Shown here one piece after another: positions 1 through 64,000 of a DNA stretch of 64,000 bases (the first letter of the stretch is position 1; each line of letters opens with the position of its first letter). The position numbers and the translations under genes were made by a program. The DNA is from Lachnotalea glycerini. GTDB lineage: Bacteria > Bacillota > Clostridia > Lachnospirales > Lachnospiraceae. Under the pieces are notes generated by a model. The model made no database searches. It was not told the DNA's origin and was given only the letters and a program-made list of their open reading frames with translations. The stretch is from NCBI RefSeq assembly GCF_003201285.1, contig NZ_QICS01000004.1, forward strand, positions 62,001 to 126,000, given 5' to 3'.

Positions 1-223
1 GTATGATTTGCTTCACAATTTTATTTTAGATTCATTTTCTAACAACAATACATTTTTTAACTATGTAAAGAAATACCAAGTCAATCTATTAAAACTGATA
101 GATTCCAAAAATGCAAATGCAAATAAACAATGGAACTATTTTGGATTTATCAGTTTATTTCAGTATATTAATAATTATATGTATATGATAGAGCTATTGG
201 AAGCTAATATAATAAACAGATAA
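1..223 (+). CDS. C-terminal fragment of an unrecognised protein
   Basis: The reading frame is open from the first bases of the window to a TAA at 221-223, so this is probably the tail of a gene that begins upstream. About 73 residues are visible, rich in Asn, Tyr and Phe, with no motif I recognise. No convincing ribosome binding site precedes the possible TTG at position 8, which favours a truncated longer gene over a small one. It is followed at short spacing by genes of a peptide-export locus on the same strand, so it may encode a transporter or maturation component, but that rests on position alone. Confidence 0.4.
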   Translation, partial: YDLLHNFILDSFSNNNTFFNYVKKYQVNLLKLIDSKNANANKQWNYFGFISLFQYINNYMYMIELLEANIINR

Positions 224-260
224 GTAGATTGATTTTTTAACCATATAGGGAGATAAATTT

Positions 261-329
261 ATGAATACTGTAAGTAATTATATTGTCTATCCAACGATAG
301 GGAAAATGGAGGAATTATGGGTAAACTAA
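261..329 (+). CDS. Possible 22-residue ORF overlapping the next gene
   Basis: An ATG at 261 follows AGGGAGA at a workable distance and opens a 22-codon frame (starts MNTVSNYIVYPTIGK) ending in TAA at 327-329. The end overlaps the start of the next gene (ATG 317) by 13 bases in another frame. The GGAGG that serves the next gene lies inside this ORF. This arrangement suits translational coupling or a small leader peptide. The peptide has no Cys, no double-glycine motif and no membrane segment. It could also be chance. Confidence 0.3.
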   Translation: MNTVSNYIVYPTIGKMEELWVN

Positions 330-787
330 AAATTGAGCAGAGTAAATCGTTAAAACTTTCAAATGTAATAAGTAAGATATTAATGCCTGATGAAATAGAA
401 AATTATGCTTTGGAAGTGGAAAAGATGCATAATTATATTAAAATTAAAGGTGTAAAACCTTTGGGACCGATTATTCAGTATACAAAAGCTACTGTTAATC
501 AGAGGGGAGAAATGAATGTTGAGCTAAGAATATTACAGCAAGTAAATAATTACATTAACAATATGGATTCGTTTTATAAGATTGATTCTGTAATAAGAGT
601 AAAAAAATGTATGTATGTAAGATTTATTGGTGAAGAAACTAAGCTAAAATTTGCCTATGATAAAATTAATCTAGAGGCTTTCGAGGAGGATATCCCCTTA
701 AAAGGCGATAGTTATACCATATTTGTTGACAAACAAGATGACAATATGATAGCAGATGTATTTATGGAGAGAGCAGACCATGAGTAA
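317..787 (+). CDS. GyrI-like / effector-binding-domain-like small protein
   Basis: A 156-residue soluble protein with no signal peptide or DNA-binding domain. The pattern of a Gly-Pro-rich early strand (about residues 48-55), a VELRI strand, an exposed helix, and a late acidic VFMER strand resembles the stand-alone GyrI/AraC effector-binding fold (SOUL/GyrI-like superfamily; DUF5085-type proteins are of this size). Start ATG 317 has GGAGGAATT before it. The stop overlaps the next start (ATG 780), so it is co-translated with the HlyD-type gene. A ligand-sensing or chaperone role in the peptide-export locus is inference; the fold assignment is by eye. Confidence 0.6.
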   Translation: MGKLKIEQSKSLKLSNVISKILMPDEIENYALEVEKMHNYIKIKGVKPLGPIIQYTKATVNQRGEMNVELRILQQVNNYINNMDSFYKIDSVIRVKKCMYVRFIGEETKLKFAYDKINLEAFEEDIPLKGDSYTIFVDKQDDNMIADVFMERADHE

Positions 788-1910
788 ACAAATAAAAACA
801 ATGGATCAATTAAAGGATAGCAAACTTCTCTATGATAAGAAAGTTCCACCCTTTGGTTATATGATTCTCATAACCGTCACTTTACTGTTAGTTGCAGTCA
901 TCATATGGAGCATTAAGACACCTAAGATATACATAATAAAATCAAGTGGTGTCGTGCAAAGCATGAATAAAAATTATGCCATGTCACCTTATACAGGAGA
1001 GATTGTGACAATTAATATCAAGGAAGGTATGAATGTTGAAGAAGGAGATGTGCTATTCGAAATTAAAAGTGGCGACTTGGATTTACAGGGAGAGCAGTTA
1101 GAAGGGCAAAAGCAAATCTATGAAACCCAGATTGCACAATACCAAAAGCTGGTAAAATCCATCAAAGATGACACCAACTATTTTAACCAGTCTAACACAG
1201 AAGATAGTTTGTATTACAGTCAGTATGAGGCTTATAAGAGCCAGGTGGATCAAAATACGATGGATGCTTCTGTGTATAAAGCCTCAGGTTATTCGGATGA
1301 GCAAATTGAAAATGAACTCATTAAAAATCAAAATAAAATTACAGAGGTATATTATTCTGCGATTAAATCCGCAGAGGATTCCATTTTGCAAAGTCAAACT
1401 CAATTAGATTCTATTCGTGCACAACTGGATGCAATCGGAACAGGGCAGGAACAGTATAGTGTGAAAGCAAATACTTCAGGGAAAGTTCATATGATGGCGG
1501 AATATAAAACGGGAATGGTAGTTCAGGCGACTCAGGCATTAGCCAGCATTTCCTCTGAAAATGATAAGTATGTGATACAGGCCAATGTTTCAGCAGACGA
1601 TGCAGCAAGAATAAAGGTAGGAGATATGACGGATGTTGCAGTGCTTGGATTGACGCAGAGTGTGTATGGAACCATATCAGGTAAGGTAACAGAAATTGAC
1701 AGCGATGTATCAACATCAGAAAGCAGTGACTCAAGTAGTCCAAGTGCCTATTTTAAAATAATGATAGAACCGGATTATACCTACTTAGTTAGTAAAGCAG
1801 GAGATAAGATTAATCTTAGCAATGGTTTAATGGTAGAAGCAAGGATTCAATATGACAAAGTGACCTATTTTAATTACGTACTAGAAGGACTTGGTGTATT
1901 AACAAGATAA
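780..1910 (+). CDS. HlyD-type membrane fusion protein of a peptide exporter
   Basis: Predicted 376-residue secretion adaptor. It has a cytoplasmic N-terminus, one membrane helix at about residues 26-45, a biotinyl/lipoyl-like half-motif at about 71-100 (YTGEIVTINIKEGMNVEEGD), a coiled-coil hairpin at about 105-215 rich in Gln, Glu and Lys, the second lipoyl half near 225-265, and a C-terminal beta-barrel domain. This is the layout of HlyD/bacteriocin secretion proteins that pair with a peptidase-containing ABC exporter in Gram-positives. I chose ATG 780 because it overlaps the previous stop codon; the in-frame ATG at 756 would add eight residues with a poor ribosome site. No ABC exporter is in the window; it should lie upstream. 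Confidence 0.9.
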   Translation: MSKQIKTMDQLKDSKLLYDKKVPPFGYMILITVTLLLVAVIIWSIKTPKIYIIKSSGVVQSMNKNYAMSPYTGEIVTINIKEGMNVEEGDVLFEIKSGDLDLQGEQLEGQKQIYETQIAQYQKLVKSIKDDTNYFNQSNTEDSLYYSQYEAYKSQVDQNTMDASVYKASGYSDEQIENELIKNQNKITEVYYSAIKSAEDSILQSQTQLDSIRAQLDAIGTGQEQYSVKANTSGKVHMMAEYKTGMVVQATQALASISSENDKYVIQANVSADDAARIKVGDMTDVAVLGLTQSVYGTISGKVTEIDSDVSTSESSDSSSPSAYFKIMIEPDYTYLVSKAGDKINLSNGLMVEARIQYDKVTYFNYVLEGLGVLTR

Positions 1911-1918
1911 ATAAAAAG

Positions 1919-1931
1919 TTTTGTAACGAAT
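1919..1931 (+). promoter_or_regulatory. Putative ECF-sigma promoter element, copy 1
   Basis: TTTTGTAACGAAT. The same 13 bases occur at 4509-4521 before the ECF sigma gene. Distances from motif end to start codon are nearly equal (38 and 37 intervening bases). TGTAAC matches the -35 type used by some Firmicutes ECF factors such as SigX. No clear -10 is recognised. Confidence 0.5.
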
Positions 1932-1969
1932 GGAGTATAAATCAAAATACAGGGTGATGGGTTGATAAG

Positions 1970-3721
1970 ATGAAAAAGTTAAATATAATCATATTATGTT
2001 TATGTGTTTTATTTTTTAAGAGTGCAAATATATGTATTGCTTCGCAAAGCAGGCTAGAGTTAATGAATGGCTCTACATCAAATATAAACTCTGTGAATAA
2101 AGCAACAATTACAACAGAAGCAAAAACAACAAACACAGAAAAAATAAATACAACAGATACGACGACAGCAGACGTAGGAACGACAGATACACAATCGACA
2201 ACAACGACAGACACAACAGATGCAGGAGCAAGTGTAACAGATACGACAACGGAAACGACAACAGATACGACAACAGATACGACAACGGAAACGACAACAG
2301 ATATGGGAACAACTTCAACCGATACTAGTACTACTACCACGGATACAAGTAAAATTGATTCGGCAACAGAAGTATCGGTAGTAAACGCAGAAGAAATTGA
2401 TTTAGGTGATTATCTGGAATCAATGGCAATAGGGGAAAAGCAATTAATTTCGGCAACAGTAATACCAACTGATACAACGGATCAGACTCTAGCCTATTCA
2501 TCCAGTAATGAAGAGGTAGCTACGATAAACGGACTTGGAAGGATTACGGCAGTTTCAGTAGGAACAACAAAGATAACTGTAAAATGTGGAAAAGTAAAAA
2601 ACAGTTTCAAATTACAAGTAAAAAAATCAAATGATGTTGAAGTCACTGACATTGAGATTGGCAATTACGAGGAGGAAATGGAGGTAGATAAGTCTCAGGC
2701 TATTTCTGCAACAGTAATACCGTCCGATGCTACTGATACAACAGTAAAATATTCCTCAAGCGATAGTGAAGTAGCGACCGTTTTATCTACAGGAGAAGTG
2801 AAAGCCAAAGCAAAAGGAACGGTTGTCATAACGGTAAAAGCAGGAGATATTTCCAAGGAAATTGAAATTACTGTCAAGGTAGCGACTACGAAAATTGAGG
2901 TAAATAAATCTTATGTAGTGCTAAAACCAGAAGAAGAGTTTCAATTAAAAGCAAACGCACTTCCAAGTGATGCATTACAGACAATGACCTATGAAGCAGA
3001 GGATAAAGAGATTGCAACAGTTGAGTCAAATGGAACGATTCATGCAAAAAGCATTGGCACAACCTCTATTCTTGCATCCAATGGGGATATGAGTACAGCA
3101 ATAACCGTTATTGTAAATGAAATCGGAAGCAGTGAACAAACAACTGAAGAAAATGTAAGTATAGAAGCAACCAGTAATAGAGTGCAAAATATAAGTGAAA
3201 ATGACGCAGAATTAATAAGTAAAATAGAAAATAATTTTGATGATATAGAGGTAAATGTAAAAGAGTGTAACGTAGTTAATAAGAGTATTCTAAAAGCATT
3301 ATATGAAACAGGGAAAACAATACATATTTTGGGCGAAGGTTATACCTTAACAATAAAGGGAAGCGATATTGTTAATTATGAAAATGAACTAAATACAAAT
3401 ATTAATGTAGAGAAAGAGAATAATAAGCTGACCTTTGTGATAAATGAGGGGAAGAATTTGCCCGGATTAATTACCCTACAGCTATCAGAGGGCGGATACA
3501 AATATCTCTATTTATTTAATGAAGCCAAAAATAAATACCAACAGCTCAAAGTCAAAGATTTCTCCAATTTTGATATCGACACAAGCGGTAAATACACACT
3601 AAGTGTAGACAAGCTAAATGTAATTCCAATCAGTATAATAGCAATTATTATTGCATCAGTCATCGCATTAGGATTAGTAATAACTTACATTGTAGTTAAG
3701 AAGCAATATTGGTTTTGGTGA
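1970..3721 (+). CDS. Membrane-anchored surface protein with three Big_2 domains
   Basis: 583 residues: signal peptide (about 1-25), a low-complexity Thr/Asp/Glu stalk (about 40-125, built on TTDTTTETTTD-like repeats), three bacterial Ig-like group 2 domains (about 130-210, 213-300 and 303-385, each with the SSNEEVATING-type core), an unclassified domain (about 400-545), a C-terminal membrane helix (about 552-575) and a short KKQYWFW tail. It would be exposed on the cell surface. It lies between the HlyD gene and the double-glycine peptide gene, all on one strand, and has the putative ECF promoter motif just upstream. A role as docking, immunity or receptor component of the export system is inference. 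Confidence 0.9.
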   Translation: MKKLNIIILCLCVLFFKSANICIASQSRLELMNGSTSNINSVNKATITTEAKTTNTEKINTTDTTTADVGTTDTQSTTTTDTTDAGASVTDTTTETTTDTTTDTTTETTTDMGTTSTDTSTTTTDTSKIDSATEVSVVNAEEIDLGDYLESMAIGEKQLISATVIPTDTTDQTLAYSSSNEEVATINGLGRITAVSVGTTKITVKCGKVKNSFKLQVKKSNDVEVTDIEIGNYEEEMEVDKSQAISATVIPSDATDTTVKYSSSDSEVATVLSTGEVKAKAKGTVVITVKAGDISKEIEITVKVATTKIEVNKSYVVLKPEEEFQLKANALPSDALQTMTYEAEDKEIATVESNGTIHAKSIGTTSILASNGDMSTAITVIVNEIGSSEQTTEENVSIEATSNRVQNISENDAELISKIENNFDDIEVNVKECNVVNKSILKALYETGKTIHILGEGYTLTIKGSDIVNYENELNTNINVEKENNKLTFVINEGKNLPGLITLQLSEGGYKYLYLFNEAKNKYQQLKVKDFSNFDIDTSGKYTLSVDKLNVIPISIIAIIIASVIALGLVITYIVVKKQYWFW

Positions 3722-3753
3722 ATAGAGTATAATTGATTACTATTTAATAACGT

Positions 3754-3801
3754 TTTAAACATATGTTTAAATAAATTGTAATTGGTTGCAAACAATTACA
3801 A
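3754..3801 (+). promoter_or_regulatory. Two stacked palindromes before the peptide gene
   Basis: In the 104-bp gap before the double-glycine peptide gene there is a perfect 18-bp palindrome, TTTAAACATATGTTTAAA (3754-3771), followed by a 9-bp inverted repeat, TTGTAATTG (3776-3784) and CAATTACAA (3793-3801). They could be operators for a DNA-binding dimer or an mRNA hairpin. There is no T-run, so a terminator is unlikely. Confidence 0.4.
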
Positions 3802-3825
3802 ACAATAAAAATAAGGAGGAAATAT

Positions 3826-4227
3826 ATGATGGAAATGAATTGTGAAGGAACTTTATTAATGCCAACTAATTGTGTTTTAATGGACGAGGAAGAGATGACA
3901 TATGTGGATGGAGGTGTTAATATTGGTATGTATAGAACTTATTTGAATAAGGAAGCTTGTCTTTATGTAGCTGGTCAGTGGGTGCGAGATGGGAAATGGA
4001 CAAATGTAACGGCAACACAAATTGCACATGAAATTTTTGGACATGCAGTAGGCTATTACAAATTGGCAGCATTATTAAAGATTATTCCTGACCTTAAAGG
4101 ATCTAATTTTTATAGCCATGTTGCTAATGGTGTGGATATTAATAATGTAGTAGATAAGTATCAGTCGGCTTTTGACATAATATGGAATACATTTAAGAGT
4201 GAAGGTACTTTTACAGGTTCTTATTAA
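3826..4227 (+). CDS. Double-glycine-leader secreted protein (bacteriocin-like)
   Basis: 133 residues with AAGGAGGAAAT well placed before ATG 3826. The N-terminus carries an acidic leader ending in MDEEEMTYVDGG (Gly29-Gly30), the type cut by C39-peptidase ABC exporters during export. The remaining core of about 103 residues is much longer than a classical bacteriocin, has a single Cys (about residue 44) plus hydrophobic helical stretches (around TATQIAHEIFGHAVGYY and LAALLKII), and lacks a Sec signal. The HlyD-type gene upstream fits a substrate role. It may be a toxin, a signalling protein or a surface adhesin; I do not recognise the core family. A strong hairpin terminator follows, so it ends its transcript. 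Confidence 0.75.
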   Translation: MMEMNCEGTLLMPTNCVLMDEEEMTYVDGGVNIGMYRTYLNKEACLYVAGQWVRDGKWTNVTATQIAHEIFGHAVGYYKLAALLKIIPDLKGSNFYSHVANGVDINNVVDKYQSAFDIIWNTFKSEGTFTGSY

Positions 4228-4245
4228 CTAGCTTTAAAAAGTTTA

Positions 4246-4305
4246 AAATACATATATAATCCTACCCTTGAATTTTTAAGTTAGGGTAGGATTATATATG
4301 TATTT
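4246..4305 (+). terminator. Long perfect hairpin after the peptide gene
   Basis: Left arm 4246-4268 and right arm 4283-4305 are perfect reverse complements over 23 bp, with a 14-base loop. The core is CCTACCCT/AGGGTAGG. There is no long T-run. It ends the peptide transcript and is symmetric enough to work in both directions. The rest of the gap up to the sigma gene at 4559 is AT-rich, with only the ECF-like motif recognisable. Confidence 0.75.
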
Positions 4306-4508
4306 AATTAAAATTTTAAACTAGTCTTGATTTTTTATAGTTTAACAAAATTTAAATAAATAGAATAATTAATATTTTCATGAATAGGAACAAACGGTAC
4401 GTTAAGTTAAATAAAAACATAAGTTATTTAAAACCTCATGCATTTGATTATGGTTAAACAAATATTAAAAAAAATAAGTATGGGTTATATAAATAATAAT
4501 TTTATAAT

Positions 4509-4521
4509 TTTTGTAACGAAT
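4509..4521 (+). promoter_or_regulatory. Putative ECF-sigma promoter element, copy 2
   Basis: TTTTGTAACGAAT, identical to 1919-1931 and 37 bases before the sigma gene start. A copy in front of the sigma gene itself fits the autoregulation usual for ECF factors. Confidence 0.5.
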
Positions 4522-4558
4522 TTAATACTAATGGAACTTATAAATAGGAGGTGAATAG

Positions 4559-5056
4559 ATGAATAAAGATGATATAGAAAAAATATATTGTGAATATATT
4601 GAACTTGTATATAAATATTTATTATGTCTCACTGGAGATGCATGTATGGCTGAAGAACTTTCGCAGGAAACTTTTTATCAGGCAATAAAAGGAATTGATA
4701 GATTTCGAGGAGAATGTAAAATATCGGTTTGGCTTTGTCAAATTGGTAAAAACCTGTGGTATAAGGAATTACGATCTAAAAACAGAAATGCGATTCCGCT
4801 GGATGATATAATAGAAATGAATTCGGATGACAGCGTAGAAGATTATTATATATTAAATTCCGAGAAAATTGAATTGTTTATGTCATTACAATGTTTGGAT
4901 TCTATATCGAGAGAAGTAGTTTATTTAAGAATTACAGGAGAGTTAAGCTTTGCACAGATTGGGAAAATTTTAGGAAAGTCAGAAAACTGGGCAAGGGTAT
5001 CCTTTTACCGAAGCAAATTAAAAATAATGAAAGGGATGAAGAAAGATGAATCATAA
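4559..5056 (+). CDS. ECF-family RNA polymerase sigma factor
   Basis: 165 residues, the usual ECF length with only sigma-2 and sigma-4. Region 2 spans about 10-75 (YLLCLTGDACMAEELSQETF, then FRGECKISVWLCQIGKNLW, the -10 reading part). Region 4 spans about 110-160 and ends in a helix-turn-helix (LSFAQIGKILGKSENWARV) that reads the -35. Start ATG 4559 follows AGGAGGTGAATAG. The stop overlaps the next gene start (ATG 5046), as usual for sigma/anti-sigma pairs. Likely targets are itself and the Big_2 gene, judged from the shared TGTAAC motif. Confidence 0.93.
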   Translation: MNKDDIEKIYCEYIELVYKYLLCLTGDACMAEELSQETFYQAIKGIDRFRGECKISVWLCQIGKNLWYKELRSKNRNAIPLDDIIEMNSDDSVEDYYILNSEKIELFMSLQCLDSISREVVYLRITGELSFAQIGKILGKSENWARVSFYRSKLKIMKGMKKDES

Positions 5057-5963
5057 AGTAACCTGCTGTATAGTACAAGATTTATTGCCAAACTATATTG
5101 ATAAACTAACATGTGATGAGACTAATTCCATTCTTGAAGAGCACTTTGGTGATTGCGCTAGATGCAATGCAAAATATGAAAAAATGGTATCAGAAATGGA
5201 AATTAGTACTGTGCAGGAAGAGTTAGCGAAAGAAAAGAGTATGAAGGACATTTTAAGTAAAGCAAAGTTAGGATATGCAATGAAAAGAATATTACAGGTA
5301 CTTCGGATTTTAACTGTCGTCTTATATTCAGTTATGAATATTGTATTAATTTACATCATTGCATCAAATACTAAATATTATACTATTACAGAAAAAACTA
5401 CGGCTCAAAATACATTACTATTGTTTTCCATTACGTTATTGATTCCCAGTGTATTGATCGCAACCTTGTTTATTAAGAAGGACACTCATATTCTCATTAT
5501 TGTGAAAGGCTTGCTACAAGTAATTTTGCTAATTATCCTACCCTTTGCATTTATCATTGGAACTATTTTAAGCCTGAGAATGCCATCCTATACAACCAAT
5601 GCTTCGTATTACGGACAGAGAGATGAATATGCGAATGAGCTGCTGATTAGCAAAGAATTTACTATCTTACCTAAGAGCATACCCGAGAATAGCAAGGATG
5701 TTGATTATGTATATAAGTATGAAACTATTTTTGATGACACTTATTTGACTCTTTCAATTTCTTGGACATATGATAACGATACAGAATACCAAAAGGCAAA
5801 ATCAGATATGCAATCCTATGAGCCGGTAAATGATCAAGTGGCAGAAGAGGGTTATCACATGACATATGCAGTAGGAAACAGCAAGGATAACAATGAGTAC
5901 TTTCGTTTCGGTTATGATGATGAAATAAAAAGAGTTACTTATCAAATATATGATCAGAAGTAA
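5046..5963 (+). CDS. Membrane anti-sigma factor with zinc-finger domain
   Basis: 305 residues. The cytoplasmic N-terminus has the ZAS zinc motif His33-x3-Cys37-x2-Cys40 (EEHFGDCARC), which binds and inhibits ECF sigma factors. Three hydrophobic segments follow (about 85-108, 118-140 and 148-178), then an extracytoplasmic domain of about 125 residues that may sense the signal. Its start overlaps the end of the sigma gene, so the two are translationally coupled. The several membrane helices resemble Clostridia zf-HC2 anti-sigma factors rather than single-pass RsiW types. The signal is unknown. Confidence 0.88.
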   Translation: MNHKVTCCIVQDLLPNYIDKLTCDETNSILEEHFGDCARCNAKYEKMVSEMEISTVQEELAKEKSMKDILSKAKLGYAMKRILQVLRILTVVLYSVMNIVLIYIIASNTKYYTITEKTTAQNTLLLFSITLLIPSVLIATLFIKKDTHILIIVKGLLQVILLIILPFAFIIGTILSLRMPSYTTNASYYGQRDEYANELLISKEFTILPKSIPENSKDVDYVYKYETIFDDTYLTLSISWTYDNDTEYQKAKSDMQSYEPVNDQVAEEGYHMTYAVGNSKDNNEYFRFGYDDEIKRVTYQIYDQK

Positions 5964-5986
5964 AACCTTTCAAATTACAATTAATC

Positions 5987-6039
5987 AAAAAGAGAAAAGC
6001 GCTTAAAAATCAAAGAAGATTCACGCGTTTTTCTCTTTT
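5987..6039 (+). terminator. Terminator after the anti-sigma gene
   Basis: AAAAGAGAAAAGCGC pairs with GCGTTTTTCTCTTTT (one G-T wobble) around a loop of about 22 bases. T-rich on the right and A-rich on the left, so it can also serve the convergent hxlR-type gene. Confidence 0.75.
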
Positions 6040-6129
6040 CTGTCTTCAAATTGTAAATAAATCTGATAGGGACTAATTTTATGACTTATTAAAGCCCCAT
6101 GACTTGGTCTTTATCTCTTGGTATAAACC

Positions 6130-6516
6130 TTATTCACTGTGTTTGATATTGTTATTTGATGATTCGATAACGGTCATGGAACAGTTAGCCTCTATGCCAT
6201 TATTTACGAGATATTCATTTCCCCAAGCATACATAGCTGATAAGATTGGGCGTATGCTTCGACCTAAATCAGTTAAAGAGTATTCAACCTTTGGAGGAAC
6301 AACCGGATACACAGTACGAGAGATTAAGTTGTTTTCCTCCAGCTCCCTAAGTTGCTGTGTCAGCATTTTGGGTGTAGCCTGAGGGATAAGCTTACGAAGT
6401 TCGCCAAATCTCAATGTGGAGCCAATTAGATGCCACAAAATCAAGGATTTATATTTTCCCCCAATCATTTTAAGTGTTGTATCAACAGGACAATTATATT
6501 CAGAACAGCAAGACAT
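6130..6516 (-). CDS. HxlR-family transcriptional regulator
   Basis: Winged-helix regulator of about 128 residues. The HxlR pattern is clear: an N-terminal Cys (YNCPVDTTLKMIGGKYK), the wing helix LRFGELRKLIPQATPKMLTQ, then LRELEENNLISRTVYP and VEYSLTDLGRSI. Start: the ATG at 6525 would sit directly on its own Shine-Dalgarno sequence, so the ATG at 6516 is preferred. It is divergent from copA. HxlR proteins often respond to oxidants or electrophiles through Cys residues; the cluster of Cys here (MSCCSEYNC) fits a thiol or metal sensor. Control of the copper genes is inferred from position. Confidence 0.88.
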   Translation of the reverse strand: MSCCSEYNCPVDTTLKMIGGKYKSLILWHLIGSTLRFGELRKLIPQATPKMLTQQLRELEENNLISRTVYPVVPPKVEYSLTDLGRSIRPILSAMYAWGNEYLVNNGIEANCSMTVIESSNNNIKHSE

Positions 6517-6532
6517 AGTACACATTCTCCTT

Positions 6533-6552
6533 TAGTATCTTTATAGGTACTA
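6533..6552. promoter_or_regulatory. Imperfect palindrome in the hxlR-copA gap
   Basis: TAGTATCTTTATAGGTACTA is a palindrome with four mismatched positions, just upstream of the HxlR-type gene. Possible autoregulatory operator; no second copy was found nearer copA. Confidence 0.3.
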
Positions 6553-6809
6553 TATTACTTTTAAGTACATACTTGTATAAATAAAAATATATGACATAAT
6601 AATATCATGAATGATGCAATAAATCAAGTAGCAAGTATCATATAGTAAAAGTTCAGATGTATGATAAAACTTATAGAATCATTAGGGGCACGACATAACT
6701 AAAAAGTGCATATTTACAAATGAAAGAATATATATTAAAAGCTGCTGATACGGGAAAAAGAATCAATAGGAAGTAGTCGTTTAGAAATTAGGAAAGGAGA
6801 TTTTATTAA

Positions 6810-9305
6810 ATGGAGAATCAAGTATTGAGTATACGAGGCATGACATGTGCAGCTTGTGCCCAGCGAATAGAGAAAACGGTACGTAAGCTTTCCGGTATTT
6901 CACAAGCAAATGTGAATCTGGCGAGTGAGAAGCTGTTTGTGGAGTACGACAGTGAGGTGTTGAAACTCTCGGCTATTAAAGAGTCTGTTGCCAAAATAGG
7001 CTATCAGGTAGTAGAAAAAAGTGACAACCCAAAAGTGACAATTCCAATTGGTGGTATGACTTGTGCTGCATGTGCACAGCGAATCGAAAAGGTGATTAAA
7101 AAGCTGGATGGGGTAGAAGATGTATCGGTAAATTTTGCAACTGAAAAAGCAACTGTTACTTATCAACCTCAGCAAGTCCGACTTTCAACAATGAAAGAGG
7201 CAATCGAAAAGATAGGCTACAAGGTACAAGAAATCAATAAGGCAGACGCTGCAGATGAGGATAGGGTTCGAAAGCAAAAGGAGATTACGACTCTCTGGAC
7301 GAAATTTATTGTTTCAGCTGTGTTTTCGCTGCCACTATTATATATTGCAATGGCACCGATGATTAAAATTATCCGATTTCCTTTCCCGTCGGGGCTTGAC
7401 CCAATGAATTATCCCCTAATTTATGCCTTGGCTGAGCTTCTGCTGGTAATACCAGTTATCTGCGTCGGATACAAATTTTATACCGTGGGCTTTAAAGCTC
7501 TGTGGAACAGAAGCCCAAATATGGATTCACTGATTGCAATCGGTACAACTGCCGCTGTAATGTATAGCTTATACAATACTATACAAATTGCAGAAGGCAA
7601 TTTTTTGGCGGTAGAGTCCCTCTATTATGAAACGGCAGGAGTTATTATTACACTGATATTACTAGGCAAATCACTCGAAGCTGTTTCGAAAGGCCGAACC
7701 AGTGAAGCAATTAAAAAGCTAATGGGACTTGCTCCAAAAACAGCCATTATCTTGCAAGGTGACATAGAAAAAGAGATTCCGATTGATGAGGTAGAAATTG
7801 GGGATATCATTGTTGTTAAGCCAGGAGCTAAAATCCCTGTAGATGGTATGGTGACGGATGGGCACACAGCCATAGATGAATCTATGCTGACAGGTGAGAG
7901 TATGCCGGTGGATAAGAAAGCAGGAGACAGCGTTTATGCAGCTTCACTCAATACGACCGGAACACTTCAATTTAAAGCTGAAAAGATTGGAAGTGATACG
8001 GCACTGGCACAGATTATCAAGCTGGTAGAGGACGCGCAGGGTTCCAAAGCACCGATAGCACAGATGGCAGATATTGTATCTGGTTACTTTGTGCCTGTGG
8101 TTTGTCTGATTGCTTTGTTTGCAGGAATTGCTTGGTACTTTGGCACGGGCGGTGACATTAAATTTGCACTTACCATTTTTATTTCCGTACTGGTCATTGC
8201 TTGCCCATGTGCGCTTGGCTTAGCAACACCTACTGCTATTATGGTAGGGACGGGAAAGGGTGCGGAAAACGGAATACTGATTAAGGGCGGCGAAGCTCTA
8301 GAAACGGCACATAAAATCAATACCATTGTATTTGACAAGACGGGTACGATTACAGAGGGAAAACCTACAGTTACCGATGTACTGACTGCAAAGGAAGGTG
8401 ATGCAGATGACTTGCTTCGGCTTACAGCTTCGGCTGAAAAATCCTCTGAACATCCGCTTGGTCAAGCTATTGTCGCAGGAGCACAGGCTAAGGGACTTGA
8501 ACTTTATAAGGTCGACAACTTTAATTCCATTACAGGGCGAGGAATTGAAGCAATGATTAATGGTAAGATGATTCTTGCTGGAAACCGCAAGTTAATGGAG
8601 GAAAGAAGCATTTCTCTTTCAGAGTTGGAAGCTGCATCTGATCGTCTGGCAAGTGAAGGAAAGACTCCGATGTATGTTGTAGTTGACAAAAATCTGGCAG
8701 GTATTGTAGCCGTAGCCGATGTGGTAAAGGCTTCCAGTAAGGCAGCAATCGAAAGTATTCACAAGCTAGGGATTGAGGTAGCAATGATTACCGGTGATAA
8801 TCAAAAAACTGCAGCAGCGATTGCCAGACAGGTTGGAATTGATAAGGTACTGGCTGAGGTTTTGCCACAGGATAAATCAAATGAGGTCAAAAAGCTGCAA
8901 GGCACAGGCCGTAAGGTGGCGATGGTAGGCGATGGAATTAATGATGCACCGGCATTAGCACAGGCCGACATCGGTATCGCCATAGGATCAGGAACTGATG
9001 TAGCAATGGAATCTGCCGACATTGTATTGATGAGAAGTGATCTGATGGATGTTCCAACGGCTATTGATTTGAGCAAACGAACCATACGCAATATCAAGCA
9101 GAATTTATTCTGGGCATTTGGATACAATGTGATTGGTATCCCCATTGCAGCAGGAATCTTGCATCTTCTTTTTAACGGACCGTTACTTAACCCGATTTTT
9201 GCGGCTGCGGCCATGAGCCTAAGTTCCGTTTCTGTTTTGACTAATGCATTACGGTTGAAGAGATTTAAGGCCACACGTCAAGAAGGGACAGGTGCATCAT
9301 CATGA
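6810..9305 (+). CDS. copA: Copper-exporting P1B-type ATPase
   Basis: 831 residues, full length. Two N-terminal metal-binding HMA domains carry GMTCAAC (Cys13/Cys16 and Cys85/Cys88). The membrane metal site is Cys-Pro-Cys at 465-467 (IACPCALGLATPT), the phosphorylated Asp is 509 in DKTGT, and TGES, HP (SSEHPLG) and GDGINDAPA motifs are present. CPC with Cys-type HMAs indicates Cu(I) export across the plasma membrane. RBS AGGAGATTTT precedes ATG 6810. The gene overlaps the next one (ATGA), then comes copZ, so export pump, lipoprotein and chaperone are made together. No CsoR or CopY gene is adjacent; the divergent HxlR-type regulator stands in that place. Confidence 0.97.
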   Translation: MENQVLSIRGMTCAACAQRIEKTVRKLSGISQANVNLASEKLFVEYDSEVLKLSAIKESVAKIGYQVVEKSDNPKVTIPIGGMTCAACAQRIEKVIKKLDGVEDVSVNFATEKATVTYQPQQVRLSTMKEAIEKIGYKVQEINKADAADEDRVRKQKEITTLWTKFIVSAVFSLPLLYIAMAPMIKIIRFPFPSGLDPMNYPLIYALAELLLVIPVICVGYKFYTVGFKALWNRSPNMDSLIAIGTTAAVMYSLYNTIQIAEGNFLAVESLYYETAGVIITLILLGKSLEAVSKGRTSEAIKKLMGLAPKTAIILQGDIEKEIPIDEVEIGDIIVVKPGAKIPVDGMVTDGHTAIDESMLTGESMPVDKKAGDSVYAASLNTTGTLQFKAEKIGSDTALAQIIKLVEDAQGSKAPIAQMADIVSGYFVPVVCLIALFAGIAWYFGTGGDIKFALTIFISVLVIACPCALGLATPTAIMVGTGKGAENGILIKGGEALETAHKINTIVFDKTGTITEGKPTVTDVLTAKEGDADDLLRLTASAEKSSEHPLGQAIVAGAQAKGLELYKVDNFNSITGRGIEAMINGKMILAGNRKLMEERSISLSELEAASDRLASEGKTPMYVVVDKNLAGIVAVADVVKASSKAAIESIHKLGIEVAMITGDNQKTAAAIARQVGIDKVLAEVLPQDKSNEVKKLQGTGRKVAMVGDGINDAPALAQADIGIAIGSGTDVAMESADIVLMRSDLMDVPTAIDLSKRTIRNIKQNLFWAFGYNVIGIPIAAGILHLLFNGPLLNPIFAAAAMSLSSVSVLTNALRLKRFKATRQEGTGASS

Positions 9306-10015
9306 AAAGAATATTTAAACGATTTTTAGCTGCTATGTCAGGATTCGTTGTCATGATTTCACTTACCGCATGCTCAGGATGGAATGAACTGGATGTAGTT
9401 GGTCAACAATCCATAAAATCCTTTGATGAGGTATTAAAGACATTACCTGATCAGATAACTGTGGATGAAACTAATGCCAGTTGGTCATTGGAGGCACCGG
9501 ACGACTCGGCACGCTTTATATGGAGTCAGGATTATAGTAAAAGTCCTTTGTATGATGTAATGATAGAGGTGGATGCTACTCCTTTTATCAATGCAGGTCT
9601 TGATCCAGACAAGCTTCCAAATAACTATACTTATGATAATGGTATGCTAAAGGTGGGCACAAAGCTTGGTAAAGAGGAGCTGACTTATAGTGCTAATACA
9701 ACTCCACTCACCTCGTATGAGCAAATAGTCAATCACTACCGTACTTCAATTAACTATCATACTGCACTTGATCATTTCGGTGTGAAGCTGGGTGACGGTA
9801 ATCTGTTTGAATGGGCTAAGGACATGAAAACGAATGGGTCTACAGAGGAAAACCAAGACAAGGATATTGTATTTGTATTAAATTCAGAACCTCTTATTGA
9901 AGCAGGTACGGTACCTGATAAGGTAGAAGAATGGACTTATGCGCAGGTAGAAGTAATGGAAAATGGGAAAACACTACAGGTATATAAATTTTTAAAGCCG
10001 TTTGATATAAAATAG
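9302..10015 (+). CDS. Lipoprotein of unknown function in the copper operon
   Basis: 237 residues with a lipoprotein signal peptide (lipobox LTAC, Cys about 24). ATGA overlap with copA shows cotranslation. The mature part looks like two related halves: RFIWSQDYSK...VEVD-like strand plus PFINAGLDPDKLP, and LFEWAKDMKT...VFVLNSEPLIEAGTVPDKV. This repeat is seen directly by comparing the halves. There are few His, Met or Cys residues, so direct copper binding is not obvious. An extracytoplasmic role tied to copper export is inferred from the operon. No family recognised. Confidence 0.85.
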   Translation: MKRIFKRFLAAMSGFVVMISLTACSGWNELDVVGQQSIKSFDEVLKTLPDQITVDETNASWSLEAPDDSARFIWSQDYSKSPLYDVMIEVDATPFINAGLDPDKLPNNYTYDNGMLKVGTKLGKEELTYSANTTPLTSYEQIVNHYRTSINYHTALDHFGVKLGDGNLFEWAKDMKTNGSTEENQDKDIVFVLNSEPLIEAGTVPDKVEEWTYAQVEVMENGKTLQVYKFLKPFDIK

Positions 10016-10094
10016 GAAATAAAAATTATTTTAGTTTAATATGACAGTTTAAAATTATAATAAGCTGACATTAAAAAATAAAGGAGGATTTACA

Positions 10095-10304
10095 ATGATT
10101 CAATCAGTAATTAAAGTAGATGGAATGGCTTGTGACCACTGTGTCAAAGCAATTACCAATGCGTTGAAAGCTCTGCCGGGTATTGGCAGCGTAGTAGTTG
10201 ATTTAAAAGCAGGTACCGTAGCAGTGGAATATGACTCTTCACAAAGCAAACTTGATCAAATCAAATCAGAGATTGAAGAGCAGGGTTATGATATCATAGA
10301 GTAA
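10095..10304 (+). CDS. copZ: Copper chaperone, single HMA domain
   Basis: 69 residues, a single heavy-metal-associated ferredoxin-like domain with GMACDHC (metal-binding Cys at 13 and 16) and the usual YD..SQ..LDQIKSEIEEQGYDI ending. It is preceded by AAGGAGG. It would carry Cu(I) in the cytoplasm to the CopA HMA domains. It lies 79 bp after the lipoprotein gene, so it may be in the same transcript or have its own promoter. Confidence 0.93.
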   Translation: MIQSVIKVDGMACDHCVKAITNALKALPGIGSVVVDLKAGTVAVEYDSSQSKLDQIKSEIEEQGYDIIE

Positions 10305-10485
10305 TCTATTCAAATAGGGAGGCCATCATTTCGATGTGCTTCTCTTTTTTTGATTTCATAGGAATGACCTTGTTGTGGTACCGTAAAAAGTTTGATTCTT
10401 ATAAAATAAAATTACTTTGCTTGCTTTTGACGTAATAATTCTTGAAAATGGTACAAGATAAAGGAAGGATTTTATGGTAAGTCAC

Positions 10486-10514
10486 TTGACAAATCAATCA
10501 AAATTTACTATAGT
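10486..10514 (+). promoter_or_regulatory. Sigma-A-type promoter for lysA
   Basis: TTGACA at 10486-10491, a 17-bp spacer, then TATAGT at 10509-10514, 62 bp before the lysA start. The rest of the 272-bp gap after copZ shows no gene. Confidence 0.7.
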
Positions 10515-10576
10515 GTTCCTAAATAGTATTACTGATAGCTAATTACGAAGGTACGGGAAAGGAAGATACACATATT

Positions 10577-11845
10577 ATGAAAAAAAAACCATTTGTAAGC
10601 TTAGAACAAGTACAAGAGATGACAAAGAAATATCCAACTCCTTTTCATTTGTATGATGAAAAGGGAATCAGAGAAAATGTAAGAAAACTAAAGAAAGCAT
10701 TTTCTTGGAATAATGGCTATAGAGAATATTTTGCAGTAAAAGCAACTCCCAATCCATATTTGATGCAAATCTTAAAGGAGGAGGGTGTAGGTGCAGACTG
10801 TTCCTCTTACACAGAACTTTTATTGTCTGATAAGATAGGGCTTGGGGGAGACAACATTATGTTTTCTTCAAATGTTACACCAGCAAAAGATTTTGAATTG
10901 GCGTCAAAGCTTGGCGCAATTATAAACTTTGACGATATCACACATATTGATTTTTATGAAAACATCGCACCATTTGCAAAAACGATGAGCTGCCGCTACA
11001 ATCCGGGCGGTGATTTTACGCTTCACAATCAGATAATGGACACACCAAAGGATGCAAAATATGGACTGACAAAACTACAGATGGCAGAGGCATTTATAAA
11101 ATTAAAGGAAAAGGGTGTAGAGCATTTTGGAATTCACTCATTTTTGGCAAGTAATACAGTGACAGATGATTATTATCCACAGCTCGCAAAGATTCTCTTT
11201 CAGCTTGCGGTGGAGCTTAAAAAGGAAACGGGAGTTCACGTAGCTTTTATTAATCTTTCAGGTGGAGTAGGGATACCATATAAGCCTGACCAAAGAGGAA
11301 ATGACATTCTGGCAATTGGAGAAGGTGTAAGAAAAGTATTTGAAGAAATTCTGGTGCCAGCCGGTATGGGCGATGTTTCCATTTATACTGAGCTTGGGCG
11401 CTTCGTAATGGGACCTTATGGTTGTCTGGTAACCAAAGCGATCCATGAGAAGCATATTTATAAGGAATATATTGGATTGGATGCCTGCGCAGCTAACTTG
11501 ATGCGTCCTGCTATGTATGGCTCTTACCATCATATTACGGTACTTGGCAAGGAAGATAAGCCATGTGACCATATCTATGATGTAACAGGCGGCTTGTGTG
11601 AAAATAATGATAAGTTTGCAATTGACAGATGCTTGCCGATGATAGACAGGGGTGATTATCTTGTTATTCACGATACGGGAGCACATGGTTTTTCCATGGG
11701 CTATAACTATAACGGAAAGCTTCGTTCCGCTGAGCTTTTACTTAAGGAAGATGGATCAACAAAGCTGATTCGCCGTGCAGAGACACCCGAGGATTATTTT
11801 GCTACATTGGATTTTAGTGAATTTGAAAATAATAATGTTAAATAA
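10577..11845 (+). CDS. lysA: Diaminopimelate decarboxylase
   Basis: 422 residues, fold-type III PLP decarboxylase. The PLP-binding lysine is about residue 55 in YFAVKATPNP; HFGIHSFL, LSGGVGIPY (phosphate-binding glycines) and GGLCENNDKF (catalytic Cys of the partner subunit) follow. It converts meso-diaminopimelate to lysine. It is slightly different from classic LysA in the N-terminal part but of normal length. GGAAAGGAAGAT precedes ATG 10577. A TrmB-type regulator follows 39 bp downstream on the same strand. Confidence 0.92.
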   Translation: MKKKPFVSLEQVQEMTKKYPTPFHLYDEKGIRENVRKLKKAFSWNNGYREYFAVKATPNPYLMQILKEEGVGADCSSYTELLLSDKIGLGGDNIMFSSNVTPAKDFELASKLGAIINFDDITHIDFYENIAPFAKTMSCRYNPGGDFTLHNQIMDTPKDAKYGLTKLQMAEAFIKLKEKGVEHFGIHSFLASNTVTDDYYPQLAKILFQLAVELKKETGVHVAFINLSGGVGIPYKPDQRGNDILAIGEGVRKVFEEILVPAGMGDVSIYTELGRFVMGPYGCLVTKAIHEKHIYKEYIGLDACAANLMRPAMYGSYHHITVLGKEDKPCDHIYDVTGGLCENNDKFAIDRCLPMIDRGDYLVIHDTGAHGFSMGYNYNGKLRSAELLLKEDGSTKLIRRAETPEDYFATLDFSEFENNNVK

Positions 11846-11884
11846 TCATATATTGTTCAACAGAATCAGGAAGGGGTACGTAAC

Positions 11885-12583
11885 ATGGAATTAATTGAAC
11901 AATTAATGAAATACGGACTCACAAGGCAGGAAGCAATCATCTATATGACGCTGCATTCCGATGGCGAACTGACCGGATACGAAGTTGCGAAGCTTACAGG
12001 GATTTCACGCTCAAATGTGTATACTGCACTGGCAGGATTGGTAGAAAAAGGGGTTGCCTATGTATTAGAGGAAAGTGTGTCGAAATATACTCCCGTAAGC
12101 TTTCAGGAATTCAGCAGTAATTTCATTCATAATCTGCAAGAAACGCGAAATGAGATAATAAAGAGTCTTCCTGCCAGAAAGGAAGAATCACAGGGCTATA
12201 TAACAATCAGAGGGAACAAAAATATACTGGACAAACTCAGAACTATGTTGCTCGAAACTCAATATCGTATTTATGTAGCAGTAAGTAGTGAAATTTTGGG
12301 TCAGTACATCAAAGAGCTTAATGTGCTTGTGGAAAAAGGCATTAAAGTGGTTATCATTGTGGATAAACCGTTTGAGTTAGATGGAGCGATTATTTATTTT
12401 AAGGAAAAAATTGATTGTCAAATCCGTTTAATTTGTGATTCACAAAAGGTTTTGACAGGACAGTTAAGTAACAAGGGAGAAGCAACCTGTCTGTATTCAC
12501 AAAATCACAATCTTATCGATGTTTTTAAGGAAATGCTTCAAAATGAAATAACACTTATCCAGACTGGGAAAACAACTAATTGA
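11885..12583 (+). CDS. TrmB-family transcriptional regulator
   Basis: 232 residues. An N-terminal winged helix (about 5-70: GLTRQEAIIYMTLHSDGELTG, then VAKLTGISRSNVYTALAGL) is typical of TrmB, followed by a coiled linker (about 75-105) and a C-terminal PLD-like effector domain (about 105-228). AGGAAGGGGTACGTAAC precedes ATG 11885. It probably shares the lysA transcript and may control it, but the effector cannot be read from the sequence. Confidence 0.87.
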   Translation: MELIEQLMKYGLTRQEAIIYMTLHSDGELTGYEVAKLTGISRSNVYTALAGLVEKGVAYVLEESVSKYTPVSFQEFSSNFIHNLQETRNEIIKSLPARKEESQGYITIRGNKNILDKLRTMLLETQYRIYVAVSSEILGQYIKELNVLVEKGIKVVIIVDKPFELDGAIIYFKEKIDCQIRLICDSQKVLTGQLSNKGEATCLYSQNHNLIDVFKEMLQNEITLIQTGKTTN

Positions 12584-12959
12584 AAAGAAGTAAATTGTTA
12601 AGTTAACTGGCTTTCAAAGAAATGAACGAAAGATATTAGTATTAAATTGTGTGAAATCGGTTTTGATAGTATAAATAATATACACAAGGGAAGAACTATA
12701 TATTGCAAACAGACCGTTTATATGTACTTTTAACTTAAACTTAATGCTTTGAGTTAAAAAGTGAATAACTATCTTTTTTATACTTTTATACTCAAAAGTA
12801 CCTACTTGATTAATGGACTTCAATTTGCTAACATAAGGTACAAACATAGTGTTTTAGTAGACTTTAATGTTAATAATTTGTCAAATTGGAATGAGATAGT
12901 GACACTATAAAAAGATATAAATACTGCTCTTAGACTTACAAATTTAAGGAGAGGGATAT
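12584..12959. other. 376-bp intergenic region before the electron-transfer locus
   Basis: AT-rich, with no open frame that looks coding and no RNA gene recognised. It must hold the promoter of the downstream operon; I see no textbook -35/-10 pair. AGGAGAGGG just before 12960 is the ribosome site of the next gene. Confidence 0.5.
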
Positions 12960-14972
12960 ATGGGAAAAAAAATTGTTATCGTAGGAGCTGGGTATGCCGG
13001 AATACTGACTGCTAAAAAGCTTGCAAAAAGATTGAAGAAGTACGATGATGTCAAAATTACTATCATTGATAAAAAACCATTTCATACCATGCTTACTGAG
13101 CTGCATGAAGTGGCAGCGGACCGAGTGGATGAAGACAGCATTAAGATTAGTTTAAAAAAGGTATTTGCAGGGAGAAAGGTAGAGGTAAAGTTAGATACAG
13201 TTATCTCTATAGATTTTGAGAAAAAAGATGTAATAGGTGAGCTGGAAGCTTATTCGTATGACTATTTAGTGCTGGCGGCCGGATCTAAGCCAACTTTTTA
13301 CAACACACCTGGAGCAGAGGAATTTACTTATAAACTTTGGTCATATGATGATGCAATTATTTTAAAAGAACGTATTTTAAATGTGTTTCGTCAGGCAGCT
13401 TGCGAGACAAATAAAGAGATTAGAAAAAAACTATTAACTTTTTATGTAGTCGGTTCAGGCTTTACCGGTGTAGAAATGATCGGAGAGTTGGCTGAATATG
13501 TGCCTATCCTTTGTAAACAATTTGATATAGATAGAAAAGATGTAACTTTAGTGAATGTAGATGGACTTAGCAGGCCAATACCTAATATGCCTGAGAAGCT
13601 TTCGAATAAGGTAACGAGACGCCTTGAAAAAATGGGAGTTTCACTTTCATTTGATACATTTGTGTCTAGTGTGGGTGTAGACTTTATTGAATTAAAGAAG
13701 AATGATAAGATAGAGCATCACAGCGCTGGGACGGTAATCTGGGCTGCCGGGATTCAATGTTGTGACATAACCGGTGAAGCCGGAAAATGCCTTGAAACGC
13801 AGCGTGGCGGTCGCATTCAGGTAGATCAATATTTAAAATCAACAAAAGCCGATGACGTTTATGTTATTGGGGATAATATGTACTTTGTTCCGGAGGGGGA
13901 CAAGTTTCCGGTTCCACAGATGGTTGAAAACTGTGAGCAAAGTGCAGATACAGCAGCTCATAATCTTGTATGTGAAATTACAGGAAAGAAAGACAAAAAG
14001 ATTTACAAGCCGGCTTTTCATGGTGTTATGGTTAGTATAGGAGGACGTTATGCAGTTGCACATGTAGGATTGCCAAATCATTTTTTTAGTCTGGCATCTT
14101 TCTTTGCAATGTTTGCAAAGCACTTTATAAATATTATTTATTTTGTACAAGTGTTAGGTTGGAACAAGGTATTTAGCTACATGAAACATGAATTTTTTAC
14201 CATACGTAATTGCCGTAGTTTTGTGGGAGGGCATTTTTCAAACCGCACACCAAGCTTTTTGCTGGCACCTTTGAGGGTATGGCTTGGAGCAGTCTGGTTA
14301 TTTGAGGGAATTATGAAGATTGTAGAGGGATGGTTTGTAAATCCTATGCTCACGAATTTCTTTGGTGGAGCAAACAGTTGGTATAACAGTATTTTAAATA
14401 CAGCGGTCGCAGAAAGTACAGATGCAGTGACATCAGCAACCGGAGCAGCAGCACAAGCGACAGATGCAGTATCAGCGGCAACTGGGGCATCGGATGCGGT
14501 AGCAACAGCAGCAACTGCGGCTGGAAAGGTTTTGATGAATTTTGATATTTTAGGACTGATTCGGATTATTTTTGTAAGTGGTAAGGATTTAGCCAGTTCT
14601 ACTATTAGTGATTATGCATTTAAACTTGATATTCCAATGATGAATTGGTTCCTTGATAAATTTATCCTCCCATATGACGGTGTACAAATTGCAATGCAGA
14701 TATTTATTGTAGTTGCAGAAATTTTAGTTGGCTTGGCTTTACTAGGTGGGTTATTTACATCACCAGCGGCAGCATTTTCACTTATTTTGCAATTTATGTT
14801 TGTTTGCACGACAGGGTTATATCTTGGAACGTTTTGGATGATATTTGCAGGAGTCGCAGTTTTGATCGGAGCAGGAAGAACGTTTGGCTTAGATTATTAT
14901 GCAATACCGGCGTTAAAGAAAGTATGGAAGAAATTACCGTTAATTAGAAAGTTGTATCTATACAATGATTAA
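12960..14972 (+). CDS. ndh2: Type II NADH dehydrogenase with DoxX-like membrane domain
   Basis: 670 residues. The first ~400 form an NDH-2/FAD-NAD(P)H oxidoreductase: FAD-binding VGAGYAG (8-13), NADH-binding VVGSGFTGVE (about 161-170), AAGIQC and the late FAD motif VYVIGDN. The rest is membrane: a helix near 375-395, then a DoxX-like segment (about 431-660) starting LAPLRVWLGAVWLFEG. An Ala/Thr-rich insertion (about 482-520) interrupts it. The enzyme passes electrons from NADH to a membrane quinone without pumping protons. Listeria Ndh2 of the extracellular electron transfer system has the same two-part layout. The stop overlaps the next start (14965). The genes that follow make the quinone tail, attach it, and receive electrons outside the cell. 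Confidence 0.9.
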   Translation: MGKKIVIVGAGYAGILTAKKLAKRLKKYDDVKITIIDKKPFHTMLTELHEVAADRVDEDSIKISLKKVFAGRKVEVKLDTVISIDFEKKDVIGELEAYSYDYLVLAAGSKPTFYNTPGAEEFTYKLWSYDDAIILKERILNVFRQAACETNKEIRKKLLTFYVVGSGFTGVEMIGELAEYVPILCKQFDIDRKDVTLVNVDGLSRPIPNMPEKLSNKVTRRLEKMGVSLSFDTFVSSVGVDFIELKKNDKIEHHSAGTVIWAAGIQCCDITGEAGKCLETQRGGRIQVDQYLKSTKADDVYVIGDNMYFVPEGDKFPVPQMVENCEQSADTAAHNLVCEITGKKDKKIYKPAFHGVMVSIGGRYAVAHVGLPNHFFSLASFFAMFAKHFINIIYFVQVLGWNKVFSYMKHEFFTIRNCRSFVGGHFSNRTPSFLLAPLRVWLGAVWLFEGIMKIVEGWFVNPMLTNFFGGANSWYNSILNTAVAESTDAVTSATGAAAQATDAVSAATGASDAVATAATAAGKVLMNFDILGLIRIIFVSGKDLASSTISDYAFKLDIPMMNWFLDKFILPYDGVQIAMQIFIVVAEILVGLALLGGLFTSPAAAFSLILQFMFVCTTGLYLGTFWMIFAGVAVLIGAGRTFGLDYYAIPALKKVWKKLPLIRKLYLYND

Positions 14973-15942
14973 TAACAATACCTTGGATGAAAATATGGAA
15001 ACACTTAATTATGATGAAGCAGTGAAGCTTGTGAAGGCAGAAGTAGAACGGGCATTAGTAAAATCGCCGTTTATTATTCGTGAGTACTTAAGCCATTTGG
15101 CTTTAACTCAAGGAAAATATATCAGAGCAACCTCTGTTATTGTTGCTGCTCAGGATGGGAACGGTTATGTCCATTCTGATGCAGTTAAGGCAGCAGGAGT
15201 TATAGAACTGATACACCTTGCATCACTTGTGCATGACGATATTATTGATAATGCTGATATAAGAAGAGGTAAACCTACTTTGCAGAATAAATATGGCAAG
15301 AGAACTGCTGTTATCTGTGGAGATTATCTTCTTAGTCTGGCTCTTAAGATGGCTTCAGAAGCTAATGACAAAAATAGAGGTACTGAGATTGATTTTCCTG
15401 ATTATATCAGCAGAATTTGCCTGGGAGAATTGGAACAGCATATTAATAATTTAAATTTGAACCTTTCTATTTTTCAGTATTTAAAGATTATATCAGGAAA
15501 GACTGCCGCATTGTTTGAAGCATCTTTTTTTGCAGGAGCGGCGGTGTTAAAAGTAAGTGATGAAGAGCTTAGAAATTATAAGCAAATTGGATATTATATC
15601 GGAATGATATTTCAATTGTCGGATGATTGTATTGATTTTGATACTTCGGCTGATATAGCTAATAAGCCTGTTCAATCTGATTATGAACAGGGTGTGATTA
15701 CGTTACCGTTAATTCATGCCTTTCAAAATCTGAAAGAGTTTAAACAAAAAGCAGCAAAAGCAAAGATTACAAGAGAAGAAATCAATCAGGCAATAATGAA
15801 GACAGGTGGTCTTGCTTTTACAAAAGGACTGATTAAGAGATACTATGATAAAGCAATGCATCGTATCAATGAACTGGAGATTAACGAGGAAAAGAAAACG
15901 AAAATTATTTTTATCCTAAATAAAGCAGCACGCATTCAATAA
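14965..15942 (+). CDS. dmkB: Polyprenyl diphosphate synthase (DmkB-like)
   Basis: 325 residues, trans-isoprenyl diphosphate synthase. The first Asp-rich motif is DDIID at 91-95 followed by RRG; the second is DDCID at 220-224. It condenses isopentenyl diphosphate onto an allylic primer to make the isoprenoid tail of a quinone. It overlaps ndh2 by 8 bp and precedes a UbiA-family gene, so the tail is most likely for (demethyl)menaquinone rather than for undecaprenol. Chain length cannot be read reliably. Named by analogy with Listeria dmkB. Confidence 0.88.
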   Translation: MINNNTLDENMETLNYDEAVKLVKAEVERALVKSPFIIREYLSHLALTQGKYIRATSVIVAAQDGNGYVHSDAVKAAGVIELIHLASLVHDDIIDNADIRRGKPTLQNKYGKRTAVICGDYLLSLALKMASEANDKNRGTEIDFPDYISRICLGELEQHINNLNLNLSIFQYLKIISGKTAALFEASFFAGAAVLKVSDEELRNYKQIGYYIGMIFQLSDDCIDFDTSADIANKPVQSDYEQGVITLPLIHAFQNLKEFKQKAAKAKITREEINQAIMKTGGLAFTKGLIKRYYDKAMHRINELEINEEKKTKIIFILNKAARIQ

Positions 15943-15996
15943 ATAATTAGATGAAATTGGATGCTTGAATTTCCTGTATTTAGGGAGGAGGACACT

Positions 15997-16896
15997 TTGA
16001 TTAAAAAGTTTTTTAATTATATAGAGATAAAAACAAAAATCACAAGTACGTTTACATTTGCTATGACGATAGGATTTTTATTATATCATAAGCAGGTAAT
16101 TAATTGGAAACTAACAATCATTTTCTTTTTCTCCATGTTTTTATTTGATTTAGCAACAACTGCGATTAATAATTATATCGATTCTAAAGATAATGGACAA
16201 ATCTTGGATTTTAGCAGAAAGACTTCGCTGTATATTATATATATTTTATTTGCAATTAGTACAGTGCTGGGACTTTATTTGGCGTATTTATCAGACCTTG
16301 TTATTTTAGCAACAGGTGCGGTGTGTTTCTTATGCGGTGTACTTTATACATATGGACCGGTTCCGATATCAAGACAACCTCTTGGTGAAATTTTATCCGG
16401 ATTTTTTTATGGTGTCATGATACCATTTATTCTAATGTATATTAACACGCCTTCCGGGACTTTTTTGTCCTATCAGATGAGTCTGGAATCTGTTTATTTA
16501 AAGCTTCAAATTGCGCCAATCATCAGTCTGCTTCTTTTCGCGGCAATTCCTTTTTGTCTCACGGCGAATATTATGCTGGCAAATAATATCTGTGATTTGG
16601 AAAAGGATATTAAAGTAAAACGATTTACACTACCCTATTATATAGGAGAAAAAGCACTTCCTTTATTCGCAGGGTTGTATTACGCTACTTATATTGCCAC
16701 TGTTTTAATGGTAATTTTTAAAATATTGTCACCGATATGCCTATTTTCTTTGCTTTCAATCATTTTAGTACAAAAGAATATTAATCAGTTTTTGAAAAAG
16801 CAGGAAAAAGCAAGTACTTTTATGTGTTCCATAAAAAACTTTGTTATAGTTATGGGAGCAAATACTACAGTTATATTTATAAGTTTATTCTTCTGA
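15997..16896 (+). CDS. dmkA: UbiA-family prenyltransferase (DmkA-like)
   Basis: About 299 residues, eight or nine membrane helices. Two Asp-rich motifs face the active site: NNYIDSKDN (about 58-66) and NNICDLEKDIKVKR. The family transfers a polyprenyl chain to an aromatic acid such as 1,4-dihydroxy-2-naphthoate, giving demethylmenaquinone. Start: GGGAGGAGG lies five bases before TTG 15997, giving a natural N-terminus MIKKFFNYIEIKTK; the upstream ATG at 15961 lacks a ribosome site. Third gene of the ndh2 operon. Confidence 0.87.
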   Translation: MIKKFFNYIEIKTKITSTFTFAMTIGFLLYHKQVINWKLTIIFFFSMFLFDLATTAINNYIDSKDNGQILDFSRKTSLYIIYILFAISTVLGLYLAYLSDLVILATGAVCFLCGVLYTYGPVPISRQPLGEILSGFFYGVMIPFILMYINTPSGTFLSYQMSLESVYLKLQIAPIISLLLFAAIPFCLTANIMLANNICDLEKDIKVKRFTLPYYIGEKALPLFAGLYYATYIATVLMVIFKILSPICLFSLLSIILVQKNINQFLKKQEKASTFMCSIKNFVIVMGANTTVIFISLFF

Positions 16897-17001
16897 TCTG
16901 TTGAGATTGGACTGAAATAAAAATTAATCAATATAAGATTTGGTTTAGTGTGATAAGCACAACTTGTCTTATTACCGCTTTGGCGGTGGAATGGAGGAAA
17001 T

Positions 17002-18108
17002 ATGAAAAAGATGACATCGTTATTATTAAGTTCAGTATTGGTCGTTTCTTTACTCGCTGGCTGCGGCAGCAACAAAACAACAGAAGAATCGACAACTGAA
17101 CAGACAACACAAACAGAGGAATCTGCTGGAACAACGGATACGAAAGAAACAACAACTGATACAACAACTTCTGATGGAACGGGTGTAAAAACCGGTATTG
17201 CAATTAATACGTCACTTGCCAGTTCAACGGATGCGACAGCGGATGCAGAAGGAGTGGCGCAGACGGACTCATTAGCTGTAGCCGTATCTGTTGACGCAGA
17301 TGGAAAAATCCTGAATTGTAAAATTGATTCTGCTCAGACTAAAATTAACTTTTCAACAGACGGAAAAATTACTACTGATCTGACTACTGAAATGAAATCA
17401 AAGCAAGAGCTGGGAAGTGATTATGGAATGGCGAAAGCGTCCGGAATCGGAAAAGAGTGGAATGAGCAGGCAGATGCTTTTGCTGCATATGTAGTTGGAA
17501 AAACAATAGAAGAGGTAAAAGGAATTGCTGTTACAGACGAAGGTGTGGCATCAGATGCGGACTTAGCTTCTTCCGTAACGATTCATATTGGAGATTTCAT
17601 TTCTACTGTTGAAAAAGCGGTAACAAATGCGAAGGATCTAGGTGCATCAAGTACAGATAAGCTGGGACTAGCTATTAATACTACTATTGATAAATCAACG
17701 GATGCAACGTCGGATGCAGAAGGAGTGGCTCAGGCATATTCCTATTATACAGTTGTAACAACAAGTACAGATGGCAAAATTACAAGCTGTGTAGTTGATT
17801 CAACTCAAGGAACTGTTAACTTTGATACCAAAGGTGCTATTACAACTGACTTAACAGCACAAGTTCAGACAAAGCAAGAGCTAGGAAGCGATTATGGAAT
17901 GGCGAAAGCGTCTGGCATAGGAAAAGAATGGAATGAACAAGCAGATGCTTTCTCAACCTACGTAACTGGAAAGACAATAGATGAAGTAAAGGGAATCGCA
18001 GTTTCTGATGAAGGCTTAGCAGAGGATACCGACTTAGTAAGTTCGGTTACGATTCACATTGCACCATTAATTTCAATTGTTGAAAAAGCTGTGGCAAATG
18101 CACAATAA
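17002..18108 (+). CDS. pplA: FMN-binding lipoprotein with two FMN domains (PplA-like)
   Basis: 368 residues. Lipoprotein signal with Cys21 (LLAGCGSN), a Thr/Glu-rich linker (22-60), then two homologous FMN-binding domains (about 62-210 and 221-367). Each begins with STDAT.DAEGVAQ, contains KQELGSDYGMAKASGIGKEW, and ends in a DL(A/V)SSVTIHI motif (SSVT at 190-193 and 347-350). That last motif sits where ApbE-family enzymes attach FMN to Thr (consensus SGAT). It would be anchored outside the membrane and carry electrons from the quinone pool to external acceptors. GGAGGAAAT precedes ATG 17002. A small ACCGC/GCGGT hairpin lies just upstream. Confidence 0.9.
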   Translation: MKKMTSLLLSSVLVVSLLAGCGSNKTTEESTTEQTTQTEESAGTTDTKETTTDTTTSDGTGVKTGIAINTSLASSTDATADAEGVAQTDSLAVAVSVDADGKILNCKIDSAQTKINFSTDGKITTDLTTEMKSKQELGSDYGMAKASGIGKEWNEQADAFAAYVVGKTIEEVKGIAVTDEGVASDADLASSVTIHIGDFISTVEKAVTNAKDLGASSTDKLGLAINTTIDKSTDATSDAEGVAQAYSYYTVVTTSTDGKITSCVVDSTQGTVNFDTKGAITTDLTAQVQTKQELGSDYGMAKASGIGKEWNEQADAFSTYVTGKTIDEVKGIAVSDEGLAEDTDLVSSVTIHIAPLISIVEKAVANAQ

Positions 18109-18153
18109 AATTTATTTATAATAGAAATAGGTTTATTTCAGACACCTGTTTGA

Positions 18154-18189
18154 TTGGGGATGCATTTCAATTCTAAGATGCATCCTCAA
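18154..18189 (+). terminator. Hairpin terminator after the FMN lipoprotein gene
   Basis: TTGGGGATGCAT pairs with ATGCATCCTCAA with one wobble; loop of 12 bases, followed by TTTAAATT. It may reduce read-through into the ApbE-type gene. Confidence 0.6.
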
Positions 18190-18329
18190 TTTAAATTCAT
18201 AGCAAGATGAAATGTTTTAATGACTCATCTTGCTGAATTGCCACGGAGCTTCTTAAGGGCTTAAGGTATTAATAAATCCTGAATGCTGTCTGGTTACAAT
18301 AGATTAGGGAAATATTAGAGGTGAAAGTA

Positions 18330-19379
18330 TTGGCAAAAAGAGTATTGAGTATTTTCTTACTTTGGGTAATGACAATTAATTTAACAGCTTGCTCTGGTAC
18401 AAAAGAATCACGATATGAAGCCAGTTTTTTGGAATTATTTGATACAGTTACTACGATAGTGGGATATGCTGAGAATAAAGATGAGTTTACCAAGTATGTT
18501 CAAATAATTTATAATCAATTAAGTGAATATCATCAATTGTATAATATATATAATGACTATGAAGGAATTAACAATATTAAAACAATTAATGATAATGCTG
18601 GAATTAGTCCGGTTAAGGTGAATCAAAAAATTATAGATTTATTAAAATTTTCAAAGAAAGCTTATGAAGAAACGAATGGAAAAACAAATATTGCATTGGG
18701 GTCTGTATTGTCTGTATGGCATGACTACCGCACTCGTGGTATAGAAGATCCTGAAAATGCACAGCTTCCACCTATGGATTTGCTAGAGGAGAAATTCAAA
18801 CATACAGATATTAATAATATAATCATTAACGAAGAGGAGTCAACTGTGTATATACAGGATTCGTTGATGAGTATAGATGTCGGGGCAATCGCAAAAGGTT
18901 ATGCAGTGGAAGCAGTCAGTCAGTATATAGAAGAGCAAGGATTTACTCATGCTGTGATATCAGTTGGGGGAAATGTAAGAGCACTTGGTACAAAAATAAT
19001 AGATGGTAAAGAACAGGCGTGGAGTGCAGGAATTCAAAATCCTGATTCCGAAAGTGAAAATACTAATTTATATATTCTAAATTTAAAAGACTACTCGCTT
19101 GTAACAAGTGGTGTATATCAAAGATATTATACAGTAGATGGAAAGGAATACCATCATATTATTAACCCGAGTACTTTAATGCCGGCCGATTATTTTTTAT
19201 CAGTTTCTATTGTATGCAAAGAATCAGGCAATGCAGATGCGTTGTCTACGGCAGTATTTAATATGCCTTACGAGGACGGTGTAACATTAATCGAGTCTTT
19301 GGAAGAAACCGAGGCTCTTTGGGTATTCAAGGATGGTTCAATGAAATACAGTTCAGGTTTTGACAAATTTATCAAGTAG
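18330..19379 (+). CDS. fmnB: FAD:protein FMN transferase (ApbE/FmnB-like lipoprotein)
   Basis: About 349 residues. Lipoprotein signal peptide with lipobox LTAC. ApbE landmarks: SIDVGAIAKGYAVEAV (Mg and FAD site), GGNVRALG, YHHIINPSTLMPA (HxIxxPxT motif) and GNADALSTAVF. The enzyme takes FMN from FAD and links it to Thr in FMN-binding domains, here surely those of the lipoprotein encoded just before. Start: GAGGTG lies six bases before TTG 18330; a GTG at 18321 is the alternative. It closes the electron-transfer locus, followed by a long bidirectional terminator. Confidence 0.92.
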   Translation: MAKRVLSIFLLWVMTINLTACSGTKESRYEASFLELFDTVTTIVGYAENKDEFTKYVQIIYNQLSEYHQLYNIYNDYEGINNIKTINDNAGISPVKVNQKIIDLLKFSKKAYEETNGKTNIALGSVLSVWHDYRTRGIEDPENAQLPPMDLLEEKFKHTDINNIIINEEESTVYIQDSLMSIDVGAIAKGYAVEAVSQYIEEQGFTHAVISVGGNVRALGTKIIDGKEQAWSAGIQNPDSESENTNLYILNLKDYSLVTSGVYQRYYTVDGKEYHHIINPSTLMPADYFLSVSIVCKESGNADALSTAVFNMPYEDGVTLIESLEETEALWVFKDGSMKYSSGFDKFIK

Positions 19380-19387
19380 GAAATAAG

Positions 19388-19449
19388 ACAAAGTGGCAAG
19401 TCCCTTATAACTTTATGATTAAGGAGTTATAAGTGGCTTGTCACTTTGT
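19388..19449. terminator. Long bidirectional terminator between fmnB and uxuB
   Basis: A 25-bp stem (ACAAAGTGGCAAG... with ...CTTGTCACTTTGT, ending in TTATAACT/AGTTATAA) with two wobbles and one mismatch around a short loop. It serves both convergent genes; the right arm touches the uxuB stop. Confidence 0.85.
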
Positions 19450-21065
19450 TAGATTGTTACATATTTATTTAAGGCCGCCTCAATTGCGCCTTCACCGATA
19501 ATCATTTCTGCAAAATAATCACAAACAAGCTTTGCCAGTCCAACTTCACACAAATCAATACCAAATATAGTTTTGTCCTGAAGTAGTGGCTTTAAACTGC
19601 TGTATGCATCTACATGATCACCAAGTTTTATTGTATTTACATAAGGGCATACACGATCCAATAATGGATCCGGGCTTAATTCAAATGAGTTACCCTTATC
19701 ATCTATTGCCATAAGATAACGAAGCCATCCTGCGAAAACAAGAGGAATATATTTTAAATCCAATACATTCAAATCGGAAGAAGCCACGTAAGCCTTTATG
19801 GTTTCTCCAAAGCGGATTGCCAGTTTTTGTGATGTATCAGTTGCGATTCTTTGCGGTGTATCAGGCATAAATGGATTAGGAATACGCACATTTACAACTG
19901 TATCAATAAATTCTTTGGGATTAATAATACCTGGATTTACAACAACAGGCAAACCTTCTTGATATCCAATCAGTTCTACTAGCTTCTTAAGGATAGGGTT
20001 TTGCATTTCTTTTGAAATCAAATCATAGCCAAGTAAACATCCAAATATTGCAAGTGCAGTATGCAAAGGATTTAAGCAGGTACACACTTTCATTCGTTCT
20101 ACCTTATCTACGGTTTCTCTGGTGGTAAAAATAAATCCTCCCTTTTCTAGTGCTGGTCTACCGTTTGGAAAGCTGTCTTCAATCACCAGGTATTCACATT
20201 CCTCAGCATTTACAAAAGGAGCAATGTAGGTGTTTTTGGTGGTAACAAGAGGAGCAAGTCCTACTAATCCATCTTTATTTAGAAGGTCACAAACAAAGGA
20301 ATCCGGTCTGGGAGTGATTTTGTCTATCATCGTACAAGGGAATGAGACATTAGAAGAATCATTCAGGTATTCACAAAATCCTTTTTCCACAAGTCCATTT
20401 TCCTCCCAACTCTTACCAAAGGCAATCATAGCATCATATAATTTATCACCGTTGTGAGAACAATTATCCATACTTACCATAGCAATCGGCTTCTTGCCAT
20501 TTTGAAATCGGGTATATAATAAGGAAGCAACCTTTCCAATGTAGCTTTCTGGGTCAGCAGGACCATTTAACATATCCTGTGTTACATTAGGCAGTTCTTT
20601 GCCAAGTCCATCCACAAGGCTGTACCCCTTTTCTGTGATGGTAAAGGAAACCATTTGCAGAGAGTTTGCTTTAAATATTTCTTTCAGCCTGTCAAAATCT
20701 TTTCTATTATGAGAATTCACTGTTAAAGATTCCACAACACTTCCAACTACAGTTTTGGAAACGCTGCCATCGGACTTAAGAGTTACTAAAATGCTTAAAT
20801 CATCATGAGGATGATTTATTTTTTCTATTATTTCATAATCATAACCTTCTGCTACAATTAAACCTCTGTCTAATATGTTTTTATTGAGCAAAGTTTGTAC
20901 AACATTTGCCTGAAAAGCACGAAAAATATTGCCGGAGCCAAAGTGTATCCAGAAAGGATTTTCTTTAGTGGCTTTTTTAACCAAAGCACTGTCAAATTGG
21001 GGAAGCTCATAGCCCAATGCCTCCCATTCCGCTTTATTTGATAAATCAGATTGTAATAATTTCAT
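19449..21065 (-). CDS. uxuB: D-mannonate oxidoreductase (fructuronate reductase)
   Basis: 538 residues, polyol-specific long-chain dehydrogenase family. Typical marks: NPFWIHFGSGNIFRAF near the N-terminus (dinucleotide site), VSMDNCSHNG, FPCTMIDKITPRP, and the VCTCLNPLHTALAIFG helix with the catalytic region. It interconverts D-fructuronate and D-mannonate with NAD(H). GGAGGAGTTTCT precedes the start. uxuA lies 19 bp upstream in the same operon, completing two steps from fructuronate to 2-keto-3-deoxygluconate. Confidence 0.93.
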   Translation of the reverse strand: MKLLQSDLSNKAEWEALGYELPQFDSALVKKATKENPFWIHFGSGNIFRAFQANVVQTLLNKNILDRGLIVAEGYDYEIIEKINHPHDDLSILVTLKSDGSVSKTVVGSVVESLTVNSHNRKDFDRLKEIFKANSLQMVSFTITEKGYSLVDGLGKELPNVTQDMLNGPADPESYIGKVASLLYTRFQNGKKPIAMVSMDNCSHNGDKLYDAMIAFGKSWEENGLVEKGFCEYLNDSSNVSFPCTMIDKITPRPDSFVCDLLNKDGLVGLAPLVTTKNTYIAPFVNAEECEYLVIEDSFPNGRPALEKGGFIFTTRETVDKVERMKVCTCLNPLHTALAIFGCLLGYDLISKEMQNPILKKLVELIGYQEGLPVVVNPGIINPKEFIDTVVNVRIPNPFMPDTPQRIATDTSQKLAIRFGETIKAYVASSDLNVLDLKYIPLVFAGWLRYLMAIDDKGNSFELSPDPLLDRVCPYVNTIKLGDHVDAYSSLKPLLQDKTIFGIDLCEVGLAKLVCDYFAEMIIGEGAIEAALNKYVTI

Positions 21066-21084
21066 AGAAACTCCTCCGTTTATG

Positions 21085-22152
21085 TTATCGGCAGCTTTTT
21101 AATATAGCTTCCCATAATCCATTTAAATAGGTTGCACCAAGAGCACGGTCATATAAGCCGTATCCAGGCATTGCCACTTCGCCCCAGATCATTCTTCCAT
21201 GGTCTGGACGAATTGGTCCTTCAAAGCCAATATCGTAAAGAGCTTTCATAATTTCAAACATATCAAAGGTACCATCTGACGATAAATGAGCAGATTCTTC
21301 AAAATCAGTCGGAGAGTTAAATTTCAAATTTCTAACGTGTGCAAAGTGAATTCTCCCCTTTAAAGCACGAATCATTTCGGGAAGGTTATTAGCCAGATTG
21401 GTTCCATAGGATCCGGAACAAAAAGTGATTCCATTATGTGGATTATCAACCATCTTCATCATGCGTTGAATGTTTTCTAAGTTTATAATGATACGAGGAA
21501 GTCCGAATACACTCCAGGCAGGATCATCTGGATGAATTGCCATATTAATATCATACTTGTCGCAGGTAGGCATAATACGTTGAAGAAAATATTTTAAATT
21601 TTCAAAAAGCTTTTCACTATCAACATCTTGATACATTGCAAACAGTTCCTTAATTTTGCTCATTCTTTCAGGCTCCCAGCCAGGAAGAACAAATCCGTTC
21701 GAACTAGAATCAATTGATTCAAACATGTTTTCAGGATTTATTTTATCAATATCGTCTTGATTGTATGCAAGAACGGTCGAACCATCGGCTCTTTTTCTTG
21801 CTAATTCAGAACGAGTCCAGTCAAATACAGGCATGAAATTATAGCATACAAGGTGAAGGTCTTCTTTACCCAGATTTTCAAGTGTTTGAATATAATGATC
21901 AATATACATGTCTCTGTCGGGAGAGCCGACTTTAATTGCATCATGTATATTAACACTTTCAATGCCTGATACATGAAGTCCTGCTTTTGCTATCTCTTCT
22001 TTCATTGCGCGTATTTCATCCACGCTCCAAACTTCACCCGGTTTTGAGTCGTAAAGTGTAGTGATTACGCCTGTTACACCAGGAATTTGTCTGATTTGTT
22101 CTAGTGTTACACTATCATGCTTACTGCCGTACCATCTAAGTGTCATTTCCAT
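21085..22152 (-). CDS. uxuA: Mannonate dehydratase
   Basis: 355 residues, the usual UxuA length. Starts MTLRWYGSKHDSVTLEQIRQIPGVTGVITTL; later motifs MAIHPDDPAWSVFGLPRI, GITFCSGSYGTN, IHFAHVRNL and IRPDHGRMIWGE contain the His, Cys and Asp residues that hold Mn and act in catalysis. It dehydrates D-mannonate to 2-keto-3-deoxygluconate. First gene of the uxuA-uxuB operon and divergent from an AraC-type regulator. The isomerase and kinase/aldolase steps are not in the window. Confidence 0.95.
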   Translation of the reverse strand: MEMTLRWYGSKHDSVTLEQIRQIPGVTGVITTLYDSKPGEVWSVDEIRAMKEEIAKAGLHVSGIESVNIHDAIKVGSPDRDMYIDHYIQTLENLGKEDLHLVCYNFMPVFDWTRSELARKRADGSTVLAYNQDDIDKINPENMFESIDSSSNGFVLPGWEPERMSKIKELFAMYQDVDSEKLFENLKYFLQRIMPTCDKYDINMAIHPDDPAWSVFGLPRIIINLENIQRMMKMVDNPHNGITFCSGSYGTNLANNLPEMIRALKGRIHFAHVRNLKFNSPTDFEESAHLSSDGTFDMFEIMKALYDIGFEGPIRPDHGRMIWGEVAMPGYGLYDRALGATYLNGLWEAILKSCR

Positions 22153-22364
22153 TGTTTATCCCATCCTTTTATCATTTATTTTAAAATGTAATGATGTTGA
22201 GGTCAAAAGGTATTTTGTCCCCCCGATACCTGCGGATTGTTACGCACTTTGGTATCATATAATCATATTATACTTCATATTTGTAAATATCCAATTGATA
22301 GAGTTGTTATATACATTGCAAAACTTGCTATATTCTGTTAAGCTAGTTGCAGGGAGGTAACAGA

Positions 22365-23243
22365 ATGAAGAAAAAATTGCAAACTAAGTTTAGTACAAGA
22401 CAATATATGCTGTCAAAAGACTTTGAAATATATTATTATAGCGATAAAGTGTTATCTCCGGTTCAGCCTCACACGCATGATTATTATGAATTTTATTTTT
22501 TTTTGGAAGGCGATATTGATTTATGTGTTGATGATAAATGCTACCGTATTAAACATGCAGACTTTGTTTTGATACCACCGGGAACAAGCCATAATCCAAG
22601 CTTTATTAATGAAAGTAAGCCCTACAGGCGATTTGTACTTTGGATTAGTAAAGAGTATCTCAATGAGCTTATGCAAATATCAAAGGATTATGGTTATATT
22701 ATGCAGCATGTCTTAATTACCAAGAATTATGTATTTCATAATGATATCATTAATTTTAATGCTATGCAGTCCATGATATTTAGTTTGATTGAAGAAATTA
22801 AGAGTGAGAGATTTGGACGTGAAGCTGAGATTTTTCTCAGGCTTAACAGCTTACTTATGTATTTAAATCGTATTGCTTATGATCACAATACAAATAAGCC
22901 TTTTAAGACAGAAAAGGCATTGTATTTAAATTTATGCGATTATATCAACGAGCATATTGAAGAAGATTTATCATTAGAGAAGCTTGCAAGTGAATTTTAT
23001 GTTAGTAAGTATTATATTGCACATGCTTTTAAAAATAATATTGGTATATCCATTCATCAGTACATTATGAAAAAAAGGCTGCAGATATGTAAGGATGCTA
23101 TATTAGGAAGCGAAATAATCAGCAATGTCTATAGGCGGTATGGTTTTAATGATTACTCCAGCTTTTATCGGGCATTTAAGAAAGAATATGGAATTTCGCC
23201 AAAAGAGTATAAGAATAAATATGAAATAAGTAAAAACATTTAG
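22365..23243 (+). CDS. AraC-family regulator with cupin sensor
   Basis: About 292 residues. N-terminal cupin (about 20-100; QPHTHDYYEFYFFLEGD, then LIPPGTSHNP) for sugar binding, C-terminal double helix-turn-helix (about 190-288; LSLEKLASEFYVSKYYIAHAFK and VYRRYGFNDYSSFYRAFKKEYGISPKEY). GGGAGGTAACAG fits ATG 22365; the upstream in-frame TTG is discarded. It is divergent from uxuA across a 212-bp gap, so it probably regulates the hexuronate operon, with a uronate or mannonate as the likely effector (inference). Confidence 0.9.
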   Translation: MKKKLQTKFSTRQYMLSKDFEIYYYSDKVLSPVQPHTHDYYEFYFFLEGDIDLCVDDKCYRIKHADFVLIPPGTSHNPSFINESKPYRRFVLWISKEYLNELMQISKDYGYIMQHVLITKNYVFHNDIINFNAMQSMIFSLIEEIKSERFGREAEIFLRLNSLLMYLNRIAYDHNTNKPFKTEKALYLNLCDYINEHIEEDLSLEKLASEFYVSKYYIAHAFKNNIGISIHQYIMKKRLQICKDAILGSEIISNVYRRYGFNDYSSFYRAFKKEYGISPKEYKNKYEISKNI

Positions 23244-23356
23244 TTAAATTTATATTATATTCCTTTAGTAGATTTAATAAATATGATATAATGTATATTA
23301 AAATTAAAATTTTTGTGAAAAAGTCTGAAATTATTTCGTGAGAGGGAATTTCTTAT

Positions 23357-24862
23357 ATGAAATTAAAAACTCGTATATTTTTTACATTTTTATCATTAAT
23401 CGTAGTACCTATTATTATAACTGTCATTGTTATTGGTTTTTTAAGTTTTATTAGTATAAAAAACACAGAAAATTTTTATCATATTGATAGTCATGGCTTC
23501 GAAATAATAACTAATCCAGTTCGATATTTTAGTCGATTAACCGATGAAGCTTATGAAAAGCTAAATCAAGTGGCAGCAATTGCTCCGGAAAAACTTATGG
23601 ATATCAGTTATTTAGAGGAGATAAATGAGCAATTGTTAAAAAAGGATTCTTTTCTTTTGGTTGAGAAAAATAAATTTTTTGTTTTTGGTGAGGAGAATCA
23701 GTTATGGAATGATCAAGAAATTAATTCATTCTATAACTGGAAGGAATATATTATCTTAAATAATGGTCTGGAGAAAATGGTGTATGTGAACCATAAAGTA
23801 CTGTCTTTTATAAGAGAAATTAAATTTCAATATCCAAATAATGAGGCAGGAACGATTTATATTGTTACATATTTAAGTGATCAAATTATCAGTATGAGAA
23901 AGATGCTTGAATTGTTTATGTATCTCATGATAGTAATTTTAGTTCTATCTGTTGCTATCATAACAAGCAATTTATATAAAAGTATTTCAATTCCGATTTC
24001 TCAAATTAAAGAAGCTACTCAAAGCATTAAAGAAGGTAATCTTGACTTTGTGGTTCAGGTCAAGGCAGTAAAAGAAATTGAAGAACTGGCAGATGATTTT
24101 GATGAATTGAGAGAAAGACTCAAGCTACAGGCAGAAGAGAAGGTAAAATATGACAGTGAAAGCAAGGAACTGATCAGTAATATTTCACATGATTTAAAAA
24201 CTCCGATTACAGCGGTTAAAGGTTATGTGGAAGGTATTATTGATGGAGTAGCAGATACGCCGGAGAAAATGGAAAAGTATATCAAAACAATATATAATAA
24301 ATCAAATGAGATGGACAGATTAATTAATGAATTAACTTTTTATTCTAAAATTGATACCAATCGTATTCCTTATACGTTCACGAAATTAAACGTTGAGAGC
24401 TATTTTAATGATTGCATTGATGAAGTTGGACTGGATTTGGAATCAAAAAATATAGAGCTTGCATTTTTTAATTATGCACCCGTTAAAACACAAATCATTG
24501 CAGATGCAGAGCAATTAAAGCGAGTAATTAATAATATTGTAGGTAACTCTATAAAATATTTAGATAAGCCAAAAGGCTTTATAAATATTAGAATAAGAGA
24601 TGACGGAGACTTTATACTAGTTGAGATAGAAGACAATGGTAAAGGAATAGGGGAAAATGAATTGCCATATATTTTTGACAGATTTTATCGTACAGATACT
24701 TCGAGAAATTCCGCTAAAGGGGGAAGTGGAATTGGTCTGTCTATTGTAAAAAAGATAATTGAAGATCATGGTGGTGAAATCTGGGCAACAAGTAAAGAGT
24801 TAACAGGAACAGTAATGTATTTTAAACTAAGAAAGTATCAGGAGGTTCAGATGTATGAGTAA
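23357..24862 (+). CDS. Sensor histidine kinase
   Basis: 501 residues. Membrane helix 1 (about 8-32), an extracellular sensor of about 150 residues, helix 2 (about 186-206), HAMP (about 207-260), HisKA with the phosphorylated His near 278 (ISNISHDLKTPITAVKGY), and HATPase_c with NNIVGNSIKY (N box), DNGKGIG and GGSGIGLSIVKKI. The end overlaps the response regulator gene by 8 bp. Resembles PhoR/ResE-type kinases; the signal is unknown. Confidence 0.93.
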   Translation: MKLKTRIFFTFLSLIVVPIIITVIVIGFLSFISIKNTENFYHIDSHGFEIITNPVRYFSRLTDEAYEKLNQVAAIAPEKLMDISYLEEINEQLLKKDSFLLVEKNKFFVFGEENQLWNDQEINSFYNWKEYIILNNGLEKMVYVNHKVLSFIREIKFQYPNNEAGTIYIVTYLSDQIISMRKMLELFMYLMIVILVLSVAIITSNLYKSISIPISQIKEATQSIKEGNLDFVVQVKAVKEIEELADDFDELRERLKLQAEEKVKYDSESKELISNISHDLKTPITAVKGYVEGIIDGVADTPEKMEKYIKTIYNKSNEMDRLINELTFYSKIDTNRIPYTFTKLNVESYFNDCIDEVGLDLESKNIELAFFNYAPVKTQIIADAEQLKRVINNIVGNSIKYLDKPKGFINIRIRDDGDFILVEIEDNGKGIGENELPYIFDRFYRTDTSRNSAKGGSGIGLSIVKKIIEDHGGEIWATSKELTGTVMYFKLRKYQEVQMYE

Positions 24863-25544
24863 GATTCTTATAGTAGAGGACGAGGAAAGTATAGCAGATT
24901 TGGAGAAGGATTATTTAGAGCTTAGTGGATTTCAGGTAGAGGTTGAAAATACGGGAGATGTAGGGCTGAAAAGAGCGCTTAATGAAGAATTTGATTTGCT
25001 TATTTTAGATTTAATGTTACCAAATGTGGATGGCTTTGAGATATGTAAAAAAGTAAGAGAAACTAAAAACACACCCATTATTATGGTTTCAGCAAAGAAG
25101 GACGATATTGATAAGATAAGAGGACTAGGATTGGGCGCAGACGATTATATGACAAAGCCTTTTAGTCCTAGCGAGCTTGTTGCAAGAGTAAAGGCGCATA
25201 TGTCTCGTTATGAAAGATTAATAGGAAGTAACTCACAAGAAAACGAAATGATTGAAATCAGAGGAATTAAAATCGATAAGACGGCACGACGTGTTTATGT
25301 AAATGATGAAGAGAAAACATTTACAACGAAAGAATTTGATTTACTTACCTTTTTAGCACAAAACCCAAACCATGTTTTTACAAAAGAAGAATTATTCAAC
25401 AAAATTTGGGACATGGAATCTATTGGAGATATTGCTACCGTAACCGTACATATCAAAAAAATCAGAGAGAAAATCGAATACAATACTGCCAAACCACAGT
25501 ATATTGAGACTATTTGGGGAGTAGGTTACCGCTTTAAGGTGTGA
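24855..25544 (+). CDS. OmpR-family response regulator
   Basis: 229 residues. Receiver domain with the acidic pocket VEDEE, phosphorylated Asp near 52 (LLILDLMLPNVDG), the conserved Ser/Lys switch (MVSAKKDD, MTKPFSP), and a winged-helix DNA-binding domain (about 130-228; TTKEFDLLTFLAQNPNHVFTKEE, TVHIKKIREKI, IETIWGVGYRF). Translationally coupled to the kinase gene and followed by a terminator. Targets are not evident. Confidence 0.95.
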   Translation: MSKILIVEDEESIADLEKDYLELSGFQVEVENTGDVGLKRALNEEFDLLILDLMLPNVDGFEICKKVRETKNTPIIMVSAKKDDIDKIRGLGLGADDYMTKPFSPSELVARVKAHMSRYERLIGSNSQENEMIEIRGIKIDKTARRVYVNDEEKTFTTKEFDLLTFLAQNPNHVFTKEELFNKIWDMESIGDIATVTVHIKKIREKIEYNTAKPQYIETIWGVGYRFKV

Positions 25545-25592
25545 TGAAAGCTTCAGAAAAGCAGGTACATACATAATAAACTGTTTAACGAT

Positions 25593-25639
25593 AAAAAGGC
25601 TTTTGTAAAGGAATTAAATTCTTTTTCAAAAGTCTTTTT
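25593..25639. terminator. Terminator after the two-component system
   Basis: AAAAAGGCTTTTG pairs with CAAAAGTCTTTTT (one wobble). A-rich left arm and T-rich right arm allow function for the convergent HD-GYP gene too. Confidence 0.8.
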
Positions 25640-25719
25640 GAACATATAAAATTACAAACGCTCTTTTACGAATATAGATAGTACTTATTATGTAAAAATT
25701 CACAACAATTGAGTGAAAG

Positions 25720-26790
25720 CTATAGATTTGCAATACCTACGATTGTAATATTTCTTGCATTATAGTCTGATTTTAGATCAATATAATGAGTTACTATATT
25801 ATTTTTTACTATTTTAACTTTAGGACGTGTATTAAATTCTTCGTAATTTTCAACAACGATGCCAACCTCTCCATTACTTAAGGTTACTGCTGTGCCTAAA
25901 GGATACGATGCTACTTTATAACAAAAAGTAATTACAATGGCAGGATCAAACATGCTTCCCGAACCGCCTTGAATAAACTCCAGAGCCTCCGAAGGAAGGT
26001 AAGCCTTATGATACGGACGGTCAGATACAAGGGCATCATATACGTCACATACCGCTAAAATACGTCCTAATAATGAAATTCCTTCCCCCTGTGCGCCGGA
26101 TGGATAGCCAGAGCCGTCATAGCGTTCATGATGTTGCAAAATGCCAACGTAAGTAGCAGAAGAAATACTTGGAAAAAATCTTTTAATGAAATGGTAACCA
26201 TTCGTAGGATGTTCTTTAATAATATCGAATTCCTCATCGGTTAGCATCCCCGGCTTTGATAAAATTTCGATTGGTGTAAATTTCTTACCAATATCATGTA
26301 ATATTGCTGCCATGCCAAGCTGTATCAGCATTGCTCTATGAAATTTAAGCGCATTTCCTACGATAAGTGACAAGATAGCAACGTTTACGCTATGATAATA
26401 GGTATAATCGTCATATATTTTTAAATCTACCATATTTACAATGACATCTTTATTGGAAATAATTTCATCAATAATTTTTAATAAATTAGAAGAAAGAAAA
26501 TTGATTTCATCCTGATAAGAGGAAGAGTCTGTGGAGGTAGATACAAAAATTTTTTTTAAGGATTGTACCGCCTCATTTTTTAGCGTATCGATAATGATAT
26601 TATCAATTTGAAGGTCTTTAGATAGCTCATCATCAATATACAAGCCAGGATATCCTAAAGACTTGATACGTTCCAGATAATCATTTGTAATTAAGTTACC
26701 CATGTTTAGCAGCTTGATACCATTTTTATCAAAAATAGTTTTTCCAAGTACCATACCGGGTTTTATATTATGTATAGGGATGTATCTCAT
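25720..26790 (-). CDS. HD-GYP domain phosphodiesterase
   Basis: 356 residues. An N-terminal region (about 1-110) of a kind often fused to HD-GYP domains (MRYIPIHNIKPGMVLGKTIFD), then HD-GYP with YHSVNVAILS, HDIGK, and the signature HHERYDGSGYP plus GRILAVCDVYDALVSDRPYH. The complete metal-ligand and GYP motifs point to active hydrolysis of cyclic di-GMP. The C-terminal ~60 residues form an unclassified beta-rich tail. Single gene facing the two-component operon. Confidence 0.92.
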   Translation of the reverse strand: MRYIPIHNIKPGMVLGKTIFDKNGIKLLNMGNLITNDYLERIKSLGYPGLYIDDELSKDLQIDNIIIDTLKNEAVQSLKKIFVSTSTDSSSYQDEINFLSSNLLKIIDEIISNKDVIVNMVDLKIYDDYTYYHSVNVAILSLIVGNALKFHRAMLIQLGMAAILHDIGKKFTPIEILSKPGMLTDEEFDIIKEHPTNGYHFIKRFFPSISSATYVGILQHHERYDGSGYPSGAQGEGISLLGRILAVCDVYDALVSDRPYHKAYLPSEALEFIQGGSGSMFDPAIVITFCYKVASYPLGTAVTLSNGEVGIVVENYEEFNTRPKVKIVKNNIVTHYIDLKSDYNARNITIVGIANL

Positions 26791-26967
26791 TAATAAACGC
26801 TCCTAAGTCGAATGTTGTGTATCATTAAAAATAATTGTATAATGTCATAGTAAACGTATGGTAATTATATTTTATAAATATAGTTAGAACATTTGTAACA
26901 AATACTACCATATAAGCATGAATTTTTCAATAGATTCAAAGAAAAAACAGGGAAATGGTAAAATAGA

Positions 26968-27639
26968 ATGAACCTAAATATAATTTTTGAAGATAATTAT
27001 GTAATAATATGTAAAAAAAGGAAAAATATGGCTGTTGAAACAGCTAAAATAGGAGAAATTGATCTGGTCAGTCAATTAAGAAATTATGTAAAAGACAAAT
27101 CGGGCAGTTCCTATATTGGAGTAGTTCACAGATTAGACCAACCTGTTGAAGGGGTTATGGTATTTGCAAAGAATCCATTTGCAGCAGCTGAGCTAAGTAA
27201 GCAGATCAGTCAAAATAAAATGAAGAAATTTTATCTGTCAGTATTGTGCGGTAAGATGGATAATAAAGAAGAAAAGTTAGTTGATTATTTACTGAAAAAC
27301 GGAAAGACAAATACATCTTCTGTAGTAAATAAAGAGACAAAGGATGCAAAAAAAAGTGAGCTTATCTATCGAGTTTTGAATACGATTGATAATCTATCCT
27401 TAGCAGAAATTGAATTGATTACTGGAAGGCATCATCAAATCAGGGTTCAAATGGCAAATGCAGGTTTTCCTCTATGGGGTGACGTTAAATACAATCAAAA
27501 ATTCTTGAACCAAAGAAATGTTACACCTGCATTATGTGCTTATAAGCTTGAATTTTTACATCCAAAAACGAAAGAGAAAATGATTTTTAAAATAGAGCCG
27601 GAAGGTGATATTTTTCAAATATTTAATAAATATTATTGA
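26968..27639 (+). CDS. RluA-family pseudouridine synthase
   Basis: 223 residues, short and without an S4 domain. The catalytic motif VHRLDQPVEGVMVFAK holds the essential Asp; ELITGRHHQIRVQMA and the closing LEFLHP motif are typical of RluA/RluD relatives. It isomerises uridine in rRNA or tRNA; the exact target position cannot be told. The ribosome site before ATG 26968 is weak. It stands 56 bp upstream of the glycosyltransferase gene. Confidence 0.88.
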   Translation: MNLNIIFEDNYVIICKKRKNMAVETAKIGEIDLVSQLRNYVKDKSGSSYIGVVHRLDQPVEGVMVFAKNPFAAAELSKQISQNKMKKFYLSVLCGKMDNKEEKLVDYLLKNGKTNTSSVVNKETKDAKKSELIYRVLNTIDNLSLAEIELITGRHHQIRVQMANAGFPLWGDVKYNQKFLNQRNVTPALCAYKLEFLHPKTKEKMIFKIEPEGDIFQIFNKYY

Positions 27640-27695
27640 TGTTGTGGTCATAAGACAATATTAATATAAAAATCATAACGGAAAGGTAAAATCTT

Positions 27696-29573
27696 ATGGA
27701 AAATTTGCAGGTAATAGAAGAACTTATAGGTGAAATCAACGAGGAAGTACTATTATACTATGATTATGTTTCACCCAAATTTAAACGTTTATTAGATGAC
27801 TTATATTTGCAAAAAGAGGCTACGGATGAAACTTTGTCTCAGTCAGTTGCTATCACCCTTCTTCAGTATATCAGTGAAAAAAGAACTTATATTAGCGTTT
27901 ATATATATTCTTTTTTGTGCAGATACGAATTTAGTGATGAGTTAATGTGCCAGTATATTGATTTTGTGGTTAGAAATACGCATTTAAAAGCAAATACAAA
28001 ATTTTTTATTTACCACCAAATAAGGTTTTTACTAGAAGAAAATAACATTCCATCCACGCAAAGACGATATTTAATGTGGAGACTTTATAATTCTTCAGCA
28101 GACTTGTTTAAATTAGATGATTTTAAAGAGTTAAGTATGATACCAAAGGATCAGAGAAATGAAAATTTAATTATAATTATCACAGATAAATTTATTGAAG
28201 AAGAGGATGAGAGTACCTTAAAAGCATTGGAATGCAGTAAAGCTGTCATAACAGATTTACACAAGAATGTGTTACTAATTAATACAGCAGAACGGCTTTC
28301 ACAAAAAGGTGCAGTTGAATATTATCAGATTCATACGTCAGAATACATACAGGACAAAATATATGAACAGTCAATAAATTGGAAAGGGGTTTCCATACCC
28401 TATTTTCAGTGTGATAATAATATGCCGGATAAAGCAACGATTGATACCCTGATTGATACAATTGAACAATTAAAGCCAATGTGTGTGATAGACTTAGGCA
28501 GGAGCATGCTTGCTAAGCTGGCACAAAATGTCGTACCTGTAATAGAAGCAGCAACAACTGCTTCAGAAATAAAACAGAAGATACTAAATATAGATACCAA
28601 AAAGGAGATTATACTAAGTATTTGTATTCCGTCCTATAACAGAGGGCACAGAGCACTTGAACTAATCGAACGGTTAATGGATGTACCAAAGGAGTTAGAG
28701 GTAGAATTTGTAATATCAAACAACGGTAGTATAAGGAATCAAGAAGGATATGCCAAAATCAAGGAATATGCAAAACGGGATGAAAGAATTATTTATAATG
28801 AGTTTGAAGAAAATCAACTTTTTTTAGGAAATTTTTGGAAGGTTATTTTAATGGCAAACGGAAAATATGCCATGTTAATCAGTGATGAGGATAATGTGAT
28901 AATCGAAAATATTCGCGAATATATCAATTTGCTCAAATATAACGAATCTCTGGGTGTAGTAAGGTCAGCAGGAATAGGAGCATATTATAGTGATGGTGGG
29001 GAGGTATATGCCAGAGCAGGAGATGAAGCATTTAATAAATTCTTTCTTGGTAATAATTATATGACAGGAATTATTTATCGAACTGATTTTATTACGGAAG
29101 AATTTTCCAAGAAACTGAATGAAACATACAAAGATAATATAGCCTATTTATATTACCCTCACGAATTTGTGGATATGTATCTTTGCTTACACTATGATTT
29201 TTGTAAATACAATCTCCCGATTTTCGAGCATGGAAAATCAGAAGATGAAGTTGCCTCAGAGATAAAATACAGAAATTACGAAAGTCGTTTTGCACAACAT
29301 ACGGGCTTTACAGAATTGCTGGCACAAGTACAGTTTCAAAGTGCGAAAGCAAAAGTAAGGGCTTATACATCTTTATGCTGGAAAACCTTTTTCCTTATTT
29401 CACTTCGCAAACGGTACTATCAAAATGATTACACAAACATTTGTGATCAATGCAAACAACTGTGTCTAGATAGTGTAAAGCAGCTTGGACTGGGTGAAAT
29501 GACAGAGGCAGTCACAGCGGATATAAGCCAGATTATTGACAAATATTACAATAAGTTTTGCTTGGGAGAATAA
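27696..29573 (+). CDS. Two-part glycosyltransferase (GT-B-like N-half, GT2 C-half)
   Basis: 625 residues. The C-terminal part (about 305-520) is a GT-A family 2 domain: IILSICIPSYNRGHRALELI, FVISNNGS and the DxD-like MLISDEDNV. The part before it (about 150-295) looks like the N-terminal half of a GT-B domain (LIIIITDKFIEEEDESTLK, then VLLINTAE, then IDTIEQLKPMCVIDLG), and the first ~140 residues are helical. AACGGAAAGGTAAAATCTT precedes ATG 27696. Cytoplasmic, no signal. It probably adds sugars to a cell-surface or flagellar glycan; donor and acceptor are unknown. Confidence 0.82.
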   Translation: MENLQVIEELIGEINEEVLLYYDYVSPKFKRLLDDLYLQKEATDETLSQSVAITLLQYISEKRTYISVYIYSFLCRYEFSDELMCQYIDFVVRNTHLKANTKFFIYHQIRFLLEENNIPSTQRRYLMWRLYNSSADLFKLDDFKELSMIPKDQRNENLIIIITDKFIEEEDESTLKALECSKAVITDLHKNVLLINTAERLSQKGAVEYYQIHTSEYIQDKIYEQSINWKGVSIPYFQCDNNMPDKATIDTLIDTIEQLKPMCVIDLGRSMLAKLAQNVVPVIEAATTASEIKQKILNIDTKKEIILSICIPSYNRGHRALELIERLMDVPKELEVEFVISNNGSIRNQEGYAKIKEYAKRDERIIYNEFEENQLFLGNFWKVILMANGKYAMLISDEDNVIIENIREYINLLKYNESLGVVRSAGIGAYYSDGGEVYARAGDEAFNKFFLGNNYMTGIIYRTDFITEEFSKKLNETYKDNIAYLYYPHEFVDMYLCLHYDFCKYNLPIFEHGKSEDEVASEIKYRNYESRFAQHTGFTELLAQVQFQSAKAKVRAYTSLCWKTFFLISLRKRYYQNDYTNICDQCKQLCLDSVKQLGLGEMTEAVTADISQIIDKYYNKFCLGE

Positions 29574-29593
29574 AAGTAAGAATATATTACGGG

Positions 29594-29622
29594 TTGACAA
29601 ATGAAACATGATGGCATAGAAT
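29594..29622 (+). promoter_or_regulatory. Promoter of the T-box/proS transcript
   Basis: TTGACA at 29594-29599, a 17-bp spacer, and TAGAAT at 29617-29622, immediately upstream of the T-box leader. Confidence 0.75.
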
Positions 29623-29639
29623 ACATCATAAAGAATGTG

Positions 29640-29879
29640 AATTTACCTTTAAACATGGCAATGACGAGGAATAGTATATAAATGAAAATCTCAGAGAGAG
29701 AGTTAATGGTGTGAGACTCTTGTTTGGATTTTATAGAACCTGCCTTTGAGCTCTATATGAAAGTATAGCGTATATTCTGCGATAAAGAATCTAAGCAGAG
29801 CTGTTTTAAACAGTTAATTAGGGTGGTACCGCCGATATAGCCTTTCGGTCCCTTTCAGGGGATTTGAAGGGCTTTTTTA
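29640..29879 (+). promoter_or_regulatory. Proline T-box riboswitch with terminator
   Basis: The T-box sequence AATTAGGGTGGTACCGCC (29816-29833) is unmistakable. CAATGACGAGGAATAGTA near 29650-29680 matches the conserved Stem I distal features. The specifier loop reads GAACCTGCC, so the codon CCT at 29739-29741 selects uncharged tRNA-Pro. A terminator hairpin (AGCC...GGTCCC with GGGATTTGAAGGGCT, then TTTTTT) ends near 29878. Uncharged tRNA-Pro should favour antitermination and turn on proS, the gene 240 bp downstream. Confidence 0.93.
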
Positions 29880-29931
29880 TGTAATAGGATATTGTGTCCT
29901 ATTACATAAAAATGCTCCGCAGGATGCGCAC
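29873..29931 (+). repeat. Dispersed palindromic repeat, copy 1
   Basis: TATGTAATAGGA (29878-29889) and TCCTATTACATA (29897-29908) form a perfect 12-bp hairpin with a 7-base loop, followed by AAAATGCTCCGCAGGATGCG and CAC. The same unit occurs at 40179-40237, differing only inside the loop. In both places it starts on the T-run of a terminator. Confidence 0.8.
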
Positions 29932-29940
29932 GAATGCAAG

Positions 29941-30040
29941 TGGAAAAATGTCACTGCGTGACAGCATTCGGCGCGGCAAAGCGGCCAAGTCCCTCATGAG
30001 TGAAAGATTAGGGAGCTGATGCTGACTTGTCCGCTTTGTT
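29941..30040 (+). other. Structured spacer between T-box and proS
   Basis: More inverted repeats follow repeat copy 1: TGTCAC/GTGACA around 29949-29963, GAATGC/GCATTC flanking that hairpin, and CAAAGCGGCCAAGT (29977-29990) pairing with ACTTGTCCGCTTTG (30025-30038). GC content is higher than the surroundings. No ORF. The last stem could act as a second terminator-like or stabilising element in the proS leader. Confidence 0.55.
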
Positions 30041-30116
30041 ATAGAATGTTGAGTGATTAAAGAAAAAAATAGTTGTATTCTTAGATATTACAAAACTTTG
30101 GAAAGGAGCCAAAAAT

Positions 30117-31556
30117 ATGGCAAACGAAAAGAAATTGGTAGAAGCAATTACCTCAATGGAGGAGGATTTTGCGCAATGGTATACAGATGTAGTAAAAAAA
30201 GCAGAGTTGATTGACTATTCCAGCGTAAAAGGATGTATGGTAATCAAGCCGGCAGGATATGCTATTTGGGAGAATATTCAAAAGGAGCTTGATACTCGAT
30301 TTAAAGCAACAGGAGTAGAAAATGTATATATGCCGATGTTTATTCCAGAAAGTCTGCTTCAGGTAGAAAAGGATCATGTAGAGGGGTTTGCTCCGGAAGT
30401 AGCCTGGGTAACGCATGGAGGTTTAGAACCGTTACAGGAAAGAATGTGTGTAAGACCTACATCTGAAACACTATTCTGCGATTTTTATGCAAAGGATATC
30501 CAGTCACACAGAGATTTGCCAAGACTGTATAATCAATGGTGCTCCGTTGTCCGTTGGGAAAAAACAACCAGACCTTTCCTGCGTTCCAGAGAATTTTTAT
30601 GGCAAGAAGGCCATACTGCACATGCTACAGAAGAAGAATCAGAGGAAAGGACAATTCAGATGTTGAATCTCTATGCAGATTTCTGTGAGAGTGTCTTAGC
30701 TATGCCAGTAATTAAAGGAAAGAAAACAGACAAAGAAAAATTTGCCGGTGCTGAATCTACCTATACCATAGAAGCATTAATGCATGATGGTAAAGCACTT
30801 CAATCAGGAACCAGCCATAATTTCGGAGATGGCTTTGCAAAGGCATTTGGCATTCAGTATACGGATAAGGAAAATAAGCTTCAGTATGTACATCAGACAT
30901 CATGGGGAATGACAACCAGATTGATTGGTGCTATCATAATGGTACATGGTGATAACAGTGGATTAGTGCTTCCACCAAGAATTGCACCGACTCAGATTAT
31001 GATTATTCCAATCCAGCAGAAAAAGGAAGGTGTTTTGGAAAAGTCAGCAGCTCTTAAGGAACAGCTATTAAAGGCTGGATTTAGAGTTAAGGTAGACGAT
31101 ACGGATAAGAGCCCGGGCTGGAAATTCTCTGAAGCCGAGATGAGAGGGATTCCTTTGCGAATCGAAATCGGACCAAAGGACTTGGAGGCAAAACAGTGCG
31201 TCATTGTAAGACGTGATACAAGAGAAAAGGTCATTGTTTCTCTGGATGAATTAGAGACAAAAGTTGCTGAAGCATTAGAAACAATGCAAGGGGATATGTT
31301 AGAAAGAGCTAGAGCACACAGAGATGCGCATACTTATGAAGCTACTGAGTATGAAGAATTTAATAAATTATTAGATACGAAACCAGGCTTTGTCAAGGCA
31401 ATGTGGTGTGGAGATGAAGCCTGTGAACTGAAAATAAAAGATGATACAACAGCTACCTCACGCTGTATGCCTTTTAATCAGGAAAAACTTTCAGAAAAAT
31501 GTATTTGTTGTGGAAAAGAAGCCAAAAAATTAGTATACTGGGGAAAAGCATATTAA
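30117..31556 (+). CDS. proS: Prolyl-tRNA synthetase (short, archaeal/eukaryotic type)
   Basis: 479 residues, class II synthetase without the INS editing domain. Motif 2 region [21 protein letters not shown]...[26 protein letters not shown]; motif 3 near [18 protein letters not shown]; anticodon-binding domain about 285-395; and a C-terminal zinc-binding extension with paired Cys (CGDEAC... [18 protein letters not shown]). It charges tRNA-Pro. AAAGGAGCCAAAAAT precedes ATG 30117. Expression is controlled by the T-box upstream. Lack of an editing domain means mischarged Ala-tRNA-Pro would need a separate ProXp-type protein. Confidence 0.97.
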
Positions 31557-31602
31557 AAAAAGTAACTATCGTTATCTAAAATATATAATAAGTGGTGATA
31601 GA

Positions 31603-32943
31603 GTGAGAATAGAACTTCCAAAAAAAGTAAATTGCATTATTAACAGGCTGCTTGAGAATGGATTTGACGCCTATGCAGTAGGTGGGTGTGTCCGTGACAG
31701 CATTATGGGAAGAATTCCGGATGACTGGGATATTACTACTTCTGCTACGCCGATTGAGGTAAAAAAAATATTTCAACGAACCATCGATACAGGAATTGCA
31801 CATGGCACAGTAACTGTTATGCTAGAGCACGAGGGTTTTGAGGTGACTACCTATCGAATTGACGGAGAATATGGGGATAGCAGGCATCCAAATAGCGTTT
31901 CTTATACAGATAATTTGCTAGAAGACTTAAAGCGAAGAGATTTTACTCTCAATGCTATGGCATATAATGAGGTAAAAGGAATCGTAGATGTTTTCGGTGG
32001 TATGGAGGATATCAAGCATAAAATAATTCGATGTGTTGGAAATGCAGAGGATCGATTTCATGAAGATGCTTTACGAATTTTAAGAGCAGTAAGATTTTCG
32101 GCTCAGTTAGGTTTTGACATTGAGGAAAAAACTAAAAAAGCAATTGAGAGGTTTTCCAAAAATCTTACTCATATCAGTGCGGAAAGAATACAGATTGAGC
32201 TTGTTAAATTAATAGTATCAAAGCATCCGGAAAAGCTTGAAATGGCGTATGAAACCGGTATTACTAAGGTGATATTACCTGAATTTGACGAAATGATGTT
32301 GTGTGAGCAAAACAATCCTCATCATTTGTATCATGTGGGTGAACATACACTAAAGGCGGTTGGGTATATCGAAAACACGAAAGTACTTCGTCTTACTATG
32401 CTGTTTCATGATATTGCTAAGCCTAGGACTAGAAAGACGGATAAAGCTGGTTTGGATCATTTTCACGGTCATCCTGAGCTTGGAGTTGAGATGACAAGAC
32501 AAATTTTAAAAAGGCTTCGGTTTGATAATGATACTTTGAACAGGGTATGTCTTTTGATTCAATATCATGATGTTGATATTATGAATACCAAAAAGGCAGT
32601 TCGCAGAGCGATTCATAAAATAGGTGAAGAATATTTTATTGATTTAATTAAGGTAAAAAGAGCTGATATATTGGCGCAGAGCTATTATAAGAGAGAAGAA
32701 AAGTTTGAAAATCTTTTGTCAGTTGAGAAGCTTTATTATGAAATTTGTAAGGATGAGGAATGTGTTTCCTTAAAAACTCTGGCCATAACGGGAAAGGATC
32801 TGATATCTCTTGGAATCAAGCCAGGTAAGCAGATTGGAGATATTTTAAATGAATTATTAGCAGAAGTGATTGATCATCCAAATCGTAATCATTACGAATA
32901 TCTGATAAATAAGGCAGTTCAAATGAAAGAAGGGACGGAGTGA
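31603..32943 (+). CDS. cca: CCA tRNA nucleotidyltransferase with HD domain
   Basis: 446 residues, class II nucleotidyltransferase. Signature GGCVRDSIMGRIPDDWDITTSATP holds the catalytic Asp pair; RRDFTLNAMAYN and the EDALRILRAVRFSAQLGF helix follow. An HD domain (HDIAKPRTRK...HFHGHPELG) lies in the C-terminal half, which adds phosphohydrolase-type features. It adds or repairs the 3' CCA end of tRNAs. Start GTG 31603 after AAGTGGTGATA. Genes encoding proS and cca adjoin, both tRNA functions. Confidence 0.94.
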   Translation: MRIELPKKVNCIINRLLENGFDAYAVGGCVRDSIMGRIPDDWDITTSATPIEVKKIFQRTIDTGIAHGTVTVMLEHEGFEVTTYRIDGEYGDSRHPNSVSYTDNLLEDLKRRDFTLNAMAYNEVKGIVDVFGGMEDIKHKIIRCVGNAEDRFHEDALRILRAVRFSAQLGFDIEEKTKKAIERFSKNLTHISAERIQIELVKLIVSKHPEKLEMAYETGITKVILPEFDEMMLCEQNNPHHLYHVGEHTLKAVGYIENTKVLRLTMLFHDIAKPRTRKTDKAGLDHFHGHPELGVEMTRQILKRLRFDNDTLNRVCLLIQYHDVDIMNTKKAVRRAIHKIGEEYFIDLIKVKRADILAQSYYKREEKFENLLSVEKLYYEICKDEECVSLKTLAITGKDLISLGIKPGKQIGDILNELLAEVIDHPNRNHYEYLINKAVQMKEGTE

Positions 32944-32980
32944 TTTGCCAAGTAAAAAGGCAAAGCACCTCGTCTTTTTT
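32944..32980 (+). terminator. Weak terminator after cca
   Basis: TTTGCC (32944-32949) pairs with GGCAAA (32959-32964); a run of six T lies at 32975-32980. Short stem, so only a modest call. Confidence 0.35.
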
Positions 32981-33126
32981 CATTTAATAGGAAAGTTCTA
33001 CGAACATCCACAATAAAAAATCAAAATAAATTGTCTCATTACATTTCTTTTTATCTTGTCATGCTTAATTCATAATTCCTTAATGAGCTACATAAGATAG
33101 AGAAGAATATTTAATAGGGGGAATCT

Positions 33127-34122
33127 GTGGTGAGTGATAAGGAGCTTGGTATATGGGAAAAGTATGATGTAAATGTGATTCGCACTTATAAAGGAAGACA
33201 AAGTATTATTTGCGAAACAGACAAAGGGTTAAAGCTTGTTAAAGAACTAAATTGCCATAGTCAGAAAATAGACTTTCAAAACTATGTTAAAAGTATGCTG
33301 AAAAATTCAAAATTTTATGATATAGATTGCTTTGTGCAAAATAGGGATGGAGAATTAATAACAAAAGATAAGGATGAATCTCTCTACGTGATGAAAGATT
33401 GGTTTGAGGGCAGAGAAATTGATGTTAAAAATAAAAATGAAGTATTATTAGCTGTAAATTTACTAGCCTCAATTCATTGCAATATGTTATTAGGGCAATC
33501 AGAGAATACACAAAACTATCGATATGAAGATTTAATATTAGAATTTGAGAAGCATAATAAGGAACTAAAAAAGGTTAGAAATTTTATAAGAGATAAAAAT
33601 AAAAAGTCAGATTATGAAATTTGTTTTATTAATGTTTTTAATATGTTTCAAAAAGATGGAGCTGCCGCTGTTGAGCGGTTAAAGTTGTCAAAATATCATG
33701 AGTTGGTTTTAGAGTCAGCAAGGCAAAATACAGTATGTCATGGTGATTATAATCAACATAATGTACTCATTACAAAGAGTTTGCCTGCAATTACGAATTT
33801 TGATAAGTGCAGGGTGGGAATTCAGGTTACGGATTTATACAATTTTATGAGAAAAATATTAGAGAAAAATAATTGGGATATTGATCTTGGAAAAAATATG
33901 CTGAATACCTATGATGAAGTAAGACATCTAAGTAAAAATGAAATAGAAAATTTGTTGATTCGATTTATTTATCCTGAAAAATTTTGGAAAATAGCAAACC
34001 ATTATTATAATTCCAATAAAGCGTGGACACCAGTAAAAAATATAGAAAAGCTAGAAATGCTTGCCGCACAAAATAGAATAAAATGGAATTTTTTAAAAGT
34101 AATATTTGGCAGTTATATGTAG
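33127..34122 (+). CDS. CotS/YutH-like spore-coat kinase-fold protein
   Basis: 331 residues with the aminoglycoside-phosphotransferase fold. CHGDYNQHNVLI is the catalytic-loop motif of this fold (His-Gly-Asp...His-Asn). The following Mg-binding position, normally Asp-Phe-Asp, reads TNFDKC, with Asn in place of the first Asp. It resembles the CotS/CotI/YutH group of spore-coat-associated proteins found in endospore formers. GTG 33127 or the adjacent GTG 33130 could be the start; AGGGGGAATC precedes both. Substrate unknown; the Asn may lower or abolish kinase activity. Confidence 0.75.
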   Translation: MVSDKELGIWEKYDVNVIRTYKGRQSIICETDKGLKLVKELNCHSQKIDFQNYVKSMLKNSKFYDIDCFVQNRDGELITKDKDESLYVMKDWFEGREIDVKNKNEVLLAVNLLASIHCNMLLGQSENTQNYRYEDLILEFEKHNKELKKVRNFIRDKNKKSDYEICFINVFNMFQKDGAAAVERLKLSKYHELVLESARQNTVCHGDYNQHNVLITKSLPAITNFDKCRVGIQVTDLYNFMRKILEKNNWDIDLGKNMLNTYDEVRHLSKNEIENLLIRFIYPEKFWKIANHYYNSNKAWTPVKNIEKLEMLAAQNRIKWNFLKVIFGSYM

Positions 34123-34227
34123 TAAATGATAAAATAAGATAAAATCATAGAAATGTTTTAGGTTTTCTTTTAAAGCAAATTAGGTTATAATAACCGTAAT
34201 GATATAGAGAACAAAAGAGGTGATATC

Positions 34228-35514
34228 GTGTCTGGAAGGGTAAAATTAATGCTTTTTGTTGTAACTGTTGGATTATTAGGCGGATGCCAGAGAGTAAATA
34301 TAAATAGTCCAAGTACAATTGAGTTAGTAGCTGCAGACAAAAGCATAGCATGGGGGGAAAATTATAATAGTGAAGATTGTGGGGTGTTACTCAATATTGA
34401 CGAAAGCAGCCAATCGGTCACAATTAAAAGAATAGATTCAGGAGAAAAGTTTACAATTAACTATTCTGGGGCTACCAATATTACCGATAAATATAGCAGT
34501 GTGCTGGCAATCAAGCAGGTACAGATCGGTGAAATAATTAATGTTTATTACAATTCTGAGGATAAAATAGCAAGAAAAATAGAGATTTCAGAAGATGCAT
34601 GGGAATATACCCAGGTTGAGAACTTAACATATGACAGAACAGAAAAAATTATGTATATAGCAGGAGAAAAGTATAAATATGGCGAAAGCCTGACTGTTAT
34701 CTCAAATGGTGAGGAAAAAGATTTATTAGACTTAAATCCAATTGATATTGTTACAGTGAAAGGCATCAATAAGAAAATCTGCTCTGTCATAGTAACAAAA
34801 GGGCATGGATACATTATTCTCGAAAACGAAGACAGTTTTATCGGAGGATGGATTGATGTAGGACAGGAAAGTGCAAAGCCAATTACCGAGGATATGCTGG
34901 TGGTAGCTTCTGAGGGAAACCATAAGGTAACCATTGCTAAAGATGGAGTTGGAGGAACAAAAAGCATTGCAGTAAAGCGTTTTGAACAAACCGTGGTAGA
35001 TGTAGGAGACTTAAAAAGCGAAACACAAAAATCAGGAAGCTTAAAATTTACGATAACACCAAATACAGCATCGCTATATGTAGATGGGGCTAAAACCGAC
35101 TATAGTGAGCTGGTTGTTGTTGATTATGGAGCACATAGAATTATTGTGAAAGCAGAGGGTTACTCTGATATTTCACAAACTATAGTAGTAGGCAGCAGCT
35201 ATGCGGAAATAGAAATTAATGCAGAAGACGCTTCTAGCTCAAGTACATCAGATTCAACCAAGGATGCAAGCTCTGACAGTACGACCACAAATTCAACGAA
35301 AAGCAGTGGAACAACAAACTCTTCAACAAATGGTACATCAACAGGGGGATTAGGCTCAGGAATTAATCTGCCAGAGATTAATAAAACAGGAGACACAAAT
35401 TCAACCGGAACAAGTACAGGCAGCAGTTCATTAACGGACACAGATAAAACAACTGACAGTACAAGTCTTTCAAATGTATTAACCGATGCTTTAAATAAGG
35501 CATTGAGTGATTAG
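34228..35514 (+). CDS. Lipoprotein with PEGA domain
   Basis: 428 residues. Lipoprotein signal with lipobox LLGGC (Cys about 20). The central region (about 35-260) is beta-rich, with short repeated strand units around VENLTYDRTEKIMYIAG. A PEGA domain (about 268-330; LKFTITPNTASLYVDGAKTD, then VDYGAHRIIVKAEGY) is followed by a low-complexity Ser/Thr/Gly tail (about 335-428). Start GTG 34228 after AGAGGTGATATC. It is probably anchored outside the membrane and linked to the cell wall. It precedes the phosphohexomutase gene by 61 bp. Function unknown. Confidence 0.85.
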   Translation: MSGRVKLMLFVVTVGLLGGCQRVNINSPSTIELVAADKSIAWGENYNSEDCGVLLNIDESSQSVTIKRIDSGEKFTINYSGATNITDKYSSVLAIKQVQIGEIINVYYNSEDKIARKIEISEDAWEYTQVENLTYDRTEKIMYIAGEKYKYGESLTVISNGEEKDLLDLNPIDIVTVKGINKKICSVIVTKGHGYIILENEDSFIGGWIDVGQESAKPITEDMLVVASEGNHKVTIAKDGVGGTKSIAVKRFEQTVVDVGDLKSETQKSGSLKFTITPNTASLYVDGAKTDYSELVVVDYGAHRIIVKAEGYSDISQTIVVGSSYAEIEINAEDASSSSTSDSTKDASSDSTTTNSTKSSGTTNSSTNGTSTGGLGSGINLPEINKTGDTNSTGTSTGSSSLTDTDKTTDSTSLSNVLTDALNKALSD

Positions 35515-35575
35515 AATGGAAGCATTGAAAGGGAAGAATGTTTTTCATACATTATGTATTTAAGGAGGAACAAAA

Positions 35576-37309
35576 ATGGATTATAAGAAGAATTATGAGG
35601 ATTGGCTGCATAACCCATATTTTGATGCAGAAACGAAAGCGGAATTAAAAAGCATAGCAAATAATAATGATGAAATAAAGGAACGTTTTTATGCTGACTT
35701 AGAATTTGGTACGGCTGGCTTAAGAGGTATTATCGGAGCAGGTACCAATCGAATGAACATTTATGTGGTAAGAAAAACAACACAAGGACTTGCTAATTAT
35801 ATTAAGAGCGTACAGGGTGAAAATAAGGGTGTTGCAATTGCTTATGATTCACGCAGAATGTCACCTGAATTTGCTGATGAAGCAGCTTTATGCTTGTGTG
35901 CCAACAAAATAAAGACTTATGTTTTTGAGAGTCTCAGACCAACTCCTGAGCTTTCTTATGCGGTTCGAAAGCTTGGATGTATAGCAGGAATAAACATTAC
36001 TGCAAGTCATAATCCCCCGGAGTATAACGGTTATAAGGTATATTGGGAGGATGGCGCTCAGATTACACCTCCTCATGACATTGGTATTATGGATGAAGTA
36101 AAAAAAGTAGTTGATTTTAATACGGTTAAAACAATGGACAAGCAATCAGCAAAAGAACAAGGGTTATATGCTGTAATCGGAGAGGACATTGACACTCCAT
36201 ATATTGAAGAGCTTAAGAAAAATGTATTACATTCAGACAGCATTAACGAGGTTCAAAAAGAACTTAGAATTGTTTACACTCCTCTTCATGGAACAGGTAA
36301 TATTCCTGCAAGAAGAGTTTTGAACGAGCTTGGTTTTGAAAATGTATATGTAGTACCTGAACAGGAGCTTCCAGACGGAGAGTTTCCAACCGTCAGTTAT
36401 CCAAATCCGGAGGATAAAGCAGCATTTAAGCTGGCACTTGACTTAGCCAAAGAAAAGGATGCTGATTTAGTGCTGGCAACTGATCCGGATGCTGACCGAT
36501 TGGGTGTCTATGTTAAAGATTCAAAGTGCGGAGAATATATAACACTCACAGGGAATATGTCTGGTTGTTTACTTGCAGATTACGAAATAGGACAGATGAA
36601 AGAGTCCAAAGGACTTCCGGTGGACGGAGCTTTGATAAAAACTATTGTTACTACCAATATGGCGGATGCAATTGCTAAGTATTACGACGTTAAATTAATT
36701 GAAGTACTGACTGGTTTTAAATTTATTGGACAGCAAATTTTAGGGTTTGAGCAAAGCGGCAAAGGGCATTATCTGTTTGGTTTCGAAGAAAGCTATGGCT
36801 GTTTAATCGGAACACATGCAAGAGATAAGGACGCAATTGTTGCTACAATGGCTCTTTGCGAGGCAGCAGCTTACTATAAAACAAAGGGAATGACACTTTG
36901 GGATGCCATGATTCAAATGTATGAGAAGTACGGTTATTATAAGGATGATATCAAATCCATCACATTAAAGGGGATCGAAGGCATAGAAAAGATTCAGACT
37001 ATTCTTGAAACTCTACGAAGTGAAACGCCAAAGAAGATTGGTAATTATACGGTATTAGCAGCCCGAGATTATAAAAAAGATGTAATAAAGGACATGAATA
37101 CAGGAAAGACTAGTACGACGAGGCTTCCGATATCAAATGTATTGTATTATGAGCTTAGTGATGATGCATGGGTTTGTGTCAGACCATCAGGAACTGAGCC
37201 GAAAGTAAAATTCTATTATGGAATTAAAGGCTCATCTTTAGAGGATGCAGAACTCAAATCAGCACAATTGGGTGATGAAGTATTGAAAATGATAAATGCA
37301 ATGCTATAG
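35576..37309 (+). CDS. pgcA: Phosphoglucomutase/phosphomannomutase
   Basis: 577 residues, alpha-D-phosphohexomutase superfamily. The active-site Ser is in NITASHNPPEYNGYKVYWEDGAQ; the metal loop is DPDADRLGV; the sugar-binding loop is GFEESYGCLIG; the phosphate-binding loop is RPSGTEPKVKFYYG. It interconverts hexose-1-phosphate and hexose-6-phosphate. AAGGAGGAACAAAA precedes ATG 35576. The product could feed glycogen (glgC/glgD in this window) and cell-envelope sugars. Confidence 0.94.
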   Translation: MDYKKNYEDWLHNPYFDAETKAELKSIANNNDEIKERFYADLEFGTAGLRGIIGAGTNRMNIYVVRKTTQGLANYIKSVQGENKGVAIAYDSRRMSPEFADEAALCLCANKIKTYVFESLRPTPELSYAVRKLGCIAGINITASHNPPEYNGYKVYWEDGAQITPPHDIGIMDEVKKVVDFNTVKTMDKQSAKEQGLYAVIGEDIDTPYIEELKKNVLHSDSINEVQKELRIVYTPLHGTGNIPARRVLNELGFENVYVVPEQELPDGEFPTVSYPNPEDKAAFKLALDLAKEKDADLVLATDPDADRLGVYVKDSKCGEYITLTGNMSGCLLADYEIGQMKESKGLPVDGALIKTIVTTNMADAIAKYYDVKLIEVLTGFKFIGQQILGFEQSGKGHYLFGFEESYGCLIGTHARDKDAIVATMALCEAAAYYKTKGMTLWDAMIQMYEKYGYYKDDIKSITLKGIEGIEKIQTILETLRSETPKKIGNYTVLAARDYKKDVIKDMNTGKTSTTRLPISNVLYYELSDDAWVCVRPSGTEPKVKFYYGIKGSSLEDAELKSAQLGDEVLKMINAML

Positions 37310-37328
37310 ATGTAAGTAGGAGTAGAAT

Positions 37329-38039
37329 ATGGCAAAATATAGTTTTGAAGAGCTTAGAAATATAATTAAGACTCTGCGTTCAGAAAATGGTTGTCCGTGG
37401 GATAAGGAACAAACACATGAAAGCTTAAGGCCATGTATGATTGAAGAGGCAGCAGAATTAGCTGCCTCTATTCGAATTTACAGGGAAACAAAGGATGATA
37501 CCAATCTGATAGAGGAATTGGGAGATGTACTTCTTCAAGTTATGATGCATAGCCAGATAGCAGAGGAAGAGGGGCGCTTCACTGTAGATAATGTTATAGA
37601 TGAAATCAGTGAGAAGATGATAAGACGGCATCCCCATGTGTTTTGCGATATTAATGTAGCTGACTCAGAACAGGTTTTAAGAAATTGGGAAGAGATTAAG
37701 CAGAAAGAAAAGGAAACTCAAGCGTGGATTACCTCTCCATTAAGAGAAGTTCCGATAGAATTGCCAGCATTAATCAGAGCGCAAAAAGTACTGAAAAAAA
37801 TGGATTCTGTTTATGGTATTTCACAAAATTTGGAAGAAACAATTGAGAATATTAAACAAAATCTAAATGAAATTGAAGTGCAAAGTGTACAAGATAATAG
37901 CAAGCTGGATGAAACCATTGGAAACTTGCTGCTGAACTGTGCAACCATAGCAAAACTTAGTAAAGTACATGGGGAACAGGCACTTACTGATAGGTTGGAT
38001 GAGCTGATTTTATGCATAGAAGAGCAAAAGAAGGTATAA
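37329..38039 (+). CDS. mazG: MazG nucleoside triphosphate pyrophosphohydrolase
   Basis: 236 residues. NGCPWDKEQTHESLRPCMIEEAAELAASI and IEELGDVLLQVMMHSQIAEEEGRF give the ExxE...ExxD metal-binding motifs. A second, weaker MazG-like half makes up the C-terminus. It hydrolyses (d)NTPs to the monophosphate. Starts the block that in Bacillus runs mazG-rqcP-yabP-yabQ-divIC. Unlike B. subtilis YabN it lacks the N-terminal methylase-like domain. Confidence 0.93.
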   Translation: MAKYSFEELRNIIKTLRSENGCPWDKEQTHESLRPCMIEEAAELAASIRIYRETKDDTNLIEELGDVLLQVMMHSQIAEEEGRFTVDNVIDEISEKMIRRHPHVFCDINVADSEQVLRNWEEIKQKEKETQAWITSPLREVPIELPALIRAQKVLKKMDSVYGISQNLEETIENIKQNLNEIEVQSVQDNSKLDETIGNLLLNCATIAKLSKVHGEQALTDRLDELILCIEEQKKV

Positions 38040-38083
38040 AAATTAAAAATAGCAGAAAAATACTAATATATGCATGAATTTCC

Positions 38084-38112
38084 TTGACAAATGGTTCAGA
38101 AACGTATATAAA
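38084..38112 (+). promoter_or_regulatory. Sigma-A-type promoter for the HU gene
   Basis: TTGACA at 38084-38089, a 17-bp spacer, then TATAAA at 38107-38112, about 100 bp before the HU start. A strong promoter fits an abundant protein. Confidence 0.75.
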
Positions 38113-38216
38113 TAGAAAAGAGGCAAGTAGCGTATTTGCTTGTTTTATAAAAATTCAATTTTAGTGAATTTAAAATATTAAAAACTATAAGAAAAGAGTT
38201 AGAGGAGGAGTTTTCC

Positions 38217-38492
38217 ATGAACAAAGCAGAATTAGTTGCAGCGATTGCTGAGAAAACAGAATTATCAAAGAAAGATTCAGAAAAGGCTTTAAAGGCATTT
38301 GTTGACGTAGTTACAGAAGAACTGACAAAAGGTGAAAAAATTCAGTTAGTAGGATTTGGTACATTTGAAGTTGCAGAAAGAGCTGCAAGAGAAGGCAGAA
38401 ATCCACAGACTGGTGAAGTGATGAAGATTGATGCTTCAAAAGCACCTAAATTCAAAGCAGGAAAAGCTTTAAAAGATATCATCAACGCATAA
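38217..38492 (+). CDS. hup: HU-family DNA-binding protein
   Basis: 91 residues, the standard HU length. [28 protein letters not shown] start, the [23 protein letters not shown] arm region, and FKAGKALKD end. A homodimeric nucleoid protein that bends DNA. AGAGGAGGAGTTTTCC precedes ATG 38217. Own promoter and terminator make it a single-gene unit inside the mazG-divIC block. Confidence 0.96.
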
Positions 38493-38500
38493 AAATGATA

Positions 38501-38545
38501 AAAGGCTGTTGCGAAGCACTGAATTGTGGTTTGCAGCAGCTTTTT
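38501..38545 (+). terminator. Terminator after the HU gene
   Basis: GGCTGTTGC pairs with GCAGCAGCT (one wobble), then TTTTTATA. Confidence 0.75.
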
Positions 38546-38650
38546 ATATAATTGGAAATTATTCTGATTTTCCTATTATATAAATTATTCTGTGCAAGAT
38601 GTTTACCAATATAAGAGGAAGAGTGATATTGTTTTGTAAGGAGAAATAAC

Positions 38651-38890
38651 ATGAGATTAGATAAATATTTAAAGGTATCTCGTTTAATAAAGCGCAGAAC
38701 GGTAGCAAATGAAGCATGCGATGCGGGACGTGTTCTTGTAAACGGTAAGCCTGCCAAGGCTTCCGTTAACGTAAAAGAAAACGATATTATTGAGATACAG
38801 TTTGGAACCAAGGCCGTTAAAGTCCAAGTAACAGATGTCCAAGAGACGGTCAAAAAAGATGAGGCAAAAGAATTATACAAATATTTATAA
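38651..38890 (+). CDS. rqcP: S4-domain RNA-binding protein (RqcP/YabO-like)
   Basis: 79 residues, a lone S4 domain: MRLDKYLKVSRLIKRRTVANEACDAGRVLVNGKPAKAS, then IIEIQFG. Its place between the mazG/HU genes and yabP matches B. subtilis yabO (rqcP), a ribosome quality control factor that works with RqcH to add Ala tails to stalled peptides on 50S subunits. AAGGAGAAATAAC precedes ATG 38651. Confidence 0.92.
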   Translation: MRLDKYLKVSRLIKRRTVANEACDAGRVLVNGKPAKASVNVKENDIIEIQFGTKAVKVQVTDVQETVKKDEAKELYKYL

Positions 38891-38981
38891 TGGCATATTA
38901 TGATATCCCTCCTAATATAATTTATAAGAATGATGCTAACTTGGAAGAATTCTTATCAATTGATGTAAGGAGGGATATTTA

Positions 38982-39266
38982 GTGGAAGAAAAACCGATGC
39001 CAAAGGCTCACAAGCTTACTTTAAACAATAGAAGGACAGGTATTATCAATGGAGTTTCGGATGTTTTATCTTTTGATATTTCGGAAATATTGTTGGAGAC
39101 AGATCAAGGCATGCTTATGATAAAAGGGAATGATTTACACGTAAACCGTCTAACTTTGGAGAAAGGAGAGGTGGAAATAGAAGGAAGAATAGATAGCCTT
39201 ACATACTCTGAAATTGCCGGATATAACAAGCAGGGCGAATCATTCCTTGGAAGATTATTTAAGTAG
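38982..39266 (+). CDS. yabP: Sporulation protein YabP
   Basis: 94 residues. HKLTLNNRRTGIINGVSDVLSFDISEILLETDQGMLMIKGNDLHVNRLTLEKGEVEIEGRI is the YabP/YqfC fold. Start GTG 38982 after AAGGAGGGATATTTA. yabP belongs to the sporulation block and is followed 7 bp later by yabQ. Confidence 0.93.
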   Translation: MEEKPMPKAHKLTLNNRRTGIINGVSDVLSFDISEILLETDQGMLMIKGNDLHVNRLTLEKGEVEIEGRIDSLTYSEIAGYNKQGESFLGRLFK

Positions 39267-39273
39267 GTGCAAA

Positions 39274-39720
39274 ATGAGCCAAAATATTATAAATGAGTCA
39301 TATTTTTTTGGATGTTGTGTATTAACTGGGATTGCAGTAATATCGAGTTATGATTTAATTAGGATATTACGAAGAATAGTAAAGCATGGAGTAATTGCGA
39401 TTGGTATAGAAGATTTTATCTATTGGGTAGTTTGCGGTTTCTTTGTGTTTCATATTATTTACATTAGAAATGATGGAATCCTCAGAGGTTTTGCTATTTT
39501 AGCAATTATTTTAGGAATGCTGATATACAATCTTACAATAAGCAGTCTGCTAGTGAAATACATATCTAAGATATTGAACAAAATAAAGGATTTTTTAACA
39601 GCACCCATAAAATGGATTATTAAAATGTGCTCAAAAATATTGAAAAAATATTACAAAGCTGTTAAAATTATGCTAGTCAGACATAAAAAGGAAAGCAAGC
39701 AAAAAGGCGAAAGTGGGTGA
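39274..39720 (+). CDS. yabQ: Spore cortex biosynthesis protein YabQ
   Basis: About 148 residues, membrane protein with four hydrophobic segments in the first 100 residues and a basic tail. The SYDLIRILRRIVKHGVIAIGIEDFIYW segment is typical of YabQ, which is needed for spore cortex formation in Bacillus. I chose ATG 39274 (AAGTAGGTG upstream); an upstream in-frame start would run inside yabP. Stop overlaps the reading area of divIC. Confidence 0.88.
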   Translation: MSQNIINESYFFGCCVLTGIAVISSYDLIRILRRIVKHGVIAIGIEDFIYWVVCGFFVFHIIYIRNDGILRGFAILAIILGMLIYNLTISSLLVKYISKILNKIKDFLTAPIKWIIKMCSKILKKYYKAVKIMLVRHKKESKQKGESG

Positions 39721-39724
39721 ATGT

Positions 39725-40027
39725 ATGTCTCGTATGAAGCGTAAGCGGAGAAAACAAAATAAATTTGGTATACTGTCCATCAGTGCAGTTGTAATTATGC
39801 TACTAGTTGTAGTATCAATCAAGAGTGTAGAGCTTTATGATAAAAACGAACAATACATTCAAAAGGAAACCCAGCTTGTCAAAGAACGTGATGAAGAATT
39901 AGATCGGCAGGAAGATTTAGAAGAGTATGCAAAATATGTGGAAACAAAAAAATACATTGAGGATGTAGCAAAAGATAAACTTGGGTTGGTTTATGATGAT
40001 GAAATAATATTTAAGTCGAAAAATTAA
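39725..40027 (+). CDS. divIC: Septum formation initiator DivIC/FtsB family
   Basis: About 100 residues: a basic cytoplasmic N-terminus (SRMKRKRRKQNKF), one membrane helix (about 15-35), and an extracytoplasmic coiled coil (about 38-75) ending in VAKDKLGLVYDDEIIF, the FtsB/DivIC C-terminal motif. It acts with DivIB and FtsL in the division complex. ATG 39725 follows GGGTG; GTG 39713 is an alternative that would add four residues. Confidence 0.9.
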   Translation: MSRMKRKRRKQNKFGILSISAVVIMLLVVVSIKSVELYDKNEQYIQKETQLVKERDEELDRQEDLEEYAKYVETKKYIEDVAKDKLGLVYDDEIIFKSKN

Positions 40028-40028
40028 C

Positions 40029-40058
40029 TTGACAAAAAGCAGTGGAATTGGGTATAAT
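40029..40058 (+). promoter_or_regulatory. Promoter of tRNA-Met
   Basis: TTGACA at 40029-40034, an 18-bp spacer, TATAAT at 40053-40058, followed 16 bp later by the tRNA. Both hexamers are consensus. Confidence 0.88.
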
Positions 40059-40074
40059 GGATTTCGTCAGTTAT

Positions 40075-40148
40075 GGCGGAATAGCTCAGTTGGCTAGAGC
40101 ACACGGTTCATACCCGTGGTGTCATGGGTTCAAATCCCTTTTCCGCTA
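40075..40148 (+). tRNA. tRNA-Met (anticodon CAT)
   Basis: 74 nt cloverleaf. Acceptor GGCGGAA/TTCCGCT (first pair G-T) with discriminator A; D arm AGCTCAGTTGGCTAGAGC; anticodon stem CACGG/CCGTG with loop TTCATAC, anticodon CAT; T arm ATGGGTTCAAATCCCTT. CCA is not encoded, which fits the cca gene in this window. The first pair is a G-T wobble, not the unpaired end typical of initiator tRNA, so elongator Met is likely. Ile2 (lysidine) is a less likely option; note tilS lies close by. Confidence 0.95.
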
Positions 40149-40156
40149 CTTCGTTG

Positions 40157-40184
40157 AAGTGTTCCTTTTGGGAGCACTTTTTTT
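40157..40184 (+). terminator. Terminator after tRNA-Met
   Basis: AAGTGTTCC (40157-40165) pairs with GGAGCACTT (40171-40179, one wobble), then T7. Confidence 0.88.
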
Positions 40185-40237
40185 ATGTAATAGGAAATGG
40201 CGTCCTATTACATAAAAATGCTCCGCAGGATGCGCAC
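40179..40237 (+). repeat. Dispersed palindromic repeat, copy 2
   Basis: Same unit as 29873-29931: TATGTAATAGGA (40184-40195) and TCCTATTACATA (40203-40214) with a 7-base loop, then AAAATGCTCCGCAGGATGCG and CAC. Starts on the T-run of the tRNA terminator. The gap to spoIIE (40238-40390) holds nothing else I recognise except the spoIIE ribosome site GGGAGGGG. Confidence 0.8.
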
Positions 40238-40390
40238 TTGTCCTTTGTACTTTCATAAGAAAGACCTTTTAGAGCCTGCAATTGCAATATTTTGTCAAAA
40301 ACTTTTTTAAATCTTTACAACGTTTTGACAAAGATTTCAGCAAATTATATTTATAATATTCTCACTGCTATTAGGGCGGGAGGGGAATAA

Positions 40391-41803
40391 ATGAAAGCGA
40401 ATGTAGCTGATGAGGCCGTATTTTTAAATGGGGAGCTTAATAAGGAAAAACTTGTAACGCTTGCTAAAGCATTTGATGAGTTAGCAGCCAGTTTTTCTAG
40501 TTTGCCTAAGGGACAGGACAAGCTTTCTGAACAAGAGCTTAATAATATATTCGAGAGTTTGGGAGAAAAATTTTGTAAGGAATGTCCCAAATGTGAACTA
40601 TGCTGGGAGCAAAACTATTTTAAAACATATCAGACTGCATATGATATTTTGACTAAAATAGATGAAGAGGAGAGCGAAGGCTACAAAGATCTTGAGCATG
40701 GTTTTACAAAGGGGTGTATTGCAGCTGCTCAAATATTGGAGGAAACTCGCATTTTATTCCAAAAAGAACGGATGAATTTAAAATGGAATAACAAAATAAT
40801 CTCAGCAAGAGAAGCGGTTACAGAGCAGTTAAAAGCAATGTCTCAGATAATTATGCAGATAAAGGATGAGGTATGCCTTGTAGAAAAACTAAATGATGCA
40901 ACCGAGCGAAACATTCGATTTATTCTAAGAAACAATAAAATAATTGTAAAAAATATATTTCTAATCAATCGTACAGACAAGAGAAAGGAAATGCGGCTTA
41001 CCATAAAAACCAAGAATGGTAGGTGCATTCCAACGAAAGAGATTGCAAATATGTTAGGAAGTATTTGCAACTTGAAATATACGATTGGAAAGGATTGCAA
41101 AAATGTAGTGAATGGTGATTGGTATCCTGTCACCTTGGTAGAGGACGTTAATTTCAAAATGCTATATGGAGTTGCAAGAAAGATAAAAGACAATGAAAGG
41201 GTATCAGGAGATAACTTTTCTTTCATGGAGGACAAAGAAGGTAAAAAAATTATATGTCTGGCAGATGGAATGGGTTCCGGTCTTAATGCCTGTAGTGAAA
41301 GCGAAAAGGTAATTGAACTGATTGAAGAGTTGACAGAGGCGGGTTTTGTAAAAGAAGCTGCAATAAAGATGATAAATTCGCTCTTAGTTGTCAAAGCGGA
41401 CGAGCCTTTATTTACAACAGTTGATATGTGTGAAATTGATTTATATAATGGTTTGTGTGAATTTGTTAAGGTCGGTGCATCACAGTCCTTTATTAAGCGT
41501 AAAAACTGGGTTGAAATGATTGAGGCATCCACACTACCAGCAGGTCTTATCTATGACATTGAAATGAAAGCAATGTCTAAAAAACTGTATGATGGTGACT
41601 ACATAATCATGGTAACTGATGGTATTATTGATGCATTTGCGCCAGAATGTGGAGAAGAAATGGTAAAGGATATCATTGCAGAAATTGATAGCAATAATCC
41701 AAAGGAAATGGCTTCTAGGCTGCTGGAACGAGTATTGGAATATAACAATGGATGCGTGGGAGATGATATGACAATACTGGTTGCCGGAATGTGGGGGAAA
41801 TAA
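40391..41803 (+). CDS. spoIIE: SpoIIE-type phosphatase lacking the membrane domain
   Basis: 470 residues. B. subtilis SpoIIE is about 827 residues with ten N-terminal membrane helices; none is present here. The region-II Cys cluster is kept (Cys62, 65, 68, 71 in CKECPKCELCW), and the PP2C domain (about 265-468) has ADGMGSG with metal Asp near 292, VTDGIIDAF (Asp near 410) and GDDMTILV (Asp 458-459). It would dephosphorylate SpoIIAA and so activate sigma-F in the forespore. GGGAGGGGAATAA precedes ATG 40391. The position between divIC/tRNA and tilS is the same as in Bacillus, supporting orthology. Confidence 0.87.
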   Translation: MKANVADEAVFLNGELNKEKLVTLAKAFDELAASFSSLPKGQDKLSEQELNNIFESLGEKFCKECPKCELCWEQNYFKTYQTAYDILTKIDEEESEGYKDLEHGFTKGCIAAAQILEETRILFQKERMNLKWNNKIISAREAVTEQLKAMSQIIMQIKDEVCLVEKLNDATERNIRFILRNNKIIVKNIFLINRTDKRKEMRLTIKTKNGRCIPTKEIANMLGSICNLKYTIGKDCKNVVNGDWYPVTLVEDVNFKMLYGVARKIKDNERVSGDNFSFMEDKEGKKIICLADGMGSGLNACSESEKVIELIEELTEAGFVKEAAIKMINSLLVVKADEPLFTTVDMCEIDLYNGLCEFVKVGASQSFIKRKNWVEMIEASTLPAGLIYDIEMKAMSKKLYDGDYIIMVTDGIIDAFAPECGEEMVKDIIAEIDSNNPKEMASRLLERVLEYNNGCVGDDMTILVAGMWGK

Positions 41804-41874
41804 TATTTGATTTTTACAATATATTTTGTTACGATATACAGTACAGTTATAGTAAGCTTTTAGCGTTTGAATGA

Positions 41875-43269
41875 ATGGTGGAATATATGGTAAACAAGGT
41901 GCTTAAATATATCGTGGAGAATAGAATGCTTCTTCCAAATGACAAGGTTATTGTTGGGGTGTCGGGAGGGGCTGATTCTGTTTGTCTTTTGAATATTTTG
42001 CTGGAGGTTAAGAAAACGATACCAATTACGCTTTATGTTGTACATATCGAACATGGTATACGAGGAATTGAAAGTGAAAAAGATGCCGAGTTTGTTGAAA
42101 AAATGGCTCTGCAGTATAAGCTTGTATTTCGCAGATTTTCTTATGATGTTGCAACAGAGGCTAAAAAGAACGGTCTTGGAACCGAGGAGATGGGAAGAAT
42201 CATAAGGTATCAAGCTTTCGAGAATGTTCGAAAGGAATTTGACTGTAACAAGATTGCGGTTGCGCATAATAAGAATGATAATGCAGAGACAATGCTGTTT
42301 AATTTATTTCGGGGAAGCGGCTTAAAGGGGCTTAGCGGTATCTTACCCGTAAGATTTAATATTATTCGTCCTCTGTTGTGTATAGAACGTAAGGAAATAG
42401 AGACTTGGCTGGCAGAGCATAACATAGCATACCGTACTGACCAGACTAATTTTGAGGAAGATTATACAAGAAACCGACTCAGACTAAATGTTCTTCCATA
42501 TGTACAGAAAAATATTAATAAACAAGCACTGACACACATTGACCAGGCTTCTAGAATAATTTATGAGACATGGGAATATTTAGAAGAAGAGACGGATAAG
42601 GTATATAGTAAATGTGTTTTACGTAAAGATGAAAATATGGTAATTCGTATTCCGGAGTTTATTCATGTATCAGATGTTATTAAGAAGAATATAATAAGAA
42701 AATGTCTTGAAAGTTATCAGAAAGGTCTTAAGGATATTACAAATAAACACATTGATTGTATATTAACATTGGTCAATAATCATACAGGAAAGTCAATTCA
42801 TCTTCCAAATACCCTACAGGCAAGCCGTGGATATAATGAAATTATTATAGGCTTTAAAAGCAAAGCTTTGTTGTTAGAAAAAGAAGAAATATTGATTCAA
42901 GCACCAGGGAGTTATTTATTTATGGGTTATAAATTTGAATTTAGTCTGGAACAGTATGAAAAAAATCAAATTATTCCAGAAAATATATATACGAAATGGT
43001 TCGATTATGATAAAATAGGGAATGATTTGCGATTAAGAACCAAAGAAGCAGGAGATTATTTGGTAGTCAATTCTTGTGGTGGTACAAAAAAGTTAAAATC
43101 CTATTTTATAGATGAAAAAATAGAAAAAGAGAAACGAGATAGTATCCCATTGCTATGTGACAATAATCATATTATTTGGGCGGTTGGATATCGAATCAGC
43201 GAAAAATATAAAATAAGTCTGGATACCAAGAAGGTTTTAAAAGTACAAGTAAATGGAGGAAAAGAATAA
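41875..43269 (+). CDS. tilS: tRNA(Ile)-lysidine synthase
   Basis: 464 residues. N-terminal PP-loop ATPase with VGVSGGADSVCLLNIL (30-35), HIEHGIRG, AHNKNDNAETMLFNLFRGSGLKGLSG, and TilS substrate and C-terminal domains (LRLRTKEAGDYL, KLKSYFIDEKIEKEKRDSIPLL). It converts C34 of tRNA-Ile2 (CAU) to lysidine so it reads AUA. ATG 41875 or the in-frame ATG 41887 could be the start. It overlaps hpt by one base, in the conserved tilS-hpt-ftsH order. Confidence 0.94.
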   Translation: MVEYMVNKVLKYIVENRMLLPNDKVIVGVSGGADSVCLLNILLEVKKTIPITLYVVHIEHGIRGIESEKDAEFVEKMALQYKLVFRRFSYDVATEAKKNGLGTEEMGRIIRYQAFENVRKEFDCNKIAVAHNKNDNAETMLFNLFRGSGLKGLSGILPVRFNIIRPLLCIERKEIETWLAEHNIAYRTDQTNFEEDYTRNRLRLNVLPYVQKNINKQALTHIDQASRIIYETWEYLEEETDKVYSKCVLRKDENMVIRIPEFIHVSDVIKKNIIRKCLESYQKGLKDITNKHIDCILTLVNNHTGKSIHLPNTLQASRGYNEIIIGFKSKALLLEKEEILIQAPGSYLFMGYKFEFSLEQYEKNQIIPENIYTKWFDYDKIGNDLRLRTKEAGDYLVVNSCGGTKKLKSYFIDEKIEKEKRDSIPLLCDNNHIIWAVGYRISEKYKISLDTKKVLKVQVNGGKE

Positions 43270-43790
43270 TGTCTGATAAGATTAGAGTATTAGTGTCGGA
43301 GGAAGAGGTCGATAAGAGAATAAAGGAAGTTGGAGAGCAAATCAGTAAAGATTATGCGGGTCAGGAAGTTCATGTAATTTGTGTGTTAAAGGGTGGAGTA
43401 TTCTTTATGTGCGAGCTTGCAAAGAGAATAACGTTGCCCTTATCTATGGATTTTATGTCTGTTTCAAGTTATGGTAGTGAGAAGCAATCAAGCGGTGTTG
43501 TTAAAATTATTAAGGATTTGGATGAATCACTAGAAGGTAAAAATGTAATTATAGTAGAGGATATCATTGATTCTGGAAGAACACTTAGTTATCTGGTTGA
43601 AATCTTAAAAAAGAGAAATCCCAAAAGCCTTAAAATTTGTACTTTACTTGATAAACCAGAAAGACGTGTTACGGATGTAACTGTTGACTATGTGGGCTTT
43701 AACATACCGGATGAGTTTGTGGTTGGATATGGTTTAGACTATGCACAAAAATATAGAAACTTACCATTTATCGGAGTAGTAGAGGAATAG
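43269..43790 (+). CDS. hpt: Hypoxanthine phosphoribosyltransferase
   Basis: 173 residues, type I phosphoribosyltransferase. The PRPP-binding motif is VIIVEDIIDSGRTLSYL; VCVLKGGVFFMCELAKRI and the late VDYVGFNIPDEFVVGYGLDYA are typical of HPRT. It salvages hypoxanthine and guanine to IMP and GMP. Overlaps tilS (TAATG) and lies 33 bp before ftsH. Confidence 0.96.
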   Translation: MSDKIRVLVSEEEVDKRIKEVGEQISKDYAGQEVHVICVLKGGVFFMCELAKRITLPLSMDFMSVSSYGSEKQSSGVVKIIKDLDESLEGKNVIIVEDIIDSGRTLSYLVEILKKRNPKSLKICTLLDKPERRVTDVTVDYVGFNIPDEFVVGYGLDYAQKYRNLPFIGVVEE

Positions 43791-43823
43791 GGAGCGAAAA
43801 AGCTGTGATGGGAGGTTAATGAA

Positions 43824-45644
43824 ATGAATCGAAAATTTAAAGGGATTGGTTTTTATCTGTTAATCTTAGTAGTAGCCTTAATGGTTGCTATTTTGGTTAA
43901 TGACAGTGTAAAACGTGACAATAATTATACAATCGGAAAACTAACGGAGGATCTTACGGCCTCTAAGGTGGTGAGCGCGCAGATTAATCCAAATAGCGAG
44001 CAGCCTACAGGACAGGTTGATATAGTATTAGAAAATAATGTGATAAAAACCTTATATGTGACTGATGTTAATAAGGCGGAAGAATTATTGCAGCAATATG
44101 GAATTGATCCGGTGGTCAATGATGTTTCAAGACAAAGTTGGATAACAACAACCCTACTTCCTTGTTTGGTCACTTTTGTCATCGTATTTTTATTATTTAC
44201 GCTTATGAGCAACCAGGCAGCAGGCGGTGGCGGTGGAAGTAAGGTTATGAACTTTGGAAAAAGCCGTGCCAAGATGAGTACAGATGATGGAAAAAAAGTG
44301 ACGTTTAAAGAGGTAGCAGGACTTGACGAGGAAAAAGAGGAGCTAAAGGAAATTGTTGATTTCCTTAAGAATCCGAAAAGATATATTCAGGTTGGAGCAA
44401 GAATTCCAAAAGGTGTATTACTGGTAGGCCCTCCGGGAACCGGAAAAACCTTGATTGCCAAGGCGGTTGCAGGTGAGGCAGGTGTGCCGTTTTTTAGTAT
44501 ATCAGGTTCTGATTTCGTAGAAATGTTTGTCGGTGTTGGTGCTTCCAGAGTAAGAGACTTATTTGAGGAAGCGAAGAAGAATGCACCGTGTATTATCTTT
44601 ATTGATGAAATTGATGCGGTAGCCAGACGAAGAGGAACAGGAATGGGTGGCGGACATGATGAAAGAGAGCAAACGCTTAATCAGCTTTTGGTTGAGATGG
44701 ATGGTTTTGGTGTCAACGAAGGAATCATTGTCATGTCTGCAACTAATCGAGTGGATATATTAGACCCTGCTATCTTAAGGCCGGGACGCTTTGACAGAAA
44801 AGTCGGAGTCGGTCGTCCGGATATAAAAGGACGTGAAGAAATACTTAAGGTTCATGCCAAGAACAAACCTCTTGGTGATGATGTGGATTTAAGCATGATA
44901 GCACAAACAACTGCCGGATTTACAGGTGCAGATTTGGAAAATTTATTAAATGAAGCAGCTATTTTTGCAGCAAGAGAAGAAAGAACCTATATACAGCAAG
45001 AGGACATTAATCATTCCTTTGTTAAGGTTGGAATTGGAACAGAGAAGAAGAGCCGTGTTATGACTGAAAAGGAAAAGAAAATTACTGCATATCATGAAGC
45101 TGGGCATGCAATCCTATTTCACTTGCTTCCTGACGTTGGACCTGTTTATACAATATCCATCATTCCTACAGGAATGGGTGCAGCAGGTTATACCATGCCA
45201 CTTCCGGAAAAGGATGAGATGTTTAATACCAAGGGGCGAATGCTTCAGGATATTGTTGTTGACCTAGGTGGAAGAGTTGCAGAAGAACTGATATTTGATG
45301 ATATAACAACAGGTGCATCACAAGATATCAAGCAGGCAACCAGAATTGCAAAATCAATGGTAACTAAATTTGGTATGTCAGACAAGGTTGGTTTAATTGA
45401 CTACGGCGGCGGAGATGATGATGAGGTTTTCATCGGCCGTGATCTGGCTCATACAAGGGGCTACGGTGAAAATGTAGCATCCATTATAGATGCAGAAGTA
45501 AAGCGCATTATTGATGAGTGTTATGATAAAGCAAGAACTATGATACGAGAAAATGAAAAGGTACTTCATAGCTGTGCACAGGTACTTCTTGAAAAAGAAA
45601 AAATTGGAAGAGAAGAATTTGAAGCTTTGTTTGCAACAGAATAA
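43824..45644 (+). CDS. ftsH: ATP-dependent zinc metalloprotease FtsH
   Basis: 606 residues. Two membrane helices (about 7-26 and 107-126) flank an extracytoplasmic loop; then AAA domain with Walker A GPPGTGKT (about 203-210), Walker [12 protein letters not shown] and the SRH arginine finger region; protease site HEAGH at 424-428 with the third zinc ligand in [10 protein letters not shown] hexameric membrane protease for quality control of membrane and regulatory proteins. Last gene of the block, followed by a strong terminator. Confidence 0.97.
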
Positions 45645-45663
45645 TTAGAAAATTTTGTAATAG

Positions 45664-45706
45664 AAAAAAATGGTTTCACACAGAAATGCGTAGAAACCAT
45701 TTTTTT
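45664..45706 (+). terminator. Terminator after ftsH
   Basis: AAAAAATGGTTTC pairs perfectly with GAAACCATTTTTT around a 15-base loop. Symmetric A/T tails allow use by the convergent rubrerythrin gene. Confidence 0.9.
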
Positions 45707-45765
45707 ATTTGGAAAGAAATAAGCTATACTAAAAAATAACCAATTTTAAATATTTTATGAATCAA

Positions 45766-46308
45766 TTAACCAAAATACCTATTTAATAAGCCTTGGAATG
45801 CTTTACCGTGGCGAGCTTCATCTCTTGCCATTTCATGAACTGTATCATGAATTGCATCAAGGTTAGCAGCTTTTGCACGTTTAGCAAGGTCGAACTTACC
45901 AGCGGTAGCACCATTCTCTGCAGCAACTCTCAGCTCAAGATTCTTCTTTGTGCTGTCAGTGATTACTTCACCAAGTAATTCTGCAAATCGGGAAGCATGA
46001 TCTGCTTCTTCATGAGCAGCCTTTTCATAGTATAAACCAATTTCTGGATAACCTTCTCTAAAGGCTACTCTTGACATAGCAAGATACATACCGACCTCTG
46101 AACATTCACCTTCAAAATTCATTCTTAAATCTTTTAGAATATCCTCACTTACACCCTGAGCAACACCTACAACATGCTCAGCAGCCCAAGTCATTTCTCC
46201 AACCTGTTCGGTAAATTTTTCTGCTGGTGCCTTACAAATTGGACAGCTTTCCGGAGCAGAATCTCCCTCATGAACATAACCACAAACTTGACATACGAAT
46301 TTTTTCAT
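45766..46308 (-). CDS. rbr: Reverse rubrerythrin (N-terminal rubredoxin domain)
   Basis: 180 residues. The rubredoxin-type Fe(Cys)4 domain is at the N-terminus ([23 protein letters not shown]), the reverse of classical rubrerythrin, and is followed by a four-helix diiron domain with paired EXXH motifs ([42 protein letters not shown]). It reduces hydrogen peroxide (and O2 in Clostridia) with electrons from NADH via partners. AAGGAGATTTTAAA precedes the start. The PerR-like operator lies upstream. Confidence 0.94.
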
Positions 46309-46396
46309 TTTAAAATCTCCTTTTCTTATATGAATTTTAATATTAGATTAATTTTTATTAGCAATTGACAACTTTTCAATTTTAATTGCTAATCAG

Positions 46397-46414
46397 TAAT
46401 AGTTACTAATATTA
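46397..46414. promoter_or_regulatory. Putative PerR operator upstream of rubrerythrin
   Basis: TAATAGTTACTAATATTA. It matches 46946-46963 upstream of perR at 17 of 18 bases. On the minus strand it overlaps a possible promoter (TTGTGA, 18 bp, TATTAC), where binding would block transcription. Confidence 0.6.
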
Positions 46415-46467
46415 ATTTATCACAATTGATAAAATGTGTCAATAGTAGTTTGTGAAATTTTTAAAAT

Positions 46468-46857
46468 TTAATGCTTGCTAATACATTTCTCGCACTGACC
46501 ATAGAAATGTGCAATATGTCCTTCTATCTTTCCGTTAAAGTTAACAGAGGCCAATTCATTAATATGCTCCATGTTTTTAAGATCTAAATCTATAACACTA
46601 TTACACTTGGTGCAAATAAAATGATAATGCGGCATTGTATTGCCATCAAAGCGGTCGCCCCCCTCACTTGTTGAGATTTTTAATATTTCGCCAATATCTG
46701 CCAAAAGTGAAAGATTGCGATATACAGTTCCCAGACTTATATTCGGAAATTCCTGACGTATATTTGTATATACAGTATCTGCGGTTGGATGGTCAGTTCT
46801 GCTTAACAAAAATTCTTTAATTGCCTCTCGCTGCCTGCTGTATTTTAAGGCTTGCAT
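46468..46857 (-). CDS. perR: PerR-type peroxide-sensing repressor (Fur family)
   Basis: 129 residues. The winged helix reads HPTADTVYTNIRQEFPNISLGTVYRNLSLLADIG. The RFDGNTMPHYHF segment matches PerR (Asp and His ligands) rather than Fur, which has HHDH there. Two CxxC pairs (CTKC, CEKC) form the structural zinc site. Metal-bound PerR represses peroxide defence genes until its His ligands are oxidised. GAAAGGAGGATTATT precedes the start. The shared upstream motif suggests control of the rubrerythrin gene and itself. Confidence 0.92.
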   Translation of the reverse strand: MQALKYSRQREAIKEFLLSRTDHPTADTVYTNIRQEFPNISLGTVYRNLSLLADIGEILKISTSEGGDRFDGNTMPHYHFICTKCNSVIDLDLKNMEHINELASVNFNGKIEGHIAHFYGQCEKCISKH

Positions 46858-46945
46858 AATAATCCTCCTTTCAAGATATTTCGCATAAATTGAATCATAA
46901 TTAAAATGATTCCATGCGAACGTAGTTATAAATTTTATATTATGA

Positions 46946-46963
46946 TAATAATTACTAATATTA
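46946..46963. promoter_or_regulatory. Putative PerR operator upstream of perR
   Basis: TAATAATTACTAATATTA, extending into TTATAAG; resembles the Bacillus Per box (TTATAATNATTATAA class). Paired with 46397-46414. Confidence 0.6.
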
Positions 46964-46969
46964 TTATAA

Positions 46970-47526
46970 GAGAATATACATAGTATGTCAATTTGTATTT
47001 TTCTAAGAATATATACAAAAGGTGGTATACAGTAGCTTTGTATATTAGATACATATTATCAAAACATAATTTAATTATGCATGTTTAATAATTATATAAC
47101 TACCTACATTGCAAGTATGACATAAATTATTATTAAGTAATTATTTAATTAAGTCATAAATAATTGGCTTGTACATATATTATAATGAATAAGAATATTT
47201 ATAAAAATAGAGTTTTTTAGTATTTTTAAATTATATAGGAATTATAAAGTTAAAAACTAATTATCTTTAATTATATTGAAAGAATGCGAAAATCAACCTT
47301 TAAAAATTAATTTTAAATAGTAAAAACTAAAATAAGTTTATATAATTAAATTTAAAAAGTTCTAATCTATGAAATTATAATTATTTCATAAAATTTATTC
47401 ATTATTTATAGTATTTATGTTATAATAACTATAAACAATTTGACTTTAAAAAGTTTATTGTGAAATATTCATAAACATCACGTTGGTTTATGATATAAAT
47501 TTACTAAAACAACAAGAGGTGATTAC
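46970..47526. other. Long AT-rich intergenic region between perR and glgC
   Basis: About 560 bp of extremely AT-rich sequence with many short A and T runs. No convincing ORF or RNA gene. TATAAT-like hexamers occur near 47181 and 47417 but without clear -35 partners. It must contain the glgC promoter. The GTG start of glgC has AAGAGGTGATTAC. Confidence 0.5.
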
Positions 47527-48801
47527 GTGATCAGAAAAGAAATGATAGCGATGCTGCTTGCCGGTGGGCAAGGAAGCAGATTAGGGGTACTAACTTCGAA
47601 AGTAGCGAAACCTGCGGTTAGTTTTGGTGGGAAATACCGAATTATTGATTTTCCGTTAAGTAACTGTATAAACTCTGGAATTGATACAGTTGGTGTACTT
47701 ACACAATATCAGCCGTTACGACTGAATGCACATATTGGTATTGGTATTCCATGGGATTTGGACAGAAATATTGGAGGTGTTACAGTTCTTCCGCCTTACG
47801 AGAAAAGCGGAAACAGTGAGTGGTATACAGGAACAGCTAATGCTATTTATCAGAATTTGGATTATATGGAATCGTATAATCCGGAATATGTTCTTATTTT
47901 ATCAGGTGATCATATATACAAAATGGACTATGAGGTTATGCTTGATTTTCACAAAGAAAAGAATGCGGATATAACCATTGCAGTTATGCCTGTGCCAATG
48001 GAGGAAGCAAGCCGATTTGGAATTATGATTACAGATGACGAAAATAAAATCATCGAATTTGAGGAAAAGCCAGAAAATCCAAGTAGTAATCTTGCATCTA
48101 TGGGTATCTACATATTTTCTTGGAAAGTACTCAAGGAAGCATTGATCACGTTATCAGAGCAAAATGCTTGTGATTTTGGTAAACATATTATACCATATTG
48201 CCATGAACAGGGAGGTAACCTGTTTGCCTATGAATATAATGGTTATTGGAAGGACGTTGGTACATTAGCCTCCTATTGGGAAGCAAATATGGAGCTTATT
48301 GATTTGATTCCGGAATTTAATCTTTATGAGGAGTTTTGGAGAATTTATACAAAAAGTGACAGGATTACCCCGCAGTATATTTCGGGCGAATCTAATATAG
48401 AAAAGAGTATTATTGGTGAGGGGACAAGTATTTACGGAAAAGTCTACAATTCTGTTATTGGCTCAGGAGTTACCATTGGAAAAGGAGCAGTCATCCGTGA
48501 TTCTATTATAATGAAAGATGCGGAGATAGGTGATAATAGTATTATAAATAAAGCCATTATTGCTGAGTGCTCAGTAATTGGAAATAATGTTGAACTTGGA
48601 ATTGGTGAAGAGGTTCCGAATAAATTAAAACCAAATGTCTATGCATTTGGATTAGTTACAATAGGTGAAAATTCAATTATTCCTTCTAATGTTAAGATTG
48701 GAAAAAACACAGCGATATCCGGGGTTACAAAAGTGGAAGATTATCCGGATTCCATTCTGGCAGGTGGAGAAACATTGATTAAGGCAGGTGACAGACGATG
48801 A
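47527..48801 (+). CDS. glgC: Glucose-1-phosphate adenylyltransferase, catalytic subunit
   Basis: 424 residues. [39 protein letters not shown] is the nucleotide-binding start; [14 protein letters not shown] and the C-terminal left-handed beta-helix with hexapeptide repeats follow. It makes ADP-glucose from ATP and glucose-1-phosphate for glycogen synthesis. GTG start 47527. Its end overlaps glgD by four bases. Confidence 0.96.
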
Positions 48802-49916
48802 GAGCAATCGGTATCATATTAGCAGGCGGCAATAATAATAAAATGAGAGAATTGTCTAATAAACGTGCCATTGCTGCAATGCCTATTGCGGGCTGCTATC
48901 GAAGCATTGATTTTGCCTTAAGTAATATGTCTAATTCTCATATTCAAAAGGTAGCCGTTTTGACACAATATAATGCGAAATCCCTGAATGAGCATTTAAG
49001 TTCCTCAAAATGGTGGGATTTTGGCAGAAAGCAAGGCGGGCTGTTTGTATTCACACCAACTATTACAATAGATAACAGTTGGTGGTTTAGAGGAACGGCC
49101 GATGCAATTTATCAAAATTTAAGTTTTTTAAAAAATAGTCATGAGCCATATGTGGTAATTGCATCTGGAGATTGCATTTATAAATTGGATTACAATAAGG
49201 TTTTGGAGTATCATATTTCTAAAAAAGCTGATATTACTGTGGTTTGTAAGGATATGCCTGCCAGTGAAGATGTGGGACGTTTTGGAGTACTACGTATGAA
49301 TGAAGATGCTAGAATTGAAGAATTTGACGAAAAGCCTATGGTTGCTAGATCAAATACAATATCTACAGGCATCTATGTAATAAGACGCCGCCAGCTCATT
49401 GAATTAATTGAGCGATGCGCACAGGAGGACAGGCATGATTTTGTCAAGGATATTTTAATCCGGTATAAGAATCTAAAACGTATTTATGGTTATAAAATAA
49501 AGGATTACTGGAGTAATATATCAACTGTCGAGGCCTATTTTAAAACTAATATGGATTTCTTAAAGCCAGAAATTCGAGATTATTTCTTTAAACAATATCC
49601 TGATATTTATTCAAAGGTGGATGATTTGCCGCCCGCAAAGTACAACCCTGGTGCAGATGTTAAAAATAGTCTGATATCCAGCGGCTGTATCATTAACGGA
49701 CAGGTTGAAAATTCTATTGTGTTTAAAAAGGTTTTTGTAGGAAACAATTGTGTTATAAAGAATTCTATCATATTGAATGATGTTTATCTTGGCGATAATA
49801 TTCATATAGAGAATTGTATTGTTGAGAGTCGTGATACAATTCGAGCTAACTCATACCACTGTGGTGAAGATGGAATAAAAATTGTGGTTGAGAAAAACGA
49901 GAGGTATGTTTTATAG
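48798..49916 (+). CDS. glgD: GlgD subunit of glucose-1-phosphate adenylyltransferase
   Basis: 372 residues, paralogue of Glg[39 protein letters not shown] replaces the GlgC G-loop GGQGSRL by GGNNNKM, so it lacks the catalytic Arg/Gly pattern and is the regulatory or auxiliary subunit of Firmicutes GlgCD. ATGA overlap with glgC supports one complex. Confidence 0.93.
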
Positions 49917-49950
49917 CTAAAATCAATGGCAGATGAAAGGGGTACGAGAC

Positions 49951-50223
49951 ATGAAAATTACAGATGTGCGTGTGCGCAAGGTAGCGAAAGAAGGAAAAAT
50001 GAAAGCAGTAGTTTCAATTACAATTGATGATGAATTTGTAGTTCATGACATTAAGGTAATTGAAGGAGAAAAAGGTTTGTTTATTGCTATGCCAAGTAGA
50101 AAAGCATCAGATGGAGAATATCGAGATATTGCTCATCCAATTAACTCTGACACAAGAGAGAAGATTCAGCAGATTATTTTAGATAAGTATTCGGCGGCGC
50201 TTCTTGAAGAATCAGAAGAATAG
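49951..50223 (+). CDS. spoVG: Septation/sporulation regulator SpoVG
   Basis: About 90 residues: [39 protein letters not shown], then [22 protein letters not shown] small nucleic-acid-binding regulator that affects asymmetric septation and other traits in Firmicutes. GAAAGGGG fits ATG 49951; the in-frame ATG 49933 is too early. In Bacillus glmU follows at once; here it is over 8 kb away. Confidence 0.96.
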
Positions 50224-50242
50224 CCGGATATTTCGGTTAAAT

Positions 50243-50280
50243 AATAGAGCTGTGACGCTGTATCAGTGTGCGGCTCTATT
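50243..50280 (+). terminator. Terminator after spoVG
   Basis: AATAGAGCTG pairs with CGGCTCTATT (one wobble), followed by CTTTTT. Confidence 0.82.
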
Positions 50281-50908
50281 CTTTTTACAAGAAATACATA
50301 ACGATCACAAAATGATAAAGTGTATGAATCCTAAGAAAATTCAATTGTTCGAAATGAGCAAAAATACAATAAGAAGAAGTTATTCTAAGAATCAAATTAT
50401 ATAATTTGCATTATCCGCTTGCATTATGTGAAATCTTATTGTAATATAGAGCTACTAAATAATTTATTCTTTTTATAGTAAGTTTCTAAGTTAAATTTTA
50501 ATAAATAATTTTAATATCTTTACGCTTATGATTTTATCTGATTAAATCTATCTCTATAATTCAGAGAGTTTTCCATTTTTAAATTTATATTTATTTCTTT
50601 ACAATATTTAACATGTCTATTCGTTGTACTATTTTTATATGAGCTTTTGTATTAATATTATATCTAGATTTATATCATTGGAAATATGTTTCATATTTTT
50701 CTTATTATCCTGTCATCTTAAATGTATTTATTCCCCCAATTATGGAGCAAAATTGTCAATATTTAACTTAGAGCGAAAGAATAAGAAAGGAGGAACTCTA
50801 AAAAATGGCTTTATAGAATAATAGATAGATATATTTTACTACTTAAAACACAAGCCTGCAAGATCTGAAAAAGTAGGCTTATCATTATTATTTCAAGAGG
50901 GTATATCA
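50281..50908. other. 628-bp intergenic region before the giant surface gene
   Basis: AT-rich. Near its end a strong Shine-Dalgarno AAAGGAGG (50786-50793) precedes ATG 50805 of a three-codon frame that stops at 50814. Then an 8-bp stem AAGCCTGC/GTAGGCTT (50852-50880) with a 13-base loop occurs 28 bp before the next gene, without a T-run. These may belong to the 5' leader of the surface-protein transcript. No other gene or RNA recognised. Confidence 0.45.
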
Positions 50909-53900
50909 ATGAGGAAATTAAAAAAATACATAGCTGTCTCGCTGGCAGGTATCATATTAATGCCTATCATGTTTAGTAAAAATGTGATGGCAGAAAGTGT
51001 ACAAATAGAAAATATACAGTCTGAAGGCATGTTTAGAATGACAAACGGTTTAGCTGAGACGAAAGAAACGGATGAGAAAATAGAAATTGAAACAAAAATA
51101 AATATACAAGCAGATAGTGATAAGACAACTGACGGCACACAAATAGTTGAAAAAATACAAGAGCAAGAAAACGAAGAAAGCACAGAAAAGGGTGTGTCAG
51201 AGAGTGAAGAGGGTTTAGAAAACGAAAGAGAGTCGGAGCGCGCCGAGAGCATTGATGACAAAGCTGCGCAAGAGAGCGAAGAAAGCAAGGATACAAGAAA
51301 GAGTAATGAACAAACAGACAGTACAATAGAAAACCAAGCAACCACAATAACGGAGAAAGAGGCTGCGATTAAGAAAACATTAGCAGAGGAACAGGAAAAG
51401 CAAAAGCAAAATGAAACAATTATAGTTGGTTTTGAGGAATATGATTTGTATAGACAAGAGCCTTTTGGAGAGATTGCGATTTCGGATCGAAATGCTCTTT
51501 CTTTACCGACAAAAATTTCAATATTGAACGTGAATAATGAAATAGTGGAGATAGACGCTGTTTGGATATGTGAAAATGATATTTTAACAACGGATTATAT
51601 TTCTTATTGCTATCAATTAACTCTTCCTCAAGATTATATTTTAATGGATGAATTAAAAGAAAAGTATGAAAATGGTGAACTTACATTACCATTCATTACG
51701 GTTACGATTCAACCGGATCAACAGTCTGATCAAATATCCTCCTTATTATCAAAACAACAATTGGTACTTGAGGCGCAGACGGCATATGGCCAGTCATTGG
51801 TCTTAGAAATTTTAGACAGGTTAAATGCAGCACCTTCTAAATACAAGGATATAGATACTTCTCATTATACATGTGACAATGGTCAGGGAGTGTCAGATAA
51901 TGGATGGTACCGATATGGAGTATGTGTGAAAGCAACTGTAAGCAATTATAATGAATCAACAGGGGTTCTACGAACTTGGTATACAGGCTCTGACGAATAT
52001 AATGGATGTGATAAAAATTGTCCTGACCACTTTATTAAAAGTTTGAAAAGCTGGGTGTTTCCTTTCACTCCCAATAAAGAAAATATGAGTTATGGGTTGG
52101 AAGTGGACGGTATTTATAAAAATGTAACGGTAAAGCTATCCACAAACGGACGTCTAACATGGCCAAAATCTAAAAAAATTAGTATTCCGATAGATCGACA
52201 AAAACCGACGTATACTACTTCTGTTACGAATCATTATGATACTCAAAACGGTCCATGGACGAACGTAAAAAGCCTTACCTTTACCGTGAATGCTTATGAT
52301 CAACAATCAGGAATTTCTCGTGTGGTATGGCAAAAAACAAATGACGGCACGAATTGGGAGACATTAAAGGCAGACTCTGTGGCAAGCGGTGATACACAAA
52401 ATTCTTATACGAGCCAGTTTACGACGACTGAAGAGGGATATGGATGTTATCGTGCTGTTATTTATGATAAGTGCGCTTTTAATGCAACGGCCTACTTTAC
52501 TAAGCGGATGGACTATACTGCGCCAATTTCTACGGCAACGATTAATGGTATTCTTATCAATGGCTGGTATAGGGATGATACAAGTTTAACAATCAGTAGT
52601 ATGGATAATTTAACAGGGATAGGGGAATTGTACCGTAATAATGTAAACATTGAAAATGGAGAAGTGATAAATGTAGCAGAAGGAAGAAATAATATCTATT
52701 ATTATTATAGTGTAGATGGTACTGGGAATATAGAAAGCACAAAGGCAATTTCACTCAGCGTAGATGCGTCGGCTCCGATAAATGTGTCGGTCACGGCTCC
52801 AACGGAATGGACAAAAAATAATGTGCAGCTAACCGTAAAAGGGCAGGATACATACTCAGGACTTGAATCGTTAAAAGTTCAGTATTCATTAAATAACAGT
52901 CTATGGACAGACTATAGAATGGTAAAATATATGGGCAGCACAGCATTAGAGACAGTGACATCAATCTACGCAACTAATAACGGATATTATCGGGTAATGG
53001 CAACTGATCGGGTAGGACATACGACAATAAGTTCTGTTTTTAAGGTAACTAATATTGATGTTTACGATCCAAAACTTTCCCATGCTGTTACAGGAAATTT
53101 TTTGAATGGATGGTACAAGGAATCAGCAAATTTGAATCTAACTGCATCGGACACAGGAGGTTCAGGCGTAAAATCTATCACAGTGAATAATAATGCAACT
53201 GTAGGAGACAAAAGAAGCATTAAAGTCACAAATGAGGGATCTAACCAATTTATTTGTTATGCCACAGACAATGCAGGTGGTATGACAAGGCCAGTTAAGG
53301 ATATAACAATAAAGGTAGATGATTCTTCGCCAATTAACTTATCATTGACACCGAATACAATTGATTGGACAAAAGTTCCGATACAAATGATGGTAAAAGC
53401 AGATGATGTACAAAGTGGTGTCAATACCATAGAGTTACAGTATACAAAAGATAAAACAGACATAAATTCTTGGATGACTTATAAAACAGAATCTTTCAAT
53501 GGCGTAAATCAGGCTAGCAGAGAGATTTCAGTAACAGATAATGGATATTACCGAATTGTAGTAAACGATCAGGTTGGGTTTCAAGCAGTGAGTAAAGTAC
53601 TAAAGGTGAATAATTATGATGCGTTTAAGCCGGACGGAAGTACGATAGGTATAGAACCGGATACGATTCAATGGGTAGATGAAGCAACAGGTGTGGAAGT
53701 CACCAGCTATGGGTCAGATAATGAGTCAGGATTAAGCGAAATAAATGTTTGGGCTAAAGATGAAAAAGGGTATTTTGAACCAATTAAAAAAGGTAAATTT
53801 AGTGGGGAAATTACAATAGAAGAAACTACATATGATGTTCATAAGAATAATTGTTTTAAAACAGAAGTAATTGATAAAGCAGGGAATTACATACGTATGC

Positions 53901-56329
53901 TAGATGAAGAAGCCTTAGAAGTTGATAATATCGACCCTGAAGCACCAAATTTAATAATTGAATCCATTTCCTCTCAGGATAATTATATCAGCACCGGTGA
54001 GGGTTATGTAATCCGAACCGTGATTGAAGACAGTCAAAGCGGATTTTCTGAGGCGGAATTACAAAAATTAAATAAACATGAAGAATGGGAAGATTACCAA
54101 ACGCAATACAAAATTCTGAAAAATGGGGAAGAACCGGACACCTGTAAGGAAGAAGCAGAAACATCCGATGAAGAAAATATAAAAGAAGAAACACTGACAA
54201 AAGTAGCAAGAAAGCGGGTGCTAGTAGCTGCGGAAAATCAAACTAGTGCTGATTTAAATAATCAGATGCCATCAGAGGAAGAAGTAAGAGAACAAGGAGA
54301 AAGTAAAGTAATTATTGAATACACTGTCAGGGAGAATGGTATTTATCGTGTGAGGGGAGCCGATTTGGTTAACAATAAAGCTTATTCAAATGATACGGTT
54401 GTAGTAAATAATCTGGATGGCAGTATGCCGGTCATTACAGTGGAAGGCAATCCAACAATCTGGCAAAATACCGATGCTGCGATTCAAGTGACTGCTGTCG
54501 ATGCAGAGACAAAAATAGTAAAAATGACATTGGATAAAATAGAAAAGGATTTTAAGGAAAATGAAGACGGTGAGTTTTATTTTACTTTTGAGGCGACAAA
54601 AAATCAAGAATTTACGGTTACTGCAGTGGATGAAGCTGGAAATTCCACTACAGAAATCATTAAGGTAATTAAAATAGATAAAGATGCACCTGTACTGAAT
54701 ACGGATATCTCAAAGTCATGGTGGAGTATGATTTTTAAGGATTACCGTAATTTAAGGGTGAATGGATTCGATGAGTTAAGTAAAATAGCAAAGGTATCTG
54801 TAACTTATCAGGGAAAAGAAAGTATACTTTCTAACTTTGAATACGAAAAGGCTAAATTTAATTATAAAGGAAACTATAAAATTTTTGAAAACGGTGATTA
54901 TATCGTAACCATTACGGATCAGGCTGGAAATATAACAACTCAGTCCATATCCGAAGCAAATTTGGATTTTAGTGCACCTTGGTTAAAGGTAGAAGGAAAT
55001 CCTATAATCTGGCAGAATACCGATGCAGCGATTACAGTTACAGCTATTGATGAAGATTCCAAAATCGAAAAAATGACGCTTAATAAAAAAGAACAGACCT
55101 TTACAATAGATGAAAATGGCGAGTATCATTTTACTTTCACTGCTACAAAAAACCAAAAATTTATCGTTGCAGCTTATGACAAATCGGGAAATGTTACAGC
55201 TCAAGTAGTTCAGGTTACGAAAATTGACAAAGAAATACCAACCATAAATACCGTACTTGATACAAAATGGAAGCAAGATGGTTATCGAATTATGAGTTAC
55301 AACGGAACGGATGAATTAAGCGGCATTGCCGAGATTATGTTGGAACATGAAGGGGTAATAGAAATTTTAACTCGCTTTTCCTATGAGAAAGAGCAAAAAC
55401 ATACATCAAATGAATACCGAATTACCCAAGATGGGAATTACATTGTAACAATTAAGGATCATGCAGGAAATAGTAATAAAAGAACTGTATCAGAAGCAGA
55501 GGCAAAAATACTAAAAGCAATTGAGGTTGTCGTACCACCAGATAAGACCGCTTATCATAAAGCTGAAAACTTTAAAAAGAAAGGCATGATCGTAGATGCC
55601 ATTTATAATGACCATTCCAGATCATTAGATATTAAGGAATATGTGATTTTAAATGAAAAAAACTTATCATTGGATCAGACAAAGATTGATTTATCTTATA
55701 TGGAGAATGGAGTGATTGCTTATACTGATACACCAATTCAGGTAGGGATTCAACCTACGCAACCAGACACACCGGAGCCTGAAGAACCACTGCAACCAGA
55801 CACACCGGAGCCTGAAGAACCACTGCAACCAGACACACCGCATACCTCTAATAACCCAATTCAAAAGTCGGAAAATGTTGCAATGGAAGAGATGTTCATG
55901 ATGGAACAATCCGAAAACAAAATGAATCAATTATCTAAGGAAATGGAAGAAAAGATAGTAGAAAACGTTTTACAAAATAGCAAGGAAAGAACAAGATTTC
56001 CTTTTAAAAATGTATTGGCAGTAGCAGGGATTTTTATCATTTTACTATTAATCCGGTTTTCTAATGTTAAAGTATACAGTCAGGCGATAGACGGAAGTTG
56101 GAATTTATTAGGTAAGACAAAAGCTAGGAAAGTAAAAGGATACTATTTAGTAAAGTTGTCCAAACTGCTTAGAATCAAAGCCGAATCCGACCGCTACAAG
56201 TTAGTATTTTCTAAAGGTTTTAAAAGACGACATAAAGAATGTGAGCTTGTAATAAGGATAGAACGAGCAGATTATGAAAGATATCTTCCAAAGGACAGCG
56301 ATACTGTGTGTGTAGAGCATTGGTATTAA
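50909..56329 (+). CDS. Giant Ig-like-repeat surface protein
   Basis: 1806 residues. Signal peptide (about 1-28), a Glu/Ser/Lys-rich stalk (about 40-160), an N-terminal domain (about 165-330), a Cys-containing part (about 320-380), then many bacterial Ig-like repeats (about 420-1500) recognisable by APINVSVTAPTEWTKNNVQL-type starts and DQAGN/DEAGN ends. A Big_3-like domain follows (about 1535-1610), Pro-rich repeats (QPDTPEPEEPL, about 1617-1645), one membrane helix (about 1705-1722) and an 80-residue basic cytoplasmic tail. No LPxTG sorting signal. GAGGGTATATCA precedes ATG 50909. Probably an adhesin or long cell-surface fibre; ligand unknown. Confidence 0.9.
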   Translation: MRKLKKYIAVSLAGIILMPIMFSKNVMAESVQIENIQSEGMFRMTNGLAETKETDEKIEIETKINIQADSDKTTDGTQIVEKIQEQENEESTEKGVSESEEGLENERESERAESIDDKAAQESEESKDTRKSNEQTDSTIENQATTITEKEAAIKKTLAEEQEKQKQNETIIVGFEEYDLYRQEPFGEIAISDRNALSLPTKISILNVNNEIVEIDAVWICENDILTTDYISYCYQLTLPQDYILMDELKEKYENGELTLPFITVTIQPDQQSDQISSLLSKQQLVLEAQTAYGQSLVLEILDRLNAAPSKYKDIDTSHYTCDNGQGVSDNGWYRYGVCVKATVSNYNESTGVLRTWYTGSDEYNGCDKNCPDHFIKSLKSWVFPFTPNKENMSYGLEVDGIYKNVTVKLSTNGRLTWPKSKKISIPIDRQKPTYTTSVTNHYDTQNGPWTNVKSLTFTVNAYDQQSGISRVVWQKTNDGTNWETLKADSVASGDTQNSYTSQFTTTEEGYGCYRAVIYDKCAFNATAYFTKRMDYTAPISTATINGILINGWYRDDTSLTISSMDNLTGIGELYRNNVNIENGEVINVAEGRNNIYYYYSVDGTGNIESTKAISLSVDASAPINVSVTAPTEWTKNNVQLTVKGQDTYSGLESLKVQYSLNNSLWTDYRMVKYMGSTALETVTSIYATNNGYYRVMATDRVGHTTISSVFKVTNIDVYDPKLSHAVTGNFLNGWYKESANLNLTASDTGGSGVKSITVNNNATVGDKRSIKVTNEGSNQFICYATDNAGGMTRPVKDITIKVDDSSPINLSLTPNTIDWTKVPIQMMVKADDVQSGVNTIELQYTKDKTDINSWMTYKTESFNGVNQASREISVTDNGYYRIVVNDQVGFQAVSKVLKVNNYDAFKPDGSTIGIEPDTIQWVDEATGVEVTSYGSDNESGLSEINVWAKDEKGYFEPIKKGKFSGEITIEETTYDVHKNNCFKTEVIDKAGNYIRMLDEEALEVDNIDPEAPNLIIESISSQDNYISTGEGYVIRTVIEDSQSGFSEAELQKLNKHEEWEDYQTQYKILKNGEEPDTCKEEAETSDEENIKEETLTKVARKRVLVAAENQTSADLNNQMPSEEEVREQGESKVIIEYTVRENGIYRVRGADLVNNKAYSNDTVVVNNLDGSMPVITVEGNPTIWQNTDAAIQVTAVDAETKIVKMTLDKIEKDFKENEDGEFYFTFEATKNQEFTVTAVDEAGNSTTEIIKVIKIDKDAPVLNTDISKSWWSMIFKDYRNLRVNGFDELSKIAKVSVTYQGKESILSNFEYEKAKFNYKGNYKIFENGDYIVTITDQAGNITTQSISEANLDFSAPWLKVEGNPIIWQNTDAAITVTAIDEDSKIEKMTLNKKEQTFTIDENGEYHFTFTATKNQKFIVAAYDKSGNVTAQVVQVTKIDKEIPTINTVLDTKWKQDGYRIMSYNGTDELSGIAEIMLEHEGVIEILTRFSYEKEQKHTSNEYRITQDGNYIVTIKDHAGNSNKRTVSEAEAKILKAIEVVVPPDKTAYHKAENFKKKGMIVDAIYNDHSRSLDIKEYVILNEKNLSLDQTKIDLSYMENGVIAYTDTPIQVGIQPTQPDTPEPEEPLQPDTPEPEEPLQPDTPHTSNNPIQKSENVAMEEMFMMEQSENKMNQLSKEMEEKIVENVLQNSKERTRFPFKNVLAVAGIFIILLLIRFSNVKVYSQAIDGSWNLLGKTKARKVKGYYLVKLSKLLRIKAESDRYKLVFSKGFKRRHKECELVIRIERADYERYLPKDSDTVCVEHWY
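54440..55537 (+). repeat. Tandem 183-residue module in the giant surface gene
   Basis: Two diverged copies of about 549 bp. Copy 1 starts at 54440 (VEGNPTIWQNTDAAIQVTA) and copy 2 at 54989 (VEGNPIIWQNTDAAITVTA). The difference is a whole number of codons (183). Both continue with a TATKNQ.F motif, then an IDK.-P segment. Internal duplication of an Ig-like pair. Confidence 0.75.
55760..55840 (+). repeat. 33-bp perfect tandem repeat coding QPDTPEPEEPL
   Basis: Unit CAACCAGACACACCGGAGCC... at 55760-55792 and 55793-55825 is identical, with a 15-bp partial third copy to 55840. It encodes a Pro/Glu wall-spanning segment near the membrane anchor. Identity at DNA level points to recent slippage and likely length variation. 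Confidence 0.92.
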
Positions 56330-56472
56330 GGATTGTAAAGAAAGAAATAGTTTGATACAATTAAAGACAATAATGTTAGTAAATGAATAAAATAATAAAG
56401 ATAGAATAGACAAGTTTGCGGGGGGCGCAATATTTATTTTAGAAGTACAGATGATTGAAGGGGAGTATATAA

Positions 56473-58257
56473 TTGAGGGAAAAAATTAAGAAAATAGGAA
56501 CGGCAGTTTTTGTAATAGGTATTATCTTTATTTTGAAGCCTTGTATTCAAGTAATAGCAGAAACAAGTACAGATGAATTTACCTATACGGTAAATGACAC
56601 AACGAAAGAAGCTACGATAACAGGATATACCGGAACGCAAGAGGATCTTACGATACCAAATATAATTGATGGGTATAAGGTGATTTCTATAGGTAGTAAA
56701 GCGTTCAGAAGCAATAACACAATTAGGTCTATAATTATACCAGGGGAAATAGAAACAATAGACAGGTTAGCATTTGAATGGTGTGACAGTTTAGAAAAAG
56801 TCATAATAAAAAGTGGTTGTAAAACAATAAAAAGTAGAGCTTTTTCATGTAAAAACTTATCTTATATGGAAATACCAAAAAGTGTTACCGAATTGGAGTA
56901 TTTAGGAGATAGTATAAATGAGGTTTTTAGCAATACGGATAGTAATAAATTAAAAGTTTACACAGCTCCAGAAAGTGTAGCTCAAACGTATATGGAAACT
57001 TATAAATCAGGTTATCAATATTACTATTTAGACGAATATTCCCCAACCAGCTTAGAGTTTTCCAATCCGACCATTACATTGAATGTTGGAGATACCTATA
57101 CATTTAGTGACAGTGATTTTGCGGTATTGCCATCTACCGCTTTTGTTACTATGCCGTCTAGCTATACTACAAGTGACCAGTATGTAGCTTATGTTTCGGA
57201 TGGGGTTTTGACCGCAAGAAGCGAAGGATCAACTTTGATAAAGGCTGCTATCGGCGATGAACACTTAGAAAATAGCGTTACCACCACCACATTGTTAACG
57301 GTTAAGGTAGTGGAAAATCGCAAGAAAGTAGAATGTGTAAGTTTAAATGTAGATGATATAATTGAAATGTATGTGGGGGATACGTTGCAGCTTCAAGCGT
57401 CTGTTACCCCAAACGATGCTACTTACACCTCCTCATGGGGAACTACTAATAATAATGTAGTTAGTGTGAGTGATAATGGATTAATTACTGCTTTATCCGT
57501 TGGAACAGAACAAGTAGGCTATGATACTCGTTCAGTTTTTGGAAATGTATATGAGAACAATGGAAAATATGTATATATCATGGTACTTGAAAAGCCAACA
57601 TCAAAAACTCCTTTGACTCCAAGTCCACCTGAAAGTCCAACAGATGCAGGTGATACAGATTCAAGTCCACCTGAAAATACCGATAATAGTGAGGACATCG
57701 AAAATATCGAATCTACAGACAATACGGACAAAATAGAGAAAATAAAAGAAGGAAAAATCACCTTAAATGCTAATAAATTTAACTTGCAAAAAGGAAAATC
57801 AATCAAAACTCTGACACTTGCTTCAAACGAGCTAGAAGGAGATAAAATTGTAAATGTAACCAGTAGCAATAAAAAGATTGTAAAAGCATCTTTAAATGGG
57901 CAGACAATTGTATTAAAGGGTATAAAAGCTTATAAAAAATATGTTACTGTTTCTGTAACCATGTTAAGTGGAGCAACAGCTACTTGTCGAGTTAAAGTTA
58001 TAAACTCGGCAGTTAAGACGAAAAAGCTTATTTTAAGTGATAAGAAGCTGACACTGATGAAAGGGGAAAGATATAAGCTTACGGTTACGAAAAATCCAAT
58101 CAGTGCAACCGATAAAATCACCTATCAGACTAATAATAAAAAGGTTGCAACTGTAGATAAGAACGGAAAAATCAAGGCAAAGAAAAAAGGTAAGGCAACG
58201 ATAACCGTAATAAGTGCGAGCGGAAAAAAGGCGAAGTGTACGGTATCTGTAAAATAA
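56473..58257 (+). CDS. BspA-like LRR surface protein with Big_2 domains
   Basis: 594 residues. Signal peptide (about 1-32), BspA-type leucine-rich repeats (about 60-155: IGSKAFRSNNTIRSIIIPGEIETID, IKSRAFSCKNLSYMEIPKSV), Big_2-like domains near 195-285 and 292-370, a Pro/Ser/Asp linker (about 373-420), and two further Big_2-like domains (about 425-508 and 512-594). It ends in the second of these, so it has no membrane anchor and may be secreted or held by other means. TTG 56473 follows GGGGAG. It is 143 bp after the giant gene and may be cotranscribed. Role: adhesion or binding (inference). Confidence 0.88.
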   Translation: MREKIKKIGTAVFVIGIIFILKPCIQVIAETSTDEFTYTVNDTTKEATITGYTGTQEDLTIPNIIDGYKVISIGSKAFRSNNTIRSIIIPGEIETIDRLAFEWCDSLEKVIIKSGCKTIKSRAFSCKNLSYMEIPKSVTELEYLGDSINEVFSNTDSNKLKVYTAPESVAQTYMETYKSGYQYYYLDEYSPTSLEFSNPTITLNVGDTYTFSDSDFAVLPSTAFVTMPSSYTTSDQYVAYVSDGVLTARSEGSTLIKAAIGDEHLENSVTTTTLLTVKVVENRKKVECVSLNVDDIIEMYVGDTLQLQASVTPNDATYTSSWGTTNNNVVSVSDNGLITALSVGTEQVGYDTRSVFGNVYENNGKYVYIMVLEKPTSKTPLTPSPPESPTDAGDTDSSPPENTDNSEDIENIESTDNTDKIEKIKEGKITLNANKFNLQKGKSIKTLTLASNELEGDKIVNVTSSNKKIVKASLNGQTIVLKGIKAYKKYVTVSVTMLSGATATCRVKVINSAVKTKKLILSDKKLTLMKGERYKLTVTKNPISATDKITYQTNNKKVATVDKNGKIKAKKKGKATITVISASGKKAKCTVSVK

Positions 58258-58271
58258 AAAGACAAATATTG

Positions 58272-58310
58272 AAGCTGTATGACAAATTAAAAGTATTTGT
58301 TTTACAGCTT
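58272..58310 (+). terminator. Terminator after the BspA-like gene
   Basis: AAGCTGTA (58272-58279) pairs with TACAGCTT (58303-58310) with an additional ACAAAT/ATTTGT pairing inside; T-rich after. Confidence 0.55.
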
Positions 58311-58545
58311 TCATGTAAAGGAATGCAATTCTATGCAATCTTTTAGTTTAATTAAATCATCTGTTTTGGAATTTTTTTCACTAAAAAGTGATGGTCAGTT
58401 AAACATTTATTAGTTCTTCCTAATCTTCTATAAATAATAGAAATTAAGCGTATTAATGTTTACCCTAATATTAATTGTGCAAAATAAAATTGTTCTCTAT
58501 TTTATTTGGAGCTTTTATTTACAAGGTTGGAACAAGCATTTTTAC

Positions 58546-58574
58546 GTGACAAATGATGGCTATTACTGTAAAAT
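58546..58574 (+). promoter_or_regulatory. Possible promoter for glmU
   Basis: GTGACA at 58546-58551, a 17-bp spacer, TAAAAT at 58569-58574. Near-consensus. The rest of the gap 58311-58651 shows no gene. A promoter here would be needed because the two surface genes separate glmU from spoVG. Confidence 0.5.
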
Positions 58575-58651
58575 AGATTAGGCAGGTAATGTAGGCTTCA
58601 AAAGAGAGGTTGTACTTTAAAATAGATAAAGATAAGGCGGAGGTTAAAATT

Positions 58652-59389
58652 ATGAGTAAATTGAAAGCCGTTATATTAGCAGCAGGAAAAGGAACCAGAA
58701 TGAAATCAGATTTACCAAAGGTAGTACATACTGTTAATGGAAAACCAATGGTCGAATATGCAATAGAGGCTGCGAAAGGTGCGAATGCAGATGAAGTTTG
58801 TTTAGTGGTAGGTTACAAAAGTGAAGTGGTAAAAGCTTGTGTAACCTCAAAAGTAACATATGCAATGCAGACGGAACAGCTTGGAACTGGACATGCAGTA
58901 AAATGTGCGACGAAATTTATTGGAAGCGAAGGAGAGACACTCATTTTATTTGGAGATACCCCTCTGATTACCGGAGCTACCTTAAGTAAATTAGTGGAAT
59001 ATCACAGACAGAATGAAAATAAGGTAACGGTTTTATCTGCCATAGTAGCTAATCCCGCAGGCTATGGAAGAATTATTCGAAACGAAGCAGGAGAGTTTAA
59101 AAAAAGTGTAGAACATAAGGATGCAAGTGAAACAGAACTTTTGTCATTGGAAGTGAATTCTGGGATGTATGTATTTGATTCTAAGGAATTAAATGAGGCA
59201 CTCAATGAGCTGAAAACAAATAATTCGCAGGGTGAATATTATCTTCCGGATACACTTACAATAATCAAGGCAAAGGGTCTTAAGGCAGATGCCTATGTTT
59301 TAGAGGATGCAATGGAAATGACAGGAGTCAATGACCAGGATCAGTTAAAGGCAGTGGAGAAAATCGTACAAGAAAGAAAGAGAAAATAA
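58652..59389 (+). CDS. glmU: UDP-GlcNAc pyrophosphorylase domain (GlmU N-half only)
   Basis: About 245 residues. LKAVILAAGKGTRMKSDLPKVVHTVNGKPMVEYAI is the uridylyltransferase start; QLGTGHAVKCA, FGDTPLI, GYGRIIRN and EVNSGMYVFD follow. It joins UTP and GlcNAc-1-phosphate to UDP-GlcNAc for peptidoglycan. A full GlmU has about 450 residues with a C-terminal acetyltransferase beta-helix; this one ends with a normal stop after VNDQDQLKAVEKIVQERKRK. GGCGGAGGTTAAAATT fits ATG 58652. Acetylation of GlcN-1-P must be done elsewhere. Confidence 0.9.
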   Translation: MSKLKAVILAAGKGTRMKSDLPKVVHTVNGKPMVEYAIEAAKGANADEVCLVVGYKSEVVKACVTSKVTYAMQTEQLGTGHAVKCATKFIGSEGETLILFGDTPLITGATLSKLVEYHRQNENKVTVLSAIVANPAGYGRIIRNEAGEFKKSVEHKDASETELLSLEVNSGMYVFDSKELNEALNELKTNNSQGEYYLPDTLTIIKAKGLKADAYVLEDAMEMTGVNDQDQLKAVEKIVQERKRK

Positions 59390-59424
59390 AAATTATTTAA
59401 TTATGTTAGAGATGAGGAATAAAG

Positions 59425-59997
59425 ATGTATATTATAGCGGGGCTTGGTAACCCAACAAAAGAATACAATGGAACCAGACACAATGTAGGCTTTGATGCCA
59501 TAGATGCTATTGCCAGAAAATATAAAATAGATGTGGATTCCAAGAAGCATAAAGGAATTTATGGAACAGGTTATGTTGAAGGCTACAAGGTTATTTTGGT
59601 AAAACCGCAAACTTATATGAATTTAAGTGGTGAAAGCGTAAGAGAGTTCATAGATTATTATAAAGTAGATCCAGAAGAAGAATTGATTATCATTTATGAT
59701 GATATTGATTTGGATGTTGGACAGCTTCGTATTCGCAAAAAGGGAAGTGCCGGTGGACATAACGGTATTAAAAGCATTATTTCTTGTTTGGGAACTCAAA
59801 ACTTCAACCGAATTAAAATTGGGGTTGGAGAGAAACCAAAGCACATGGATTTAGCCGATTATGTATTGGGACATTTTTCAAAGGAAGATAAATCTACAGT
59901 GAATGAGTCAATTGATCATGTCATAACTGCTGTAGAATTGATGATTACAAAGGATGCAGATGCAGCAATGAATATTTATAATCAAAAAGTAAGGTAG
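59425..59997 (+). CDS. pth: Peptidyl-tRNA hydrolase
   Basis: 190 residues. GLGNPTKEYNGTRHNVGFDAID (catalytic His), KPQTYMNLSGESV, YDDIDLDVGQLRIRKKGSAGGHNGIKSI. It frees tRNA from peptidyl-tRNA that dropped off ribosomes. GAGATGAGGAATAAAG precedes ATG 59425. It sits between glmU and mfd, with no prs gene in between as there is in Bacillus. Confidence 0.96.
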   Translation: MYIIAGLGNPTKEYNGTRHNVGFDAIDAIARKYKIDVDSKKHKGIYGTGYVEGYKVILVKPQTYMNLSGESVREFIDYYKVDPEEELIIIYDDIDLDVGQLRIRKKGSAGGHNGIKSIISCLGTQNFNRIKIGVGEKPKHMDLADYVLGHFSKEDKSTVNESIDHVITAVELMITKDADAAMNIYNQKVR

Positions 59998-60067
59998 TGA
60001 GAGCATGGGAGAGGTTCTTTCACAGCTACCATTATGTGCAGTTAAGCTAGCACGAATGGAGGTAACA

Positions 60068-63000
60068 ATGAACGCACTAATCAGTCCTTTAAGCCAAATG
60101 AATGAATTTAATGAGATAAAGACCGCTTTGAATAAAGGAAGTGGTCTTATTCAAGTGTCGGGATGTATTGATTCTCAAAAGTCTCATTTTATTTTTGCGC
60201 TTTCACAAGGATATAAGAACAAAATTATTGTAGCGGGGAATGAGCTAAAAGCAAAGGAAATTTATGAAGATTACAAATCCTTTGATAAAAACGTAATGCT
60301 ATATCCTGCAAAAGATTTAATATTTTATAACGCTGATATTCATGGAAATCTTATTGCAAAGCAAAGAATTCATGTAATCAAAGCAATTTTAGAAAATCAG
60401 GGCGTAACGGTAATTCTTACGTTGGATGGTTTAATGGATTATCTTGTTCCGCTCGAAGCAGTAAAGGCTTCCATTATAAAAATAGACAGTGGAGCAACCA
60501 TCCATATCGACATGCTTAAGGAGCAGCTAATTGGGCTTGGCTACGAGAAAGTCTCTCAAGTTGAATCATCCGGTCAGTTTGCGATTCGAGGCGGTATTAT
60601 AGATATCTTTTCTTTGACGGAGGAAAATCCTTATCGTGTAGAATTGTGGGATGACGAGGTAGATTCTATTCGAAGCTTTGATGCAAAGAGCCAGAGATCG
60701 ATTGAACAATTAGAAAGTATTTTAATATATCCTGCAGCAGAAATTGTGCTGAACTCAAAATGTATACAGGATGGATTGAAGAAAATTGAGACAGAGGCAA
60801 AGCCCTATATCGAGAAGCTTAGAAAGGAAATGAAGACAGAAGAAGCTTTTCAAATTAAAAGCTCTGTAGACGAGCTAAGAGAGCAGATTTTGGAGCTTGG
60901 AGGGCTTGGTACAAAGGGAATCGACAGTTATATCAAATATTTTTATGTAAATGCTGCTACTTTTTTAGACTACTTTGACGAGAATACAGTTATTTTTCTG
61001 GATGAGCCGAATCGAATATTAGAAAAAGGAAAAGCAATTGAAAATGAATTTAGAGAAAGCATGATTCATCGAATCGAAAAGGGCTATATATTACCGGGTC
61101 AGATGGACATACTGCTTGATCACAAGCAGATTGTTGCCAAAATCAGCAAGCTAAGAGGATTGGCACTTTGCACGCTTGAGGGTAAGCAACAGGAGTTTAA
61201 AATAAATAATCGATTTGGTATTACAGCAAAGGCTGTCAATCCCTATAACAGCAGTTTTGAACTGTTAGTAAAGGATTTACAGGGATTTAAAAGAGCAGGC
61301 TATAAGGTGATATTATTTTCTGCATCGAAAACAAGGGCAATGAGACTAGCACAGGATTTAAGAGATTATGAATTAAGTGCGTTTTATTCAGAGGATTTGG
61401 ATAAAGAGGTCCAAAACGGTGAAATCATGACCACTTTTGGAAATGTTCATAAGGGCTATGAGTATCCGTTAATTAAGCTGGTTATTATTTCAGAAACCGA
61501 TATTTTTGGTGCAGAGAAGAAGAAAAAGAAGAAGCGAAAAGTATATGAAGGTCAAAAAATTCAAAGTTTTAGTGAACTTAAGGTAGGTGACTATGTCGTA
61601 CATGAAAACCATGGACTTGGCATCTATAAAGGAATTGAAAAGATTGAGGTGGACAGGGTAGCCAAGGATTATATTAAGATTGAATATGCTTCAAGTGGCA
61701 ATCTTTATATACTGGCGACTCAGCTTGAGCTGATTCAAAAATATGCAGGAAGTGATGCTAAGAAGCCAAAGCTTAATAAGCTTGGTTCTCAAGAGTGGAA
61801 TAAGACAAAAACCCGAGTTCGGGGTGCAGTGAAGGAAATTGCTAAGGATTTAGTACAGCTTTATGCACTCAGACAGGAGAAAGATGGCTATGTCTATAGC
61901 GGCGATACGGTTTGGCAGAAAGAATTTGAGGAAATGTTTCCTTATGAGGAGACAGAGGATCAGTTGATTGCCATTGAGGCAGTAAAAAGGGACATGGAGA
62001 GCAGAAAAATCATGGATCGTCTTGTTTGTGGGGACGTTGGTTATGGAAAAACAGAGATTGCTATCCGAGCAGCCTTTAAGGCAGTACAGGATGGAAAGCA
62101 GGTTATTTATCTAGTTCCGACTACAATTTTGGCACAACAGCATTATAACACTTTCGTGCAGAGGATGAAAGACTTTCCGATTCGCGTGGATTTGATGTCC
62201 AGATTCAAAACACAGACTGAAATGAAGAAAACGGTGGAGGATTTAAAAAAGGGCTTTGTTGATATTGTTGTGGGAACACATAGAGTATTGTCAAAGGATG
62301 TTATATTTAAGGATTTGGGATTGCTCATTATTGATGAGGAGCAGCGTTTTGGCGTATCGCATAAGGAAAAAATAAAACAGCTTAAGAAAAACGTAGATGT
62401 GCTTACATTGACTGCGACTCCGATTCCTCGTACGCTTCATATGAGCTTGATTGGTATTAGAGATATGAGTGTTTTGGAAGAACCGCCTATGGATCGTATG
62501 CCGATACAAACTTTTGTAATGGAATACAATGACGAAATGGTTAGGGAAGCTATACACCGTGAGCTGGCAAGAGAGGGACAGGTGTATTATGTTTATAACC
62601 GGGTCAATAATATTGACGAGATAACCAATTCGATAGCTGCTCTTGTGCCGGATGCCAATGTGGCTTTTGCCCACGGACAGATGAATGAGCATGAGCTTGA
62701 GAAAATCATGTACAATTTTATTAATGGGGAAATTGATGTACTAGTTTCTACTACAATTATAGAAACAGGACTGGATATTTCGAATGTTAATACGATAATT
62801 ATTCATGATGCAGATAATCTGGGGTTATCACAACTTTATCAGTTAAGGGGGCGTGTTGGCCGATCCAACCGAACTTCCTATGCTTTCTTAATGTATAAGA
62901 GAAATAAAATGTTAAAGGAAATTGCGGAAAAAAGACTTCATGCAATTCGTGAGTTTACAGAACTTGGATCAGGATTTAAAATAGCAATGAGAGATTTGGA

Positions 63001-63592
63001 AATCAGAGGAGCAGGGAATCTTTTAGGGGCACAGCAAAGTGGACACATGGAGGCAGTAGGGTATGACCTATACTGTAAGATGCTCAATGAAGCTGTGAAA
63101 TCCTATAAAAATTCAGAGGTATTGGAGGATATATTCGATACTACGATTGATATCGATATTGATGCATTTATTCCCGAAAAATATATTACTAGTGAATTTC
63201 AAAAGCTGGATATTTACAAACGTATGGCCAGTCTTGAAAATGAAGAGGAATGCGATGATATGCTAGAGGAATTAATTGACCGATTTGGAGAACCGCCCAA
63301 ATCAGTTACCAATCTGTTGGCAGTAGCCCACTTAAAAGCAATTGCAGCAAGCGTATTCGTAACAGAAATTTCACAAAAAGGTGATACAATTAAATTTAAA
63401 ATGTATGAAAAAGCAAAGGTAAATCCGGCCAACATTCCAGAATTGATTAGTAAGTATCGGAATACTTTGACCTTTACAGTTGATGTGAATCCGTTTTTTA
63501 CTTATATACCAATTAAGAATAAAGAAAAGCCAGATACCATTGTAGTGGTTAAAAATATTTTGCGCGATATAAAATCGTTGATAGATGAGTAA
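60068..63592 (+). CDS. mfd: Transcription-repair coupling factor Mfd
   Basis: About 1174 residues. UvrB-homology region (about 1-340), the RNA-polymerase-interacting domain (about 505-575; FSELKVGDYVVHENHGLGIYKGIEKI), the SF2 translocase with CGDVGYGKTEIA (Walker A, about 655-663), DEEQRFGV, TATPIPRTLHMSL and QLRGRVGRSNR, and the C-terminal TRCF domain. It removes RNA polymerase stalled at lesions and recruits UvrA. ATG 60068 is chosen because GGAGGTAAC fits it exactly; the earlier ATG 60005 has no good site. Confidence 0.97.
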   Translation: MNALISPLSQMNEFNEIKTALNKGSGLIQVSGCIDSQKSHFIFALSQGYKNKIIVAGNELKAKEIYEDYKSFDKNVMLYPAKDLIFYNADIHGNLIAKQRIHVIKAILENQGVTVILTLDGLMDYLVPLEAVKASIIKIDSGATIHIDMLKEQLIGLGYEKVSQVESSGQFAIRGGIIDIFSLTEENPYRVELWDDEVDSIRSFDAKSQRSIEQLESILIYPAAEIVLNSKCIQDGLKKIETEAKPYIEKLRKEMKTEEAFQIKSSVDELREQILELGGLGTKGIDSYIKYFYVNAATFLDYFDENTVIFLDEPNRILEKGKAIENEFRESMIHRIEKGYILPGQMDILLDHKQIVAKISKLRGLALCTLEGKQQEFKINNRFGITAKAVNPYNSSFELLVKDLQGFKRAGYKVILFSASKTRAMRLAQDLRDYELSAFYSEDLDKEVQNGEIMTTFGNVHKGYEYPLIKLVIISETDIFGAEKKKKKKRKVYEGQKIQSFSELKVGDYVVHENHGLGIYKGIEKIEVDRVAKDYIKIEYASSGNLYILATQLELIQKYAGSDAKKPKLNKLGSQEWNKTKTRVRGAVKEIAKDLVQLYALRQEKDGYVYSGDTVWQKEFEEMFPYEETEDQLIAIEAVKRDMESRKIMDRLVCGDVGYGKTEIAIRAAFKAVQDGKQVIYLVPTTILAQQHYNTFVQRMKDFPIRVDLMSRFKTQTEMKKTVEDLKKGFVDIVVGTHRVLSKDVIFKDLGLLIIDEEQRFGVSHKEKIKQLKKNVDVLTLTATPIPRTLHMSLIGIRDMSVLEEPPMDRMPIQTFVMEYNDEMVREAIHRELAREGQVYYVYNRVNNIDEITNSIAALVPDANVAFAHGQMNEHELEKIMYNFINGEIDVLVSTTIIETGLDISNVNTIIIHDADNLGLSQLYQLRGRVGRSNRTSYAFLMYKRNKMLKEIAEKRLHAIREFTELGSGFKIAMRDLEIRGAGNLLGAQQSGHMEAVGYDLYCKMLNEAVKSYKNSEVLEDIFDTTIDIDIDAFIPEKYITSEFQKLDIYKRMASLENEEECDDMLEELIDRFGEPPKSVTNLLAVAHLKAIAASVFVTEISQKGDTIKFKMYEKAKVNPANIPELISKYRNTLTFTVDVNPFFTYIPIKNKEKPDTIVVVKNILRDIKSLIDE

Positions 63593-63651
63593 AAAAAGGC
63601 TATAATCATAGAAGAATACTATGGCAGGGGATGCCGATGAAAGGAGATATT

Positions 63652-64000
63652 ATGAAGAGGAACATAGGTAGAAGATTAGTGGGGGCAGCAGCAGGGGTGC
63701 TTGCTTGTGCTACAATGATAACAGGCTGTGCAGGCTCTGTTGATTTAAATAAGGCAGTAGCAGTAGTAAATCAGGAAGAGATTCCTTTTGGAGTAGCAAA
63801 ATTCTATGCTAAAATGCAGCAGGCAACTTACGAGACTTATTATGGAGCAATGTTTGGAGATAATATGTGGGATCAGCAGATAAGCGACGGTGTTACATTT
63901 GAGGACTCTACTTTGGAAAGCATTTTAGAGGAGTTAAAGGAAATATATATTGTGGATCAGTATGCAGATGAATATAATGTAGCACTGACAGAGGAGGAAA
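63652..64000 (+). CDS. prsA: PrsA/SurA-like foldase lipoprotein, N-terminal part
   Basis: Cut by the window end; about 116 residues are visible and no stop occurs. AAAGGAGATATT precedes ATG 63652. Signal peptide with lipobox ITGC (Cys about 24), then VDLNKAVAVVNQEEIPFGVAKFYAKMQQA, the N-terminal arm common to PrsA/SurA-type peptidyl-prolyl isomerases. The parvulin domain would lie beyond the window. It would help fold secreted proteins outside the membrane. It starts 59 bp after mfd. Confidence 0.78.
   Translation, partial: MKRNIGRRLVGAAAGVLACATMITGCAGSVDLNKAVAVVNQEEIPFGVAKFYAKMQQATYETYYGAMFGDNMWDQQISDGVTFEDSTLESILEELKEIYIVDQYADEYNVALTEEE

Follow-up and report, generated by a model that had tools for sequence, protein, structure and literature searches.

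Five adjacent genes of Lachnotalea glycerini raise the question of whether they form a flavin-based extracellular electron transfer (EET) locus and, if they do, how electrons would pass from the membrane quinol to the cell exterior. The genes lie at 12960-19379 on the forward strand of the window, by which we mean the whole 64,000-nt stretch of DNA analysed, and encode Ndh2, DmkB, DmkA, a PplA-like lipoprotein and ApbE (Table 1).

Gene content and quinone source

Under an operational definition, a FLEET locus is an NDH-2 with a transmembrane extension in an apbE-linked cluster (PMC8238504), and the window locus has this arrangement. An initial annotation had described a compact flavin-based EET locus with five Listeria-type functions; by gene content this description was borne out as a FLEET-type locus, and the gene calls proved right in kind. 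Its reading has changed with respect to the scope of the EetB statement and the source of the quinone, and it had overlooked that the outer loop of Ndh2 holds flavinylation-like motifs. The same gene order was found again in many other loci, and the arrangement is thus not a chance one. Judged by sequence, this form of the flavin-based EET locus is common among clostridia, and its core gene set, gene order and kind of loop motif are shared with clusters of Konateibacter massiliensis, Ca. Galacturonibacter soehngenii, Anaerocolumna, Ruminiclostridium and Herbinix. Promoter (37 against 30.2, sd 6.2) and terminator (3 against 3.7, sd 1.7) scans were uninformative. An upstream TrmB-type regulator was considered as a further part and rejected, since it is missing beside the cluster in both same-genus loci examined.

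Table 1. Features of the locus, in window coordinates.
Feature	Position	Strand	Basis or remark
ndh2, type II NADH dehydrogenase (aa ~1-415) with 4-TM DoxX/DoxD-like membrane domain	12960..14972	+	Pfam, structure match, Listeria homology
Ndh2 extracytosolic TM1-TM2 loop, aa ~456-572	14325..14675	+	Ala-rich disordered core (aa 482-520) and a part predicted structured
Flavinylation-like motif 1, DAVTSAT, aa 488-494	14421..14441	+	Ndh2 loop
Flavinylation-like motif 2, DAVSAAT, aa 502-508	14463..14483	+	within second copy of a 42-nt direct repeat
dmkB, polyprenyl diphosphate synthase	14965..15942	+	start codon 8 nt inside ndh2; polyprenyl_synt E 4.3e-57
dmkA, UbiA family, DHNA polyprenyltransferase type	15961..16896	+	NCBIfam match and identity to E. 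gilvus menA
pplA-like lipoprotein, two repeats	17002..18108	+	profile link to Listeria PplA
Candidate PplA site 1, DLASSVT, Thr193	17560..17580	+	aligns with Listeria PplA Thr143
Candidate PplA site 2, DLVSSVT, Thr350	18031..18051	+	aligns with Listeria PplA Thr265
apbE/fmnB, FAD:protein FMN transferase, clade 'ApbE1' apart from Listeria FmnB	18321..19379	+	PF02424 E 1e-66

The FLEET locus of Listeria monocytogenes comprises ndh2, eetA, eetB, dmkA, dmkB, pplA, fmnA and fmnB, and five of these functions are common to the window. Ndh2, ApbE and DmkB are homologous to their Listeria counterparts, and PplA is linked by profile comparison. The window locus differs in being a compact one-direction operon without EetA, EetB or FmnA (RibU was likewise not found within it), and its ApbE belongs to another clade. 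The earlier statement that EetA and EetB are absent therefore holds for the locus. For EetB it does not extend to the genome, where a search returned a single PF07456 match on another contig (C1:705352-705777), adjoining a second ApbE (C1:704-706 kb). This one EetB-family gene would encode the FAD exporter subunit, a putative function, whereas many clostridial EET clusters include EetB themselves, with or without EetA.

In Listeria, EetB is reported to be a FAD-export ECF-S subunit and deletion of eetA to have no EET phenotype (PMC9973259), so both are probably maturation or accessory parts. In Enterococcus faecalis, by contrast, EetA mutants are defective; EET there requires EetB, PplA is not needed, and the study describes the step from quinol to iron as unknown (PMC9864754). 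The authors of the Lactiplantibacillus plantarum study place EetA in the electron path; there, flavin-dependent iron reduction requires ndh2 and eetA/B and not pplA, while DHNA-dependent EET does require pplA (PMC9888254).

The cell had also been credited with its own quinone pool, of which the prenylation part stood. DmkA has as its top NCBIfam match a DHNA polyprenyltransferase model (E 9.2e-71), at 238.5 bits against a curated cut-off of 316, and is 35% identical to E. gilvus menA. For the head group, searches of the genome gave three matches each for MenD and MenB, all below cut-off, and no match for MqnA, so the pool probably depends on imported DHNA. Across 26 genomes that encode the Ndh2 domain, MenB likewise never passed its cut-off; three of them reach about 137 bits against 342.7. 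This does not exclude FLEET membership, since an outside source is possible, with a precedent in the documented use of exogenous DHNA by L. plantarum (PMC8837199). We consider it unlikely that the quinone is something other than demethylmenaquinone, with DmkA prenylating another aromatic acid or free DHNA serving as a shuttle; the results for MenD, MenB and MqnA would fit this, as would the dispensability or minor effects of dmkA and dmkB in L. plantarum (PMC9888254), but DmkA is nearest to DHNA polyprenyltransferase models and the precedent for exogenous DHNA also speaks against it.

Sequence profiles indicate that the two-repeat lipoprotein is a distant relative of Listeria PplA. Its model is confident (pLDDT ~97 outside the N-terminal tail), and Foldseek with this model matched no structure at E 0.001. 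Pfam gave no FMN_bind hit and BLASTP nothing significant against Listeria PplA (E 0.11), whereas hhalign linked the two with probability 95.9 and E 5.5e-9; similarity to 2kzx was weak (phmmer E 0.025; profile 0.0019). The candidate sites read SSVT where Listeria has SGAT, and their final Thr/Ser is conserved. A further segment, STDAT, was dropped as a flavinylation site because its Thr varies in a 48-row alignment, whereas SSVT keeps its final Thr/Ser there.

Motifs resembling flavinylation sites in the Ndh2 outer loop

Ndh2 matches Pyr_redox_2 (E 6.7e-36) and the C. thermarum NDH-2 structure 4nwz (TM-score 0.95, normalised by target). The protein is 35% identical to Listeria Ndh2 over 656 columns, and the two share the same membrane extension. 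This extension resembles DoxX/DoxD, the small subunit of TQO: Pfam DoxX is over cut-off in Listeria Ndh2 and DoxD and DoxX in that of Acetobacterium bakii (relatives L190 and L162 are both above cut-off), while the window domain, also fused to NDH-2, is itself below. We compiled Ndh2 frames that are 540 aa or longer, contain no X and score above 150 in phmmer, a set that excludes truncated or N-containing frames, and reduced its 146 rows to 113 representatives under 90% identity. In all 113, the density of K+R in the TM1-TM2 loop is below that of both flanks, which supports its extracytosolic position. In the window protein, aa 482-520 of this loop have an AlphaFold pLDDT of ~30.

The outer loop of Listeria Ndh2 carries SGAS and that of Enterococcus gilvus TGAS, while the long window loop carries two motifs, each one change away from the published ApbE motif D-x-x-[S/T]-G-A-[S/T]: the canonical Gly is replaced by Ser in one and Ala in the other. 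A Gly-to-Ala change is reported to leave ~50% (PMC12052999). Digestion with trypsin would put the motif in a peptide of 70 residues in the window protein and of 60 in that of Listeria, so modified peptides may be missed with this protease. Across the representatives, D-x-x-[ST]-[GAS]-A-[ST] occurs in 79 of the 113 loops with 149 copies, up to seven per protein, as compared to a mean of 1.1 and a maximum of 7 motifs in 200 whole-loop shuffles. It has no copies outside the loop in the same proteins, though the looser [ST][GAS]A[ST] has 28 there. Strict D-x-x-[ST]-G-A-[ST] was found in 16/113 loops and [ST]GA[ST] in 29/113 representatives; 25/113 loops had neither D..[ST][GAS]A[ST] nor [ST]GA[ST].

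Enrichment was also assessed within the Ala-rich cores of the 75/113 loops that are long and have a core delimitable by pattern. The motif occurs in 65 of these cores with 130 copies (1000 core shuffles: mean 1.4, maximum 6), and 130 of the 203 Asp residues in the cores begin one. The copies are not independent, because the loop is repetitive, and among 180 patterns (the true motif and its permutations) one permuted pattern scored equally high (130 copies, 66 cores) and two came near (112 and 107). These features leave room for a possible, though rather less probable, reading as an ordinary clostridial FLEET system, where Ndh2 only reduces quinone, PplA is the sole flavinylated carrier and the loop, left unmodified, is a wall linker or amphipathic repeat whose composition and repetition produce the match. 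The cores are indeed 33% Ala and rich in Thr, Gly and Val, with tandem repeats, and the canonical Gly is present in only 12/131 core motifs, most clostridial copies having Ala or Ser instead. Composition alone, however, yielded no more than six motifs in the matched shuffles, and canonical [ST]GA[ST] is present in short Ndh2 loops of distant families as well as in Listeria and E. gilvus. Within the window clade, moreover, the Ndh2 sites come closer to the canonical motif than the PplA site SSVT does.

Seven loci from Acetobacterium and related bacteria (L158, L159, L161-L163, L167, L169) also argue against a product of repetition: their short loops keep one DAV[ST]SAT while the residues that follow vary. 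The 5-17 kb searched at each locus showed no recognisable PplA or ApbE; at L158, L162 and L167 the ORFs were read one by one. It is conceivable, but very unlikely in our judgement, that the loop is flavinylated and its flavins serve some end other than EET via PplA to minerals, such as redox sensing, iron uptake or a reductase outside the cell. The lack of a recognised PplA near ndh2 in these loci would agree with that, as would the many acceptors served by ApbE-linked systems (PMC8238504); against it, ndh2 stands together with PplA and genes for quinone prenylation in many loci.

ApbE clades and motif types

The window ApbE aligns with Listeria FmnB (chain 7esa, E 1.1e-39) through the VTSG, RY, YHHI and ALST-type stretches, and PF02424 aligns through the FmnB active-site region. 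Catalytic roles among these stretches are assigned partly from PMC12052999 and partly from general background on the family. In a tree of 53/83 ApbE rows (every second ApbE1 omitted), ApbE1 formed a clade apart from Listeria FmnB with 100/100 support, a monophyly partly built in because group labels came from best phmmer similarity; the genome's second ApbE sits on a long branch and its placement is unsure.

Motif type is associated with ApbE clade. Among the 68/113 Ndh2 representatives with one ApbE type in the locus, A/S-type motifs accompany ApbE1 in 46/52 as compared to 1/16 otherwise (Fisher p 1.7e-9, phylogeny ignored), while canonical [ST]GA[ST] showed no difference (14/52 vs 8/16, p 0.13). 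Window-type PplA was present in 64/65 ApbE1 loci (65 and 20 loci compared by clade, some places counted twice), which, with the conserved final Thr/Ser of its sites, suits the reading of PplA as the only flavinylated carrier. We had expected genomes with ApbE1 only to be without canonical FMN_bind proteins, and this failed: 32/32 genomes searched have such proteins, so ApbE1, where it is the sole one found, must be broad rather than exclusive in specificity. ApbE itself does not discriminate, since all 61 genomes tested have it.

A proposed route from quinol to exterior

On balance we lean towards a clostridial EET module in which Ndh2 is both the NADH-oxidising entry point and an ApbE substrate. 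In the route that we infer, the cytosolic FAD domain of Ndh2 would oxidise NADH and reduce a prenylated naphthoquinone, its tail made by DmkB and joined by DmkA to imported DHNA. FMN held covalently on Thr494/Thr508 of the flexible loop would reoxidise the quinol on the outer side of the DoxX/DoxD-like domain (Gln580, Glu587). From the loop, electrons would hop either onto the two FMNs carried by the PplA-like lipoprotein or straight onto soluble flavins or Fe(III). The FAD from which ApbE would attach these FMNs would leave the cell through the EetB-type transporter, whose gene lies on another contig. The potential of covalent FMN usually lies below that of demethylmenaquinone, and the step from quinol to FMN could thus be uphill. 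The L. plantarum results bear on the proposal in both directions: flavin-dependent iron reduction without a need for pplA favours it, and the pplA requirement of DHNA-dependent EET speaks against it. A functional analogy, with no sequence relation claimed, exists in NqrB/RnfD, polytopic membrane redox proteins with ApbE-attached FMN (PMC11334425); unlike these, the window protein would bear its flavin on a DoxX/DoxD-like domain joined to NDH-2.

More tentatively, the EET-type NDH-2 may be flavinylated across Bacillota, often at several sites (up to seven), with its outer loop as the missing quinol-to-exterior step. Acetobacterium-type loci suggest that Ndh2 and ApbE could be a minimal EET machine and PplA an optional extension. 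We found no earlier report of a flavinylated Ndh2 loop in the literature searched. Ndh2 flavinylation would account for the dependence of Enterococcus EET on the FAD exporter and not on PplA. If true, it would fill the quinol-to-exterior gap stated for E. faecalis (PMC9864754), a gap set against the reassignment of EetB and the eetA deletion result in Listeria (PMC9973259). It would likewise explain the need for flavinylation genes where PplA is dispensable, and a single point mutation could probe the step. A membrane NDH-2 would then join the list of ApbE substrates, and many Clostridia may have a quinone-scavenging electron outlet.

The locus and its distribution

The five genes of the extracellular electron transfer (EET)-type set named in the initial annotation are present and adjacent on the + strand, and four of the five were backed by family searches. 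The Ndh2 membrane domain was detected in 26 of 195 related genomes (own genome included; E <= 1e-5), in 47 of 398 genomes at phylum level (E <= 1e-15) and in 253 GTDB genome stretches, of which the best 80 were used. Several of these best 80 of 253 loci (for example L090, L098, L099, L102, L106-L110 and L117) carry the same compact Ndh2-DmkB-DmkA-PplA-ApbE set, and the window locus is thus a typical clostridial form. Neither EetA nor EetB was recognised in the examined DNA of these example loci. Three Acetobacterium loci (L158, L162, L167) hold a minimal Ndh2-DmkB-DmkA cluster with one DAV[ST]SAT site, and a small lipoprotein-like gene, not recognisable as PplA, upstream of ndh2. The TrmB-type regulator of the window is not a neighbour of the cluster at either of the two same-genus loci examined. 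Two PLSDB records (NZ_CP154629.1 and NZ_CP030101.1; 2.6 and 2.9 Mb) are entered as plasmids, and their size resembles that of entire chromosomes.

Coordinates of features in the window, on a second contig (C1) of the same genome and in Ndh2
Feature	Position	Remark
Lipoprotein-like protein	window 9302-10015	237 aa; no match in Pfam or NCBIfam
Small protein	window 10095-10304	reads as heavy-metal-associated; follows the preceding gene
TrmB-type regulator	window 11885-12583	immediately upstream of ndh2
EET locus	window 12960-19379 (+)	ndh2, dmkB, dmkA, pplA-like lipoprotein gene, apbE
Mannitol-dehydrogenase-family and mannonate dehydratase UxuA genes	window 19449-22152	convergent; adjoin the EET locus
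T-box leader	window 29652-29856	Rfam RF00230, 115.6 bits
EetB-family gene and second ApbE (L040)	C1:704360-705777	within C1:704-706 kb
Extracytosolic loop	Ndh2 aa ~456-572	TM1-TM2 segment
Ala-rich region	Ndh2 aa 482-520	disordered; holds both motifs
DAVTSAT	Ndh2 aa 488-494
DAVSAAT	Ndh2 aa 502-508
Segment also flagged by hydropathy scan	Ndh2 aa 519-542	strands in structure model

The absence of EetB, as initially annotated, holds for the locus and fails for the genome, which encodes two ApbEs and one EetB-family match, the latter adjoining the second ApbE. In two same-genus genomes (G001, G002), EetB immediately follows the cluster ApbE. The only FMN_bind match in the own genome lies in the apparent RnfG of an Rnf operon, and EetB and the second ApbE are possibly a FAD-export/flavinylation pair that also serves Rnf. 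Genes reading as acetate kinase and phosphotransacetylase lie within ~4 kb of this pair.

Of the quinone pool proposed in the same annotation, the prenylation genes dmkA and dmkB are borne out and the head-group genes are not, as MenD, MenB and MqnA gave no match above cut-off anywhere in the genome. In none of the 26 genomes that encode the Ndh2 domain did MenB exceed its cut-off of 342.7 bits; three had matches near 137 bits. The head group is probably imported; that a pathway was overlooked is possible but unlikely, given a genome completeness of 97.9%. Elsewhere, varying sets of UbiD-like, UbiX-like, second UbiA-like and ABC transporter genes, read from translations at five Ndh2 loci (L053, L175, L176, L184, L185), hint at a different head group, or at import of a precursor.

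Flavinylation-like motifs in the Ndh2 loop

The cytosolic NDH-2 part of Ndh2 resembles 4nwz (TM-score 0.95), and we read the membrane domain as four TM helices. K+R per 100 residues falls from 16.0 before TM1 to 4.0 in the loop and is 23.1 after TM4, and loop density was below both flanks in all 113 non-redundant Ndh2 representatives. Both window motifs directly follow TM1 and precede the hydropathy-flagged segment, so they would lie outside even if that segment were helical.

The ApbE motif is given as D-x-x-[S/T]-G-A-[S/T]; about half of flavinylation remains after Gly-to-Ala substitution, and Asp-to-Ala has a minor effect (available text of PMC12052999). The related form D..[ST][GAS]A[ST] occurred in 79 of the 113 loops with 149 copies (shuffles: mean 1.1, maximum 7), and nowhere outside the loop in these representatives. 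The strict motif was found in 16/113 loops (shuffle mean 0.3, maximum 2) and [ST]GA[ST] in 29/113 (mean 4.5, maximum 14), while 88/113 carried either D..[ST][GAS]A[ST] or [ST]GA[ST]. The looser [ST][GAS]A[ST] reached 92/113 loops, yet had 28 occurrences elsewhere in these proteins. Shuffling only the Ala-rich cores of long loops gave the same outcome as whole-loop shuffles. Among 180 permuted-motif patterns, one equalled the true motif's score and two came near, as would be expected where a single repeat fits several patterns; what weight the enrichment has comes from the ApbE motif having been known in advance.

Short-loop Ndh2s from distant families have one site (e.g., VDATTGAS, LVSGAS, LVSGAT; weaker, LVAGAS, LVSGSS), and the same loop holds TSGAS in Listeria and TTGAS in E. 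gilvus. In seven loci from Acetobacterium and kin, DAV[ST]SAT is invariant while the residues after it vary. From these sequence patterns, Ndh2 itself is predicted to be flavinylated. Two loci (L055 in G176, L056 in G189) have Ndh2 loops without motif-like residues. FMN_bind has 9 and 14 matches in the respective genomes, and a neighbour of Ndh2 at L055 is a lipoprotein bearing three SGAT sites; such FMN_bind or SGAT proteins are a possible alternative to loop flavins there.

The lipoprotein and the ApbE clades

The window lipoprotein matched neither FMN_bind nor, by BLASTP, Listeria PplA. Profile-profile comparison of its family with PplA-type lipoproteins gave an alignment of 277 columns (hhalign, probability 95.9, E 5.5e-9). 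In it, DLASSVT and DLVSSVT fall opposite the two SGAT sites in Listeria PplA, where FMN is attached to Thr143 and Thr265 (PMC8906456, in part). The last Thr/Ser is kept in both repeats. The structure model is confident (pLDDT ~97 in repeats), and Foldseek matched it to no structure at E 0.001. We take the protein for a relative of PplA whose motif has diverged and which is likely to be flavinylated.

Cluster ApbEs split into two clades at 100/100 support. The window ApbE belongs to the first and Listeria FmnB to the second, a division partly built in, as group labels were taken from similarity; the own second ApbE has a long branch and an unsure placement. Ala/Ser-type motifs occurred in Ndh2 loops of 46/52 window-clade versus 1/16 FmnB-clade loci (phylogeny uncorrected), and [ST]GA[ST] showed no significant difference (14/52 versus 8/16, p 0.13). 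Window-type PplA was found in 64/65 versus 0/20 loci, and an SGAT-type lipoprotein was recognised in 3/65 versus 4/20. Ndh2 motif form and PplA kind thus co-vary with ApbE clade, uncorrected for phylogeny. An exclusive ApbE "dialect" was unsupported, with canonical FMN_bind proteins in 32/32 genomes searched, among them the genomes that have a single ApbE.

A proposed electron path

Electrons would pass from NADH to the FAD of Ndh2, to quinone, to FMN on the Ndh2 loop, and then through PplA FMN or free flavin to the acceptor. The DoxX/DoxD likeness of the Ndh2 membrane domain, which passes the cut-off for Listeria and A. bakii and falls short of it for the window protein, and the conserved TM2 residues Q580 (113/113 representatives) and E587 (109/113) would be compatible with a putative quinone-reactive role of this domain.

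In E. faecalis, Ndh3, quinone, EetA and EetB are required for EET and PplA is dispensable, and the quinol-to-iron route is stated as unknown (PMC9864754, in part). In L. plantarum, flavin-dependent iron reduction requires ndh2 and eetA/B, with pplA, dmkA and dmkB dispensable, and pplA is required for DHNA-dependent EET and for flavin-dependent anode reduction (PMC9888254, in part). The loop-FMN path would accommodate both puzzles, with the Enterococcus loop represented here by that of E. gilvus. No report of Ndh2 flavinylation was found in the literature searched, which comprised partial texts including PMC8238504, PMC9973259, PMC9888254, PMC9864754, PMC8837199, PMC8906456, PMC12052999 and PMC11334425, few subscription papers, and not the original Listeria report. 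Of the findings on this locus, the prediction that Ndh2 is itself flavinylated is the one worth pursuing.
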